47,322 nucleotides of DNA from a virus. The stretch lies in the IMG/VR virus record IMGVR_UViG_3300030380_006479, positions 1 to 47,322 of that record; one strand, given 5' to 3'. A program made the translations under genes and the position numbers. This document shows, one piece after another, positions 1 to 47,322 of this stretch. The notes under the pieces are model-generated. The model was not told the origin of the DNA. It worked only from the letters and a program-made list of their open reading frames with translations, and ran no database searches. The stretch's first letter is position 1, and each line of letters starts with the position of its first letter.

Positions 1-60
1 AATGCGATTTGAATACGGTGATTGGTATTGTAGATTTGGTAGTTCTCTGAAGTATCCCAT
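1..60 (-). CDS. 53: Baseplate wedge protein gp53, N-terminal fragment
   Basis: Only the first 20 codons lie in the window; the gene continues off the left edge. The start codon shares one base with the gp48 stop codon (TAATG), as expected for coupled translation. The peptide begins MGYFRELPNLQYQSP, which resembles the 'FRxLPNLxYxS' opening I remember for gp53-like wedge proteins of T4-like cyanophages. gp53 joins baseplate wedges to one another around the hub. The identification rests on a very short segment and on position beside gp48 and gp4. Confidence 0.55.
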   Translation of the reverse strand, partial: MGYFRELPNLQYQSPYSNRI

Positions 61-986
61 TAGAATCCTGTTCCTCCATCTGGATTGTCAACTCCGTCAT
101 AATCTTCAGAGTATATTGGATTTAATTCTTGAAATGTAAGATTCATTTTAAGTTGCACTGGAGAAGTATTATCATATGTTGCATATGTTCCTGCACCAGT
201 ATAATTGACTGCCATATTTAACATAGCCATCGGTTTAAATTTATGTAGAAATTGATGATCTTTATTTCCTGTTTTGTAGGTTAATTGAAATACATCAGGT
301 GATGATATGAATAAACCAGAACCTCCACCATTGTCTTGGGTTGTTCTTTTAGCATTCATATGAACTTTAAACGCACGAATTATTTTTTTAATTTCGATAC
401 TCTCTTTTTCATCTCTGGGTGCAAAATCAAAGTCAAAACTAAAACTTCTTAACTGAACACCACCAAATAATAATTCCATATTTGGATTTAAGATTGAACC
501 AGTAGTTCTTGCTAGAATTGATCCACTAGTTGTGTTACCACCGAGAGCATTTACCGCCATTGATGCAAATTGTGCATTTATAGCTTGTTTAGTTATATCA
601 TCTTTTAAAAATGTTGATGCGGCTTCTTTACTTTGCTCTGTTAATTCTGTACCTGCTTCCTTCATAGAGTCTGCACTCATAATTGCTCCCGCTATGCCAA
701 GTCCTTTTGCAGCAAGTCCGTTCAAACTATTCTCACCCCAAGTGACTCCATTAGAATCTGTTATAGTTTGTGGCACAGGAAGAATAATTGTTCCCAATAT
801 ATCTTCTTTATTTTTACCAAGTGTATCAGAACTAGCCTTCAAACTGAATGATTTGCCCTCACCCGAAGATTCAAATCCTGGTGCTCTATATTCAAGTACC
901 TTAATTTCAAGAAAGTCACTATGTTTATCCAATACTGCCATCGGATATCTGAAATTACCAAATTTTCTTTTTTTACCCTTTGCCAT
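60..986 (-). CDS. 48: Baseplate tail-tube cap protein gp48
   Basis: A 308-residue protein. The C-terminal half has features I associate with T4 gp48: an 'SFDFDFAPRDEKES' segment like the 'TWDLTPRSTED' stretch of T4, and a closing 'LKMNLTFQELNPIYSEDY' like the T4 'LEITMREIITLNRASLY' end. gp48 sits on the gp54 ring at the top of the baseplate hub and seeds tail-tube polymerisation. It is shorter than T4 gp48 (about 364 residues). It is the third gene of a minus-strand operon gp4 / unknown / gp48 / gp53 and overlaps gp53 by one base. A NATAAATA-like box lies just upstream. The alternative would be another tube-fold baseplate protein. Confidence 0.7.
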   Translation of the reverse strand: MAKGKKRKFGNFRYPMAVLDKHSDFLEIKVLEYRAPGFESSGEGKSFSLKASSDTLGKNKEDILGTIILPVPQTITDSNGVTWGENSLNGLAAKGLGIAGAIMSADSMKEAGTELTEQSKEAASTFLKDDITKQAINAQFASMAVNALGGNTTSGSILARTTGSILNPNMELLFGGVQLRSFSFDFDFAPRDEKESIEIKKIIRAFKVHMNAKRTTQDNGGGSGLFISSPDVFQLTYKTGNKDHQFLHKFKPMAMLNMAVNYTGAGTYATYDNTSPVQLKMNLTFQELNPIYSEDYDGVDNPDGGTGF

Positions 987-995
987 TATTGTTTT

Positions 996-1373
996 TTAGT
1001 TATTTAGCGTGATATTTCCAAAAGGTAGTTCCCTTACGTCTGATAGTTCGTCAGGATTCACTTCGTATAACTGTCCAACCAGTTCATTAGTGGTATAATT
1101 ACGGTATTGACCGATGTGTAGATTGACACCACGAAATCCCCAGTCGAATACGTCGGTGACTGCCACTAATGGATTAGAATCATATTGTATGTTAGGAGTT
1201 TTAGCATTATATACGAACACATAATATTTTCCAACAGTTGGAGATGATGTCACCGTGCTATTTAAGCTGTCCATTAACTCAATCATTATATCATCAGCAT
1301 CCTCTGTCCCTAGTAAATTATCTACTACAGACCTTACCCTATTTTCTTTATCATCGGTTGGATAACTATTCAT
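996..1373 (-). CDS. Hypothetical protein in the gp4-gp48 operon
   Basis: A 125-residue acidic protein that I cannot assign. It begins with a polar stretch rich in Asp and Glu, then a likely beta-rich core (GKYYVFVYNAKTPNIQYD, followed by VFDWGFRGVNLHIG). No signal peptide or membrane segment is visible. Its start overlaps the gp4 stop by four bases (ATGA), and gp48 begins ten bases after its stop, so it is translated with head and baseplate genes and is probably a virion or assembly protein. It is not gp53, because a better gp53 start is seen after gp48. Confidence 0.6.
   Translation of the reverse strand: MNSYPTDDKENRVRSVVDNLLGTEDADDIMIELMDSLNSTVTSSPTVGKYYVFVYNAKTPNIQYDSNPLVAVTDVFDWGFRGVNLHIGQYRNYTTNELVGQLYEVNPDELSDVRELPFGNITLNN
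1001..1008 (-). promoter_or_regulatory. Late-promoter-like box upstream of gp48
   Basis: Read on the minus strand the box is GCTAAATA, one mismatch from NATAAATA. It ends 14 bases before the gp48 ATG, the same spacing as the boxes at 23401 and 34456. It also overlaps the last codons of the upstream gene, so the match may be partly coincidental. Confidence 0.4.
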
Positions 1374-1810
1374 TTCTTGATACCTAGTTCATCTTCTGTT
1401 AATACTTTGAACTCCCACATCCGATCCTTACAAAATTCTTTTGCTGCTTCCCATTTTGCCTGATTTTTTGCATATTCGTATACTTCATAGATATATCCTT
1501 TCGTTTTTCTTTTCTTGACCTTTGGTTCTATCGTTTGTTTTTTTGGTTTGATCTCAATGATGTATCTTTTGATTTTACCATTCGATTCTTTCACCTTGAT
1601 ATAAAAGTCGGGATAGTATCGATGTATTTTATTATCAATTGGAGATCGATAGGGTAACATGATCTCTTCACTACCCCACTCAAGTATTTTAGTATGATTA
1701 TCACAATAGACCATGAACTTTCTCTCCCAGAGTGACCGATAAACTATGTTTGATGGGTTACCCTTGTATTTTTTGGGGTTGGATGGTCTATATCTTCCCT
1801 TATATGACAT
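1370..1810 (-). CDS. 4: Head completion protein gp4 (gp50)
   Basis: 146 residues, close to the roughly 150 of T4 gp4. It matches the family along its length: an opening like T4 'YKGRFTPKNKEKYEGDP' (here YKGRYRPSNPKKYKGNP), then 'YRSLWERKFMVYCDNH', 'ILEWGSEEI', 'YPDFYI' and 'YIIEIKPKKQT'. The D..F and E-I-K-P residues belong to a nuclease-like fold related to TnsA and Holliday-junction enzymes. In T4 the protein completes the packaged head before tail joining. It is the first gene of the minus-strand operon, with a late-promoter-like box 28 bases upstream. It is very basic, as expected for a DNA-binding protein. Confidence 0.88.
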   Translation of the reverse strand: MSYKGRYRPSNPKKYKGNPSNIVYRSLWERKFMVYCDNHTKILEWGSEEIMLPYRSPIDNKIHRYYPDFYIKVKESNGKIKRYIIEIKPKKQTIEPKVKKRKTKGYIYEVYEYAKNQAKWEAAKEFCKDRMWEFKVLTEDELGIKK

Positions 1811-1817
1811 CTAAATA
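1810..1817 (+). promoter_or_regulatory. Late-promoter-like box for gp54
   Basis: TCTAAATA, one mismatch from NATAAATA, ends 28 bases before the gp54 ATG. It is the left arm of an inverted repeat whose right arm holds the corresponding minus-strand box for gp4. Confidence 0.5.
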
Positions 1818-1838
1818 GATATAAGATAAAATATAAAG

Positions 1839-1846
1839 TATTTAGA
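1839..1846 (-). promoter_or_regulatory. Late-promoter-like box for gp4
   Basis: Read on the minus strand the box is TCTAAATA, identical to the divergent gp54 box. It ends 28 bases before the gp4 ATG. The matching arrangement on both strands supports real divergent late promoters. Confidence 0.5.
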
Positions 1847-2556
1847 TGGTTCGTCCTAGAAAAATAGCTGATATAAAACCGATACTGACAAATGTAGCAC
1901 AAACATCTCATTATCAGGTGTTTTTTGATGGTTTATCACCAGACCTCTTTAAATTTCTTGGAACAAAGGGAGTCAACAGGAGATTTATAACAGAGAACGC
2001 AGGTTTATTGTGTAGTCAGGCATCTATACCTGGTAGTTCTTTAGCTACAACAGATATATTTGGAAATTTCATAGGAGTTCAAGAAAAATTTGCTCACACA
2101 AGAATATTCACTGAATTGTCGTTAGAATTCTACGTTGATAAAGATTACAAGATGATTAAATTTTTTGAACATTGGATAGATTATATTGCAAGTGGATCAG
2201 AAAAAAATGCACCGATTGATAAGAGAGATTTAGGATATTTCTATCGTATGAGATATCCAAGAGGAAATTCTGGTTATAAATGTGATAAGACGAAAATTGT
2301 TAAGTTCAACATTGACTATCGATCAGAGATCGAGTATACTTTCTTTGGATTGTTTCCGATAAATATGTCATCTACATCAGTCCAATACGGAAGCTCTGAT
2401 ATTCTTCGATTAAATGTGACATTTAGTTATGAGAGATATATTGCAGGTAAAGAAACTAGTTTATCATTTAATAGAAATAGAAGTGAAAATCTTAAGCAAG
2501 GAGTCGTCACAGGTAGAACTCTTACTGAAGATGGTCAAACAATAGAATTCTTTTAG
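1846..2556 (+). CDS. 54: Baseplate tail-tube initiator gp54
   Basis: A 236-residue protein whose layout fits the tail-tube fold shared by gp19 and gp54. There is an early 'CSQASIPGSSLATTDIFG' loop, a 'RIFTELSLEFYVDKDYKMIKFFEHWIDYI' helix region and a late 'STSVQYGSSDILRLNVTFSYERYI' strand pair. In T4 gp54 forms the ring between hub and tube. Because gp48 lies just across the divergent promoter and gp26 and gp27 follow, gp54 is favoured over the tube protein gp19, which is usually grouped with sheath and portal genes. The start follows the late-promoter-like box with no clear Shine-Dalgarno sequence. gp19 remains the main alternative. Confidence 0.72.
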   Translation: MVRPRKIADIKPILTNVAQTSHYQVFFDGLSPDLFKFLGTKGVNRRFITENAGLLCSQASIPGSSLATTDIFGNFIGVQEKFAHTRIFTELSLEFYVDKDYKMIKFFEHWIDYIASGSEKNAPIDKRDLGYFYRMRYPRGNSGYKCDKTKIVKFNIDYRSEIEYTFFGLFPINMSSTSVQYGSSDILRLNVTFSYERYIAGKETSLSFNRNRSENLKQGVVTGRTLTEDGQTIEFF

Positions 2557-2587
2557 TGTACGAAAATGAACTTTTAATTCCAAAAAT

Positions 2588-2605
2588 CGGGGAAAAAAAA
2601 TCCCG
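2588..2605 (+). terminator. Hairpin after gp54, possible terminator
   Basis: CGGGG and TCCCG form a five-pair stem with a G-T pair next to an all-A loop. A five-base T run follows five bases after the stem. The T run is displaced, so terminator strength is doubtful. It lies between gp54 and the late promoter of gp26. Confidence 0.45.
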
Positions 2606-2640
2606 CAAAATTTTTGATCTGAGAGGATTTTAAAAACCAC

Positions 2641-2648
2641 TATAAATA
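2641..2648 (+). promoter_or_regulatory. T4-type late promoter for gp26 operon
   Basis: TATAAATA is an exact match to the T4 late promoter consensus recognised by the gp55 sigma factor with the sliding clamp. It ends 25 bases before the gp26 ATG, inside the 117-base gap after gp54. Confidence 0.75.
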
Positions 2649-2673
2649 AAAATACTGAAGTGTTATAAACATT

Positions 2674-3393
2674 ATGCCATTACCAAAAATTGCCACCCCT
2701 ACTTATGAATTGGTTTTACCGTCAAGTGATCGAAAAATAAAATATCGACCATTTTTAGTAAAAGAGGAGAAAATTTTAATAATTGCGATGGAATCTGAAG
2801 ATATGAAACAGATTACAACTGCAATTAAAACTGTTATCAACAATTGTATTTTGTCAAGGGGAATCAAAGTTGAAAAATTATCTACTTTTGATATTGAATA
2901 TCTTTTTCTTAATATAAGGGGAAAATCTGTCGGTGAAAATGTTGAAGTTCTTATCACTTGTCCTGATGATGAAAAAACGCAAGTGCCTGTAATTATTCCA
3001 TTAGATGAAATACAAATCAAAAGAGATCCTAAACATAATAAGGATATCAAATTAGATGATAATTTGACAATGAGAATGAAATATCCATCTATGAATGAAT
3101 TTGTCAAAACCAATTTCAACTTGGATGATGATATATCAGTTGAACAATCATTTGATTTAATAATTTCATGTATTGATCAGATATATAATGAGGAAGAATC
3201 ATGGAATACATCAGATTGTACAAAAAAAGAAATGACAGAATTTCTTGACCAATTAAATTCTAAACAATTTAAGGATGTAGAACAATTTTTTGATACCATG
3301 CCTAAATTATCTCACACGATCAAGGTTACGAATCCAAAAACTAAAGTTGAAAATGAAATAGTTCTTGAAGGGTTATCATCTTTTTTCGAGTAG
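2674..3393 (+). CDS. 26: Baseplate hub assembly protein gp26
   Basis: 239 residues, resembling the T4 base-plate protein family to which gp26 belongs (Pfam T4_baseplate). Seen here are the opening 'LPKIATPTYELVLPSSDRKIKYRPFLVKEEK', 'CILSRGIKVEKLSTFDIEYLFLNIRGKSVGE', a 'CPDD' strand region and 'DEIQIKRDP'. In T4 gp26 acts in hub assembly rather than as a major structural part. It directly precedes a 58-residue ORF and the tape-measure-like gene, the same order as tail-assembly chaperone genes in other tailed phages. Its last codons contain a slippery heptamer (3381-3387) that could fuse it to the next ORF. Confidence 0.8.
   Translation: MPLPKIATPTYELVLPSSDRKIKYRPFLVKEEKILIIAMESEDMKQITTAIKTVINNCILSRGIKVEKLSTFDIEYLFLNIRGKSVGENVEVLITCPDDEKTQVPVIIPLDEIQIKRDPKHNKDIKLDDNLTMRMKYPSMNEFVKTNFNLDDDISVEQSFDLIISCIDQIYNEEESWNTSDCTKKEMTEFLDQLNSKQFKDVEQFFDTMPKLSHTIKVTNPKTKVENEIVLEGLSSFFE
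3366..3393 (+). other. Candidate -1 ribosomal frameshift site
   Basis: T TTT TTC (3381-3387) is an X XXY YYZ heptamer in the gp26 reading frame, one sense codon before the gp26 stop (3391-3393). A -1 shift continues through CGA GTA GGT into the ATG of the 58-residue ORF with no stop codon. The SD-like sequence GAAGGG (3366-3371) ends nine bases upstream, a spacing similar to the stimulator in E. coli dnaX. The motif and open frame are seen directly; that shifting occurs is inferred. Confidence 0.55.
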
Positions 3394-3395
3394 GT

Positions 3396-3572
3396 ATGGC
3401 TCATACCAATTTGGAGTCATACTTTAAAATTAACTTTGCCTTGATGCAACATCATAAATACTCATTAACTGAGATTGAAAATATGATTCCTTGGGAGAAA
3501 GATGTATATGTCGCTCTTCTGGAACAATATATAGAGGAAGAAAATCTAAAGCAAAAACAACAACGTGGCTAA
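3396..3572 (+). CDS. Small tail-assembly chaperone-like protein (gp51-like position)
   Basis: A 58-residue ORF whose ATG begins two bases after the gp26 stop and whose end overlaps the next gene by eight bases. The peptide includes FALMQHHKYSLTEIENMIPW and a charged helical tail. The compact helical 'MPWxxxxxYxxLLEQ' pattern is typical of downstream segments of tape-measure chaperones (the lambda T position). It could correspond functionally to T4 gp51, but I cannot show homology. It is in the -1 frame relative to gp26, so it may be made alone, as a gp26 fusion, or both. No strong ribosome binding site precedes its own ATG. Confidence 0.6.
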   Translation: MAHTNLESYFKINFALMQHHKYSLTEIENMIPWEKDVYVALLEQYIEEENLKQKQQRG

Positions 3573-5196
3573 GTCAAGTATCTCAAAAGACTCATTTTTT
3601 AACGTTTCTGGTAATCCAAATTTGGATGCTGCGGATACTGGTGTTGATCCATCCACAGGTAGAATTTTAACAAAAAAAGAAAGAATATCAATATTTAAAA
3701 ATAGAAAAATAAATGCAAATAAGGTATTTGGTAAGACTAACTCTAAACTATCAAAGGTGGGTAAAATAACAAAACCACTTGCACAATTCGGTGCGATAGT
3801 TAAAAGTGATAGTGCAGATAAGGGATCTTCAGGTGGTGCTCAACCTCAAAATAAGTTAATTGAAACTCTTTCGAAACAGATATCAAATAATTCAAGAAAA
3901 ATAACCATATTAAAGAACATTGTAAAATCAAATATTGAAAAAGTATCAAAAATATTAAAAGGTGATGCCGAGAAGGAAAAAAAGGAACAAAGAGAAGATC
4001 AAAGACAAACACAACTAGAAGATGAAAAGGATAAAAAGAAGAAAAAAGAGGGTCTTTTAGAGGGTGTAGGAAAGTCTGTTGGTAAGAGTTTACTTAAACC
4101 TGTTGAAGCTGTGGGAAAAACTGTTAAAGGTATTATGGGAAGATTGGTTGATGCATTTTCAGCTCTTTTCATGGGATTTGTTGCCAATAAAGGTATAAAA
4201 ATGTTTCAGGCAATGATGTCTGGTGATACTGAGACTTTTAAGAAGATGAGAAATCAAATAATAGGTTCACTTGCAATAGCAGGTGGTATATTTTTGGCAT
4301 TGAATGGTGGATTATTAGCACTTCCTGGTATTATTTCGACAGTTGCTGGTGCGATAATACCAGTTATGACTGCGATCATAGGATTTTTAGCTAGTCCTGC
4401 TGGATTGATAGCTTTGGGTATAGCTGCTGGTATTGCAACAATTTTTGCGATAAAAAAAATAATTCATAAATCAAGGGGTGGAGATGTTTTTGCAAATGAA
4501 AGGAAAGAGATAAAGGGGGAATTGGAAGAAGCGGGTGTCAGAAATACAAATGCATTTATGAATTTTCTTAAAATGGAATACAAGGGTAAAAGATATCTTG
4601 TGAAGAGAGACGGTAAAGACAAGAGACTCAAATTTGATGAATTAACAGAAGAAGAAAAAGCTGCGGTTATAAAAGAGGATGCCGCCACAACAAATCTAAA
4701 TGATTTAAATAAACAAAGACAGAGGGAAATAAGAGAATCAAATAAAAAAATAGACAGAGAGAGAAAACCAGGTTATAAACAACTATATGATTCATTAAAA
4801 AAACCTGGTCATCCCTTAGCGGATGCTCCTGATCCTAAAGATTATCCAGAATTGCGGGCTTATATTGCAGAAACAAATAGATTGAAGAAAGCTGCAGAGT
4901 CAAAAATTCAACAAAAATATGATAAAAAAGTTGTCACTATATCTGGAGATGATGCTATTAATACCACCCTTAATACTAACGGAAATGATTCAGTAATCAA
5001 TTCAAATGTTACAAAAACGGGAGTCACAACTCTTAATGACGTTGAAGCAGAAGTAAAAGTAGTCAATAATGGAGGAACTGGAGGAGAAATCCCCACTGAT
5101 GAAGGTAATGCGACTAATAACATTAGAGTGAATTCAAAGAATCGTGACAATTCGGAAGTTGATTATACTGAAATGCAATATAACGCAGGAGGTTAA
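3565..5196 (+). CDS. Tape-measure-like tail protein (gp29 position)
   Basis: 543 residues with a GTG start that overlaps the preceding ORF; an in-frame stop just upstream rules out a longer form. Roughly: residues 1-90 polar, 95-165 strongly helical and lysine/glutamate rich (coiled coil), 230-300 a long hydrophobic glycine/alanine-rich region (about three membrane-type segments), 300-460 charged helices, and a low-complexity Asn/Thr/Gly tail. Coiled coil plus an internal hydrophobic patch directly after chaperone-type genes is the tape-measure signature. T4 gp29 is about 590 residues and sits in this part of the hub pathway. No direct sequence match to gp29 is claimed. Confidence 0.6.
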   Translation: MAKSSISKDSFFNVSGNPNLDAADTGVDPSTGRILTKKERISIFKNRKINANKVFGKTNSKLSKVGKITKPLAQFGAIVKSDSADKGSSGGAQPQNKLIETLSKQISNNSRKITILKNIVKSNIEKVSKILKGDAEKEKKEQREDQRQTQLEDEKDKKKKKEGLLEGVGKSVGKSLLKPVEAVGKTVKGIMGRLVDAFSALFMGFVANKGIKMFQAMMSGDTETFKKMRNQIIGSLAIAGGIFLALNGGLLALPGIISTVAGAIIPVMTAIIGFLASPAGLIALGIAAGIATIFAIKKIIHKSRGGDVFANERKEIKGELEEAGVRNTNAFMNFLKMEYKGKRYLVKRDGKDKRLKFDELTEEEKAAVIKEDAATTNLNDLNKQRQREIRESNKKIDRERKPGYKQLYDSLKKPGHPLADAPDPKDYPELRAYIAETNRLKKAAESKIQQKYDKKVVTISGDDAINTTLNTNGNDSVINSNVTKTGVTTLNDVEAEVKVVNNGGTGGEIPTDEGNATNNIRVNSKNRDNSEVDYTEMQYNAGG

Positions 5197-5198
5197 AT

Positions 5199-6455
5199 AT
5201 GGCAATAGCAGCTATAGCAAAAATAGGAGCAAAAATCGCAGCAAAATCTGCAGGTGCCATGAAAGGTGTTGCAAAGAGCACTAAAACATTTGCAAAATCT
5301 GCAGCTAAAAATGCAAAAATAAAAAAACGTGTGAGAGTGGCGGGAAAAAAATTCATGAAAAAGAGAAGAGAGAGAAAAAGAAGATTAGAGCAGGAGGAGG
5401 CACTAGAGCAACAAAAAAATCAAAGAAAATCTGAAAGAAAAAAAGTTGGAGGTGCTGGTGGAGGTATTCTACAAAGATTAATAGCATTCTTACAAGCTAT
5501 TTTGTTTGGATTTATATTCAATCAACTTCCAAAAATAATAAAATTTATTAAAAAAATAATAGAAACAATACAAAATATTGTAGAAAAATTTAAAAATTTC
5601 TTTAATAGCATAAAAGGTTTTTTTCAAGATGTTAGTAAGGTGATTAAAAAAGCTTTTAATGCCATAAAAAATATAACCTTTGATAATATAAAAGAAAAAA
5701 TTATGGGCGCATTTGATAAAATCAAAGATGGATTTATCAATATGAAAGATAAATTGGGTGATGCTGCCAAAAATTTCTTAGGAATGAAGAAAAAACCGAA
5801 AAAAGAGATAAAAACTGAATTAGACAAGAAAGAGGTGACAGAAGAAAAAAATATAGCGTCTGTTGCTGACATATCATCAACCATGTCTAAACAAAGTGAA
5901 GATTGGAATAATACTATAAAATCAATTGAAAAGGCAGGTACAGGTGTCGATATTGTTGGTAAGGAAAATTTAGAAAAATCAATTGACCCATCTACACCTG
6001 AAGGAGTGAAAGAAGTAGCGGTACAAAAGAAAAAGGTTGATGCTGCGTTTGATAAAAATAATATGAGTGGCACCACGAATACAGGCACTGTAAATACGTC
6101 AAATACGGGTGGTGGTGCAAAAACTATGAATATGAGCACTGAAAGTGGTAATGGTGCTGTTAATACAGGAGGTGTTGTAAATGGAAATACAGGAGGTGTT
6201 GTAAATGGAAATACAGGAAAAAAATCTACAGTTACGAGCACTGGACAAAATTCTAATTTAATAAAATCTAATAACAATCAGGTAAATACAGGTAAATTCA
6301 CTCCACAAAGAAAACCTAAACAAACAATTGTGATGGTAAATAATAACGGATCACAATCAGGTGGAACAAATAACACTGGAAAAAAAAGTGAAATTATTAT
6401 TGTCAAGAGTGGCAATACTGCAAACGATCAACTAAATATGGCACTAACAGAATAA
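5199..6455 (+). CDS. Second tape-measure-like structural protein
   Basis: 418 residues with a good AGGAGG ribosome binding site. The N-terminus is alanine/lysine rich and very basic (residues 1-85). A hydrophobic amphipathic region follows (about 85-190: LQRLIAFLQAILFGFIFNQL, then repeated IKKI/FKNFF helices). The second half is Asn/Gly/Thr-rich low complexity with an 8-residue tandem repeat. Organisation mirrors the upstream 543-residue protein (basic coil, hydrophobic core, disordered Asn/Thr tail), suggesting a paralogue or a split partner. It ends one base before gp27. A role inside the tail tube or hub is inferred from context only. Confidence 0.5.
   Translation: MAIAAIAKIGAKIAAKSAGAMKGVAKSTKTFAKSAAKNAKIKKRVRVAGKKFMKKRRERKRRLEQEEALEQQKNQRKSERKKVGGAGGGILQRLIAFLQAILFGFIFNQLPKIIKFIKKIIETIQNIVEKFKNFFNSIKGFFQDVSKVIKKAFNAIKNITFDNIKEKIMGAFDKIKDGFINMKDKLGDAAKNFLGMKKKPKKEIKTELDKKEVTEEKNIASVADISSTMSKQSEDWNNTIKSIEKAGTGVDIVGKENLEKSIDPSTPEGVKEVAVQKKKVDAAFDKNNMSGTTNTGTVNTSNTGGGAKTMNMSTESGNGAVNTGGVVNGNTGGVVNGNTGKKSTVTSTGQNSNLIKSNNNQVNTGKFTPQRKPKQTIVMVNNNGSQSGGTNNTGKKSEIIIVKSGNTANDQLNMALTE
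6168..6215 (+). repeat. 24-base tandem repeat, two copies
   Basis: Two identical 24-base units encode GGVVNGNT twice within the disordered tail of the 418-residue protein. Exact DNA identity suggests a recent slippage duplication. Confidence 0.85.
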
Positions 6456-6456
6456 C

Positions 6457-7809
6457 ATGTCAGCATCATCCTCTGCTACTTTCGAACAATTATTTCTTGA
6501 ATCAAATGATCAGAAAAGAACAGCTGATCTGAAACAAGGAATTGTATCAATTGATTACTATGAAGATATTTTTTCACCTAATATTACAGCAAAAGTAAGA
6601 GTTATCAATACAGGTGACTCTATTTCTCCTAAAGATCCACAAGATGATTCAAAAGTTGATGGTCCTAAACAATCAATTTATAATGGATTACCATTGCGAG
6701 GAGGAGAGAGATTGGTGATGAAAATATTAGATCAGGGAAAAACATTTAAAGGTGAGGAAAAAACTGGTCTTGATTTCTCATCAGATCCTAAAAAATACTT
6801 GTTTGTCTCAAGTATTACTCAAGTTTTACAAGAAACTCAAAGAGAAAGTTTTCTACTTAATTTAGTTTCCAGAGAGGCAATAACAAATCAAACCGTAAGA
6901 GTAATGAAAAGATACAAAGGTATTATAAGTGAAACTGTTAAAGTTATACTTAAGGATGTTTTAAAGGTAGATGAATCAAGATATGAGGTTGAAGAAACTT
7001 TATTGCCTTATGAATTTTTAGGTAATTTAAAGAAACCATTCGCAACACTCATTTCACTTGCTTCTAAATCGATTCCAAATAAATCAAAAGATGCGTCTGC
7101 AGGTTTTGTTTTCTTCCAAACACAGGATGGATTTAAATTTAAATCAATTGATTCGTTAATTGATGGTGAATCAAAAGCAACGTATACATATACAGAGGTG
7201 AATGAAAGTTCAATAGAGAGAAATAATGATTTTAACATATTAAATTACAGTGTTGACAAGAATCAAGATATCATAGGCAACTTAAAAAAAGGAACTTATT
7301 CTTTTGCACGTCTTACTTTCAATCCTTTAAATTTTAGTTTTACGCAGGAACAATTTAAATACGGACAAAAAAATATAGGTAAGGAAAAAAAGATTTCTAA
7401 TTTAGGTGGGGATTTACAGTTACCGAAAATATCTGACGAGTCAGATTTAACTCTTGATGATTTACCGACTAGAGTTATCACACAAATCGTTGATGTTGGA
7501 GCAGGGACTACTATATCTAAAGACACAAATTATGGTCCTGAAAAATATCAAGGACAGAATATAGTAAGATATAATCTTCTGATGACACAAAGTTTGAGTA
7601 TGGTTGTGCCATGTAATACAGATTTAAAAGCAGGTGATGTGATTACCTGTAATTTTCCTAAGATATCAAGAGAGGATTCGGGTGAATTTGATAAAGAGAC
7701 AAGTGGTAAATACTTAATAAAAGAATTATGTCATCACTTTGAAGCAAAAAGATCCGTTACATCAATGAGATTAGTGAGAGATACATTTGGATTATATGGA
7801 GGTAAATAA
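6457..7809 (+). CDS. 27: Baseplate hub protein gp27
   Basis: 450 residues. The layout fits the gp27 hub family: an N-terminal beta domain opening with 'FEQLFLESNDQKRTADLKQGIVSIDYYEDIFSPNITAKVRVI', a middle 'YLFVSSITQVLQETQRESFLLNLVSREAITN' domain and a C-terminal 'GDVITCNFPKI' region followed by 'SGKYLIKELCHHF', the ring-closing half seen in T4 gp27 and P2 gpD-like proteins. gp27 trimers form the torus that holds the gp5 spike and connects to the tube. The gene begins one base after the preceding stop and abuts gp5, the normal partner. Confidence 0.8.
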   Translation: MSASSSATFEQLFLESNDQKRTADLKQGIVSIDYYEDIFSPNITAKVRVINTGDSISPKDPQDDSKVDGPKQSIYNGLPLRGGERLVMKILDQGKTFKGEEKTGLDFSSDPKKYLFVSSITQVLQETQRESFLLNLVSREAITNQTVRVMKRYKGIISETVKVILKDVLKVDESRYEVEETLLPYEFLGNLKKPFATLISLASKSIPNKSKDASAGFVFFQTQDGFKFKSIDSLIDGESKATYTYTEVNESSIERNNDFNILNYSVDKNQDIIGNLKKGTYSFARLTFNPLNFSFTQEQFKYGQKNIGKEKKISNLGGDLQLPKISDESDLTLDDLPTRVITQIVDVGAGTTISKDTNYGPEKYQGQNIVRYNLLMTQSLSMVVPCNTDLKAGDVITCNFPKISREDSGEFDKETSGKYLIKELCHHFEAKRSVTSMRLVRDTFGLYGGK

Positions 7810-10164
7810 ATGATAGATGAATCACTAGTAAAAACTAATTTTGTAGGTAAAGATGGTTTTCGTTGGTGGGTTGGACAGATTGCACCATCCACTGCACAGG
7901 GAGAACAACTTGCTCCAAAGAAAGGTGCTGAAACATGGGGTAATCGACTTAAAGTTAGAATTATGGGATATCATCCATTTTCTAAAGCAGAACTATCTGA
8001 TGCTGATTTACCTTGGGCTAATGTTATGCTTCCTGCTACATCAGGCACAGGAGGTGCAAGTTTCTCTACAACAATTGCATTAAGACCTGGTGATGTTGTC
8101 ATTGGATTTTTCCTTGATGGTGAAGTGGCTCAACAACCAGTTATACTTGGTGCATTTGGTAGAACACGAGATGTAGTACAGGATTTACCATCAGAATCGT
8201 TGGGATTTTTACCATTTACAGGTTATACAGAAAAAATTCCACCTCCAAGTGGTACGTTGGATGCTGGTGAGGAGAATGATACGAATACGGAGTCTAGTAA
8301 ATCTGGATCATTACTTGATAAAAAACAAATAGATGAAAAAAATAAAAATAAAGGGGAAGGTGAAAAGAAAGATTTATCTGTTTCATCTACTTTAGGAGTT
8401 GTTGAAGTTCCTGCAGATGCTTGTGCTGATAATTTTGTAGGTAAAGTTTCTGCAAGTTTAGATAATCTACTCAATGGGGTTGGAGAGGGAACAGATTTCC
8501 TATCTGATGTTGCAAGTGTCACCAAACAAATTCAATCTTTATCAAATGGTGCTGTTTCTGCTATGACAGAATCTGTTTATTCAAGCATGGTTCCAACAAT
8601 TCAAGGTGGGTTAGAATCGTTGTATAATGATACTTTTTCTAAAGTACTAGCAACCACACAGAATAGTGGTTTGGCAAAATTAGCAGGAATTAATGCACAA
8701 AAAGCACAGGTCGGAAAGATTGCAGCTTTACAGGATAATCTTGATTGCCTACCAGGAAAAATCGTGGGTGGTTTGGACAAAACCATAAGGGGTATGATTG
8801 AACAGGCAGTCTTTGAGGTTGTAGATACTGGAACATGTGTCACAGAACAACTCGTTGGTTCATTGTTAAATGGTATCACTAATGATATATCGGATGCTTT
8901 GGAAGCACCTCTCAAAGGTTTGGGTAATGTGATTCCAAAAAGTTTTAAAGTTCAAGATCTTTTACGGAGTTCTTCTAATACATTTAAATCCATTGGAGAA
9001 GTTTTAAGTTGCAATCAATCAAGTGGTAAATGTGTAGGACAAATTAAGAAGTTTTCTACTGGATATGGTCCTCAAAGATCATTTGATGTAAAAGACGCTT
9101 ATGATAATGTTCTTAAAAATATGAATATCGCAGACACTCTTGGTGCAGATAGTGGTCCTATCACGAAACCAGACTGTGCATCTAAAACATTCTGCGGACC
9201 ACCAACAGTGAGTTTCTTCGGTGGTGATGGTGTTGGAGGGTTTGGTAAAGCAATACTGGGTGGAATTGTTGATAATACAGAGGGATTATCTGATGTGACT
9301 GCTGATGTGAGTAGGACAGCGAGTATTATAGGTGTAGAGATCACAGATCCTGGTTCTTCATATTTTTCATCTCCACCAATTGTTAGTATTGAAGATCCTT
9401 GTCGAAAGGGATATGGTGCACATGCGAGAGCAATTGTGGATTACAATCCTGATTCTAATACCTATGGCAAAATTATCGGTGTAGATATAATTTCTGAAGG
9501 AGAAAATTATCCATCCTCCAACACTGATGAAGTTGTAAATTCAGATGATATACCTGTAGGAGTGATAGCAGCTAAGGTAAGTGATGGTGGTTCAGGATAT
9601 GAAGTTGATTCAACCACTGCATCAGATGGTAACACACAATATAATCTCACGATTGATAATGGAAGAATAATATCTGCAATACCGATAAATAATGTTAAGA
9701 TCACTAGAATACCTAGAATTATTGTATCTTCACCCACTGGTGTTGGTGCTCTTCTTAAACCAATAATTGGTAGACTACCACTAACTCCACAAGGAGAAGT
9801 TATTCAGGTAATTGATTGTGTAGGACCTGAAACAAACAAGTTGGTTGGATATGTGAACGGAAAACCATACTATGGACCTTTCCATTTACATCCTACAAGG
9901 GGAGTGAAAATGGTGGGTATCGCACACACATCAACTCCACATGAAATAATTTATGATACACCAGAACAAAGTTTTGCTCCTGTTGCTGTTAGTGTGGCAA
10001 CAACTACTACACAAGAATCAACAAGTCAACCAACTATAACACCAACATCACCAATGATTGATAATACAACACCATCACCAACACCACCAAGTAGTCCACC
10101 ACCAAGTAGTCCACCACCAAGTGCTCCACCTTCAGGTGGTGGTGGATATGGAGGAGGTTACTAA
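7810..10164 (+). CDS. 5: Baseplate hub/spike protein gp5-like, OB-fold
   Basis: 784 residues. About residues 1-140 look like the gp5 N-terminal OB-fold that binds gp27 (FRWWVGQIAP, NRLKVRIMGYHP, ALRPGDVVIGFFLDG, QQPVILGAFGR). A charged linker, an alpha-helical region (220-450) and beta-rich segments follow. Residues 687-716 carry a His-rich 'YGPFHLHP...MVGIAHT' motif. The C-terminus is a proline/serine repeat (PPSSP units) ending in GGGGYGGGY. No T4-type lysozyme domain is recognised, and the beta-helix needle is in the next gene. GGAGG precedes the start, directly after the gp27 stop. Confidence 0.75.
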   Translation: MIDESLVKTNFVGKDGFRWWVGQIAPSTAQGEQLAPKKGAETWGNRLKVRIMGYHPFSKAELSDADLPWANVMLPATSGTGGASFSTTIALRPGDVVIGFFLDGEVAQQPVILGAFGRTRDVVQDLPSESLGFLPFTGYTEKIPPPSGTLDAGEENDTNTESSKSGSLLDKKQIDEKNKNKGEGEKKDLSVSSTLGVVEVPADACADNFVGKVSASLDNLLNGVGEGTDFLSDVASVTKQIQSLSNGAVSAMTESVYSSMVPTIQGGLESLYNDTFSKVLATTQNSGLAKLAGINAQKAQVGKIAALQDNLDCLPGKIVGGLDKTIRGMIEQAVFEVVDTGTCVTEQLVGSLLNGITNDISDALEAPLKGLGNVIPKSFKVQDLLRSSSNTFKSIGEVLSCNQSSGKCVGQIKKFSTGYGPQRSFDVKDAYDNVLKNMNIADTLGADSGPITKPDCASKTFCGPPTVSFFGGDGVGGFGKAILGGIVDNTEGLSDVTADVSRTASIIGVEITDPGSSYFSSPPIVSIEDPCRKGYGAHARAIVDYNPDSNTYGKIIGVDIISEGENYPSSNTDEVVNSDDIPVGVIAAKVSDGGSGYEVDSTTASDGNTQYNLTIDNGRIISAIPINNVKITRIPRIIVSSPTGVGALLKPIIGRLPLTPQGEVIQVIDCVGPETNKLVGYVNGKPYYGPFHLHPTRGVKMVGIAHTSTPHEIIYDTPEQSFAPVAVSVATTTTQESTSQPTITPTSPMIDNTTPSPTPPSSPPPSSPPPSAPPSGGGGYGGGY

Positions 10165-10904
10165 TGGGAGAAAGAGCAGATCAAAATTGGGAAGCAAGAT
10201 ATTGTGAGAGCAAAGGTCCCAAGTATAGACTAGATCTCAATAATCCACAAATGGGAACTGATGGACAGCAAGTTTTTATGAGGTATGCTGTCACAGATAA
10301 CAAAGAGACAAATGTGGAGGCATTTAGTGAATCTGGAGTTTATAGAAATCTTAATGAAAGAACAGTGGAGATCATTGCAGGATCTAAAAATAGTCCAAGT
10401 GATGTTGGGATTAAAATCAGTTCAGTTCAAGGTGATATTCACATTACTGTTGTTAAAAATGGAGACATAAGAATTTCTGGTGGAAGTGTCACTGTACAGG
10501 CAAATGAAGATATTGATTTAAAAGCAGGTAGAAATATCACTTTGAATGCTGGATCGAGAATACTTCTCAGAGGTATAAGAGTGGACGCATTCGGTAAGAT
10601 AGGAAATTTAGTTGCAAATACTGTAGGGACATGGGTGCAACAAATAATGAAACCAACTTATGTTGGAGATGATTACCTTCGTCAACCACCTGAATTAGAT
10701 GAATTTTTATCAGGACCAGTTGTACCTGGAGTTGGTGATAGTCCAATTGATATGGATGCTCTGAAAGAGAAAGCATCTGCCATCACTGAAAAAATAGAGA
10801 ATGTTGCCGATAGCATTGATAAAGATGCCCTTCGAAGTGGATTGCAACAAGCGACAAGTGATTTACAAAATAAAGCAAAAGGAATTTTTGATTCATTAAA
10901 TTAG
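10164..10904 (+). CDS. Beta-helical spike protein, gp5 C-domain-like
   Basis: 246 residues. The segment from about 85 to 140 has the alternating short-strand pattern of gp5/VgrG/gpV beta-helix needles (DIHITVVKNGDIRISGG, SVTVQANEDIDLKAGRNITL, NAGSRILLRG). The C-terminal part is helical and acidic. Its ATG overlaps the gp5-like stop (TAATG), so both are made together. I infer that it is the needle part of the cell-puncturing device, encoded separately here instead of fused to the OB domain as in T4 gp5. Confidence 0.65.
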   Translation: MGERADQNWEARYCESKGPKYRLDLNNPQMGTDGQQVFMRYAVTDNKETNVEAFSESGVYRNLNERTVEIIAGSKNSPSDVGIKISSVQGDIHITVVKNGDIRISGGSVTVQANEDIDLKAGRNITLNAGSRILLRGIRVDAFGKIGNLVANTVGTWVQQIMKPTYVGDDYLRQPPELDEFLSGPVVPGVGDSPIDMDALKEKASAITEKIENVADSIDKDALRSGLQQATSDLQNKAKGIFDSLN

Positions 10905-10914
10905 GAGAATTAAT

Positions 10915-13900
10915 ATGACTAATTTAAATGTTACGGGTAATGAGGCACAATTTAATGAAAAGGTAACCTTTTTAAAGGATGTAGATTTACAAGGAAATCT
11001 AGAAATAAAAGGAACATTAACTGTACCTCCTCTTCCACAACTCACAATTGATAACCTAACTGTATCTAATATTTTTGGAAATCCAGAAACAACTTTTCAT
11101 AATAGAGTAAATTTTTTAGATTCGGTAAGTTTTGCAGAAGCACTTTCATTTACAGATTTAGAATTAAGAGATAGATTAGCAGTTGGAGTTGGTGGTACTG
11201 TTTTAGTAGCAGACAGTAGATTAAATCCTGGTAAAGTTGGTATTGGAAGTACTAACCCAACAGAATTGTTAGATGTAGGTGGAAAAGCAAAAATTATTGA
11301 TTTAGAAATTGAAAATTTGCGTGTCGCTGGTTTATCCACGTTTGTTGGTATATCTAGTTTTCAAGACAATGTAATTTTTAATGGGTCTGGTGGAATATCA
11401 TCAGTATTTTTTGATAAATCTAATAATAGACTTAAGTTTGTTGATGAATCAAAAGCTACTTTTGGAACAGGAAATGATTTAGAAATATCTCATACCATAT
11501 CTCTTAAGGATCAACTTGATTCTAATGGAGACTCAGTTGTTGATGGTAGAACCTCATTAATTGAAGAGAGTGGATCGGGTGGATTAATATTTAAGTCAAA
11601 TGGTGGTGATGGACCAGGAGCATATCAATTCTTTGATCAAAGTTGGCAACCATTATTAAAAATGCATGGTGGTAATAATGCAAGAGTTGCTTTATATAAT
11701 GCTGGAATAAAAAAATTCAGAACTACTGGAATCGGTGTCTCAGTTCTAGGAGATTTAATTGTTCCTGATGTTGGAGGTAGAGTATCAAGAGTTGGATTAG
11801 GAACAACTTTTCCTGCTAATCCTCTTTCTATAACTGATTTAGATAATGCAGGAGAAGGAGAGTTAAGACTTGATGTAAAAGGAAGTATTTCAGTAAGTCG
11901 AAACATTTATGATTCCTCTGGTTCACCTGGTGAAAATAACTACTGGTTAAGAAGAGATCAACTTGGAATCAAATGGGTAGCACTTACACCAGGTTTTGAT
12001 GAAGGTATCTTCATACAGGATGAAGGACAATTCCTTCCCACTGACGAGAATCATCAGACCGTTGGTGCTGCACAATCATTTACAACAATAAATTTTGTTC
12101 AGAGAAATAGTCTTGGACTTGGAACAGATACATTAAGACCAACTGCTGCTGATCCAACTTTTCCTGGCACTGGTTTGTCAACCATATTTACAAACGATTT
12201 GTGGGGATATAATGGAGTTGGTAACAATGCATCCATCTTTAGGATGACAAAAGTTGGTGTTAATAACAGTAATCCAACTTACCAAGTAGACATAAATGGA
12301 GATTTACATGCGGTACAACAAGTTCAGTTTGATGATACACTAACAGTTAATAAACATACTGAATTAAAAGAAACTCTAAATGTAGGTGCTGCTGCCACAT
12401 TTAATGATAATGTAACAATCACTGCAGATGATAAATTCTTCAAGATACAAACAGATGCGGGGATTGATAAATTTACTGTTGATACTAATAATGGAAACAC
12501 AGATATAAAAGGTACATTAGATGTAAAATTAGAAACTGTACTCAAAGATACTTTAGATGTTACTGGTGCTGCTAATTTTAATAATACGGATGATGCCTCA
12601 AATTCTACCACTGGTGGTTCTGTAACCATCGATGGTGGAGCTGCGGTAGCTAAAAAACTATTTGTTGGAACTGATTTTAATGTAAAAGGAAATACACAAC
12701 TTGGTGATACTAGCAATGATACATTAACTGTCAATGCGACATCTACATTTAAAGCCAATGTGACTGCAGAAAAAAATGTAGATATAGATGAGAATCTAGA
12801 TGTAGACGGACACACTGAACTTGACGATTTAAATGTAACTGGTTTCTCTACATTTGGACCTGGTATTACCACTCAGACAAGCACATTATTTGCAAATCAA
12901 TTTAGTGTGGCAGGATTCTCTACATTCATTGGTATTACAACACAGAGAAGCACTTTATTTGCCAATCAACTCAGTGTAGTAGGATTCTCTACATTCATTG
13001 GTATTACAACACAGAGAAGCACTTTATTTGCTAATCAACTTAGTGTAGCAGGATTCTCTACATTTATTGGCATCACCACTCAGAAGAGCACGATGTTTAT
13101 GAAACAATCATCTACATCTGGGGTTGCAACTTTTAAGGGCACTGTTGATTTAGATGGTGCTATACAGGATATAAATGATGACACAGGATTCTCTGATCCT
13201 TGTAAAACTGATTATCGTCTTGCTTCAGTTGGAACTGGAGTATCATGGAGACCATCAGGTGTTCAGACAAAAAGAACAATATGGGTTACTAAAAATGGTT
13301 GTGATACAAACAGTGGATTATTAGAGGGAGATGCGAAGGCAACGATAGGTGCAGCAGCTGCGGTTGCTTTACCAACTGATACAATTAAAATAAGACCAGG
13401 TGTTTATGAGGAAAATAATCCAATTGGTTTAAGAACTGATGTTACAGTCACAGGAGAGGACATTCGTCTTGTTATCATACAGTCTCAAAATCGTTTACAG
13501 AATGTATTTCATGTCAGACGAGGTTGTTTAATTGAGAATTTAAACTTTGGTGGTTCAAACGTTGGTGTTGGTCATGATGGAGCTGCGTGTGTGGCATTTC
13601 CTCCACCAAGTGGATCTACAACAGGATTTACTGATGCAGGTCCTGCGAATGAAGGACCTAGTGGTAGATGGAGATCTCCATATATCAGAAACTGTACCAA
13701 CTTTATGACTGGTAGTATTGGAATGAAAATAGATGGAAATGATGCAAGAGCTGATTATACAGGAACAAATATTATTGGAGCTGATTTAAAATCAATGGTG
13801 TGTGATTCATTTACACAATACAATGAAAATGGTATCGGAGTATCTTTAACAAATAATGCCTATGCACAATTAGTTTCTATATTTACAATCAACACTGATA

Positions 13901-14907
13901 TTGGCATATATGCAGATACTGGAGCACAATGTGATCTAACAAACTCAAACTCCTCCTTTGGTAATTTTGGTTTAGTGGCAGTCGGGTTAGGTTCTACAGA
14001 ATTCACAGGTATTGTAAGTAATACAAATCCAGCAGGGGAATTAATTCTTAGCACTACTCCTGAAGAGCAAGATGTGGTAGTTGGAACCAGTGTTACAGAT
14101 TTAAATAATCAATTCAGAAGACCATTTGATGGACAGGCATTATACTTTAAGATAAAGGCAAGTAATTATGGTGGAGATTTCAATACAGATAATCTTAATG
14201 CAGGTACTCTCAATTCAGACGGTAGAATTACAGCACCATTGCAACAGTTAGATTCTATTAAATTAAATTCTGGTGTTGATCTCACAGGATTTAGTGCAAT
14301 TGATCCTCCTGATGTTTTAATAAGAGATGCAGATGGCACTCAAGAACCAAAAGGACCACAAGGAATTATCGCAGAAGCTACTGCCACTGTAAGTCCTGCA
14401 GGACTTTTAACAGAAATTAATGTTGTTGCACAGGGAAGAAATTATCTTTCAGGACAAAATATTGTTGTTGATGTTGAAGGAGATACGAGTCTTGCTACAG
14501 CAGTTATGTCACCAATTTATTATACTGTAGAAGAGGCAACAGACAATACAATAGGAATCACTTCAATTACATTTAATGAATTTATTCCCTATGAATTGTT
14601 CCCAGATGATCCTTTTACTTTACAGAGAATAAGTCGAATACTTACAAGCTCTCATTCTTTTGAGTATGTGGGTACTGGCACAGCCATAAATAAATCGGTA
14701 CCCCTACAAGGTGCAATCCCCATAAAAGCGAATGAAGTTGTAGCTAAAGATGGGGCACAAATTCCATTTACTTCTACCGACCAAAAAGGTAATTTTGATA
14801 TTGGTGAGGGTTTGCAAATTAATCAGACAACTTCGACAATTTCTGGAAGAGATTTTAGTAGATCACTTCAGGCAGAAGTAACACCATTAATACTAGCATT
14901 GAGATAA
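10915..14907 (+). CDS. Large fibre/baseplate protein with beta-helix domain
   Basis: 1330 residues preceded by AGGAG. The first 750 residues are short beta repeats such as 'VGIGSTNPTELLDVGG' and 'GLSTFVGISSF', typical of trimeric phage fibres. A four-unit 23-residue tandem repeat covers about residues 643-735. From about 785 to 1060 there is a pectate-lyase-like right-handed beta-helix (TIWVTKNGCDTNSG, TIKIRPGVYEEN, TVTGEDIRLVIIQ, CDLTNSNSSFGNFGLVAVG). The last 250 residues are globular and unassigned. It follows the spike genes and heads the fibre cluster, so it may be a baseplate-attached adhesin or a gp10-like wedge extension. The exact T4 counterpart is not clear. Confidence 0.65.
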   Translation: MTNLNVTGNEAQFNEKVTFLKDVDLQGNLEIKGTLTVPPLPQLTIDNLTVSNIFGNPETTFHNRVNFLDSVSFAEALSFTDLELRDRLAVGVGGTVLVADSRLNPGKVGIGSTNPTELLDVGGKAKIIDLEIENLRVAGLSTFVGISSFQDNVIFNGSGGISSVFFDKSNNRLKFVDESKATFGTGNDLEISHTISLKDQLDSNGDSVVDGRTSLIEESGSGGLIFKSNGGDGPGAYQFFDQSWQPLLKMHGGNNARVALYNAGIKKFRTTGIGVSVLGDLIVPDVGGRVSRVGLGTTFPANPLSITDLDNAGEGELRLDVKGSISVSRNIYDSSGSPGENNYWLRRDQLGIKWVALTPGFDEGIFIQDEGQFLPTDENHQTVGAAQSFTTINFVQRNSLGLGTDTLRPTAADPTFPGTGLSTIFTNDLWGYNGVGNNASIFRMTKVGVNNSNPTYQVDINGDLHAVQQVQFDDTLTVNKHTELKETLNVGAAATFNDNVTITADDKFFKIQTDAGIDKFTVDTNNGNTDIKGTLDVKLETVLKDTLDVTGAANFNNTDDASNSTTGGSVTIDGGAAVAKKLFVGTDFNVKGNTQLGDTSNDTLTVNATSTFKANVTAEKNVDIDENLDVDGHTELDDLNVTGFSTFGPGITTQTSTLFANQFSVAGFSTFIGITTQRSTLFANQLSVVGFSTFIGITTQRSTLFANQLSVAGFSTFIGITTQKSTMFMKQSSTSGVATFKGTVDLDGAIQDINDDTGFSDPCKTDYRLASVGTGVSWRPSGVQTKRTIWVTKNGCDTNSGLLEGDAKATIGAAAAVALPTDTIKIRPGVYEENNPIGLRTDVTVTGEDIRLVIIQSQNRLQNVFHVRRGCLIENLNFGGSNVGVGHDGAACVAFPPPSGSTTGFTDAGPANEGPSGRWRSPYIRNCTNFMTGSIGMKIDGNDARADYTGTNIIGADLKSMVCDSFTQYNENGIGVSLTNNAYAQLVSIFTINTDIGIYADTGAQCDLTNSNSSFGNFGLVAVGLGSTEFTGIVSNTNPAGELILSTTPEEQDVVVGTSVTDLNNQFRRPFDGQALYFKIKASNYGGDFNTDNLNAGTLNSDGRITAPLQQLDSIKLNSGVDLTGFSAIDPPDVLIRDADGTQEPKGPQGIIAEATATVSPAGLLTEINVVAQGRNYLSGQNIVVDVEGDTSLATAVMSPIYYTVEEATDNTIGITSITFNEFIPYELFPDDPFTLQRISRILTSSHSFEYVGTGTAINKSVPLQGAIPIKANEVVAKDGAQIPFTSTDQKGNFDIGEGLQINQTTSTISGRDFSRSLQAEVTPLILALR
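12841..13119 (+). repeat. 69-base tandem repeats inside fibre gene
   Basis: Four consecutive units (the first three bases longer) encode GFSTFIGITTQRSTLFANQLSVA-type blocks. The second and third units (12913-12981, 12982-13050) are almost identical in DNA; the outer units have diverged. This is a typical beta-repeat array in a fibre shaft and can change length by recombination. Confidence 0.85.
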
Positions 14908-14908
14908 T

Positions 14909-15925
14909 ATGGCAGTCGCACCATTAAATAAATTTTTGACATTTGCTGTACCAGTTGCACCAGGTGAGCAGACAATATACAAAGCCCCAGTTGGAACATC
15001 TGCGATTGTATTATACGCACAGGTTGCCAATGTTGGTATTGGAGATTCATTTCCGACTGTAACTTTTACTCACCGAAGAACAAGTGTTGCAACTCGAACT
15101 AGAGGAAATGTAAGAAATAACAGAATTATTAAAGATGGCGAAATTCCTCCAAATGATTCTCTTATTTTAGTTGATGGTAGATTAGTTTTAGAGAGAACTG
15201 CACTTGTATCAGATTCAATTGCAATATCTGGAATTCAAAGTGGAATTACGACAATTAGTGATGTAGAATATGATCACACCACTGGATTAACCACTGTTAC
15301 AACACTTGTCCCTCATGGATTGAGTGTTGATGATCAGATAACAATGGCTGGCATTGTATTCACTTGTCCATCCACAGCTGGAATAACAAGTTCAATTTTT
15401 CCTGCTCCACAAGTATCTTTCACCATTGAAAAAGTTATAGATGAGGGTGGAAATGTAGGAATATCTAAAACATTTGAAACAAATACAGGAATTGTAAAAA
15501 CCCTACCACATACTTTTGCACCTTCTCTACATAACTTTATTCGTGCAGATAAAGATGCAATAACTGTTAATACTTCATCAACTGCAACTGTCGGTACTAA
15601 AATAGCTCCAATAAAAGGAACTATCTACGGTTCTACATCAGGTATATTAACAGTGACGACTTCTGTTCCACATAATCTTTCACAAGGTGATTTTGTCAGT
15701 TTTAAGGATGAATCATTAACTTTTAAATGTTCACAAGATAATTTCTTTAAAGAAAAAAAATATCCTCGTAGCACTGACCCAGTTTCAGGTATAAACACAG
15801 ATGTAAAAACGGTGGTGGATGGTAATACTTTCACTACGTTCGTTGGATATACCACCACAGGTGGATTGGTCGGACCACTTCAGATGGAATTTATCTGTAG
15901 CATTCTAGAGAATAGTACAACATAA
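14909..15925 (+). CDS. Virion structural protein, fibre-associated
   Basis: 338 residues, unassigned. The N-terminal 100 residues form a beta-rich domain (MAVAPLNKFLTFAVPVAPGE, then KDGEIPPNDSLILVDGRLVL). Two copies of a small module with the pattern 'TVTTxVPHxLSxxDxI' follow (near residues 129-147 and 246-265). The same module occurs three times in the 1941-residue protein. The gene starts one base after the upstream fibre stop, and its own stop overlaps the next start. A connector or baseplate-fibre adaptor role is inferred from position and shared modules. Confidence 0.55.
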   Translation: MAVAPLNKFLTFAVPVAPGEQTIYKAPVGTSAIVLYAQVANVGIGDSFPTVTFTHRRTSVATRTRGNVRNNRIIKDGEIPPNDSLILVDGRLVLERTALVSDSIAISGIQSGITTISDVEYDHTTGLTTVTTLVPHGLSVDDQITMAGIVFTCPSTAGITSSIFPAPQVSFTIEKVIDEGGNVGISKTFETNTGIVKTLPHTFAPSLHNFIRADKDAITVNTSSTATVGTKIAPIKGTIYGSTSGILTVTTSVPHNLSQGDFVSFKDESLTFKCSQDNFFKEKKYPRSTDPVSGINTDVKTVVDGNTFTTFVGYTTTGGLVGPLQMEFICSILENSTT

Positions 15926-18660
15926 TGCCAAAGTATCTTAGTGGTAGAGTCAAGAGAACTCCACAAGACAAATTAACAGAGGACAGATATTTATATCTTG
16001 GGTTGGATCAGACAGAACCTAACCTTGGAGATCCACCAGAGATAGATACAATTCCACCTGGAGATCAATTTCAAATAGTATCAGTCAGAAATTATCCTGG
16101 TGAGAGATATTGGAAACCAATTGGTGGTGGAACGATACCCGCTGCACATACTGTAAGGGATGAAGGTGTTGTTGTACCAAAAAATGCCTTATTTCCTGGC
16201 GGAAATCCTAATCCCAACGCTGGAATTAATAGTATTACCGATGTAAACTTTGTAGGTCTTGCTGTCACTGTTGCTGGTTTTGTGGATCAAGATGGTTTTC
16301 CTGGTACTGCTGTTACAGTCACAGTATCTGCACCTGGTAATAATCACGAACTTTTATTTAATAATGATGGAGAATTTGCAACATCATCATTCTTTACTTT
16401 TGATAATACAGTAGGTATAGAGTCTGTTGGTATTGGAACTAATCTCAGAGTTCAGGGAGATTTAAAGTTAGATAAAACAATATATGGTGAGAATAATCAA
16501 CCAGGTAATCAAGGTGATTTATTAGTAAAGACGGCAACAGGTGGAATGATATGGCAAAATCAAAATGCCGTTCGATCTGGTGCTGGTGGAACAATATATG
16601 ATATACAATTTCACAATACTGCTGGATTGGTAGATGGTGCTTCAACTAACGGAGGTAAGTTTGTATATCGTTCTGATACTTCTCGTGTTGGTATCGGAAG
16701 CACAATACCAGAAAAATTATTAGATGTTTTAGGATATTCACGTTTTGATGGTGATGTAGAATTTGTTACTAGTAATCAAAAAAATATTTTCTTTGATCAG
16801 TCTGATGATTCCTTAATATTTGGAGATACTGTTAAAGCAAAATTTGGTGATGATTTGGATGCATCAATACATCATGATAATACAAATTTCCATATTGACA
16901 ATGATGGGGGAAACACTGATTTAAGATTTGGTAATAATAATATTGGTTTTAAAACTGCTCTTCTAGCGGTTCCTAATAATAGAGTTGAGTTATTTTTTAA
17001 TGATACAAAGAAATTTGAAACCACCAACACTGGTATTGCAATCACTGGAACAGATCACTCAATTCATGGAGAAGTTGGAATTCAATCTCACGTAAAATTA
17101 AATGAAAATGCAGAATTGCAGTTTGGTGTTAATCCTAGTTTGCGAATATTTAGAGATACATCTGACGGAGATAGTAGAATAAGAGAAAATGGAACTGGTA
17201 ATTTAAGTATAGAGGCAAGTGATATTATATTTAAGAATAGTTCACTTAGTAGTCCAAAGACATACGCAAAGTTTAACGACGGTGATTCTGTTGATTTATA
17301 CTTTAATAATGATCATAAATTCCAAACAACTGGAGTAGGTGTATCTGTTATAGGTTTAACAAGCACTACAGATTTATCTGTTACTGGTTTTGTTACCTCT
17401 CATTTAATTCCTGGCACCACAGAATTAACTTTGGGAACAGAGAGTAATCCATGGAAAAAGGTATATGTAGATACCATCATTGGTGTTGATAATGAAGAAT
17501 TTGAATTTTTAAAAGTTACTGGAATATTAACTGCAAAAAACCTTATTGTTGAGGAAAATTTTAAAGTAGGTGGTATATCGACGTTCATAGGTATTGCAAC
17601 ATTTGGTAGTGGTATTAATGTAACATCTGGGATCACGACTGTTGGATCTGGTATGACTGTTTCTGGTATCTCAACATTCAATGATACCGTGGTCGTTGGT
17701 TCGGGTATGACTGTTTCTGGTATTTCAACATTTAATGATGATGTAATCGTTGGCACTGGTGCAACCGTTGGAATTGGATCAACTGTATTTTTCATTAATG
17801 ATGCACCAGCAGTATTTGGTGATGATGAAGTTTTAGAAATATATTATGGTCAATCTCCTTATAATCAAACCACAACAGATAAACACAGTTATATTCGAGA
17901 TAAGGGAGATCTGGATCTTGTTATATTATCTAATCAAGTTTCAATAAGAAGTGCAGATGAAACTAAGGATATGGCAAGATTCTACGAAAATGATCGTGTA
18001 GAATTGAGATATGATAACAATCTTGTATTCCAAACCACTGGATATGGAGTATCTATTACAGGTATAACGAGCACTACAAATTTATATGTAACTGGCATAT
18101 CAACCTTTAGTGATCATATAGAAACTACAGATGATCAATTTTATGATATCGGTAGTGCAAACGTTGGATTTAGGACAGTTTATGCAAAAGAATTTGTTGG
18201 TAAAAAGATTAGACTTGAAGAAGATTTAGATATTCGAAATTTAAAAGTAAATGGTATATCAACTTTTATTGGCATTGCAACATTTGGTAGTGGTATTAAT
18301 GTAACATCTGGAATTACAACCGTTGGATTTTTAACCGCTAAAGGTATATTTGTTTCAGGTGTCACAACTGCAACTGATTTTAATTCTCTGTCAGATCGTA
18401 ATTACAAAACAAATATTCAGGTAATTGATAATCCCATCGATAAGATTATGAAGATTGATGGTGTGTCGTTTAATTGGAAGGCATCAAATAAACCATCGTT
18501 TGGTGTGATTGCCGATAATGTTCAGAAAACTTTACCTGATTTGGTGAGTAATGAAGATCCAAAGACCGTAAATTATAATGGTTTAGTTGGATTATTGATT
18601 GAGGTCGTAAAAAATCAACAAGAACAAATTAATGAATTAAGGGGTCTTCTTGATAAATAA
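15925..18660 (+). CDS. Tail fibre protein with S74 self-chaperone domain
   Basis: 911 residues. The N-terminus (about 1-150) is unique. The shaft contains repeated modules: 'VGIGSTIPEKLLDVLG', 'FFNDTKKFETTNTGIAITG' and near-duplicate 'GISTFIGIATFGSGINVTSG' blocks at 17571-17645 and 18253-18327. The last 90 residues are a Peptidase_S74 intramolecular chaperone domain: 'LSDRNYKTNI' with the Ser823-Asp and Lys828 dyad, then 'GVSFNWKASNKPSFGVIADNVQKTLPDLV' and a C-terminal coiled coil. These domains trimerise the fibre and cut themselves off. The conserved Ser/Lys suggests that processing occurs here. Confidence 0.75.
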   Translation: MPKYLSGRVKRTPQDKLTEDRYLYLGLDQTEPNLGDPPEIDTIPPGDQFQIVSVRNYPGERYWKPIGGGTIPAAHTVRDEGVVVPKNALFPGGNPNPNAGINSITDVNFVGLAVTVAGFVDQDGFPGTAVTVTVSAPGNNHELLFNNDGEFATSSFFTFDNTVGIESVGIGTNLRVQGDLKLDKTIYGENNQPGNQGDLLVKTATGGMIWQNQNAVRSGAGGTIYDIQFHNTAGLVDGASTNGGKFVYRSDTSRVGIGSTIPEKLLDVLGYSRFDGDVEFVTSNQKNIFFDQSDDSLIFGDTVKAKFGDDLDASIHHDNTNFHIDNDGGNTDLRFGNNNIGFKTALLAVPNNRVELFFNDTKKFETTNTGIAITGTDHSIHGEVGIQSHVKLNENAELQFGVNPSLRIFRDTSDGDSRIRENGTGNLSIEASDIIFKNSSLSSPKTYAKFNDGDSVDLYFNNDHKFQTTGVGVSVIGLTSTTDLSVTGFVTSHLIPGTTELTLGTESNPWKKVYVDTIIGVDNEEFEFLKVTGILTAKNLIVEENFKVGGISTFIGIATFGSGINVTSGITTVGSGMTVSGISTFNDTVVVGSGMTVSGISTFNDDVIVGTGATVGIGSTVFFINDAPAVFGDDEVLEIYYGQSPYNQTTTDKHSYIRDKGDLDLVILSNQVSIRSADETKDMARFYENDRVELRYDNNLVFQTTGYGVSITGITSTTNLYVTGISTFSDHIETTDDQFYDIGSANVGFRTVYAKEFVGKKIRLEEDLDIRNLKVNGISTFIGIATFGSGINVTSGITTVGFLTAKGIFVSGVTTATDFNSLSDRNYKTNIQVIDNPIDKIMKIDGVSFNWKASNKPSFGVIADNVQKTLPDLVSNEDPKTVNYNGLVGLLIEVVKNQQEQINELRGLLDK
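18652..18659 (+). promoter_or_regulatory. Late promoter box before 1555-residue fibre
   Basis: GATAAATA matches NATAAATA. It overlaps the end of the upstream gene and lies 35 bases before the ATG at 18695. Confidence 0.55.
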
Positions 18661-18694
18661 AAGAAATTACCCAGTGGAAACACGAAGACGGTAG

Positions 18695-21600
18695 ATGGCA
18701 ATTAAGATAAAAGGTTCTACTATCATTAATGATGATAGAGTCTTAGAAAATGCAGATAAAATAGGAATAGGAACTACAAACCCACATGTAGCCCTTGAGA
18801 TTTTTGGTAAAGTTGGTATTGGAACCACAAATCCTGACGCCAATATAGGATCACAAAATAATACAAAATTAGCAGTTGCAGGTATTGTAACTGCATATGA
18901 ATACTATGGAACATTTAAGGGTAATGTTGTTCCTGAAACAGCAGCTGATAGAATAGAAAAAGGTAATACAAAGGCTCAGGTAGTTGATAATGGATCAGAC
19001 GGACACTTTTTAGTTGAGACAGAGAATGAAGAAAGATTACGTATTATAAAAGATGGTTCCGCATTATTTGGTGGATTTATTTCTAAAAGTGCCTCAGATA
19101 CCTCAAATCTTGCAATTAAGAGTGTTGATAGTAATATTGGTATACTTAAAGTTCATTCTGATGGTGGTGAAATTAATGGAGATTTAGCAGGTATTTCATT
19201 TAGTCATGGTGGTTATGGAAGTGCAGGAAATAGCACTGAGGCTGCAAGAGCAAAAGCAGCGATTGCATTCGAGTCAAATGGCGGGGCATCTTTTGGTTAT
19301 GGAAGGGGTGATTTATGTTTTTATGTAGATAATGCTAGTGATGATGATCAGGTATCAGTGGATGATGAAAAACTTCGTATCACTAGGGGTAATGGTGTTG
19401 GTATTGGAACTACAAATCCTGATGCAGTAGTTACTTCTTCAAATCCTGCTAAGTTAGCTGTTGGTATTGTAACTGCACATGAATTTAGAGGTGGAACTTT
19501 CTACGGAACCATTGATTCTACTGTAAATTCAATAAGTCTCAATACTAATTTAGAGGACGTATTTTCTGTTTCAGGGAATCAACTATCTGGTGATGATGCT
19601 GGTGGAGATAAAATTGTATTCTGGGATGATACTGTTTCTGGTGGTAAATTATCTTACTTGGATGTTGATGGCACTACTCTAGAAATTGATGGTACAACTT
19701 TAAAGGTCAAGACAAATGCTGTTGGTAAAGATTATGATTTAGATTTTGAAGGAACTGATGGAGGGAGTGGAGTTGGTATCGCAACTTGGACTTTATCTGA
19801 TGGCACAACCTCTAATGATGACTCAGTAACATTAAAAGCAGGATCGAATATATCAATTTCAAATGTTGGAACTTCTGAATTTACAATTCAAGCTGTTCAA
19901 GGTGCTGGTGTTGGTGTTGCCGCCAGTGCAAGTCAAGTATTAAATGTTAATGGTGGTGAAATAGGAGGTGTAGATGCAGGAACAGATGATAAACTTGTAT
20001 ATTGGGATAGTGATGCTCTTAGTAACAATGGTAGATTAGATTATTTGACAGTTGGAACTGGTTTAAAAATTGAGACTGGATCATTAAAAATTGATTCAAG
20101 TGTTGTAGGTAAATCTTACACTCTTCCAGTTACAGTAGAGGAAGGAACTTCAGGTAGTGGAGGTAATTCAGGAATTGCCACGTTAACTTTAACAGATAAT
20201 GTGACTCCAACTCCTGGTGAAGATCCAGTGACAATAGAAGCTGGAGATGGTATTGTAATAAAATCCATAACAGGTGGTGAGGGATTTGAAATTAGTGCAG
20301 ATATTTCTGGAGGTGGTGGAGGTGGAATTTCTGACGTTCAGGTAATACAATATTCTGATAATGCGGATCCACGCACCGAAAGAAATGCAACAAATCCAAT
20401 TGATGTGCAAAAAACAGTGGGTATCGTAACAATCGGTATTGGAACCACAAGTAATGCATACGGAAATAGATTTGTAGGTCCGAACACACCATCAGGAGCA
20501 ATCGAAGGAGATATATGGTATGACACTACAACAACTGGACAGGGAACAAATCGTGTTGCAGTCATTAAACATGTAGAATCTTCAGGTAATAATGGTGGAA
20601 AAGCACCAAATTTATCATCATTTAACACAAGGAAGTTAAATGATTTAAATGATCCTAATGGTATGGGTGTAACATTAAACTCTAATATCTTTTCCCTACC
20701 TGCAGGTACTTATAAGATTGATTTTAGCACACCATTTTATCATACACAATATTCTCAATCAAGATTAAAATATAGTAATCAATCGGATGTTAGCGGAACA
20801 TTATCTTACATTATTGGTAGCAGTCTTTATGCTGGACCTGGAAGTGGAGGAGAGACAGTCGGTGAATCGGATGGACATGATATAATTGTCCTCACAGAAA
20901 CAAATTATTTTATATTGGAAAGTAGAGTATCAAAAACTCAAAGTACAACAGATTTTGGAATAAATTGTAGTTACTCCGATGAAGTTTATTCTCAGGTAAG
21001 AATTGAGGATCTAGCCACCGCTGTTAAAGATGATGGTAATACAAATAGAATTATTCAGGGGAATACAAAGGCAGAAGTAAATGACACGGGAAGTAACGGA
21101 CACTTTTTAGTTGAGACAGAGGGATCAGAGAGATTACGTATCATATCAACAGGTAGGGTCGGTATTGGAACTGATATTAATAATTCAATTATTCCTGATA
21201 GTGATACACTCCTTCATTTAAAAGTCGCTGGCAACGGAACATTATCTGGTGGTACGAACAAACTTATAACTCTTACTAGTGGAAATCCCAGAATCAATGC
21301 TATTGGAGTTAAGGATGCTGATAATTTGTTTATTGCTGCTGATGAGAATAATCAAGGAAATAATTCGTCTATCATATTAAGAGTTGATGGTGACGATCAA
21401 GTAACTATCAAATCAAATGCTGTTGGTATAGGAACTGACGATCCCACTGGTTCTAATGCACTCACAAATAATAATTCAACACTAGCTGTCGGAACTATAA
21501 AGGCAAATAATATAAGTGGAAACCCAAATCTTTCCATCGGATCAGATGAACAAATCATATTTAACAATGGTGGTTCTCTTGCTGGTGATGATAAATTTGT

Positions 21601-23362
21601 ATTTGATCACGTAGACAAAAAAGTTGGAATTGGAACGACAAATCCATACTACAGACTCCACGCATTTTTTAATAATAGTACTACGTCATTGACTGGTGGT
21701 TCAAGCGGTAATTGGGGTGGTGATGGTATAAGAATTGAAAATGATAATACTACAATTGGTGCCTTGTCATTGGTTCAATTTAGAGTAGATAATGCTGACT
21801 GGCACATTGGAAATAAAAAAACTACTGGATCTAATCCTGATGGCAACTCAGATTTTGTTTTTAATTCAGAGGGTTCTGAAAAACTTCGCATCACATCAGC
21901 TGGTGATGTTGGCATCGGCACCACAAATCCCACTGGTGCTAATGCAGTTGGATCTGGTAACACTTCTGTACTTGCTGTAGGTGTCGTCACTTGTAGAGAA
22001 TTATATGTAAATGGAAATAATATAAGTGATGGTGGTGCAAATGTAAATATTGGCACTGAACCCCCGACGAATCCATCACCAAATCCAGGAGATTTATGGT
22101 GGGATAGTGACAATGGTGATTTACATGTTTATTATAAGGATACCGATAATACAGAACAATGGGTTGCTATAACTGGAGATAGTAACAATTCAGATCCTGT
22201 AGGAACTATTGTTGCATGGGGTGGTTCAGTCTCAAGTATTCCTAGTGGGTATCAACTTTGTGATGGTGGTATAACACAAACATCGGCACTTCAAGCAATT
22301 ACTGGTGCTAATGTGCCTGATTTAAGATCTAGATTTATTGTTGGTGCTCATAATGTTAGTGGAACAGGATCATGGCCTAATGTTGGTGTTGGTTCAACTG
22401 GTGGTAGTGCAAATGCGATAGTTCCTGACCACACTCACCCTACGTCTGTTGATAATGGTACATTATTCCATCAAGGTGGTACTCCTAACGCAATTCCTTT
22501 TGGTGGGCCAGGACTATATCCTGGTACTGTATTCAGTATGAGTGATCCAAGTAATGGGGAGTCAGTAACAAATAAAAATTTACCACCGTATTATGCACTT
22601 TGTTATATTATCAAACATACTGTTTCTAGTGATAGTGGTGGTGGTAGTAGTAGTGCATCATCGGTTCAATACTTTACTTCCGATGGAACTTGGACTAAAC
22701 CTTCAACAGGTAATTTCGTTCTTGTTACTATGTGGGGTGGCGGTGGTGGCGGTGCATCATCAGGAAGCTATAGAGGTGGTGGTGGAGGAGGTGGATATGC
22801 CGAATACAGAATTAAAATGTCTGATTTAGGTCCTACAGTATCCGTTACAGTTGGATCTGGTGGTGCAGCTGGTGTTGCAGGTGAATCATCACAGTTTGGT
22901 AGCATAACATACTCTGTCGGTGGTGGAGGTGCAGGAAGAGGAACAAGTAGTACCACTGATGAACAGAATCTCTCACCAGGCGGAACAGGTGGAAATTTGT
23001 ATGGAGATGGAACCACACCAGCATCAGGTGCTTCAACAAGAGATAGTGATGGTTCTATCATTGCTCTACCTGATACATTGAATGGGGGGGTAGAGGGTAG
23101 AAATGGTGCATCAGGTGGATCTGGTTATCGTCCTCAGAATTTTGGTAATGCTGCTGTTGGTGGGGATTCTATCTACGGTGGTGGAGGTGGTGGTGGATAT
23201 GGACCTAATAACTTTGGTGTGACTGTTACAGCTAATGGTGGAACAAGTAGAGTGGGAGGAAATGGAGGCACAGGAAACAGTGATAATGCTCAAATACCTG
23301 CAGGTGGTGGTGGAGCTGGTTATTCTGGTGCTAGAGGAGAAGTTTGGGTTGTAGTAGTATGA
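18695..23362 (+). CDS. Tail fibre adhesin with collar and glycine-rich tip
   Basis: 1555 residues. The shaft is made of 'VGIGTTNP' beta repeats with several 'GHFLVETExxERLRI' modules. At about 1167-1300 lies a phage tail-collar domain (DPVGTIVAWGGSVSSIPSGY, LCDG, then VPDLRSRFIVGA and LPPYYALCYIIKHT), as in T4 gp12 and related short fibres. After a Ser/Gly linker the last 230 residues are a glycine-rich tip (WTKPSTGNFVLVTMWGGGGG and many GGGG runs), of the kind that displays variable receptor-contact loops. It is probably a receptor-binding protein. A 227-base block in the collar region is nearly repeated in the 1212-residue gene. Confidence 0.75.
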   Translation: MAIKIKGSTIINDDRVLENADKIGIGTTNPHVALEIFGKVGIGTTNPDANIGSQNNTKLAVAGIVTAYEYYGTFKGNVVPETAADRIEKGNTKAQVVDNGSDGHFLVETENEERLRIIKDGSALFGGFISKSASDTSNLAIKSVDSNIGILKVHSDGGEINGDLAGISFSHGGYGSAGNSTEAARAKAAIAFESNGGASFGYGRGDLCFYVDNASDDDQVSVDDEKLRITRGNGVGIGTTNPDAVVTSSNPAKLAVGIVTAHEFRGGTFYGTIDSTVNSISLNTNLEDVFSVSGNQLSGDDAGGDKIVFWDDTVSGGKLSYLDVDGTTLEIDGTTLKVKTNAVGKDYDLDFEGTDGGSGVGIATWTLSDGTTSNDDSVTLKAGSNISISNVGTSEFTIQAVQGAGVGVAASASQVLNVNGGEIGGVDAGTDDKLVYWDSDALSNNGRLDYLTVGTGLKIETGSLKIDSSVVGKSYTLPVTVEEGTSGSGGNSGIATLTLTDNVTPTPGEDPVTIEAGDGIVIKSITGGEGFEISADISGGGGGGISDVQVIQYSDNADPRTERNATNPIDVQKTVGIVTIGIGTTSNAYGNRFVGPNTPSGAIEGDIWYDTTTTGQGTNRVAVIKHVESSGNNGGKAPNLSSFNTRKLNDLNDPNGMGVTLNSNIFSLPAGTYKIDFSTPFYHTQYSQSRLKYSNQSDVSGTLSYIIGSSLYAGPGSGGETVGESDGHDIIVLTETNYFILESRVSKTQSTTDFGINCSYSDEVYSQVRIEDLATAVKDDGNTNRIIQGNTKAEVNDTGSNGHFLVETEGSERLRIISTGRVGIGTDINNSIIPDSDTLLHLKVAGNGTLSGGTNKLITLTSGNPRINAIGVKDADNLFIAADENNQGNNSSIILRVDGDDQVTIKSNAVGIGTDDPTGSNALTNNNSTLAVGTIKANNISGNPNLSIGSDEQIIFNNGGSLAGDDKFVFDHVDKKVGIGTTNPYYRLHAFFNNSTTSLTGGSSGNWGGDGIRIENDNTTIGALSLVQFRVDNADWHIGNKKTTGSNPDGNSDFVFNSEGSEKLRITSAGDVGIGTTNPTGANAVGSGNTSVLAVGVVTCRELYVNGNNISDGGANVNIGTEPPTNPSPNPGDLWWDSDNGDLHVYYKDTDNTEQWVAITGDSNNSDPVGTIVAWGGSVSSIPSGYQLCDGGITQTSALQAITGANVPDLRSRFIVGAHNVSGTGSWPNVGVGSTGGSANAIVPDHTHPTSVDNGTLFHQGGTPNAIPFGGPGLYPGTVFSMSDPSNGESVTNKNLPPYYALCYIIKHTVSSDSGGGSSSASSVQYFTSDGTWTKPSTGNFVLVTMWGGGGGGASSGSYRGGGGGGGYAEYRIKMSDLGPTVSVTVGSGGAAGVAGESSQFGSITYSVGGGGAGRGTSSTTDEQNLSPGGTGGNLYGDGTTPASGASTRDSDGSIIALPDTLNGGVEGRNGASGGSGYRPQNFGNAAVGGDSIYGGGGGGGYGPNNFGVTVTANGGTSRVGGNGGTGNSDNAQIPAGGGGAGYSGARGEVWVVVV
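20992..21141 (+). repeat. Fibre module repeat, copy A
   Basis: This 150-base block is closely similar to 24081-24230 in the next gene. It encodes RIEDLATAVKDDGNTNR and then GNTKAEV...GHFLVETEG...ERLRI. A more diverged third version occurs near 18943-19046. Confidence 0.8.
22190..22416 (+). repeat. Tail-collar module repeat, copy A
   Basis: The first 159 bases differ from 27131-27289 at only a few positions, and similarity continues more loosely for another 68 bases. The block encodes the collar-domain core. Downstream sequences differ until the shared LPPYYALCYIIKHT segment. Confidence 0.85.
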
Positions 23363-23400
23363 TAGATAAAGAATCTCTGCACTTAATTTAATGTTCATCC

Positions 23401-23408
23401 CATAAATA
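23401..23408 (+). promoter_or_regulatory. Late promoter box before 501-residue fibre
   Basis: CATAAATA matches NATAAATA and ends 13 bases before the ATG at 23422, in the 59-base gap after the preceding fibre gene. Confidence 0.6.
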
Positions 23409-23421
23409 ATCAAAAAGTAAT

Positions 23422-24927
23422 ATGCCAGCATTTGATTTTCCACCTTCTCCAACTTTAAATCAGATTTACACAGCAAATGGTGTAACATACATTTGCACTG
23501 CGATAAATCCCTCTGTGTGGAAAAAACTTGGATCCGATACGAGTGTGGGATCATCCAAAGTCGCAATATTAAAAGATGAGAAAAACCCTCAAGTAGATAG
23601 TGGTGATTTTGATAAAGAGGATTGGAGAGATAGGGATTTAACCGTTAAAGAAGATCCATCTAATTTTGTCAATTTAACAGTGGGTGGATCAAAATCTTCA
23701 CCTAGCACTGGAAATACACCTGGTTACTGGTCACTACCAGCAGGGAAATATCGTATTGATTGGACTGCTCCTGCATTTGAAGTTGCACGACATAAAACTA
23801 GATTAGCTTATAGCACTACTGAATCACAAATTTCAACTGCTGGTCTTAATGCATCAGCATCGTTTGTTGATGGTTCAACTGCGCTTAGTTCTTATCCTGA
23901 TTCTGCAGATGATCAATCAAGTTCATTTGGACATACAGTTATAGAACTTGCTCAAACCACATATTTTAAAATTTTACATTATGCTGTCGATCAAACCTCA
24001 ACTAACTTTGGGTTTGGTTATCCAATTTACAGAAGTATTCATACTGTTCCTACCGTAAATCCTGGATCGAACATCTTCACTCAAGTAAGAATTGAGGATC
24101 TATCCACCGCTGTTAAAGATGATGGTAATACAAATAGAATGTTTCAGGGAAACACGAAGGCAGAAGTAATTGATACTAACGGTAACGGACACTTTTTAGT
24201 TGAGACAGAAGGCACAGAAAGATTACGAATCACAGATAGTGGAACATTAGAATTAAGAAAAAATTCACCACAAATACAACTTATTGACACTGATGATACC
24301 ACTGGAAATACAAAGACACAACTTATACATGATTCTGGTGATTTGTATGTTGATCTTCGTGATGGTAATAGTAATGGGCAATTAATAATTCGTGGAAAGG
24401 CTGGAGGCACAGCTAAAGAAAGACTTCGCATCACATCTGATGGGGATGTGGTTATTGCACAAAATGTATCAACATCGCATGTATTGGGTGGTGGCATATA
24501 TACTAGGACAATTAATTGTGCTACATCACAAACACCTGTTAATGGTACCCAATATACTGTAGTTAAGGATTTTTTCAGCTTTAATTGTCCAAATGGTGCG
24601 ATAGCTGGAACTATATATGCTGCATCTAATGGTAATTTCCTTTCTGCTTCATCAGTCTCTCATTTTGCTACACAAGCCAGTACTACAAGTAATGGTGGGG
24701 GAACTATTACAACAGCTGTTATTGATAACATTAATTCTTCTACCTTCAATTACACTCTTTCGATATTTACAACTGGATCTAATGTACACACAATTAGAGC
24801 AACTGTTGTTTATGTACACAATGGTGCTGATACTAATCCTACTACTGGAGGACCAAAAGATCCAGAATTAACCTTAACGGTTATGTTGGGTGCAGCCAAC
24901 AAATCAATCACAGTCACTAGACCTTAA
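23422..24927 (+). CDS. Short tail-fibre-like protein
   Basis: 501 residues. It starts with 'MPAFDFPPSPTLNQIYTANGVTYIC', a short motif common at the N-terminus of marine phage fibre proteins. About residues 90-215 are a jelly-roll-like beta domain (GYWSLPAGKYRIDWTAP). The module 'RIEDLSTAVKDDGNTNR...GHFLVETEGTERLRI' (about 222-272) is nearly identical to one in the 1555-residue fibre. The C-terminal 150 residues form an unassigned beta domain with no S74, collar or glycine-rich tip. It may be an accessory or tip fibre. Confidence 0.6.
   Translation: MPAFDFPPSPTLNQIYTANGVTYICTAINPSVWKKLGSDTSVGSSKVAILKDEKNPQVDSGDFDKEDWRDRDLTVKEDPSNFVNLTVGGSKSSPSTGNTPGYWSLPAGKYRIDWTAPAFEVARHKTRLAYSTTESQISTAGLNASASFVDGSTALSSYPDSADDQSSSFGHTVIELAQTTYFKILHYAVDQTSTNFGFGYPIYRSIHTVPTVNPGSNIFTQVRIEDLSTAVKDDGNTNRMFQGNTKAEVIDTNGNGHFLVETEGTERLRITDSGTLELRKNSPQIQLIDTDDTTGNTKTQLIHDSGDLYVDLRDGNSNGQLIIRGKAGGTAKERLRITSDGDVVIAQNVSTSHVLGGGIYTRTINCATSQTPVNGTQYTVVKDFFSFNCPNGAIAGTIYAASNGNFLSASSVSHFATQASTTSNGGGTITTAVIDNINSSTFNYTLSIFTTGSNVHTIRATVVYVHNGADTNPTTGGPKDPELTLTVMLGAANKSITVTRP
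24081..24230 (+). repeat. Fibre module repeat, copy B
   Basis: Counterpart of 20992-21141, offset 3089 bases, in the same reading register. Conservation at DNA level suggests recent exchange between neighbouring fibre genes. Confidence 0.8.
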
Positions 24928-24937
24928 ATAAAGAATT

Positions 24938-27900
24938 ATGGGAGTTAAAGTTTATCACAACGGAAATTGGATTGAGTTTTCAACAGGATCAAATGCCACT
25001 GCGAGTTTTCTTGTTCAGGATGAGGGTAATGATCTTGTTGGTCTTGCGACTGCCTTAAATTTTAAAGGTAGTGGGGTAACTGCATCAAATACGTCAGGAA
25101 ATCCATCGACTAAAGAAATTGAGATAACAGGTGTAACAACATTTTTGGCTCTCTCTGACACTCCCACCTCTTATGTTGGTACTGCAGGTAGTGTTGTCAC
25201 AGTCAATTCAAGTGAGGATGGATTAGTATTTTTGGAAGCAGATTCAACTGGATTAGGAAGAGATAATTATGTTGATAGTGCATCATTTGGATCCTTACCA
25301 CAGGGAGGTGCACGACTTACATTAACTTATGCTGGTCCAGATTCTGGTACTTTAACTGATGTAACTGCAGATTTAACTATTAACACTCTCGCAATTGGAT
25401 TCACTCAACTATCAGACACACCTACAAATTATACGGGAGTAGGAAATAGTTTTGTTCGAGTCAAATCAAGTGAAGATGGATTAGAATTTGTCTCACAAGT
25501 ACCAGGCACCGCAGTGGGTGCAGTAGGAATTAATAGTCAAGTTCAGTATAATGATAATGGTGCTTTAAATGGTGCAGCAGGATTATTTTACTTTAAAGGA
25601 GATGAGAGTGATGGTAATCCAGGAAATAAATTAATCCTCAAACCTAATTATACAGATTATACTAGCACCACCGAACCTGCTAAGTATGGTGGAGGAGCCA
25701 TAGTAGCACAATCAAATAATGAAAGTTCCACCATATCTATTCCTTGGAATGAAGCAGGTATAACTGCAGATGGTGGATTAGAATTAATGAGAAGAAGAAT
25801 TGAGTCTCCTCAAGGTGGTCCTTATATAGATTTTAGAGCTCAATCAGTCGATAAGGATGCTCGTATTCAGATGGATTATGCTCTTTATAGTGGAGCGATT
25901 GATACAAGTCATGGGGATTATTCTGCAATTACCTTTCAAACAGGTGGAACTGGTTACTATAATTGGCAGAGTGCTACAAGTGGAAGAGTCACAGAAAAAA
26001 TACGTATTGGTAGAAATGGGGAGATAGGAATATTAGCAGGATCACAAATTCCATCACCAAATCAAGGACCATATAACGACATCCAACCAGGCACAGCAGG
26101 ATCTAATAATCCAATTGTAGACAGCAATAGAACTGAAGCAGACAAATATGGAACGAACGGTCAAGTTTTAATGAGTGGTGGTTACGGTAACTCCGTTTTT
26201 TGGGGAACGAATGGTGCGGGAAATAGTCTGTGGACACAAAATACTGTTGGTATCTACAGAGATTCAGATGTGATGATTAGAAGGTCAGATAATGCCAACG
26301 ATGCTTCTCTTGCAGTTCATGGAAGTATTTTAAGTGGAACCGCTGGTTCATCTAAAAATGTTTTAGATTTAAGAAGCCAAACTGCTAACGCTGATTGTTT
26401 AACTTTTCGTTCTGTAAGAATCACAGAAGATACCACAGGAGCTGGTAATCCTGATTGGTATTCAGCAGCTTGGAGAATACAGAGAAGAGTTGATGTCACC
26501 GATCAAGTTTATATACAATTTGGAGCTGGTAATAATAACCCTTCAGGGACAGATTCTAATGAAGACATTATATTTGGAAATACAGGTGGTGAAAGACTTC
26601 GCATGGAGTCAAGTGGACAGTTACTTATAGGACAAAGCAGTATAATAAATGGTGTATTTGGATCTGCTCCTCCTAGATTCTCAGTTTCAACACCAACAGC
26701 ATCTCCAGCAATCTTTGCAACTTTTTCAAATGATATTTATGGATCTAGAATTGATCTTCTTAAGTCAAGAGATGAGACAATAGGTTCACACACAGTTCTT
26801 CAATCTGGTGATTCAATTGGTGAAATATATTTTGGTGGATCGGATGGAGATCAATTTCATGCAGGTGCTTTAATTCAATCAGTTGTAGCATCTGGAGTTG
26901 GTAATGATGATATGCCAGCAGACTTACGTTTTTTCACTAATGGTGGAACAACAACTGTAACAGAAAGACTTCGAATCACACATGATGGTGATGTCGGTAT
27001 TGGAACTTTTGATCCGACTGGAACTAATGCAATTTCAGGTAATAATGCCAAGTTGGCTGTTGGTATTGTTACTTGTCGTGAATTATACGTAAATGGAAAT
27101 CAAATTACAAGTAGTGGTGGTGGTGGTTCTTCAGATCCTGTAGGAACTATTGTTGCATGGGGTGGTTCAGTCTCAAGTATTCCTAACGAGTATCAACTTT
27201 GTGATGGTAGTGCAGCACAAACATCGGCACTTCAAACAATTACTGGTACTAATGTGCCTGATTTAAGATCTAGATTTATTGTTGGTGCTAATGATGTTTC
27301 TGGGACAGGAACATATCCTGGTGTTGGTGTTGGTTCAACTGGTGGTAGTGCTAATGCAGTTCTAGTTGCTCATCAACATACAATTGAAGTTCGCACAGGA
27401 GGAGGAACTGATCACGATAACGTGCCAAAAAACGATGGAGATGGTGCAAATAGTACTGAATCTACTAACATAGTGGGTAAAGACGCTGCTGGTAATGATA
27501 ATAATTTACAACAAGGAACTAATGCAAACCTTCCACCATACTATGCACTTTGTTATATTATCAAACATACTGCTTCTAGTAGTAGTAGTAGTGGCAATTA
27601 TGAGAGTTATATTGCATCCCTTTCTGGAAATAATAATATAGAATTTACAAACATTCCAAGTTGGGCAACTAAAATTACTCTACTTGGGGAAAATTTTCTT
27701 CTTCCTGAACCTTCAGGTGGTACTAATCAATCAATTGGATCTTTGCTAGAATTTGGTGGAAATAGTGGTTATCTGGGTTCAACTGCATACACGTATACAA
27801 CGTCCTTCATTACAAAAAGCACTTCAGGATCAAACACTTATGGAATCTCTGAATTTACAAATAATAATACCCCATATGCACCTTATATTCTTTTAAATTC

Positions 27901-28576
27901 GTCATCAGAAGGTGATGGACCTATATTGAGTCAGGTATTCTTTACTTTTGAAAAAGTTAAGGGTCAAAATAAATGGGTTTATAGTGGATCGACTGCAAAT
28001 AGGAAAGGCATTCCTAGTGATACTTTTGAGGATTTCAGATTTTTGAATGAATTTACTGGTTCTTTCACTGCTAGCGAGGGGATTACAAAACTAAAACTTA
28101 GAAGTTTTTCAGATAGTACTAGTCCAGCGAGTAATTATACTGGTGGAACTCTTACCGCAATTTATGAGGGTGAAGGTGGTGGAGGATCTAGTTCTGTCAC
28201 ACCAGCAGTAGAAGTTGAACAATTAAGTTCACAATTTGTAATGCCATCCCAAAGTTTCTCAACTATATTGTCTATTAATATTACACCATCTACAGCAAAT
28301 TCATCAATGTTAGTTCAACTTACGGGATATGCATTTTCTCCCGTTGCAGCAGAACGTTTTGAAATTCGTTTAAGAAGAGACACTACTGTATTAAAAACAT
28401 GGAGCAATACCAATACTGGTGATGCTGAGTACTTGGATTACCCCGTTAAGGATACTTTTACTCATGGCACTTCACAAATCAGTTATGTATTAGAGGGAAG
28501 ACAATCCACTTCTGGTTCTATTGGTCCCGCTCAAGTTAGTAAACGCACTAACCTAGTCATACAAGAAATTGTTTAA
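24938..28576 (+). CDS. Tail fibre protein with internal collar domain
   Basis: 1212 residues. The N-terminus carries paired modules (SDTPTSYVGTAGSVVTVNSSEDGL and SDTPTNYTGVGNSFVRVKSSEDGL). Fibre repeats follow up to 'VGIGTFDPTGTNAI'. A tail-collar domain from about 733 (DPVGTIVAWGGSVSSIPNEY...VPDLRSRFIVGA...LPPYYALCYIIKHT) is close to that of the 1555-residue protein. Beyond about 880 two unrelated beta domains replace the glycine-rich tip. The protein thus shares a collar with its neighbour but carries a different distal end, which suggests alternative receptor specificities. Confidence 0.7.
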   Translation: MGVKVYHNGNWIEFSTGSNATASFLVQDEGNDLVGLATALNFKGSGVTASNTSGNPSTKEIEITGVTTFLALSDTPTSYVGTAGSVVTVNSSEDGLVFLEADSTGLGRDNYVDSASFGSLPQGGARLTLTYAGPDSGTLTDVTADLTINTLAIGFTQLSDTPTNYTGVGNSFVRVKSSEDGLEFVSQVPGTAVGAVGINSQVQYNDNGALNGAAGLFYFKGDESDGNPGNKLILKPNYTDYTSTTEPAKYGGGAIVAQSNNESSTISIPWNEAGITADGGLELMRRRIESPQGGPYIDFRAQSVDKDARIQMDYALYSGAIDTSHGDYSAITFQTGGTGYYNWQSATSGRVTEKIRIGRNGEIGILAGSQIPSPNQGPYNDIQPGTAGSNNPIVDSNRTEADKYGTNGQVLMSGGYGNSVFWGTNGAGNSLWTQNTVGIYRDSDVMIRRSDNANDASLAVHGSILSGTAGSSKNVLDLRSQTANADCLTFRSVRITEDTTGAGNPDWYSAAWRIQRRVDVTDQVYIQFGAGNNNPSGTDSNEDIIFGNTGGERLRMESSGQLLIGQSSIINGVFGSAPPRFSVSTPTASPAIFATFSNDIYGSRIDLLKSRDETIGSHTVLQSGDSIGEIYFGGSDGDQFHAGALIQSVVASGVGNDDMPADLRFFTNGGTTTVTERLRITHDGDVGIGTFDPTGTNAISGNNAKLAVGIVTCRELYVNGNQITSSGGGGSSDPVGTIVAWGGSVSSIPNEYQLCDGSAAQTSALQTITGTNVPDLRSRFIVGANDVSGTGTYPGVGVGSTGGSANAVLVAHQHTIEVRTGGGTDHDNVPKNDGDGANSTESTNIVGKDAAGNDNNLQQGTNANLPPYYALCYIIKHTASSSSSSGNYESYIASLSGNNNIEFTNIPSWATKITLLGENFLLPEPSGGTNQSIGSLLEFGGNSGYLGSTAYTYTTSFITKSTSGSNTYGISEFTNNNTPYAPYILLNSSSEGDGPILSQVFFTFEKVKGQNKWVYSGSTANRKGIPSDTFEDFRFLNEFTGSFTASEGITKLKLRSFSDSTSPASNYTGGTLTAIYEGEGGGGSSSVTPAVEVEQLSSQFVMPSQSFSTILSINITPSTANSSMLVQLTGYAFSPVAAERFEIRLRRDTTVLKTWSNTNTGDAEYLDYPVKDTFTHGTSQISYVLEGRQSTSGSIGPAQVSKRTNLVIQEIV
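27131..27357 (+). repeat. Tail-collar module repeat, copy B
   Basis: Counterpart of 22190-22416. The match starts just after a run of GGT codons in this gene, a plausible junction of module exchange. Confidence 0.85.
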
Positions 28577-28595
28577 TCATAACAATTTTTAACCA

Positions 28596-28603
28596 ACTAA
28601 ATA
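28596..28603 (+). promoter_or_regulatory. Late-promoter-like box before 1941-residue protein
   Basis: ACTAAATA, one mismatch from NATAAATA, lies 31 bases before the ATG at 28635 in a 58-base intergenic gap. Confidence 0.45.
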
Positions 28604-28634
28604 GAACATAGAATCATAGTAGAATTATTGTGCC

Positions 28635-31600
28635 ATGCCACTGAATAAGTTAGATAATTTCCTTAAAAATGTCGAAGGTCGTATATTGTATGTAAGTCCA
28701 AGTGATTTGGACGCATCAGATGCGATGTCGAATCAAGGTAATTCACAAGCGTCACCCTTTAAAACTATACAAAGGGCACTGATTGAAGCAGCAAGATTTT
28801 CATATGTGCCAGGAAATAATAACGATATCACAGAAAAAACAACAATATTATTGATGCCAGGTGAGCATATCATTGATAATAGACCAGGTTATAAGATTGA
28901 GAGAGATGGTAATGATGTAAAGGTTCGTACAGCACGAACTAATTCTATCATACCAAATGGTAAACTTGAATTACTGTTAAATTTAAGTTCTAATTTTGAT
29001 TTAAATCAAGAAGATAATATCCTACGCAAATTTAACTCTGTTGAAGGTGGAGTCATCGTGCCTCGTGGTACATCAATAGTTGGATTAGATTTAAGAAAAA
29101 CAAAGATAAGACCAAAATATGTTCCAAATCCAACAACAACATATGAAAAAGATCCTGCATCTGCAATTTTTAGGATTACTGGTGCATGTTATTTCTGGCA
29201 GTTTTCAATTTTTGATGGAAGTCTAACTGATAAAGTATATGTGGACAGTGCTAATTTTACTGATCCAGAGTTATTAGTAAAACCCTCTTTTTCTCACCAC
29301 AAATTAACTGTATTTGAATATGCAGATGGTATTACTATAGACAAAACAACAAAATTAACAGATTTAAATATGTACTATCATAAGTTATCAATAGCTTATG
29401 GTAGTGCAACCGAGGATCGAAACATAAGTGATAAATTTCCGATAAAAACAGAGGGATTTGTTTCGAAGAGACCAGAATTTGAAATAGTTGGTGCGTTTGC
29501 AGCTGACCCAATTAAAATTTCAAAAATATTTGCGGGTACAGAAGGTGGAGATGCAGATCCAGTTGTTACAGTTCAAACAGCTACTGACCATGGTTTAGAT
29601 AAAGACACTCCAATTCGTATTAAAGGTGTTGGAGAATCTGCATATAATATTTCAACAAATGTTTCTTCAATTAGTGTTACAAACACAAGAGAGTTTACAT
29701 ACACTTTATCAAGTTTTGATGGAGAAATTAAAAATACTAACGTTAATGTTACCGATGCATTTGTGATTGTAGAGACCGACACTGTAAATGGTGCTTCTCC
29801 TTATATCTTTAATATATCACTAAGATCAGTTTTTGGTATGAATGGTATGCATACTGATGGTGCAAAGGCAACTGGATTTCGTTCAATGGTTGTTGCACAA
29901 TTCACTGGTGTATCCCTACAAAAAGATGATCGTGCATTTGTAAAATATAATAAAGAAAGCAGAACATATGATTCAATAACCATAGATGAAGACGGAACAA
30001 CTGGAACAGCACTAGCAAGTCAATCATCAGCATCATCCTCATCTCAAGTCTATCACCTTGATTCTGATGCGATTTATAGAAGAGGTTGGGAAACTAGACA
30101 TGTTAAAATATCAAATGATTCTATATTGCAGATCGTTTCTGTTTTTGCGATTGGTTATGGTGTGCATTTTGAGGGAAGATCAGGCGCTGACGCTTCAATT
30201 ACAAACTCTAACTCAAACTTCGGACAACTGGCGCTCGTGTCTGATGGATTTAAGAGAGATGCATTTGCAAAAGATGATAGAGCATTTATAACTCATATTA
30301 TACCCCCACGAGCTATAACAAGTCCAGTGGAAAATATTGATTGGGTTTCGCTTGATAAGCAAAATGCAAGTGCAAATAAAATATATCTATTTGGATTTAA
30401 TTCTGAGGACATTAAACCACCATCACTTACACAAGGATTTAGAATTGGTGCAAAAACAGATGATTTACTTTTTGTAAATATTGGTACAGCAGAAAGATCT
30501 GCAAAAATAATGATGGTGGATCATGGTGGTGGATCTACTCGAAGTGGTGTTAAAAAAATCACTGGTGTAACAAACGACAATGGTGTTTTTACATCAACAA
30601 GTGACCACTTTTTATCTACTGGTGAGAAGGTAATAATTATAAGTGATGACGGAGATCTTCCTGAAAATATTGAGGAAAAATCAGTATTTTTTGTAATCAG
30701 AGATGCAGTTAACCCCAAAAAATTTAAACTATCAACTTCTCTCACAAACGCTGAGAACGGCACATCGATCCCAGCTATTGGTGGAACAAATTTAACTGTT
30801 TTAAGTAGAGTCACTGATAAAGAATGTGGAGATGTTGGTCATCCTGTTCAGTTTGATAGCAATTTAAAACAGTGGTACATAACTGTCAATAGTACTGACA
30901 ATACCATATTAAGCAATTTGTCAGGGTCTGGAAGAACAGAACCTTCTTTTGTAAAAAGAATATCAGATACAAGAAGTCTTGATGAAAAAATATACAAATT
31001 AAGACTTGCAATACCAAAAGAAATTATCAACTCTAAAAATCCTGAAAACGGATTTGTAATTCAAGAATCTTCAAATACTGGAGTAAGAAAAGTACAAGAT
31101 TTTACAGAGACACCTGATCTTACAACAGATGATTACTTATATGATCGAAATCCAAGATTCATAAGTACATGTACTTTTAATAGTGCATTAAAAACTGTCA
31201 CCATTGGTCTGGAAAAACCACATAATTTATCTGTTGGTGATGTGATTACAGTTAAAAATATAAAAGATTCTACTAATACAATAGGTTTAGGAAATAGTGG
31301 ATACAACACAGAAACATCAGTCACTAAAATAATAGATGGTCTAACTTTTGAGTATTTAACAGGAGAAACATCACCTGGAGCGTTCGCCACAAATGATTTT
31401 AACGATAAAACGAGTGACAGTGCACTTCAATATCCAAGATATGAAAGAACAGATTTAAAATCAAACATCTATATCTTTAGAAACAATATTATAAGTGAGT
31501 TTACAAATAATACATCTGATGGAGTATATCAAGTATTTGCACTTAACTCAAGTAATAATATCGCAGGTGAGTTTCAAGATTTAGAGTATAGTCAAAATGT

Positions 31601-34460
31601 TGTTGATGTATATCCACAATTAGATCGAGATAATGTAAACGAAAATCCATCAGCATCTAAAACATTTGCTCTTCGGTCACCACTTGGACAGGTTACCACT
31701 AACGACCCACTTAAGAGTATAACAAGAGAGACAACTGATAAATTACTTAAAACATTAGGTCTTGGTTTAAAAATAGAATCAAATGTAAGTTCCACTAATA
31801 CTCTAGGTATTGTCACATTTACACAAGATCATAATATCGCTGGTATTATGACAGGTACTCGAACTGCTGGAACTGGATATAACAATGGTACCTATCAAAA
31901 TGTGAAAGTTTATACTGATTCAGGCACTCAAAATGATACAACATGGAACGGAACTTTAGCAAAAGTTACTGTGAGTTCAAATGAGGTAAGTTCATTTGAT
32001 ATTACCAATCCTGGCTCTGATATGTTGGGTAAAGTCGGTCACTTTGATAATGCTGTTCTTGGAGGGGGATCTGGAGCTAAAATTACAAATACAGGATTAG
32101 GTCTTAAATCTGAAAATGTGGGAGTATCAACAGATCTAGTTTTACAAATCACGGGTGTTGGAATAATTCCAGATAGTTATTTTAGAATTATTGGAACAAA
32201 TGATAAAAAGAGTGTATCAATAGCAAAAACTGATGGAGATGTAGATCCAACATCTGGACAGTATGGATTTATAGTTGGTAAATCCTCAAAGATTTCAACT
32301 ACAACATTTAGTGTTGGTATAACAACTGTCACAACATCATCTCCACATGGACTTGTTGCAGGTAATAAGTTTCAATTAAATGATTCTACTAATGGTAATC
32401 AAGGATCATTTATTGTTGAATCAAAAGTTGGAGTCTCAACATTTACATTTAAAACTTCATCACAAATTGCAGAAGTAAATGGACACATATTAAAACATGG
32501 TTTATCAGCTAACGATGGATTATCAGGAAGAGGCAATGAAAATCTTGCGGTAAGAGGGGTTGAATTGTTCAACAAAGAGTCTGCAAAATTAGGTGTGGCT
32601 GCAGATGGATCAGGAGTAGTTATGCCTACATCCACAGATTTAATTAAGTTTAATCTATCTGGTGATTTAAATTCATCTAACTTATTAAATAGATTCCCAT
32701 ACGGATCATATATTCTTGTTGATGAAGAGATAATGAGAATATCATCCACATCTACATCTGGAAATGGCAGTGACAGTTTAAAGGTAATTCGAGGTGTATT
32801 TGGAACAACGATAGCTCCTCATGTTGATGAATCTTTGGTGAAGAGTATAAAAGCTTTCCCAATTCAATTTAATAGACCCTCTATTTTAAGGGCATCTGGT
32901 CACACCTTTGAGTATCTTGGATATGGTCCTGGTAATTACTCTACTGCACTTCCACAAGTTCAGATAAGAACTATCACTGAGAGAGAAGAATTCCTATCAC
33001 AATCACAAGAAAGATCAGGTGGTGCTGTTGTTTATACTGGTATGAATAATAAGGGTGACTTCTATATTGGAAACCAGAAGAAGTCTGCACTTACTGGTGA
33101 GGAAACTTCTTTTGATACCCCAATACCATCAGTTGCAGGTGAGGATCCTGGTAGATTAAGTGTTGTGTTTGATGAAGTCACAGTTAAAGATAGAATTGTA
33201 GTTGAGGGTGGCAAATCAAAAACTGTATTATCAGAGTTTGATGGTCCAGTTACATTTAACAATGAAACTCAATTTAAAGATTCTGTTAAAATAAAGACAA
33301 CTACAGATTCTACTTCACCCCTCACTGGAGCTCTTTTAGTTTCTGGTGGTGTTGGATTTGCAAAAACGGTGCACTTCGCAGATAATGCAAGAATAAAATT
33401 TGGATCTGAAGGTGCAGGTGATTTACAAATATATCACACATCTGATACTGCATCTGGTAGAAATAGTTTCGTTCGTGATATAGGAGGTGGTGATTTATTT
33501 CTCGATACTAATGGGTCAAAAATAGGATTAATACAGGATGGGTTTCAAACCGTACAGGATAATGGGGTAGGTGGAACGTTAGCGAACTTCAATAAGGATG
33601 GATCAGTTGACTTGTTTTATAATGCAGTTAAAAAATTTGAAACACTTAGTATTGGTGCCACTGTCGCTGGAACTATGTTTGCAACTACCTTCTCTGGATC
33701 TGGTTCAGGATTGACAGATTTGAATGAAACCACTCTTAAAGACTCTAATAAAAATGTAAGAGCTGAAGCAAATTCAAATGGATTAGAGATTACAGGACAA
33801 TTAAAGGTATCTGGAATTTCTACATTTACTGACGGTATTTTTATTCCTAACGATAAAAAAGTGATGTTAGGTGATAATTCTACAAATCCTAGTATGGAGA
33901 TTGTACATGATGAGTTTGATTCTGTTATAAAACACATTAAACAAAGTGGGCAAGATCCTAATACAGGAGATCTCCACATACAAAGTGGTAAAGAAGTTAT
34001 TATCTCGAACATTAGTTCAAAAACAAATGTGTCGGCAAAATTTAATGTAACTGGAGCAGTACAATTAAATCATAATACTAATCAGAGATTAATTACACAA
34101 TCAACTGGTGTAAAAATTGGTACGACTACCAGTGATGGAAATCTAGATGTCACTGGTGATATTACTGCCTTCTTTACTTCATCGGATGTAAATCTAAAAG
34201 ATGGTATTTCACCAATAACAAAAGCACTTGAAAAAGTTAAATCAATTAGTGGTAATACATTTAATTGGAAGGTAGAATCTGGTAAAGAAGGTTTAGATAC
34301 TGGTGTGATAGCACAAGAAATTGAGGCACTTGGATTACCTGGTGTTGTTCGTACTAAAGATGATGGATACAAATCTGTTGAATACCATAAGATTATTCCA
34401 TTATTGATTGAGGCAATCAAGGAATTGAGTGCTGAAATTGATACTCTCAAAAACAAATAA
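28635..34460 (+). CDS. Giant fibre/baseplate protein with beta-helix and S74 domain
   Basis: 1941 residues, the largest gene here. The N-terminus opens a pectin-lyase-like beta-helix (ILYVSPSDLDASDA, SPFKTIQRALIEAARF, TTILLMPGEHIIDN). A later coil, 'VHFEGRSGADASITNSNSNF', resembles one in the 1330-residue protein. Three small 'PHGL/PHNL/DHGL' modules occur near residues 316, 860 and 1240. The shaft has HGSE-type fibre repeats. The end is an S74 self-chaperone domain: Ser1850-Asp, Lys1855, 'GNTFNWKVESGKEGLDTGVIAQEIEAL' and a coiled coil. It is likely a large trimeric adhesin; any enzymatic action on host polysaccharide is unproven. Confidence 0.7.
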   Translation: MPLNKLDNFLKNVEGRILYVSPSDLDASDAMSNQGNSQASPFKTIQRALIEAARFSYVPGNNNDITEKTTILLMPGEHIIDNRPGYKIERDGNDVKVRTARTNSIIPNGKLELLLNLSSNFDLNQEDNILRKFNSVEGGVIVPRGTSIVGLDLRKTKIRPKYVPNPTTTYEKDPASAIFRITGACYFWQFSIFDGSLTDKVYVDSANFTDPELLVKPSFSHHKLTVFEYADGITIDKTTKLTDLNMYYHKLSIAYGSATEDRNISDKFPIKTEGFVSKRPEFEIVGAFAADPIKISKIFAGTEGGDADPVVTVQTATDHGLDKDTPIRIKGVGESAYNISTNVSSISVTNTREFTYTLSSFDGEIKNTNVNVTDAFVIVETDTVNGASPYIFNISLRSVFGMNGMHTDGAKATGFRSMVVAQFTGVSLQKDDRAFVKYNKESRTYDSITIDEDGTTGTALASQSSASSSSQVYHLDSDAIYRRGWETRHVKISNDSILQIVSVFAIGYGVHFEGRSGADASITNSNSNFGQLALVSDGFKRDAFAKDDRAFITHIIPPRAITSPVENIDWVSLDKQNASANKIYLFGFNSEDIKPPSLTQGFRIGAKTDDLLFVNIGTAERSAKIMMVDHGGGSTRSGVKKITGVTNDNGVFTSTSDHFLSTGEKVIIISDDGDLPENIEEKSVFFVIRDAVNPKKFKLSTSLTNAENGTSIPAIGGTNLTVLSRVTDKECGDVGHPVQFDSNLKQWYITVNSTDNTILSNLSGSGRTEPSFVKRISDTRSLDEKIYKLRLAIPKEIINSKNPENGFVIQESSNTGVRKVQDFTETPDLTTDDYLYDRNPRFISTCTFNSALKTVTIGLEKPHNLSVGDVITVKNIKDSTNTIGLGNSGYNTETSVTKIIDGLTFEYLTGETSPGAFATNDFNDKTSDSALQYPRYERTDLKSNIYIFRNNIISEFTNNTSDGVYQVFALNSSNNIAGEFQDLEYSQNVVDVYPQLDRDNVNENPSASKTFALRSPLGQVTTNDPLKSITRETTDKLLKTLGLGLKIESNVSSTNTLGIVTFTQDHNIAGIMTGTRTAGTGYNNGTYQNVKVYTDSGTQNDTTWNGTLAKVTVSSNEVSSFDITNPGSDMLGKVGHFDNAVLGGGSGAKITNTGLGLKSENVGVSTDLVLQITGVGIIPDSYFRIIGTNDKKSVSIAKTDGDVDPTSGQYGFIVGKSSKISTTTFSVGITTVTTSSPHGLVAGNKFQLNDSTNGNQGSFIVESKVGVSTFTFKTSSQIAEVNGHILKHGLSANDGLSGRGNENLAVRGVELFNKESAKLGVAADGSGVVMPTSTDLIKFNLSGDLNSSNLLNRFPYGSYILVDEEIMRISSTSTSGNGSDSLKVIRGVFGTTIAPHVDESLVKSIKAFPIQFNRPSILRASGHTFEYLGYGPGNYSTALPQVQIRTITEREEFLSQSQERSGGAVVYTGMNNKGDFYIGNQKKSALTGEETSFDTPIPSVAGEDPGRLSVVFDEVTVKDRIVVEGGKSKTVLSEFDGPVTFNNETQFKDSVKIKTTTDSTSPLTGALLVSGGVGFAKTVHFADNARIKFGSEGAGDLQIYHTSDTASGRNSFVRDIGGGDLFLDTNGSKIGLIQDGFQTVQDNGVGGTLANFNKDGSVDLFYNAVKKFETLSIGATVAGTMFATTFSGSGSGLTDLNETTLKDSNKNVRAEANSNGLEITGQLKVSGISTFTDGIFIPNDKKVMLGDNSTNPSMEIVHDEFDSVIKHIKQSGQDPNTGDLHIQSGKEVIISNISSKTNVSAKFNVTGAVQLNHNTNQRLITQSTGVKIGTTTSDGNLDVTGDITAFFTSSDVNLKDGISPITKALEKVKSISGNTFNWKVESGKEGLDTGVIAQEIEALGLPGVVRTKDDGYKSVEYHKIIPLLIEAIKELSAEIDTLKNK

Positions 34461-34463
34461 ATA
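34456..34463 (+). promoter_or_regulatory. Late promoter box before 867-residue fibre
   Basis: AATAAATA matches NATAAATA. It overlaps the upstream stop codon and ends 14 bases before the ATG at 34478. The context AAATAACTAAAAA is also found in the box upstream of gp48 on the other strand. Confidence 0.55.
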
Positions 34464-34477
34464 ACTAAAAAGAAGTA

Positions 34478-37081
34478 ATGTCTAATTATACAAAATCGTT
34501 TAATTTCCGAAATGGTGTTCAGGTTGATGACAGTTCTCTGGTAGTAAATGCCAATGGACTGGTGGGAATCGGAACTACCAGACCAGAAAAAAAATTAGAT
34601 GTTTTTGGAAATGCGAGAGTATCTGGTTTAACTAGTGTATCAACACTCAATGTGACGAATGTCGTGACCATTGGAACTGGAATCACAATGGATTCTACGA
34701 CAGGCATTGTAACTGCGGTTAAATTTGTTGGTGATGCATCGGGATTGCAAAACATTATAGCAATCGCAACTGACGGTTTTATTGCAAATGCTGGAACACT
34801 TTCAACTGTTGGAAGTGTTGGTATCGGAACGACAATATTTACAAATCCTACACCAAAATTAGAAGTTAGAGGGGATTCAAAATTTTTTGATGGAGTCACA
34901 ACCTTCGAAGGTTCTATTATATCTAAAAATATAAACTCTACTGGTGTAATCACCGCCACTGATTTTGCTGGTGCGGGAGGAACTGCAGCACCATTTGTTA
35001 ATATTAACGTAGGAACAGCAGCAACCATTGGAGTTTTAACAGTTACGGACGGATCAACATTTGATGGTGATGTGAGTTTGCCAGATAATAAAAAGATAAA
35101 ATTAGGTAATGGTAAAGATCTTCAAGTTTTTCATGGTGAATCTCCTTTTTCTCCAGGCTCAGCACATAACAGTTACATTCAAGATTCTGGAACTGGAGAT
35201 TTAGTATTACTATCCAATCAAGTTGCAATAAGAAATGCATCTGAAACTCAAGATATGGCAAGGTTCTATGAGGGAGACCGTGTTGAATTGAGTCATAATG
35301 GTAGTAAAAAATTCGAAACAACTGGAACAGGAGTAACCGTAACTGGAAATCTTGGAGTTAGCAATAGAACATTTCTAAAAGATTTAGAAGTTTCGGGTAT
35401 TTCTACATTTAATGACACCATTGAACTTAAAAAGGTATCTGTTGGTGCGACTGTTGGATTTGGAACAACGGCATATTTTAAAGATAACGCAGCAATCATA
35501 TTAGGTGATGGTGAAGATTTTGAAATTTATCATGGTAAATCTCGAAATGATCCAAGTGCTACAAATCAACAAAGTTACATTCGAGATTCTGGAGTTGGCG
35601 ATTTAGTATTACTATCCAATCAAGTTGCAATCAGAAATGCTACTGAAAGTGAAGATATAGCAAGATTCAAAGAAAATGATGGTGTTGAATTATATCATAA
35701 TAATGTAGAAAAATTACGAACTATTAGTATTGGTGCATCAGTTTTTGGACAGTTAAACGTTGCGAGATTAAATGGTGGTACTAATGGATTATCTGCGAGT
35801 TATGGTGCATTAAGATATGGAAATGAAGCTGGAAATGTTTCTTTCAGCACAAGAAAATCAGTAGATTTAATAAATTATGATACTGGCAATATTAATTTTT
35901 ACTTAGATGGTTCAAATGCAAATTCTGGTATTGGTAGTTTCGTGTGGCATCAAGGAACATCTAACCGTTTGATGGCTCTTACCGCTGAAGGAAACCTTGG
36001 CATTGGATTGGTAAATCCACAATTTAAATTACATGTAGATGGAACTGCCAAAATTTCGGGACTATCCACTTTCGGAAATGGTATAAAAGTAACCAGTGGT
36101 GACATCACTGTAACTAATAGTATTAAATCATCCTCTAATAATACCGATCTTGATTTCTCAACTGGTATCATGTCTGCTACGACTTTCAAAGGAAATGTTG
36201 ATGCAAGAGATGAAATTGGTGGCACGAGTAAATTTTTAAATCTTATTATTGAAAGTGATGGAACTGGAACTGGTATTGCCACAATGCCAAAACTCAAGAT
36301 TGGATCAGGTATTGGTGTAAACGAAGATCCCCTTGCGAAGGTGACGTTTCCAGCAATGCAAGGTAGTAATTTTAATTTAATTGACACCTATCTTAATATT
36401 AAAACTAGTTCTACTAAAAGAGTTTTTGTAACCCAAGACGGTCAGGTGGGTATATTTACAGATAGAATGCCAGGTAGACCAGTTAGTGCAATAACTAGAC
36501 CAAACGTTCAAACTGCAATTGGAGTAAATGTAGATACGACTGTTCTGGTCAAGGCATTAGGTATTGGAACTGCTGATTTTGGTCAAGGATCTGCCGTTGA
36601 TTTTTCTAATGCTGGATCACAATTCTCTAGATATATGATTCCACCTGTCATTAATAGTGCAGATGAGAGAGATTTACTGAAGGGAAATAGTGGAACTAAT
36701 CTTTTTACTGGCACAATCACAGCAGGTTCTCCTATTATAACAAATGTTGGTAATTTTGATATTGCTAATCTTACCCTAGGAACTGTTGTTACCATTACTA
36801 ATGAAACTAATATTAATCAAGTGTTGCCACCAACAGGTGTAGCTAAAGTTATTGGCAAGGATAACAGTGATCCTTCTAATAAAAAAATAACATTAGATAA
36901 GAATTTTGGTGGAACTGGAAGTTCAAATGGTAGTGTCACATTCAATGAAAATGGATCAAATAATGACATACCCCTAGGAGCAATTATTTTTGATAATTCA
37001 AGTGGTGTTAATAAACTTAGATATTTTACAGGTTCGATTGATACAAGTGGAAGTGATGGTGGTTGGCTCAATGTCTCATAA
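34478..37081 (+). CDS. Tail fibre protein with repeated shaft modules
   Basis: 867 residues. The N-terminus has 'LVGIGTTRPEKKLDVFGNARVSG'. Two copies of a roughly 130-residue module follow, each with 'YIxDSGxGDLVLLSNQVAIRNA' and 'RFxExDxVELxHN'. A related third copy lies in the 911-residue fibre. The C-terminal 150 residues are different (DERDLLKGNSGTNLFTGTI...) and end in 'YFTGSIDTSGSDGGWLNVS'. No S74 or collar domain is seen. It is followed after 12 bases by the glycine-rich adhesin, so it may form the shaft that carries it. Confidence 0.65.
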   Translation: MSNYTKSFNFRNGVQVDDSSLVVNANGLVGIGTTRPEKKLDVFGNARVSGLTSVSTLNVTNVVTIGTGITMDSTTGIVTAVKFVGDASGLQNIIAIATDGFIANAGTLSTVGSVGIGTTIFTNPTPKLEVRGDSKFFDGVTTFEGSIISKNINSTGVITATDFAGAGGTAAPFVNINVGTAATIGVLTVTDGSTFDGDVSLPDNKKIKLGNGKDLQVFHGESPFSPGSAHNSYIQDSGTGDLVLLSNQVAIRNASETQDMARFYEGDRVELSHNGSKKFETTGTGVTVTGNLGVSNRTFLKDLEVSGISTFNDTIELKKVSVGATVGFGTTAYFKDNAAIILGDGEDFEIYHGKSRNDPSATNQQSYIRDSGVGDLVLLSNQVAIRNATESEDIARFKENDGVELYHNNVEKLRTISIGASVFGQLNVARLNGGTNGLSASYGALRYGNEAGNVSFSTRKSVDLINYDTGNINFYLDGSNANSGIGSFVWHQGTSNRLMALTAEGNLGIGLVNPQFKLHVDGTAKISGLSTFGNGIKVTSGDITVTNSIKSSSNNTDLDFSTGIMSATTFKGNVDARDEIGGTSKFLNLIIESDGTGTGIATMPKLKIGSGIGVNEDPLAKVTFPAMQGSNFNLIDTYLNIKTSSTKRVFVTQDGQVGIFTDRMPGRPVSAITRPNVQTAIGVNVDTTVLVKALGIGTADFGQGSAVDFSNAGSQFSRYMIPPVINSADERDLLKGNSGTNLFTGTITAGSPIITNVGNFDIANLTLGTVVTITNETNINQVLPPTGVAKVIGKDNSDPSNKKITLDKNFGGTGSSNGSVTFNENGSNNDIPLGAIIFDNSSGVNKLRYFTGSIDTSGSDGGWLNVS

Positions 37082-37093
37082 CAAGAGGTTAAA

Positions 37094-38245
37094 ATGACTA
37101 TTAAAAATTCTGGAAGTTCATTATCTTTTTCTGAAATAGTAACAGAATTTGGTAATCCAACTGACGGTAAATTTGGAAATTACAGAGTTACAGAATCTTT
37201 AAAACGTAATAATGTTACTTTTAGACAATTAACATTAGATGGAGAAACACCTGGTACCGCAGGTAGTATTCCAACATCAGGTCAAATTAAGTTTAGTGAT
37301 TTTTATGGCAAAAGATTAACAAATGTAATTGACATATTTTCTGGTGGTCAGGAAAATTTATTAAATGCAAAGAAGATATTTAATGTAATACCAAACCGAG
37401 TCACTGTGGTAGGTCCAAAAAAATCTAGTGACAGGAGAGAAGCAGACAGTAAAGTTATTATTTCAGTGAACAAAACAGTTGGATCAGAAAAAGGAGATCA
37501 GACTAAATGTGCATTACGAACAGGATCATGGGATTCTACAGTTCAATTACAGGTGATTGTTGATGGTCAAGGGAAACTTGTTGGTGCTGGTGGAGATGGA
37601 GGAGATGGTGCGGACGGATTAAGTGGTTCATTTAATGGAAAACAAGGTAGAGGTTTTAATGGAACTAATGGAACATCAGGATTGGGCATCGAACATGGAA
37701 CCTCAACTAATAAAACAAAAATCATTATAACATCAGGTGGTATAATATCCACGGGTTTTGGTGGTGGTGGAGGAGGAGCAGGAGGTCAAGAAACAAGTAA
37801 GAATGATAGAAGAGCTGGTGGCGGAGGAGGTGGCGGTGGTGCTGGCATCCCTGCTGGAATAGGTGGACAAGGTGGATCACCACAGGCAGGTACGAGAGAT
37901 GATCCTAAAGATAATGGTGATGATGGTAATAGTGGTTCAGTAAATAATAACCAACTTCTAGGTGGCACTGGTGGTGATGGAGGTTCTAACGAAGATCAAG
38001 TTTCTGGTGCAAATGGTGGAAGAGGTGGAGATATTAGACCTGGTTTTCAACAATTAAATGGTTCTAACGGAGGGTCAGATGAAGGTGGGTTTCCTAATGG
38101 AGGAGTTACCTTTGGTGGAACTGCGGGATCAAATGGAAAGGCAATCAGAAAAACTGATAGTAATATAGTATTTGAAGAACAGTTTAGTAGTAATGATGAT
38201 GTGGTAGGAGATAAGGATGGTATAGGTGTATTTCAATCAACATAG
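37094..38245 (+). CDS. Glycine-rich tail adhesin, gp38-like architecture
   Basis: 383 residues. The N-terminal 100 residues include 'PTSGQIKFSDFYGK', a short attachment motif frequent in marine phage adhesins. Residues about 170-350 are extremely Gly/Asn/Asp rich, with GGGGGG runs separated by variable loops (GADGLSGSFNGKQGRG, GAGIPAGIGGQGG, GGTGGDGGSNEDQ). This recalls the polyglycine-II sandwich of T-even gp38 adhesins, which cap long tail fibres and contact the receptor. Homology to gp38 is not shown; the likeness is architectural. It is the last gene of the fibre cluster, preceded by AAGAGG. Confidence 0.65.
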   Translation: MTIKNSGSSLSFSEIVTEFGNPTDGKFGNYRVTESLKRNNVTFRQLTLDGETPGTAGSIPTSGQIKFSDFYGKRLTNVIDIFSGGQENLLNAKKIFNVIPNRVTVVGPKKSSDRREADSKVIISVNKTVGSEKGDQTKCALRTGSWDSTVQLQVIVDGQGKLVGAGGDGGDGADGLSGSFNGKQGRGFNGTNGTSGLGIEHGTSTNKTKIIITSGGIISTGFGGGGGGAGGQETSKNDRRAGGGGGGGGAGIPAGIGGQGGSPQAGTRDDPKDNGDDGNSGSVNNNQLLGGTGGDGGSNEDQVSGANGGRGGDIRPGFQQLNGSNGGSDEGGFPNGGVTFGGTAGSNGKAIRKTDSNIVFEEQFSSNDDVVGDKDGIGVFQST

Positions 38246-38287
38246 TTTGGTTACGAGATATATACTATATACTGTTATTAATTTTGT

Positions 38288-38629
38288 ATGAAATCAATTA
38301 TTAAAATTGAAAAATATTTGCCAGAAACAAATCAGATAATTGTAAAATTTGCGAGACTTCATGCTCCTCAACCAATCGACAATTACGATAGTACTCCAGT
38401 AGATTGTGATAAACTAGATTGTTATAACACAGAAACTTTCCTTCACACCTTAATGAGAAGAGTGGGAGAGAAGTTTGTATTAAAAGAAGAGGATGAAGAA
38501 CCAATTTTTAATAAAGTGGATGTTGTAGGTGAGAAACTTGATTTACCTAATATGGTAGGAAAGATAATTGAATGTAAAGTAGATAGTAATAGGAAACAAA
38601 TACTAAAAATGAGGAGAGTTGAATTATGA
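38288..38629 (+). CDS. Hypothetical protein
   Basis: 113 residues, not recognised. It is a mixed charged protein, rich in Glu, Lys and Val, with a likely beta-strand opening (MKSIIKIEKYLPETNQIIVKF) and a basic end (NRKQILKMRRVEL). No membrane segment. It overlaps the next gene by four bases (ATGA-type), so the two are coupled. The 42-base spacer upstream contains two TATACT sequences that could serve as -10 boxes, but no convincing -35 box. Confidence 0.6.
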   Translation: MKSIIKIEKYLPETNQIIVKFARLHAPQPIDNYDSTPVDCDKLDCYNTETFLHTLMRRVGEKFVLKEEDEEPIFNKVDVVGEKLDLPNMVGKIIECKVDSNRKQILKMRRVEL

Positions 38630-39102
38630 CTGTTAAAAGATATGTAAAAAAATGTGAAGAGTTTGCGATTTGCTCTGAAACAGGGAGTGCAGGGGATGTA
38701 TTTTTTGATAGTGCTGCTGAAAATCGTGCTTTATATCACATCATAATTAAAGGGTCAGGTAGAGGTGGGGTTGCCTTTGATTCAGAATATGTAGAGGCAG
38801 ATGCACAGGTCAATAAATTTCATTCAAAAATACAATATCTTGGTAAAAATTTAATTTTTGAAGCATATGAAGATTATCATATATTTGGATTCTGTCCAAT
38901 AAGACTGACAGATCAATGGAAAGGTCGATTGGTTAATGAATCATTTGATGGTCAGGATGGAAGTTGGTTGATTTGTTTTGATGGAAGACCACTGGTTAAT
39001 GGAAAGGAGTTGCAAAGAATGGACTATGCGAGATTAGAAAATAAAAAATACGAGATTGAATTAAATAATTCTGTGATTGGATTATTTACGAGAACAGGAT
39101 AA
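38626..39102 (+). CDS. Hypothetical protein
   Basis: 158 residues, not recognised. It looks like a beta-sandwich or barrel: repeated short strands with aromatic residues (ALYHIIIKGSGRGGVAFDSE, NLIFEAYEDYHIFGFCPIRL, GSWLICFDGRPLVNG). It contains five cysteines without a clear metal-binding spacing. It is coupled to the 113-residue gene upstream and is followed by a promoter-like region. It could be a late accessory virion protein or an early protein; nothing in the sequence decides. Confidence 0.6.
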   Translation: MTVKRYVKKCEEFAICSETGSAGDVFFDSAAENRALYHIIIKGSGRGGVAFDSEYVEADAQVNKFHSKIQYLGKNLIFEAYEDYHIFGFCPIRLTDQWKGRLVNESFDGQDGSWLICFDGRPLVNGKELQRMDYARLENKKYEIELNNSVIGLFTRTG

Positions 39103-39127
39103 TTTATTGTCAAGAAAATAAAACATT

Positions 39128-39156
39128 TTCGCAATTATTACATAATGTGTTATAAT
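39128..39156 (+). promoter_or_regulatory. Sigma70-type promoter
   Basis: TTCGCA and TATAAT are separated by 17 bases and precede the gene at 39179, which has a CGAGG ribosome binding site. The AGTGTCAC box of downstream promoters is absent at the expected position, so this is a different, ordinary promoter class. Confidence 0.5.
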
Positions 39157-39178
39157 AAAAATAAACTACGAGGTAAAT

Positions 39179-39364
39179 ATGAAATTGACTCCAAATGAGT
39201 TGATGATATTAAGAGGTACCTTATGTTGGAAAAGAATGTATAAGGGAATGAAACACGCTCCACATGGAGTGGTTGTTTGGGACGAGACTTGGATGCAAGA
39301 TAGTTTAGATAAAATAAATGCTTATATTAAGGAACATCATCCTGAAATACCAGAATGGAAATGA
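39179..39364 (+). CDS. Small hypothetical protein
   Basis: 61 residues, basic and helical, with several Trp (LCWKRMYKGMKHAPHGVVVW). Not recognised. It has a plausible promoter and ribosome binding site, and its end overlaps the start of the oxygenase gene by ten bases, which suggests a two-gene unit. Confidence 0.55.
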   Translation: MKLTPNELMILRGTLCWKRMYKGMKHAPHGVVVWDETWMQDSLDKINAYIKEHHPEIPEWK

Positions 39365-40002
39365 ATAAAAAAATACTTGATTATGATGTAGATTCTTTAT
39401 TTTCAACTCCGATACACATTTTAAAATTAGATGATTTTGATAATATAAAGAATGATCTGATAGATTATGCTTATAAGATCAAAAATAAAAATATTGGTAG
39501 AAACGCATCAAATAAAGGTGGTTATCAGTCTGAACCATTTAATATTAATGATTCTAATGATATATTACATAATTTGATAATGAAAATTATATCTAATATG
39601 ACTTGCTTTAGAGAAAATGTAAGTGTTGAATGTGACGCTTGGATCAACATAAATCCACCAAAATCTTTTAATGCAAAACATTGTCATCCAAATTGTGATA
39701 TGGCATCAGTATTATGGATAAAAATACCAAAAAACTCAGGCGACATTGAATTTGAATCACCATTTAATTTTTTATCATATAATGAAATGGATTCATATAA
39801 TCAAGATTTTAAGAAGAAAACAAAATGTTATCACAGTTACACTTATCCACCAAAAGAGGGAGTAGTTATTTTATTCCCTGCTCACCTACAACATAAGGTG
39901 CATGAAAATAAGTCAAGTGAAGATCGAATATCAGTTTCATTCAATATGAGTATTCTTAATCCGTACTTGATGCGATCAGATGGTACGTTGAAAAAAATGT
40001 AA
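39355..40002 (+). CDS. Putative 2OG-Fe(II) oxygenase
   Basis: 215 residues with the pattern of the phage-associated 2-oxoglutarate/Fe(II) oxygenase family (2OG-FeII_Oxy_5 type). 'AKHCHPNCDMASVLWIKIP' supplies the first His of the metal site (His109/His111). 'GVVILFPAHLQHKVHEN' supplies the distal His (His180). 'EDRISVSFNM' contains Arg191, placed to bind 2-oxoglutarate. Such enzymes are frequent in cyanophages; substrates are mostly unknown. Two in-frame ATGs (39355, 39361) are possible starts and neither has a strong ribosome binding site. A strong terminator follows about 90 bases downstream. Confidence 0.72.
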   Translation: MEMNKKILDYDVDSLFSTPIHILKLDDFDNIKNDLIDYAYKIKNKNIGRNASNKGGYQSEPFNINDSNDILHNLIMKIISNMTCFRENVSVECDAWININPPKSFNAKHCHPNCDMASVLWIKIPKNSGDIEFESPFNFLSYNEMDSYNQDFKKKTKCYHSYTYPPKEGVVILFPAHLQHKVHENKSSEDRISVSFNMSILNPYLMRSDGTLKKM

Positions 40003-40090
40003 CCTTGCCTGTAATTTCTAAAAAACATACATACTCTGTATGGTTTGTTTCGAAGGGTATATTTAATCGTTAAAGGGATCAAAAATGGAG

Positions 40091-40124
40091 GAGTCTTACT
40101 TGTTTCAAAGTGAGACTCTTTTTT
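40091..40124 (+). terminator. Strong intrinsic terminator
   Basis: GAGTCTTAC (40091-40099) pairs with GTGAGACTC (40110-40118), nine pairs with one G-T, with a ten-base loop and a run of six T. It closes the oxygenase unit and separates it from the nuclease island. Confidence 0.88.
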
Positions 40125-40151
40125 GTGTGTTCATACGTGGTCAGATAACAA

Positions 40152-40195
40152 AGTGTCATAATGACTGTACACAGGGGGTTTTTTTATGTTATAAT
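40152..40195 (+). promoter_or_regulatory. AGTGTCAC-class promoter P1
   Basis: AGTGTCAT (40152-40159) lies 38 bases before TATAAT (40190-40195). The -35 position reads GTACAC, not TTGACA. A GGGGG plus seven-T stretch lies between the boxes, resembling the terminator tail in P4 but without its C-rich partner. It precedes the nuclease-like gene at 40217. Confidence 0.6.
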
Positions 40196-40216
40196 ATGTT
40201 CATATACAAAAACATT

Positions 40217-40711
40217 ATGACTCCCGAACAAACTTTAAGGTTTAGAGAACTCTATAAAGAAATGTATTTTATTTGTGGTGGACTCGATCCGTTCTCTTAT
40301 GCAAGAGCTAGAGAAATCTATATGTCTGGAGAGTTTGGACACAAGGTTGCTGATGATTACTCAGGAGAGGATGCTTTTGATGAGAATGGTAAACCAGTTG
40401 AGTACAAGTCAACTATCGCAGATAAGATACAAGGTACTTATAATGGTATAAGTGTTCATAACACTTGGGAAGAACAAATGAAGTATCTCAAAGAGTATAA
40501 AATCTGTAAATATGAGAAACATTACTTCGCAAGATTTGAAAATGGAGAAATTGTTGAAGCATATGTACTTTCTGGAGAAGATGTGTTAGAATTAATATTA
40601 CCCAGAGTTAAGAAACAATTTGATGAAGGGACATCACATAAAAAAGACCCTAGAATAGGGGTAACAATCGGACACAAAGACATCAAAAAGTATGGTACAA
40701 GAATTAGATAG
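40217..40711 (+). CDS. Putative PD-(D/E)XK nuclease, type II restriction enzyme-like
   Basis: 164 residues from the ATG at 40217. An in-frame extension to 40085 is rejected because it crosses a terminator and promoter P1. 'GEDAFDENGKPVEYKST' (50-66) gives Asp (52 or 55), Glu62 and Lys64, the spacing of a PD-(D/E)XK catalytic core. 'GTYNGISVHNTWEEQMKYLK' and 'KHYFARFENGEIVEAYVL' follow as further conserved-looking strands and helices. Small size and the adjacent methyltransferase, helicase and second methyltransferase suggest a restriction endonuclease or a nuclease for host DNA. Target specificity cannot be read. The 3' end overlaps the next gene by 20 bases. Confidence 0.55.
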   Translation: MTPEQTLRFRELYKEMYFICGGLDPFSYARAREIYMSGEFGHKVADDYSGEDAFDENGKPVEYKSTIADKIQGTYNGISVHNTWEEQMKYLKEYKICKYEKHYFARFENGEIVEAYVLSGEDVLELILPRVKKQFDEGTSHKKDPRIGVTIGHKDIKKYGTRIR

Positions 40712-41267
40712 TGGTAAGTTAATGTACTCAGGTGGTAGTAATGATGAGTGCTATACACCTTTATATGGAGTCATACCCATACTCAAGTACATCCCAAAGG
40801 ATGCAATAGTCTGGTGTCCATTTGATACATTCGAGAGTCACTTTGTAAAAGAAATATCTAAAACAAATAAGGTGGTGTCATCACATATTTGGACAGGTCA
40901 AGACTTCTTTAACTATGAACCCGACGAGTGGAATGTGATGGTATCAAATCCACCATTCACAAACAAGAGAAAGTATTTTGAGAGAGCATTATCATTTAAT
41001 AAACCATTCGCTCTGATTATGACAAATACTTGGTTGAATGACTCAGCACCAAAACAATTATTCAAAGACAAGGATTTACAACTGTTGATGTTTGATAAAA
41101 GAATGAAGTTTTTAAGTCCTGATGGTAGAGATAATGATAAGATCACATTCAGTAGTAGTTACTACTGTTACAACTTCTTACCAAAACAAATTATAATGGA
41201 GGAATTGAATATACCACCTAAGAAAGTGTCACAACGATCCCCTAGTTTGGCAGTTTTGCCATTATAA
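40692..41267 (+). CDS. Putative adenine DNA methyltransferase, Dam/phage type
   Basis: Up to 191 residues. 'NDECYTPLYGVIPIL' resembles the 'D.WYTP' opening of phage N6-adenine methyltransferases, 'IVWCPFDTFESHFV' (39-52) takes the motif I position, and 'VMVSNPPF' (82-89) is motif IV, the catalytic NPPF. The glycine-rich SAM loop is atypical (CPFD), as in some phage enzymes. A second ATG at 40722 (MYSGGSNDE) is an equally good start. The C-terminal residues are encoded by promoter P2 sequence. It probably partners the upstream nuclease-like gene, for example by protecting phage DNA; that pairing is inferred from overlap. Confidence 0.6.
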   Translation: MVQELDSGKLMYSGGSNDECYTPLYGVIPILKYIPKDAIVWCPFDTFESHFVKEISKTNKVVSSHIWTGQDFFNYEPDEWNVMVSNPPFTNKRKYFERALSFNKPFALIMTNTWLNDSAPKQLFKDKDLQLLMFDKRMKFLSPDGRDNDKITFSSSYYCYNFLPKQIIMEELNIPPKKVSQRSPSLAVLPL

Positions 41268-41268
41268 T
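41225..41268 (+). promoter_or_regulatory. AGTGTCAC-class promoter P2
   Basis: AGTGTCAC (41225-41232) lies 38 bases before TATAAT (41263-41268), followed by AAGTATATCA. A TGGCA/TGCCA hairpin (41248-41261) abuts the -10 box. The whole element lies within the last codons of the methyltransferase gene and would drive the helicase gene at 41290. Confidence 0.65.
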
Positions 41269-41289
41269 AAGTATATCAACAGGAAATCT

Positions 41290-42471
41290 ATGCAACTAAG
41301 ACCCCATCAAGAGCAAGCAATCAAAGCAATGCTTCGCAACGACAAAGGACAAGTGATTGTTCCTACAGGTGGTGGTAAAACTATCTGTATGATAGAGGAT
41401 GCCAAGAATGAGTTAAGCAGAACAAATACACTTCAGACGATTGTGGTTGTTGCTCCTCGTATTCTATTGGCAAATCAGTTGTCAGCAGAGTTTCTTGAGC
41501 ATATCGTAGGTGTAGATGTAATGCACGTTCATAGTGGAGAGACTCATCACTTCAGTACAACTAAGGTTGATAAGATCAGAGAGTTCAACTTCCTAAGTGC
41601 AAATACTAACTGCAATCAGTTGATATTCACAACATATCACTCACTACACAGAATTGTTGAGAGTAATATTGTTGTTGATACCATTTACTTTGATGAAGCA
41701 CACAACTCAGTTCAGAAAAACTTTTTCCCTGCCGTTGAGCAACTATCAACCAGTAGTTTGACACGTTCATTCTTCTTTACTGCTACACCAAAGCACAGTT
41801 TGACACCTAGCAAGGCAGGTATGAACTGGACAAGAGTTTATGGTAATGTCATTTGCAATGTACCTGCACCTAAGTTAGTCAAGCAGGGTTACATACTTCC
41901 ACCAAAGGTTGAAGTTTACAAGACCAGAATACTTGATAAAGATGAATTAGTTGCAGACAGAGACAATGAGCAGATGATTGACGCCATAGATAACTTAGAT
42001 AAGGACAAAGTTTTGATATGTGCCAAGTCAACAAAACAGATTGTTGCACTTGTATCACAGACTGACTTTGTGAAGCAGTTGGCAGTACGTGGTTATTCTT
42101 GGATGACCATCACATCAAAGACAGGTGCCATCATTGATGGTGAGAAGGTGGACAGAGAGACATTTTTTGATACACTTAATGAGTGGGGTAGAAACGACAA
42201 AAAGTTTGTTGTACTGCACCACAGCATACTCTCAGAGGGCATCAATGTCAATGGTCTGGAAGCAGTATTGTTTATGAGATCTATGGACTACATAGGTATC
42301 AGTCAGACTATTGGTAGAGTCATTCGCAAGGGGAGTGCTGATAAAGTATTCGGACTTGTCTGCATCCCTGTTTATTCTAAGGTTGGTATTTCTACTGCAA
42401 GGAAGGTCGAGGCAGTCGTTGATACCATATTCAACAAAGGTCAAGCAGCAACTTCGGTGGTGACAAGATGA
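41290..42471 (+). CDS. SF2 DNA helicase, restriction-enzyme (ResIII)/UvsW-like
   Basis: 393 residues with a full set of SF2 motifs: 'LRPHQEQAI' Q-like motif, Walker A PTGGGKT (25-31), 'VVAPRILLANQL' (Ia), DEAH (135-138), TATP (164-167, motif III), 'SEGINV' (315-320, motif V) and 'QTIGRVIRKG' (339-348, motif VI). This combination is typical of the ResIII/UvsW/RecG-related branch. It is compact (T4 UvsW is 587 residues). It lies between two methyltransferases, so a role with the island's nuclease is possible, but repair or replication-fork work is equally plausible. AGGAAA precedes the start; the stop overlaps the next start as ATGA. Confidence 0.85.
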   Translation: MQLRPHQEQAIKAMLRNDKGQVIVPTGGGKTICMIEDAKNELSRTNTLQTIVVVAPRILLANQLSAEFLEHIVGVDVMHVHSGETHHFSTTKVDKIREFNFLSANTNCNQLIFTTYHSLHRIVESNIVVDTIYFDEAHNSVQKNFFPAVEQLSTSSLTRSFFFTATPKHSLTPSKAGMNWTRVYGNVICNVPAPKLVKQGYILPPKVEVYKTRILDKDELVADRDNEQMIDAIDNLDKDKVLICAKSTKQIVALVSQTDFVKQLAVRGYSWMTITSKTGAIIDGEKVDRETFFDTLNEWGRNDKKFVVLHHSILSEGINVNGLEAVLFMRSMDYIGISQTIGRVIRKGSADKVFGLVCIPVYSKVGISTARKVEAVVDTIFNKGQAATSVVTR

Positions 42472-42572
42472 AAACAGATCTACTTCTCAGAATTTATAAG
42501 GTGGTCAAGGTCAAACCGAAACCAGAATATAAACCAGTTCGCAAACATTACAACATTCACACTTACGGATGA
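42468..42572 (+). CDS. 34-residue coupled peptide between helicase and methyltransferase
   Basis: An ORF of 34 codons whose ATG overlaps the helicase stop (ATGA) and whose own stop overlaps the methyltransferase start (ATGA). The peptide is very basic (MKTDLLLRIYKVVKVKPKPE...RKHYNIHTYG). The double overlap argues for real translation. It may only relay ribosomes, or be a small DNA- or protein-binding factor. No family recognised. Confidence 0.6.
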   Translation: MKTDLLLRIYKVVKVKPKPEYKPVRKHYNIHTYG

Positions 42573-43531
42573 GAGATACAATTTTGTATGGAGACTGTCG
42601 TAAGACACTCAAACAATTTGATGAGCAAGCAAGGACTTGCATCACATCCCCACCATACTACGGATTGCGTGACTATGGTGGAGAACAGAACCAAATTGGT
42701 CAGGAGCAAACACCTGACGAATTTATTGAACAATTAATTACAGTATTCAAGGAGGTGCGAAATGTGCTTACAGATGACGGAACTTGTTGGGTTAATCTTG
42801 GCGATAGTTACTATAACTACAGACCAGGCTCAGGACAAGGACTACCAAAACAAAGTGTCTCAACTACTCGACAAGACTTACCAGATGTGTGTCCTCGTAG
42901 AGGAAATCGAATCGAAGGACTCAAAGAAAAAGACCTTATCGGAATCCCATGGTTATTTGCCTTTACAATGAGAGCAGACGGATGGTATCTACGACAAGAT
43001 ATAATATGGCATAAACCTAATCCAATGCCAGAGAGTGTCAAGGATAGATGCACAAAGTCACATGAATACATATTTTTATTCAGTAAGAACAAAAAATACT
43101 ACTACGACAATGAATCAATTAAAGAACCCGCAAAGGATTGGGGGACTAGAGATCGCACTAAAGGCAAGTATCATAATGTTGGCACTGGTCTATCCCCTCA
43201 TACAGGGTTAAACAAGAGTTATCCTACCAAAAATAAGAGATCAGTATGGTCAGTCACCAATAAACCTTATCGTGAAGCACATTTTGCGACCTATCCACCT
43301 GACTTAATCGAACCTTGTATCAAGGCAGGGAGTGAAGTGGGTGATCTAATACTTGATCCGTTTATGGGATCAGGAACTACAGCAGCAGTCGCAAAGGCAC
43401 TTGGAAGAGACTATATCGGATGTGAACTGCATGAAGACTATGGTAACCTAATTGAGAAGAGAATACAAGATTATGTGCCAGTTAAAAAAGTGGAACAAAA
43501 ACCTTGCATTAATATACTAGACATTATATAA
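42569..43531 (+). CDS. DNA methyltransferase, N4-cytosine or N6-adenine type
   Basis: 320 residues, beta-class order: catalytic motif IV TSPPYYGLRDYG (26-37) near the N-terminus and the SAM-binding 'DPFMGSGTT' (263-271) near the C-terminus. 'DIIWHKPNPMPESVKDR', 'HEYIFLFSKNKKYYYD' and 'GRDYIGCEL' are further family landmarks. The SPPY form is commonest in N4-cytosine enzymes but is also found in N6-adenine enzymes. Length is normal for a solitary methyltransferase. It could protect phage DNA from host or phage-encoded cleavage. Promoter P3 lies inside its 3' end. Confidence 0.85.
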   Translation: MRDTILYGDCRKTLKQFDEQARTCITSPPYYGLRDYGGEQNQIGQEQTPDEFIEQLITVFKEVRNVLTDDGTCWVNLGDSYYNYRPGSGQGLPKQSVSTTRQDLPDVCPRRGNRIEGLKEKDLIGIPWLFAFTMRADGWYLRQDIIWHKPNPMPESVKDRCTKSHEYIFLFSKNKKYYYDNESIKEPAKDWGTRDRTKGKYHNVGTGLSPHTGLNKSYPTKNKRSVWSVTNKPYREAHFATYPPDLIEPCIKAGSEVGDLILDPFMGSGTTAAVAKALGRDYIGCELHEDYGNLIEKRIQDYVPVKKVEQKPCINILDII

Positions 43532-43532
43532 T
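43489..43532 (+). promoter_or_regulatory. AGTGTCAC-class promoter P3 (degenerate)
   Basis: AGTGGAAC (43489-43496, six of eight matches) lies 38 bases before TATAAT (43527-43532), followed by AAGTACATAAG. Unlike the other copies it has TTGCAT at the -35 position, which may compensate for the weaker upstream box. It precedes the cp12 operon. Confidence 0.5.
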
Positions 43533-43539
43533 AAGTACA

Positions 43540-43555
43540 TAAGTTAATTAACTTA
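43540..43555. promoter_or_regulatory. 16-base perfect palindrome, possible operator
   Basis: TAAGTTAATTAACTTA reads the same on both strands and starts eight bases after the P3 -10 box, about where transcription should begin. A dimeric repressor site is possible. The rest of the leader to 43638 holds a GGATC/GATCC pairing and no recognised RNA. Confidence 0.45.
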
Positions 43556-43638
43556 GGGCAAGGATCTATGGTTGTCTTGATCCAGTTGAGAAATTACGTC
43601 CTGTAAGTCCCATTCTAAACTATCCAAAGGAGAATCTT

Positions 43639-43737
43639 ATGATCGAAGGAGTATTACTAACATTACTGATACTATCTTTCTCTATCGGTTCAGCAATCGG
43701 TATTGTAAACTACGGAACAAAAGGGAGGTTTTTCTAA
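43639..43737 (+). CDS. Small single-span membrane peptide
   Basis: 32 residues with AAGGAG six bases upstream. Residues 4-24 (GVLLTLLILSFSIGSAIGIVN) form one hydrophobic segment, and a basic end (KGRFF) follows. Its stop overlaps the next start (TAATG). It could sit in the host membrane; no family is recognised. Confidence 0.6.
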   Translation: MIEGVLLTLLILSFSIGSAIGIVNYGTKGRFF

Positions 43738-43877
43738 TGAGATGTCAAGTTAAACTATTCGTTGCAGGTACAGTATTTACCGAGGAGGTCAATGCTCGCA
43801 ACTATGACGAAGCAAGACAGGTTGCAGTCGCAAGGAATCCAAATGCGAGAGTGATCGGAGTCAATGCGAAGTTCTAA
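43737..43877 (+). CDS. Small conserved-type phage protein
   Basis: 46 residues (MRCQVKLFVAGTVFTEEVNA...). A beta-alpha-beta pattern is likely: strand, strand, 'NYDEARQVAVARNP' helix and an 'ARVIGVNAKF' strand. This pattern is familiar from small cyanophage proteins of unknown function. GGGAGG precedes the start, and both ends overlap neighbouring genes. Confidence 0.65.
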   Translation: MRCQVKLFVAGTVFTEEVNARNYDEARQVAVARNPNARVIGVNAKF

Positions 43878-44127
43878 CTATCAGAAGTTCTATCCTACCA
43901 CATTCCCATCCCTACTAGACCCAAAGGTGGGTCAACCCACAGGTTATGTAACTAAAGATGGGATGTGGGCGGCAGTTCCATCAAATGGCAAAAGATTTGC
44001 CATCGTTCACAATGGTATCGTAGAACACTTTTCAAAGAATTTTGAGAGTGCTATGACCTATATAAAAAAAGGTATTCAAAAAGAAAAGAAAAATGCACGA
44101 TCAAAGTCAAGCAGAAAAGTGGGATAG
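43864..44127 (+). CDS. Hypothetical protein
   Basis: 87 residues, not recognised. 'GYVTKDGMWAAVPSNGKRFAIVHNG' suggests a small beta-sheet domain; the last 20 residues are highly basic (KKNARSKSSRKVG), so nucleic-acid contact is possible. It overlaps the upstream gene by 14 bases and the downstream gene by 35. A GGAG lies a few bases before the start. Confidence 0.55.
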   Translation: MRSSNYQKFYPTTFPSLLDPKVGQPTGYVTKDGMWAAVPSNGKRFAIVHNGIVEHFSKNFESAMTYIKKGIQKEKKNARSKSSRKVG

Positions 44128-44296
44128 GGGCAAAACTCTTTTACTAGAGTCCTTATATAAACCTGATTCTAAACTACGTGGTTGTGCATACAATCAAGAA
44201 TGTTATGATGAAATGATGACGATACGTGATGAGATTATAGACTATGTGAGAGAACTTGCCAACCCCCATAGCAAACCTTTATCAAAATGGCGATGA
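44093..44296 (+). CDS. Hypothetical protein
   Basis: 67 residues, mainly helical and charged (KWDRGKTLLLESLYKPDSKL, ECYDEMMTIRDEIIDYVREL). Not recognised. The start lies inside the end of the previous gene, and the stop overlaps the next start by ten bases. The only ribosome-binding candidate is the A/G-rich AAGAAAAG, so it is probably coupled. Confidence 0.5.
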   Translation: MHDQSQAEKWDRGKTLLLESLYKPDSKLRGCAYNQECYDEMMTIRDEIIDYVRELANPHSKPLSKWR

Positions 44297-44442
44297 GTTT
44301 AGAAGTTAAACAAAATGACAATGGTTCATTTACAGTTGAGTGGGATAAAAACGATCCTGATTGGAAGTTCCTTAACAAGTTGACAACAGAAGAGATCGAG
44401 GGTATGATAGAGGAAATAATCAAACTCGATAAAAATGGATGA
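44287..44442 (+). CDS. Small hypothetical protein
   Basis: 51 residues. The pattern 'LEVKQNDNGSFTVEWDKNDP' (two strands) followed by 'LTTEEIEGMIEEIIKLDKNG' (acidic helix) recurs in small cyanophage proteins of unknown role. A second Met two codons on (44293) could be the start. Its end overlaps the next gene by eight bases. Confidence 0.55.
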   Translation: MAMSLEVKQNDNGSFTVEWDKNDPDWKFLNKLTTEEIEGMIEEIIKLDKNG

Positions 44443-44668
44443 TAAAAACTATTGTCTCGAACAACTAGAGGTGTGGATCGAAGCAGCAATAGAGAGTGAA
44501 GCATCCGCAGAGGAGATTTACAACTGTATCAGATCAACTCTTGTGAGCAAGATAACATACCATACAATTTATCTCAAACATTCTAAAGAATTGTTAAGTT
44601 TATTGAGTGGTAATGTGCCAAGTCAACCCACAAAACTTAAGTTGATAAGACCAGACAAAACTAAATAG
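44435..44668 (+). CDS. Hypothetical protein
   Basis: 77 residues: an acidic N-terminal helical half (LEQLEVWIEAAIESEASAEE) and a basic C-terminal half ending in KLKLIRPDKTK. Not recognised. It lies 20 bases upstream of cp12 in the same chain of overlapping genes. Confidence 0.55.
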   Translation: MDDKNYCLEQLEVWIEAAIESEASAEEIYNCIRSTLVSKITYHTIYLKHSKELLSLLSGNVPSQPTKLKLIRPDKTK

Positions 44669-44688
44669 TTACATAATAGGAGGTCACT

Positions 44689-44916
44689 ATGAAAACTATC
44701 GAAGACCATATTCAGCATGATAAAGACATAATTGCTGATCCAAATAGTTCAGAACCCGCGAAAAGACATGCGACTGATGAATTACACGAATTACAGGAGT
44801 ATGTTGGTCATCACAAAAAAGAAATTGATGCGGGAGATCATCATGACCCAAATGCCCTAGAACTATTTTGTGATAACCACCCAGACGAACCAGAATGTCT
44901 GGTATATGACGATTAA
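44689..44916 (+). CDS. cp12: CP12-like Calvin cycle inhibitor
   Basis: 75 residues with AGGAGG upstream. The C-terminus matches CP12: 'ALELFCDNHPDEPECLVYDD' has the Cys61-x8-Cys70 pair and the ExECxxYDD end that binds GAPDH. The middle 'HELQEYVGHH' takes the place of the CP12 'AAWDAVEEVQAA' helix. The N-terminal cysteine pair of plant and cyanobacterial CP12 is absent. CP12 holds GAPDH and phosphoribulokinase inactive; phage versions are thought to shut down carbon fixation and favour the pentose phosphate pathway for nucleotide supply. It is the last gene before a strong terminator. Confidence 0.85.
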   Translation: MKTIEDHIQHDKDIIADPNSSEPAKRHATDELHELQEYVGHHKKEIDAGDHHDPNALELFCDNHPDEPECLVYDD

Positions 44917-44919
44917 ATA

Positions 44920-44963
44920 AGTGTCACACACCCCCTACACAGGGGGTATTTTTTTGGTATTAT
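44920..44963 (+). promoter_or_regulatory. AGTGTCAC-class promoter P4
   Basis: AGTGTCAC (44920-44927) lies 38 bases before TATTAT (44958-44963). A complete terminator sits between the two boxes, so upstream transcription should stop where the ArdA unit begins. Confidence 0.6.
44930..44955 (+). terminator. Intrinsic terminator after cp12
   Basis: ACCCCCT pairs with AGGGGGT around an ACAC loop (seven pairs) and is followed by A and seven T. It begins 14 bases after the cp12 stop codon. Confidence 0.92.
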
Positions 44964-45070
44964 ATTAATAGGGAAACAAAACTGGCGATCAAGGGTCATA
45001 CCAAGTATCGGTCATACTCTAATGTAAGTCCACGTTTTTGTTTCTCGCACCTTATTATCCCCTGATTCCC

Positions 45071-45493
45071 ATGACAAGAGAAGGACTACCCACAGGACAA
45101 ATGCAAGAAGAGACACAGGAACTTCTTGATGAATACAATGAACTCTATAATTGGGAGTACAACGATATGGTTGACTTTATTCAGAGTTTTGGAGAAGAGG
45201 ATTTCAGATTCCATTATGAAAAATATCAGAGACTTGTTGATGACTATGGACAGGAAGTAGTCAATGAGTTTATGGAAGACCACGATCTTGAGTATTTCGA
45301 GGATATGTATCAAGGTCAGTATGAGAGTGGTGCAGAATTTGCAGAGCAACTATGCCAAGATTGTGGTTATATAAAGAGTTATCAAGGAGAGATACCCAGT
45401 TGGATAGAAATTGATTGGGAAAAAACTTGGGATAATCTATCCTATGATTACATAGAAATTGGTAATGGTCACATATTCAATGCCAATTATTAA
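45071..45493 (+). CDS. ArdA-like antirestriction protein
   Basis: 140 residues from the ATG at 45071, very acidic as expected for a DNA mimic. 'YQGQYESGAEFAEQLCQDCGY' resembles the 'YxGxYxSxExFAxxL' signature of ArdA, and 'IDWEKTWDNLSYDYIEIGNGHIF' resembles its C-terminal 'IDYExxxxxL...DY' end. ArdA proteins imitate bent B-DNA and block type I restriction enzymes. It is shorter than typical ArdA (about 165 residues), mainly at the N-terminus. A TTG at 45038 would add 11 residues; neither start has a clear ribosome binding site. P4 lies upstream with a leader of about 100 bases. Confidence 0.7.
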   Translation: MTREGLPTGQMQEETQELLDEYNELYNWEYNDMVDFIQSFGEEDFRFHYEKYQRLVDDYGQEVVNEFMEDHDLEYFEDMYQGQYESGAEFAEQLCQDCGYIKSYQGEIPSWIEIDWEKTWDNLSYDYIEIGNGHIFNANY

Positions 45494-45537
45494 AGTGTCA
45501 CATCAACCCTAGCATTTGACTTGTTAGGGACTATAAT
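45494..45537 (+). promoter_or_regulatory. AGTGTCAC-class promoter P5
   Basis: AGTGTCAC (45494-45501) lies 38 bases before TATAAT (45532-45537), followed by AAGTATATCA. CCCTAGCA (45507-45514) pairs with TGTTAGGG (45522-45529), an eight-pair hairpin with one G-T. The element begins directly after the ArdA stop codon. Confidence 0.7.
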
Positions 45538-45563
45538 AAGTATATCAAACAAAGATCCCCCCA

Positions 45564-45728
45564 ATGATTAAATTAGGAACACAAGTCCAACACAAATTAC
45601 ACGATGACCTTAATGGTGATGTAGTTCTAATCAACAGGAAAAGCAACACCGCTGCTGTTAAATACTGGGTCAATGACTATGAACCAATGATCGTCGACGT
45701 ATATCTATCTGACTTGGAGGTTGCATAA
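45564..45728 (+). CDS. Small hypothetical protein
   Basis: 54 residues, likely a small beta barrel (KLGTQVQHKL, GDVVLINRKSNTAAVKYW, VDVYLSDLEVA), similar in pattern to KOW/SH3-like small domains. First gene after P5. A run of six C, rather than a Shine-Dalgarno sequence, sits just before the ATG. The stop overlaps the next start (TAATG). Confidence 0.6.
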   Translation: MIKLGTQVQHKLHDDLNGDVVLINRKSNTAAVKYWVNDYEPMIVDVYLSDLEVA

Positions 45729-45928
45729 TGAAATACAATTCACCCTATGAAATCGGACTTGGTGAAAATGTCAAGTATGAAGGCAAAGACTACCTAGTTC
45801 TTATCAACTACATCAAGGGAGAAACTGACGCTAAAGGTTTCACCCCAAAAACAGACCGCACCATACTAATTGATGATGATGGTAATAGAACCACAGTTTA
45901 TGATTATCGCACATTGGAGGTTGTGTAA
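45728..45928 (+). CDS. Small hypothetical protein
   Basis: 66 residues, beta-rich (ENVKYEGKDYLVLINYI, RTILIDDDGNRTTVYDYRTLEVV). It resembles its upstream neighbour in size and strand pattern and ends with a similar 'LEV' segment, so the two may be paralogues. GGAGG upstream. TAATG overlaps on both sides. Confidence 0.6.
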   Translation: MKYNSPYEIGLGENVKYEGKDYLVLINYIKGETDAKGFTPKTDRTILIDDDGNRTTVYDYRTLEVV

Positions 45929-46140
45929 TGAAATACAATGTAACAGAAATTTTCTTTGATGTTGATGATTCCAACTATGAAGAAATTACATTAGAAGAAT
46001 ACAATGAAATTGTGCAAAATTCATTGGGTGTATGGGATGCAGAAGATGAAGATGACCTTATAGAAGAGATCACAACAGCATCAGGATGGTGCATCAAATC
46101 TATTGACTATGAAATCCAACTTAAGGGAGACTTTAACTAA
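45928..46140 (+). CDS. Small acidic hypothetical protein
   Basis: 70 residues, strongly acidic (ITLEEYNEIVQNSLGVW, DAEDEDDLIEEIT), with a final 'CIKSIDYEIQLKGDFN'. Not recognised. The acidity could fit a DNA-mimic or inhibitor protein, but no family match supports that. GGAGG precedes the start. TAATG overlaps on both sides. Confidence 0.6.
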   Translation: MKYNVTEIFFDVDDSNYEEITLEEYNEIVQNSLGVWDAEDEDDLIEEITTASGWCIKSIDYEIQLKGDFN

Positions 46141-46328
46141 TGAGAAACAGAAGATCCTATTACATTGATGCCATCAGAGAATTAGCACATTTAAACTTTG
46201 ATGAAGATACAGAATCAAAAATTCTTGCCGAACTGGATAAGAATTGGTTTGATAATAATGGTATGGTAAAATTATACGATGAGATATTAGAACTTGTCTA
46301 TGGAGACGGAGGAATTAAAGGATATTAG
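46140..46328 (+). CDS. Small hypothetical protein
   Basis: 62 residues, helical (YIDAIRELAHLNFDEDTESK, ILAELDKNWFDNNG, VKLYDEILELVYGDGGIKGY). Not recognised. Last gene of the four-gene coupled unit driven by P5; P6 follows 14 bases after its stop codon. Confidence 0.6.
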   Translation: MRNRRSYYIDAIRELAHLNFDEDTESKILAELDKNWFDNNGMVKLYDEILELVYGDGGIKGY

Positions 46329-46342
46329 TGGACACTTAGATT

Positions 46343-46386
46343 AGTGTCACATCAACCCTAGCATTTCACTTGCTAGGGATTATAAT
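46343..46386 (+). promoter_or_regulatory. AGTGTCAC-class promoter P6
   Basis: AGTGTCAC (46343-46350) lies 38 bases before TATAAT (46381-46386). CCCTAGCA (46356-46363) and TGCTAGGG (46371-46378) form a perfect eight-pair hairpin; relative to P5, the loop has a C for G change and the stem is fully complementary. Confidence 0.7.
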
Positions 46387-46414
46387 AAGAACATAAGCAA
46401 AGGAGTTCCCCCCT

Positions 46415-46708
46415 ATGACCACTATTCAAGAAATGACCTCTATTGAAAACATGGCACTTATTCAGCAATTTGTTGATTATGTTGATTCATTCTATGGCAC
46501 AGATGACCCACTCTATCCTATGATGAGTAGAGAGACAGGTCAACCATTAAATACACACGATATACATTGTGCAACTATGAACTATCTTACTATGTGTCTT
46601 GATGAGAATGAAACACGATACACTTGGGGTGATGGTGACAGTCTTGACAGAGAAAGAGTCAGAGACATTCTACTTGAAGAGTACCAGTACAAGTTTGTAG
46701 GAGAGTAA
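46415..46708 (+). CDS. Small hypothetical protein
   Basis: 97 residues, acidic and helical, with 'MALIQQFVDYVDSFYGTDDPLYP' near the start and 'DRERVRDILLEEYQYKFVGE' at the end. Not recognised. First gene after P6, with AAGGAG nine bases before the ATG and a run of six C between them. Confidence 0.6.
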   Translation: MTTIQEMTSIENMALIQQFVDYVDSFYGTDDPLYPMMSRETGQPLNTHDIHCATMNYLTMCLDENETRYTWGDGDSLDRERVRDILLEEYQYKFVGE

Positions 46709-46710
46709 CA

Positions 46711-46896
46711 ATGCCAAAAGAAATGCTATTCCTATGTGATGTTTACACAAAATGGTTAGAAGAAAATCAACTACCACATCAATGTGCATCTGACATCCTC
46801 TATGGTAAGGACACTATGAACAGACTAACACTCAATCAAACCTACTGGTTAGAGAACTTTATCTCTACGTGGGATATTATCGCACAAAACTCATAG
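46711..46896 (+). CDS. Small hypothetical protein
   Basis: 61 residues, helical and aromatic-rich (LFLCDVYTKWLEENQLPHQC, LTLNQTYWLENFISTWDII). Not recognised. It starts two bases after the previous stop, with AGGAGA upstream. Confidence 0.55.
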   Translation: MPKEMLFLCDVYTKWLEENQLPHQCASDILYGKDTMNRLTLNQTYWLENFISTWDIIAQNS

Positions 46897-46904
46897 GAGA
46901 TCAA

Positions 46905-47078
46905 ATGAGAACAAAAAACAAAGTTGCATTAGATTCTCTTATCGACAACATCAAACACACATTTTACTATGTTGGTGCAAAGGGTGATGATGTTGACCAG
47001 TTTGAGATTGACCAACTACACAAATTAGTTGACCAATTTGCATCACAAGTGACCATTTCAGACAGTCAGGGGCAGTAA
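46905..47078 (+). CDS. Small hypothetical protein
   Basis: 57 residues from the ATG at 46905, chosen because AGGAGA lies four bases upstream; a longer reading from 46869 would run inside the previous gene. It is probably helical (LDSLIDNIKHTFYYV, DQFEIDQLHKLVDQFASQV). Its stop overlaps the next start (TAATG). Confidence 0.6.
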   Translation: MRTKNKVALDSLIDNIKHTFYYVGAKGDDVDQFEIDQLHKLVDQFASQVTISDSQGQ

Positions 47079-47266
47079 TGAATTTAGAACAACGCAAAGC
47101 AAATCTCATATATGAGATAGCATCACTTATTAATGATGACCCACTATCAGCACCAGTATTGATAGAGGAATTAGTGGACATAATGTTTGATGAACAGATT
47201 GACCACATAGAGGATGTCATTGTAAATCAATTTGGTGTGGAGGTCTATGGCGAAGAGACAGTTTAA
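47078..47266 (+). CDS. Small acidic hypothetical protein
   Basis: 62 residues, helical and acidic (LIYEIASLINDDPLSAPVLI, EELVDIMFDEQIDHIEDVIV). Not recognised. Last gene of the unit driven by P6; P7 begins three bases after its stop codon. Confidence 0.6.
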   Translation: MNLEQRKANLIYEIASLINDDPLSAPVLIEELVDIMFDEQIDHIEDVIVNQFGVEVYGEETV

Positions 47267-47268
47267 TT

Positions 47269-47312
47269 AGTGGCACATCATCCCTAGCATTTGACTTGTT
47301 AGGGACTATAAT
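47269..47312 (+). promoter_or_regulatory. AGTGTCAC-class promoter P7
   Basis: AGTGGCAC (47269-47276) lies 38 bases before TATAAT (47307-47312), followed by AAGTATATCA at the window edge. The internal hairpin CCCTAGCA/TGTTAGGG is as in P5. Its target gene lies beyond the window. Confidence 0.65.
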
Positions 47313-47322
47313 AAGTATATCA

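Follow-up and report, generated by a model that had tools for sequence, protein, structure and literature searches.

A conserved slippery heptamer and a candidate -1 frameshift cassette at the gp26-gp51 junction of a T4-like cyanophage

The gp26 locus and its -1 frame

The window, the whole 47,322 nt (47 kb) virus record analysed here, represents part of the genome of a T4-like cyanophage. It carries a gp26 gene preceded by a tail tube-like gene and running into a small -1 frame coding region assigned to gp51. The features of the locus are the following:

1846..2556 (+): tail tube-like gene just upstream of gp26 (phrog_45 tail tube, E 4.3e-37; PF23849, E 8.8e-19)
2674..3393 (+): gp26, short isoform (TAC-N or 'G'), T4_baseplate family, 239 aa (PF12322, E 3.5e-74; phrog_150, E 2.8e-81)
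3367..3372 (+): SD-like element GAAGGG, candidate upstream stimulator, 8 nt before the heptamer
3381..3387 (+): slippery heptamer T TTT TTC (T TTT TTN in 207/209 relatives)
3381..3572 (+): -1 frame C-terminal extension ('gp51' or T domain; phrog_634, E 8.5e-29; phrog_150 positions 239-278, E 7.7e-6)
3391..3393 (+): zero-frame stop TAG, one sense codon (GAG) past the heptamer (distance 3 nt in 160/207)
3392..3402 (+): hairpin 5' arm AGGTATGGCTC, which begins 4 nt past the heptamer and holds the gp51 ATG
3414..3424 (+): hairpin 3' arm GAGTCATACTT (pair 3401-3415 covaries)
3565..5196 (+): 543-aa gene, candidate tape-measure protein by position and length, overlapping the end of the T domain

The window gp26 passes the curated cut-off of PF12322 (gp26/gp51) with 249.6 bits vs. 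24.5. Its final codons are TCA TCT TTT TTC GAG TAG, and T TTT TTC therefore stands in the X XXY YYZ phase needed for -1 slippage. An initial annotation of this DNA had described an in-frame heptamer one sense codon before the gp26 stop, GAAGGG upstream of it and a -1 frame open into a 58-residue ORF, all of which are present at the positions listed. Read in the -1 frame, the junction is TTT TTT CGA GTA GGT ATG GCT CAT, encoding FF-RVG-MAH, and remains open to 3572. The 58-aa ORF lies in this frame at 3396-3572 with its ATG at 3396, and matches phrog_634, the 'baseplate hub assembly catalyst' gp51; in the records of relatives the T domain is annotated as a separate gene. As the window T domain also matches positions 239-278 of phrog_150, some members of the gp26 family carry it in one chain. 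The predicted gp26-gp51 fusion is 299 aa. Among 26 gene ends checked in the window, gp26 alone has a long -1 ORF after a slippery heptamer that lies in frame within the final 60 nt.

The succession of a tail tube-like gene and gp26 resembles the lambda V-G-T-H type of order. The initial annotation placed the pair directly before a tape-measure-like gene, and a long gene does follow at 3565-5196. Its designation as tape measure comes from position and length, its product having no significant match to a tape-measure family in a profile search. Searched against PHROGs for tape-measure identity, the genes downstream of gp26 fall into unknown families or give weak matches. The 418-aa gene directly after it (5199-6455) has a weak tape-measure match (phrog_167, E 0.003) and is the rival candidate.

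Conservation of the heptamer and the reading phase

Loci containing gp26 were drawn from IMG/VR and named phages, yielding 209 unique loci that span phages of cyanobacteria, Methylophilales, Pseudomonas, Stenotrophomonas, Citrobacter, Vibrio, Aeromonas and Rhizobium. In all 81 loci of a first set, T TTT TTC is followed by a single sense codon and then a stop. Exactly one in-frame T TTT TTN lies within the last 60 nt of gp26 in 207/209 loci and the T domain is in the -1 frame in 205/209, which bears out the check proposed in the initial annotation. The heptamer is also kept in 31/32 representatives below 60% identity. The predicted architecture, two products sharing an N-terminal part with the longer one extended in the -1 frame, is therefore retained in these same 205 loci. 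From heptamer to stop the distance is 3 nt in 160/207 loci, 0 in 25, 24 in 20, and 6 in two. Where it is 24 nt, the position of the heptamer relative to the T domain is unchanged. In these 20 IMG/VR loci (L199, L201, L203, L214, L226 and others) the additional codons extend into a GCCUC/GAGGC stem.

Homologues with another phase or lacking the heptamer had been named as evidence against frameshifting, and a clear deviation is found at only 3/209 loci. In S-SCSM1 (MK867354.2; L097 3709-3740) the heptamer is kept and an insertion of about 11 nt places the T domain in the +1 frame, reflecting either natural uncoupling or a sequencing error. A similarity search with S-SCSM1 returns its own record and the RefSeq copy at full identity, the next matches being at ~71%. 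In the set, T TTT TTN is missing from gp26 only in the Vibrio phages K448 (L089 4540-4600) and K475 (L090 4690-4740). Their gp26 ends carry CTT TTC or CTT TTT with an overlapping stop and ATG, so that their T domain may be produced by reinitiation or one-tRNA slippage. In Yut3 the -1 frame is open and the domain is too divergent for the profile.

A one-base indel from faulty assembly or sequencing would look the same in a single genome if it had split a normal fused gene. This explanation has a negligible probability, being refuted by the recurrence of the same phase in 205/209 unique loci from many phages and metagenomes.

The conserved residues at the end of gp26 are x-F-F, and the relevant test is therefore whether codons are held beyond what the amino acids demand. 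All 31 representatives have XXT TTT, with a probability of about 1e-12 given the amino acids and the codon use of each gene; as the representatives are still related by descent, such codon probabilities are guides rather than exact values. Other FF pairs in the same genes are written T TTT TTY in 3/242 cases. A chance heptamer was considered and is ruled out by the 207/209 recurrence, the codon constraint and the uniqueness among the window gene ends.

Stimulator-like elements and the gp51 start codon

The Glu-Gly codons upstream of the heptamer favour GAGGG or GAAGGG in relatives. Across 86 representatives, pairing with the anti-SD (16S tail) is stronger than after synonymous resampling (p = 4e-8), and the same comparison in eight control windows elsewhere in gp26 is non-significant in seven and reaches p = 0.008 in the eighth. 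The best spacing between the SD-like element and the heptamer is 7–9 nt in 78/86 representatives.

Downstream of the heptamer the window hairpin folds with -14.7 kcal/mol. The mean folding z just past the heptamer is -1.8 to -1.9, vs. -0.4 to 0.1 in windows 60–300 nt upstream. The window's clade has an 11-pair stem 4–5 nt downstream of the heptamer, with 90.6% of cells paired and a covariation score matched by 0/500 shuffles. Pair 3401-3415 (alignment columns 21/35) is UA in 29 sequences, GC in 26 and AU in 8, with about 10 TA<->GC switches on the gp26 tree. These switches link a synonymous Ala position with one that alters the amino acid, pointing to RNA-level selection. RNAalifold applied to all 68 clade sequences returns only a 3-pair consensus because a few of them are without the stem, and the named 11-pair stem was counted separately. 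A clear hairpin is confined to the window's clade and some others; further clades have the different GCCUC/GAGGC stem or no clear one.

The T run also raises the prospect that the polymerase rather than the ribosome slips, yielding the fusion by transcriptional slippage. The site is a T homopolymer and 7/31 representatives have runs of 7–8 T; however, exactly 6 T are found in 24/31, and bacterial slippage has been reported for tracts of 9 A or T (PMC5009743). Ribosomal slippage accords with the X XXY YYZ phase, SD-like element and hairpin, making a transcriptional origin highly improbable.

If gp51 were only an independent small gene, translated by termination-reinitiation at ATG 3396, the heptamer would be incidental to a conserved Phe-Phe end. 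GenBank records do annotate gp51 as an independent gene, and the window ATG is 2 nt past the stop, with the ATG overlapping the stop in nt-1, RHph_I46 and K475. However, 83/207 loci (17/31 representatives) have no ATG, GTG or TTG among the 14 codons that open the -1 frame, and there the complete T domain is therefore only available through fusion unless a rarer start codon is used. The conservation of the heptamer far exceeds the amino-acid need, the window ATG is buried in the hairpin and T4 gp51 is a full-length fused protein. Together these make an independent gp51 very unlikely. A combined outcome, in which frameshifting gives the fusion and reinitiation gives a free T-domain peptide in the ATG-bearing clades, draws on the 100/207 relatives that keep an ATG within these 14 codons. 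It is also unlikely, though less so, given that any start is lost in 17/31 representatives, so that the free peptide is dispensable, and that the ATG is within the stem in the window's clade.

The deposited records of pf16 and Melnitz-1 begin gp51 at an internal ATG and those of S-CAM4 and Aeh1 omit it. Loci in which gp51 is missing or cut to an internal ATG, with no ATG at the true junction, include L095 3714-3893, L087 4717-4884, L083 4732 and L093 3750. Cyanomyoviruses rank among the most common viruses of the ocean. In their records gp26 and gp51 appear as two genes, gp51 often being absent or shortened to an internal ATG, and the comparison points to a fusion as the true long product.

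Ribosomal frameshifting is the preferred reading, and every comparative test made supports the programmed -1 frameshift that the initial annotation had proposed. The locus very probably encodes the tail assembly chaperones of a T4-like cyanophage, with a -1 slip on T TTT TTC giving a gp26-gp51 fusion beside short gp26. Most ribosomes would end at TAG 3391, releasing the 239-aa short form. A minority, with the SD-like sequence behind them and the hairpin ahead, would slip one base back on the heptamer and continue to the 299-aa long form. Sequence comparison establishes the heptamer, the phase, the stimulator-like elements and the presence of both forms in T4; slippage in infected cells and the ratio of short to long form are inferred.

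T4 and other systems with two chaperone forms

T4 serves as a natural control, as its genes 26 and 51 are separate and divergent. T4 gp26 spans positions 14-235 of phrog_150 and T4 gp51 positions 13-280, and T4 gp51 matches phrog_634 too; T4 gp51 therefore has the long-form architecture and T4 gp26 the short-form one. It follows that the cyanophage "gp51" is most probably the -1 tail of a long isoform and not an independent gene. T4 has a third product of the family in gene 26' (L082 4803-5090), which is annotated with an internal start in gene 26.

Tevenvirinae carry gp51 as a fused gp26 paralogue. Among the T4-type loci examined, gp26 mostly keeps the FF, written TTC TTT or TTC TTC, and T TTT TTN is present in 0/11 complete gp26 genes. 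Amino-acid constraint on the conserved FF, the other candidate origin of the heptamer, is ruled out by this and by the codons used for FF elsewhere. Searching whole records for PF12322 gives two genes each for T4 and RZH and a single gene for each of 14 further phages, which, apart from S-SCSM1 and K475, combine the heptamer with the -1 frame. Where a second fused copy is present the heptamer has been lost, so frameshifting and duplication replace each other. In a tree of gp26 and gp51 each Tevenvirinae gene forms one group, and the branches are too long to place frameshift and duplication in order.

A broader interpretation can be offered tentatively, at somewhat less than even confidence. 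Kyanoviridae gp51 would be no gene but the tail of a long chaperone made by a three-part -1 cassette, whose hairpin both stimulates the slip and hides a leftover AUG, and Tevenvirinae would have swapped this cassette for duplication. On the same tentative footing, two genes expressed separately would be able to replace a fixed frameshift ratio. Related phages that arrive at the same pair of chaperone forms along different routes, frameshifting or gene duplication, constitute a natural experiment, making the need for a fixed short:long ratio testable.

Functionally, T4 gp26 and gp51 are hub assembly chaperones, with gp51 being required for assembly but absent from the particle (PMC3004832). In a PDB search with an AlphaFold2 model of the window gp26 (pLDDT 87.5), chains of the HK97 chaperone 2OB9 come at rank 2 (E 0.82, probability 0.28) and rank 6 (E 1.4, probability 0.21), and a T4-type gp51 model matches the 'tape measure chaperone' of phage Moon (E 0.003). 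These models are no more than weakly suggestive of a chaperone fold. No significant fold or sequence link was found between gp26 and lambda G or HK97 gp13, a sequence search of solved structures with the gp26 profile gave nothing useful and an NCBIfam search gave no credible match.

Vladimirov, Gautam and Davidson (2022; Virology 566:9-15) reportedly identified the tail assembly chaperones of T4-like phages. PRFect (PMC10885494) refers to this work for T4-like phages that have a short copy and a long fused copy in place of frameshifting, and PMC12846349 does so for poly-T -1 signals in the TAC-N genes of T4-like phages. The link from gp26/gp51 to lambda G/GT drawn in the initial annotation is right; the annotation was aware of no described case at the T4 gp26 position, but going by these citing papers the link is not new. 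As they present it, the two-gene T4 form was largely described in 2022 and the G/GT logic at the gp26 locus is not new in principle. No paper on frameshifting at gp26 in cyanophages was found among open papers, and the breadth, stimulators and duplication control may be unpublished.

Comparable signals are known elsewhere. TAC genes of Vandenendeviridae and Andersonviridae, families other than that of this phage, likewise have a poly-T slippery motif for -1 frameshifting at the TAC-N 3' end and a T domain routinely annotated as a separate hypothetical gene, although their motif is GTTTTT (PMC12846349). E. coli dnaX also has a homopolymeric heptamer, preceded by an SD-like element and followed by a hairpin, with A6 in place of the T6 seen here. 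All parts of a dnaX-type cassette, namely SD-like element, X XXY YYZ heptamer and RNA structure a few nt downstream, are present at the gp26 junction. The shifted product of dnaX is the short one (PMC5009743), whereas at gp26 it is the long one.

The closest likeness in organisation is to lambda G/GT (and P2 E/E'), where a short protein is likewise accompanied by a rarer -1 extension and encoded with a tail tube gene on one side and a long gene on the other. The lambda heptamer differs from T TTT TTC. The lambda G/GT model agrees with the long and short pair, with its location downstream of a tail tube gene and upstream of a long one, and with the role of T4 gp26/gp51. By analogy with lambda G and GT, the two forms would act as chaperones of the tape-measure protein and would recruit subunits of the tube.
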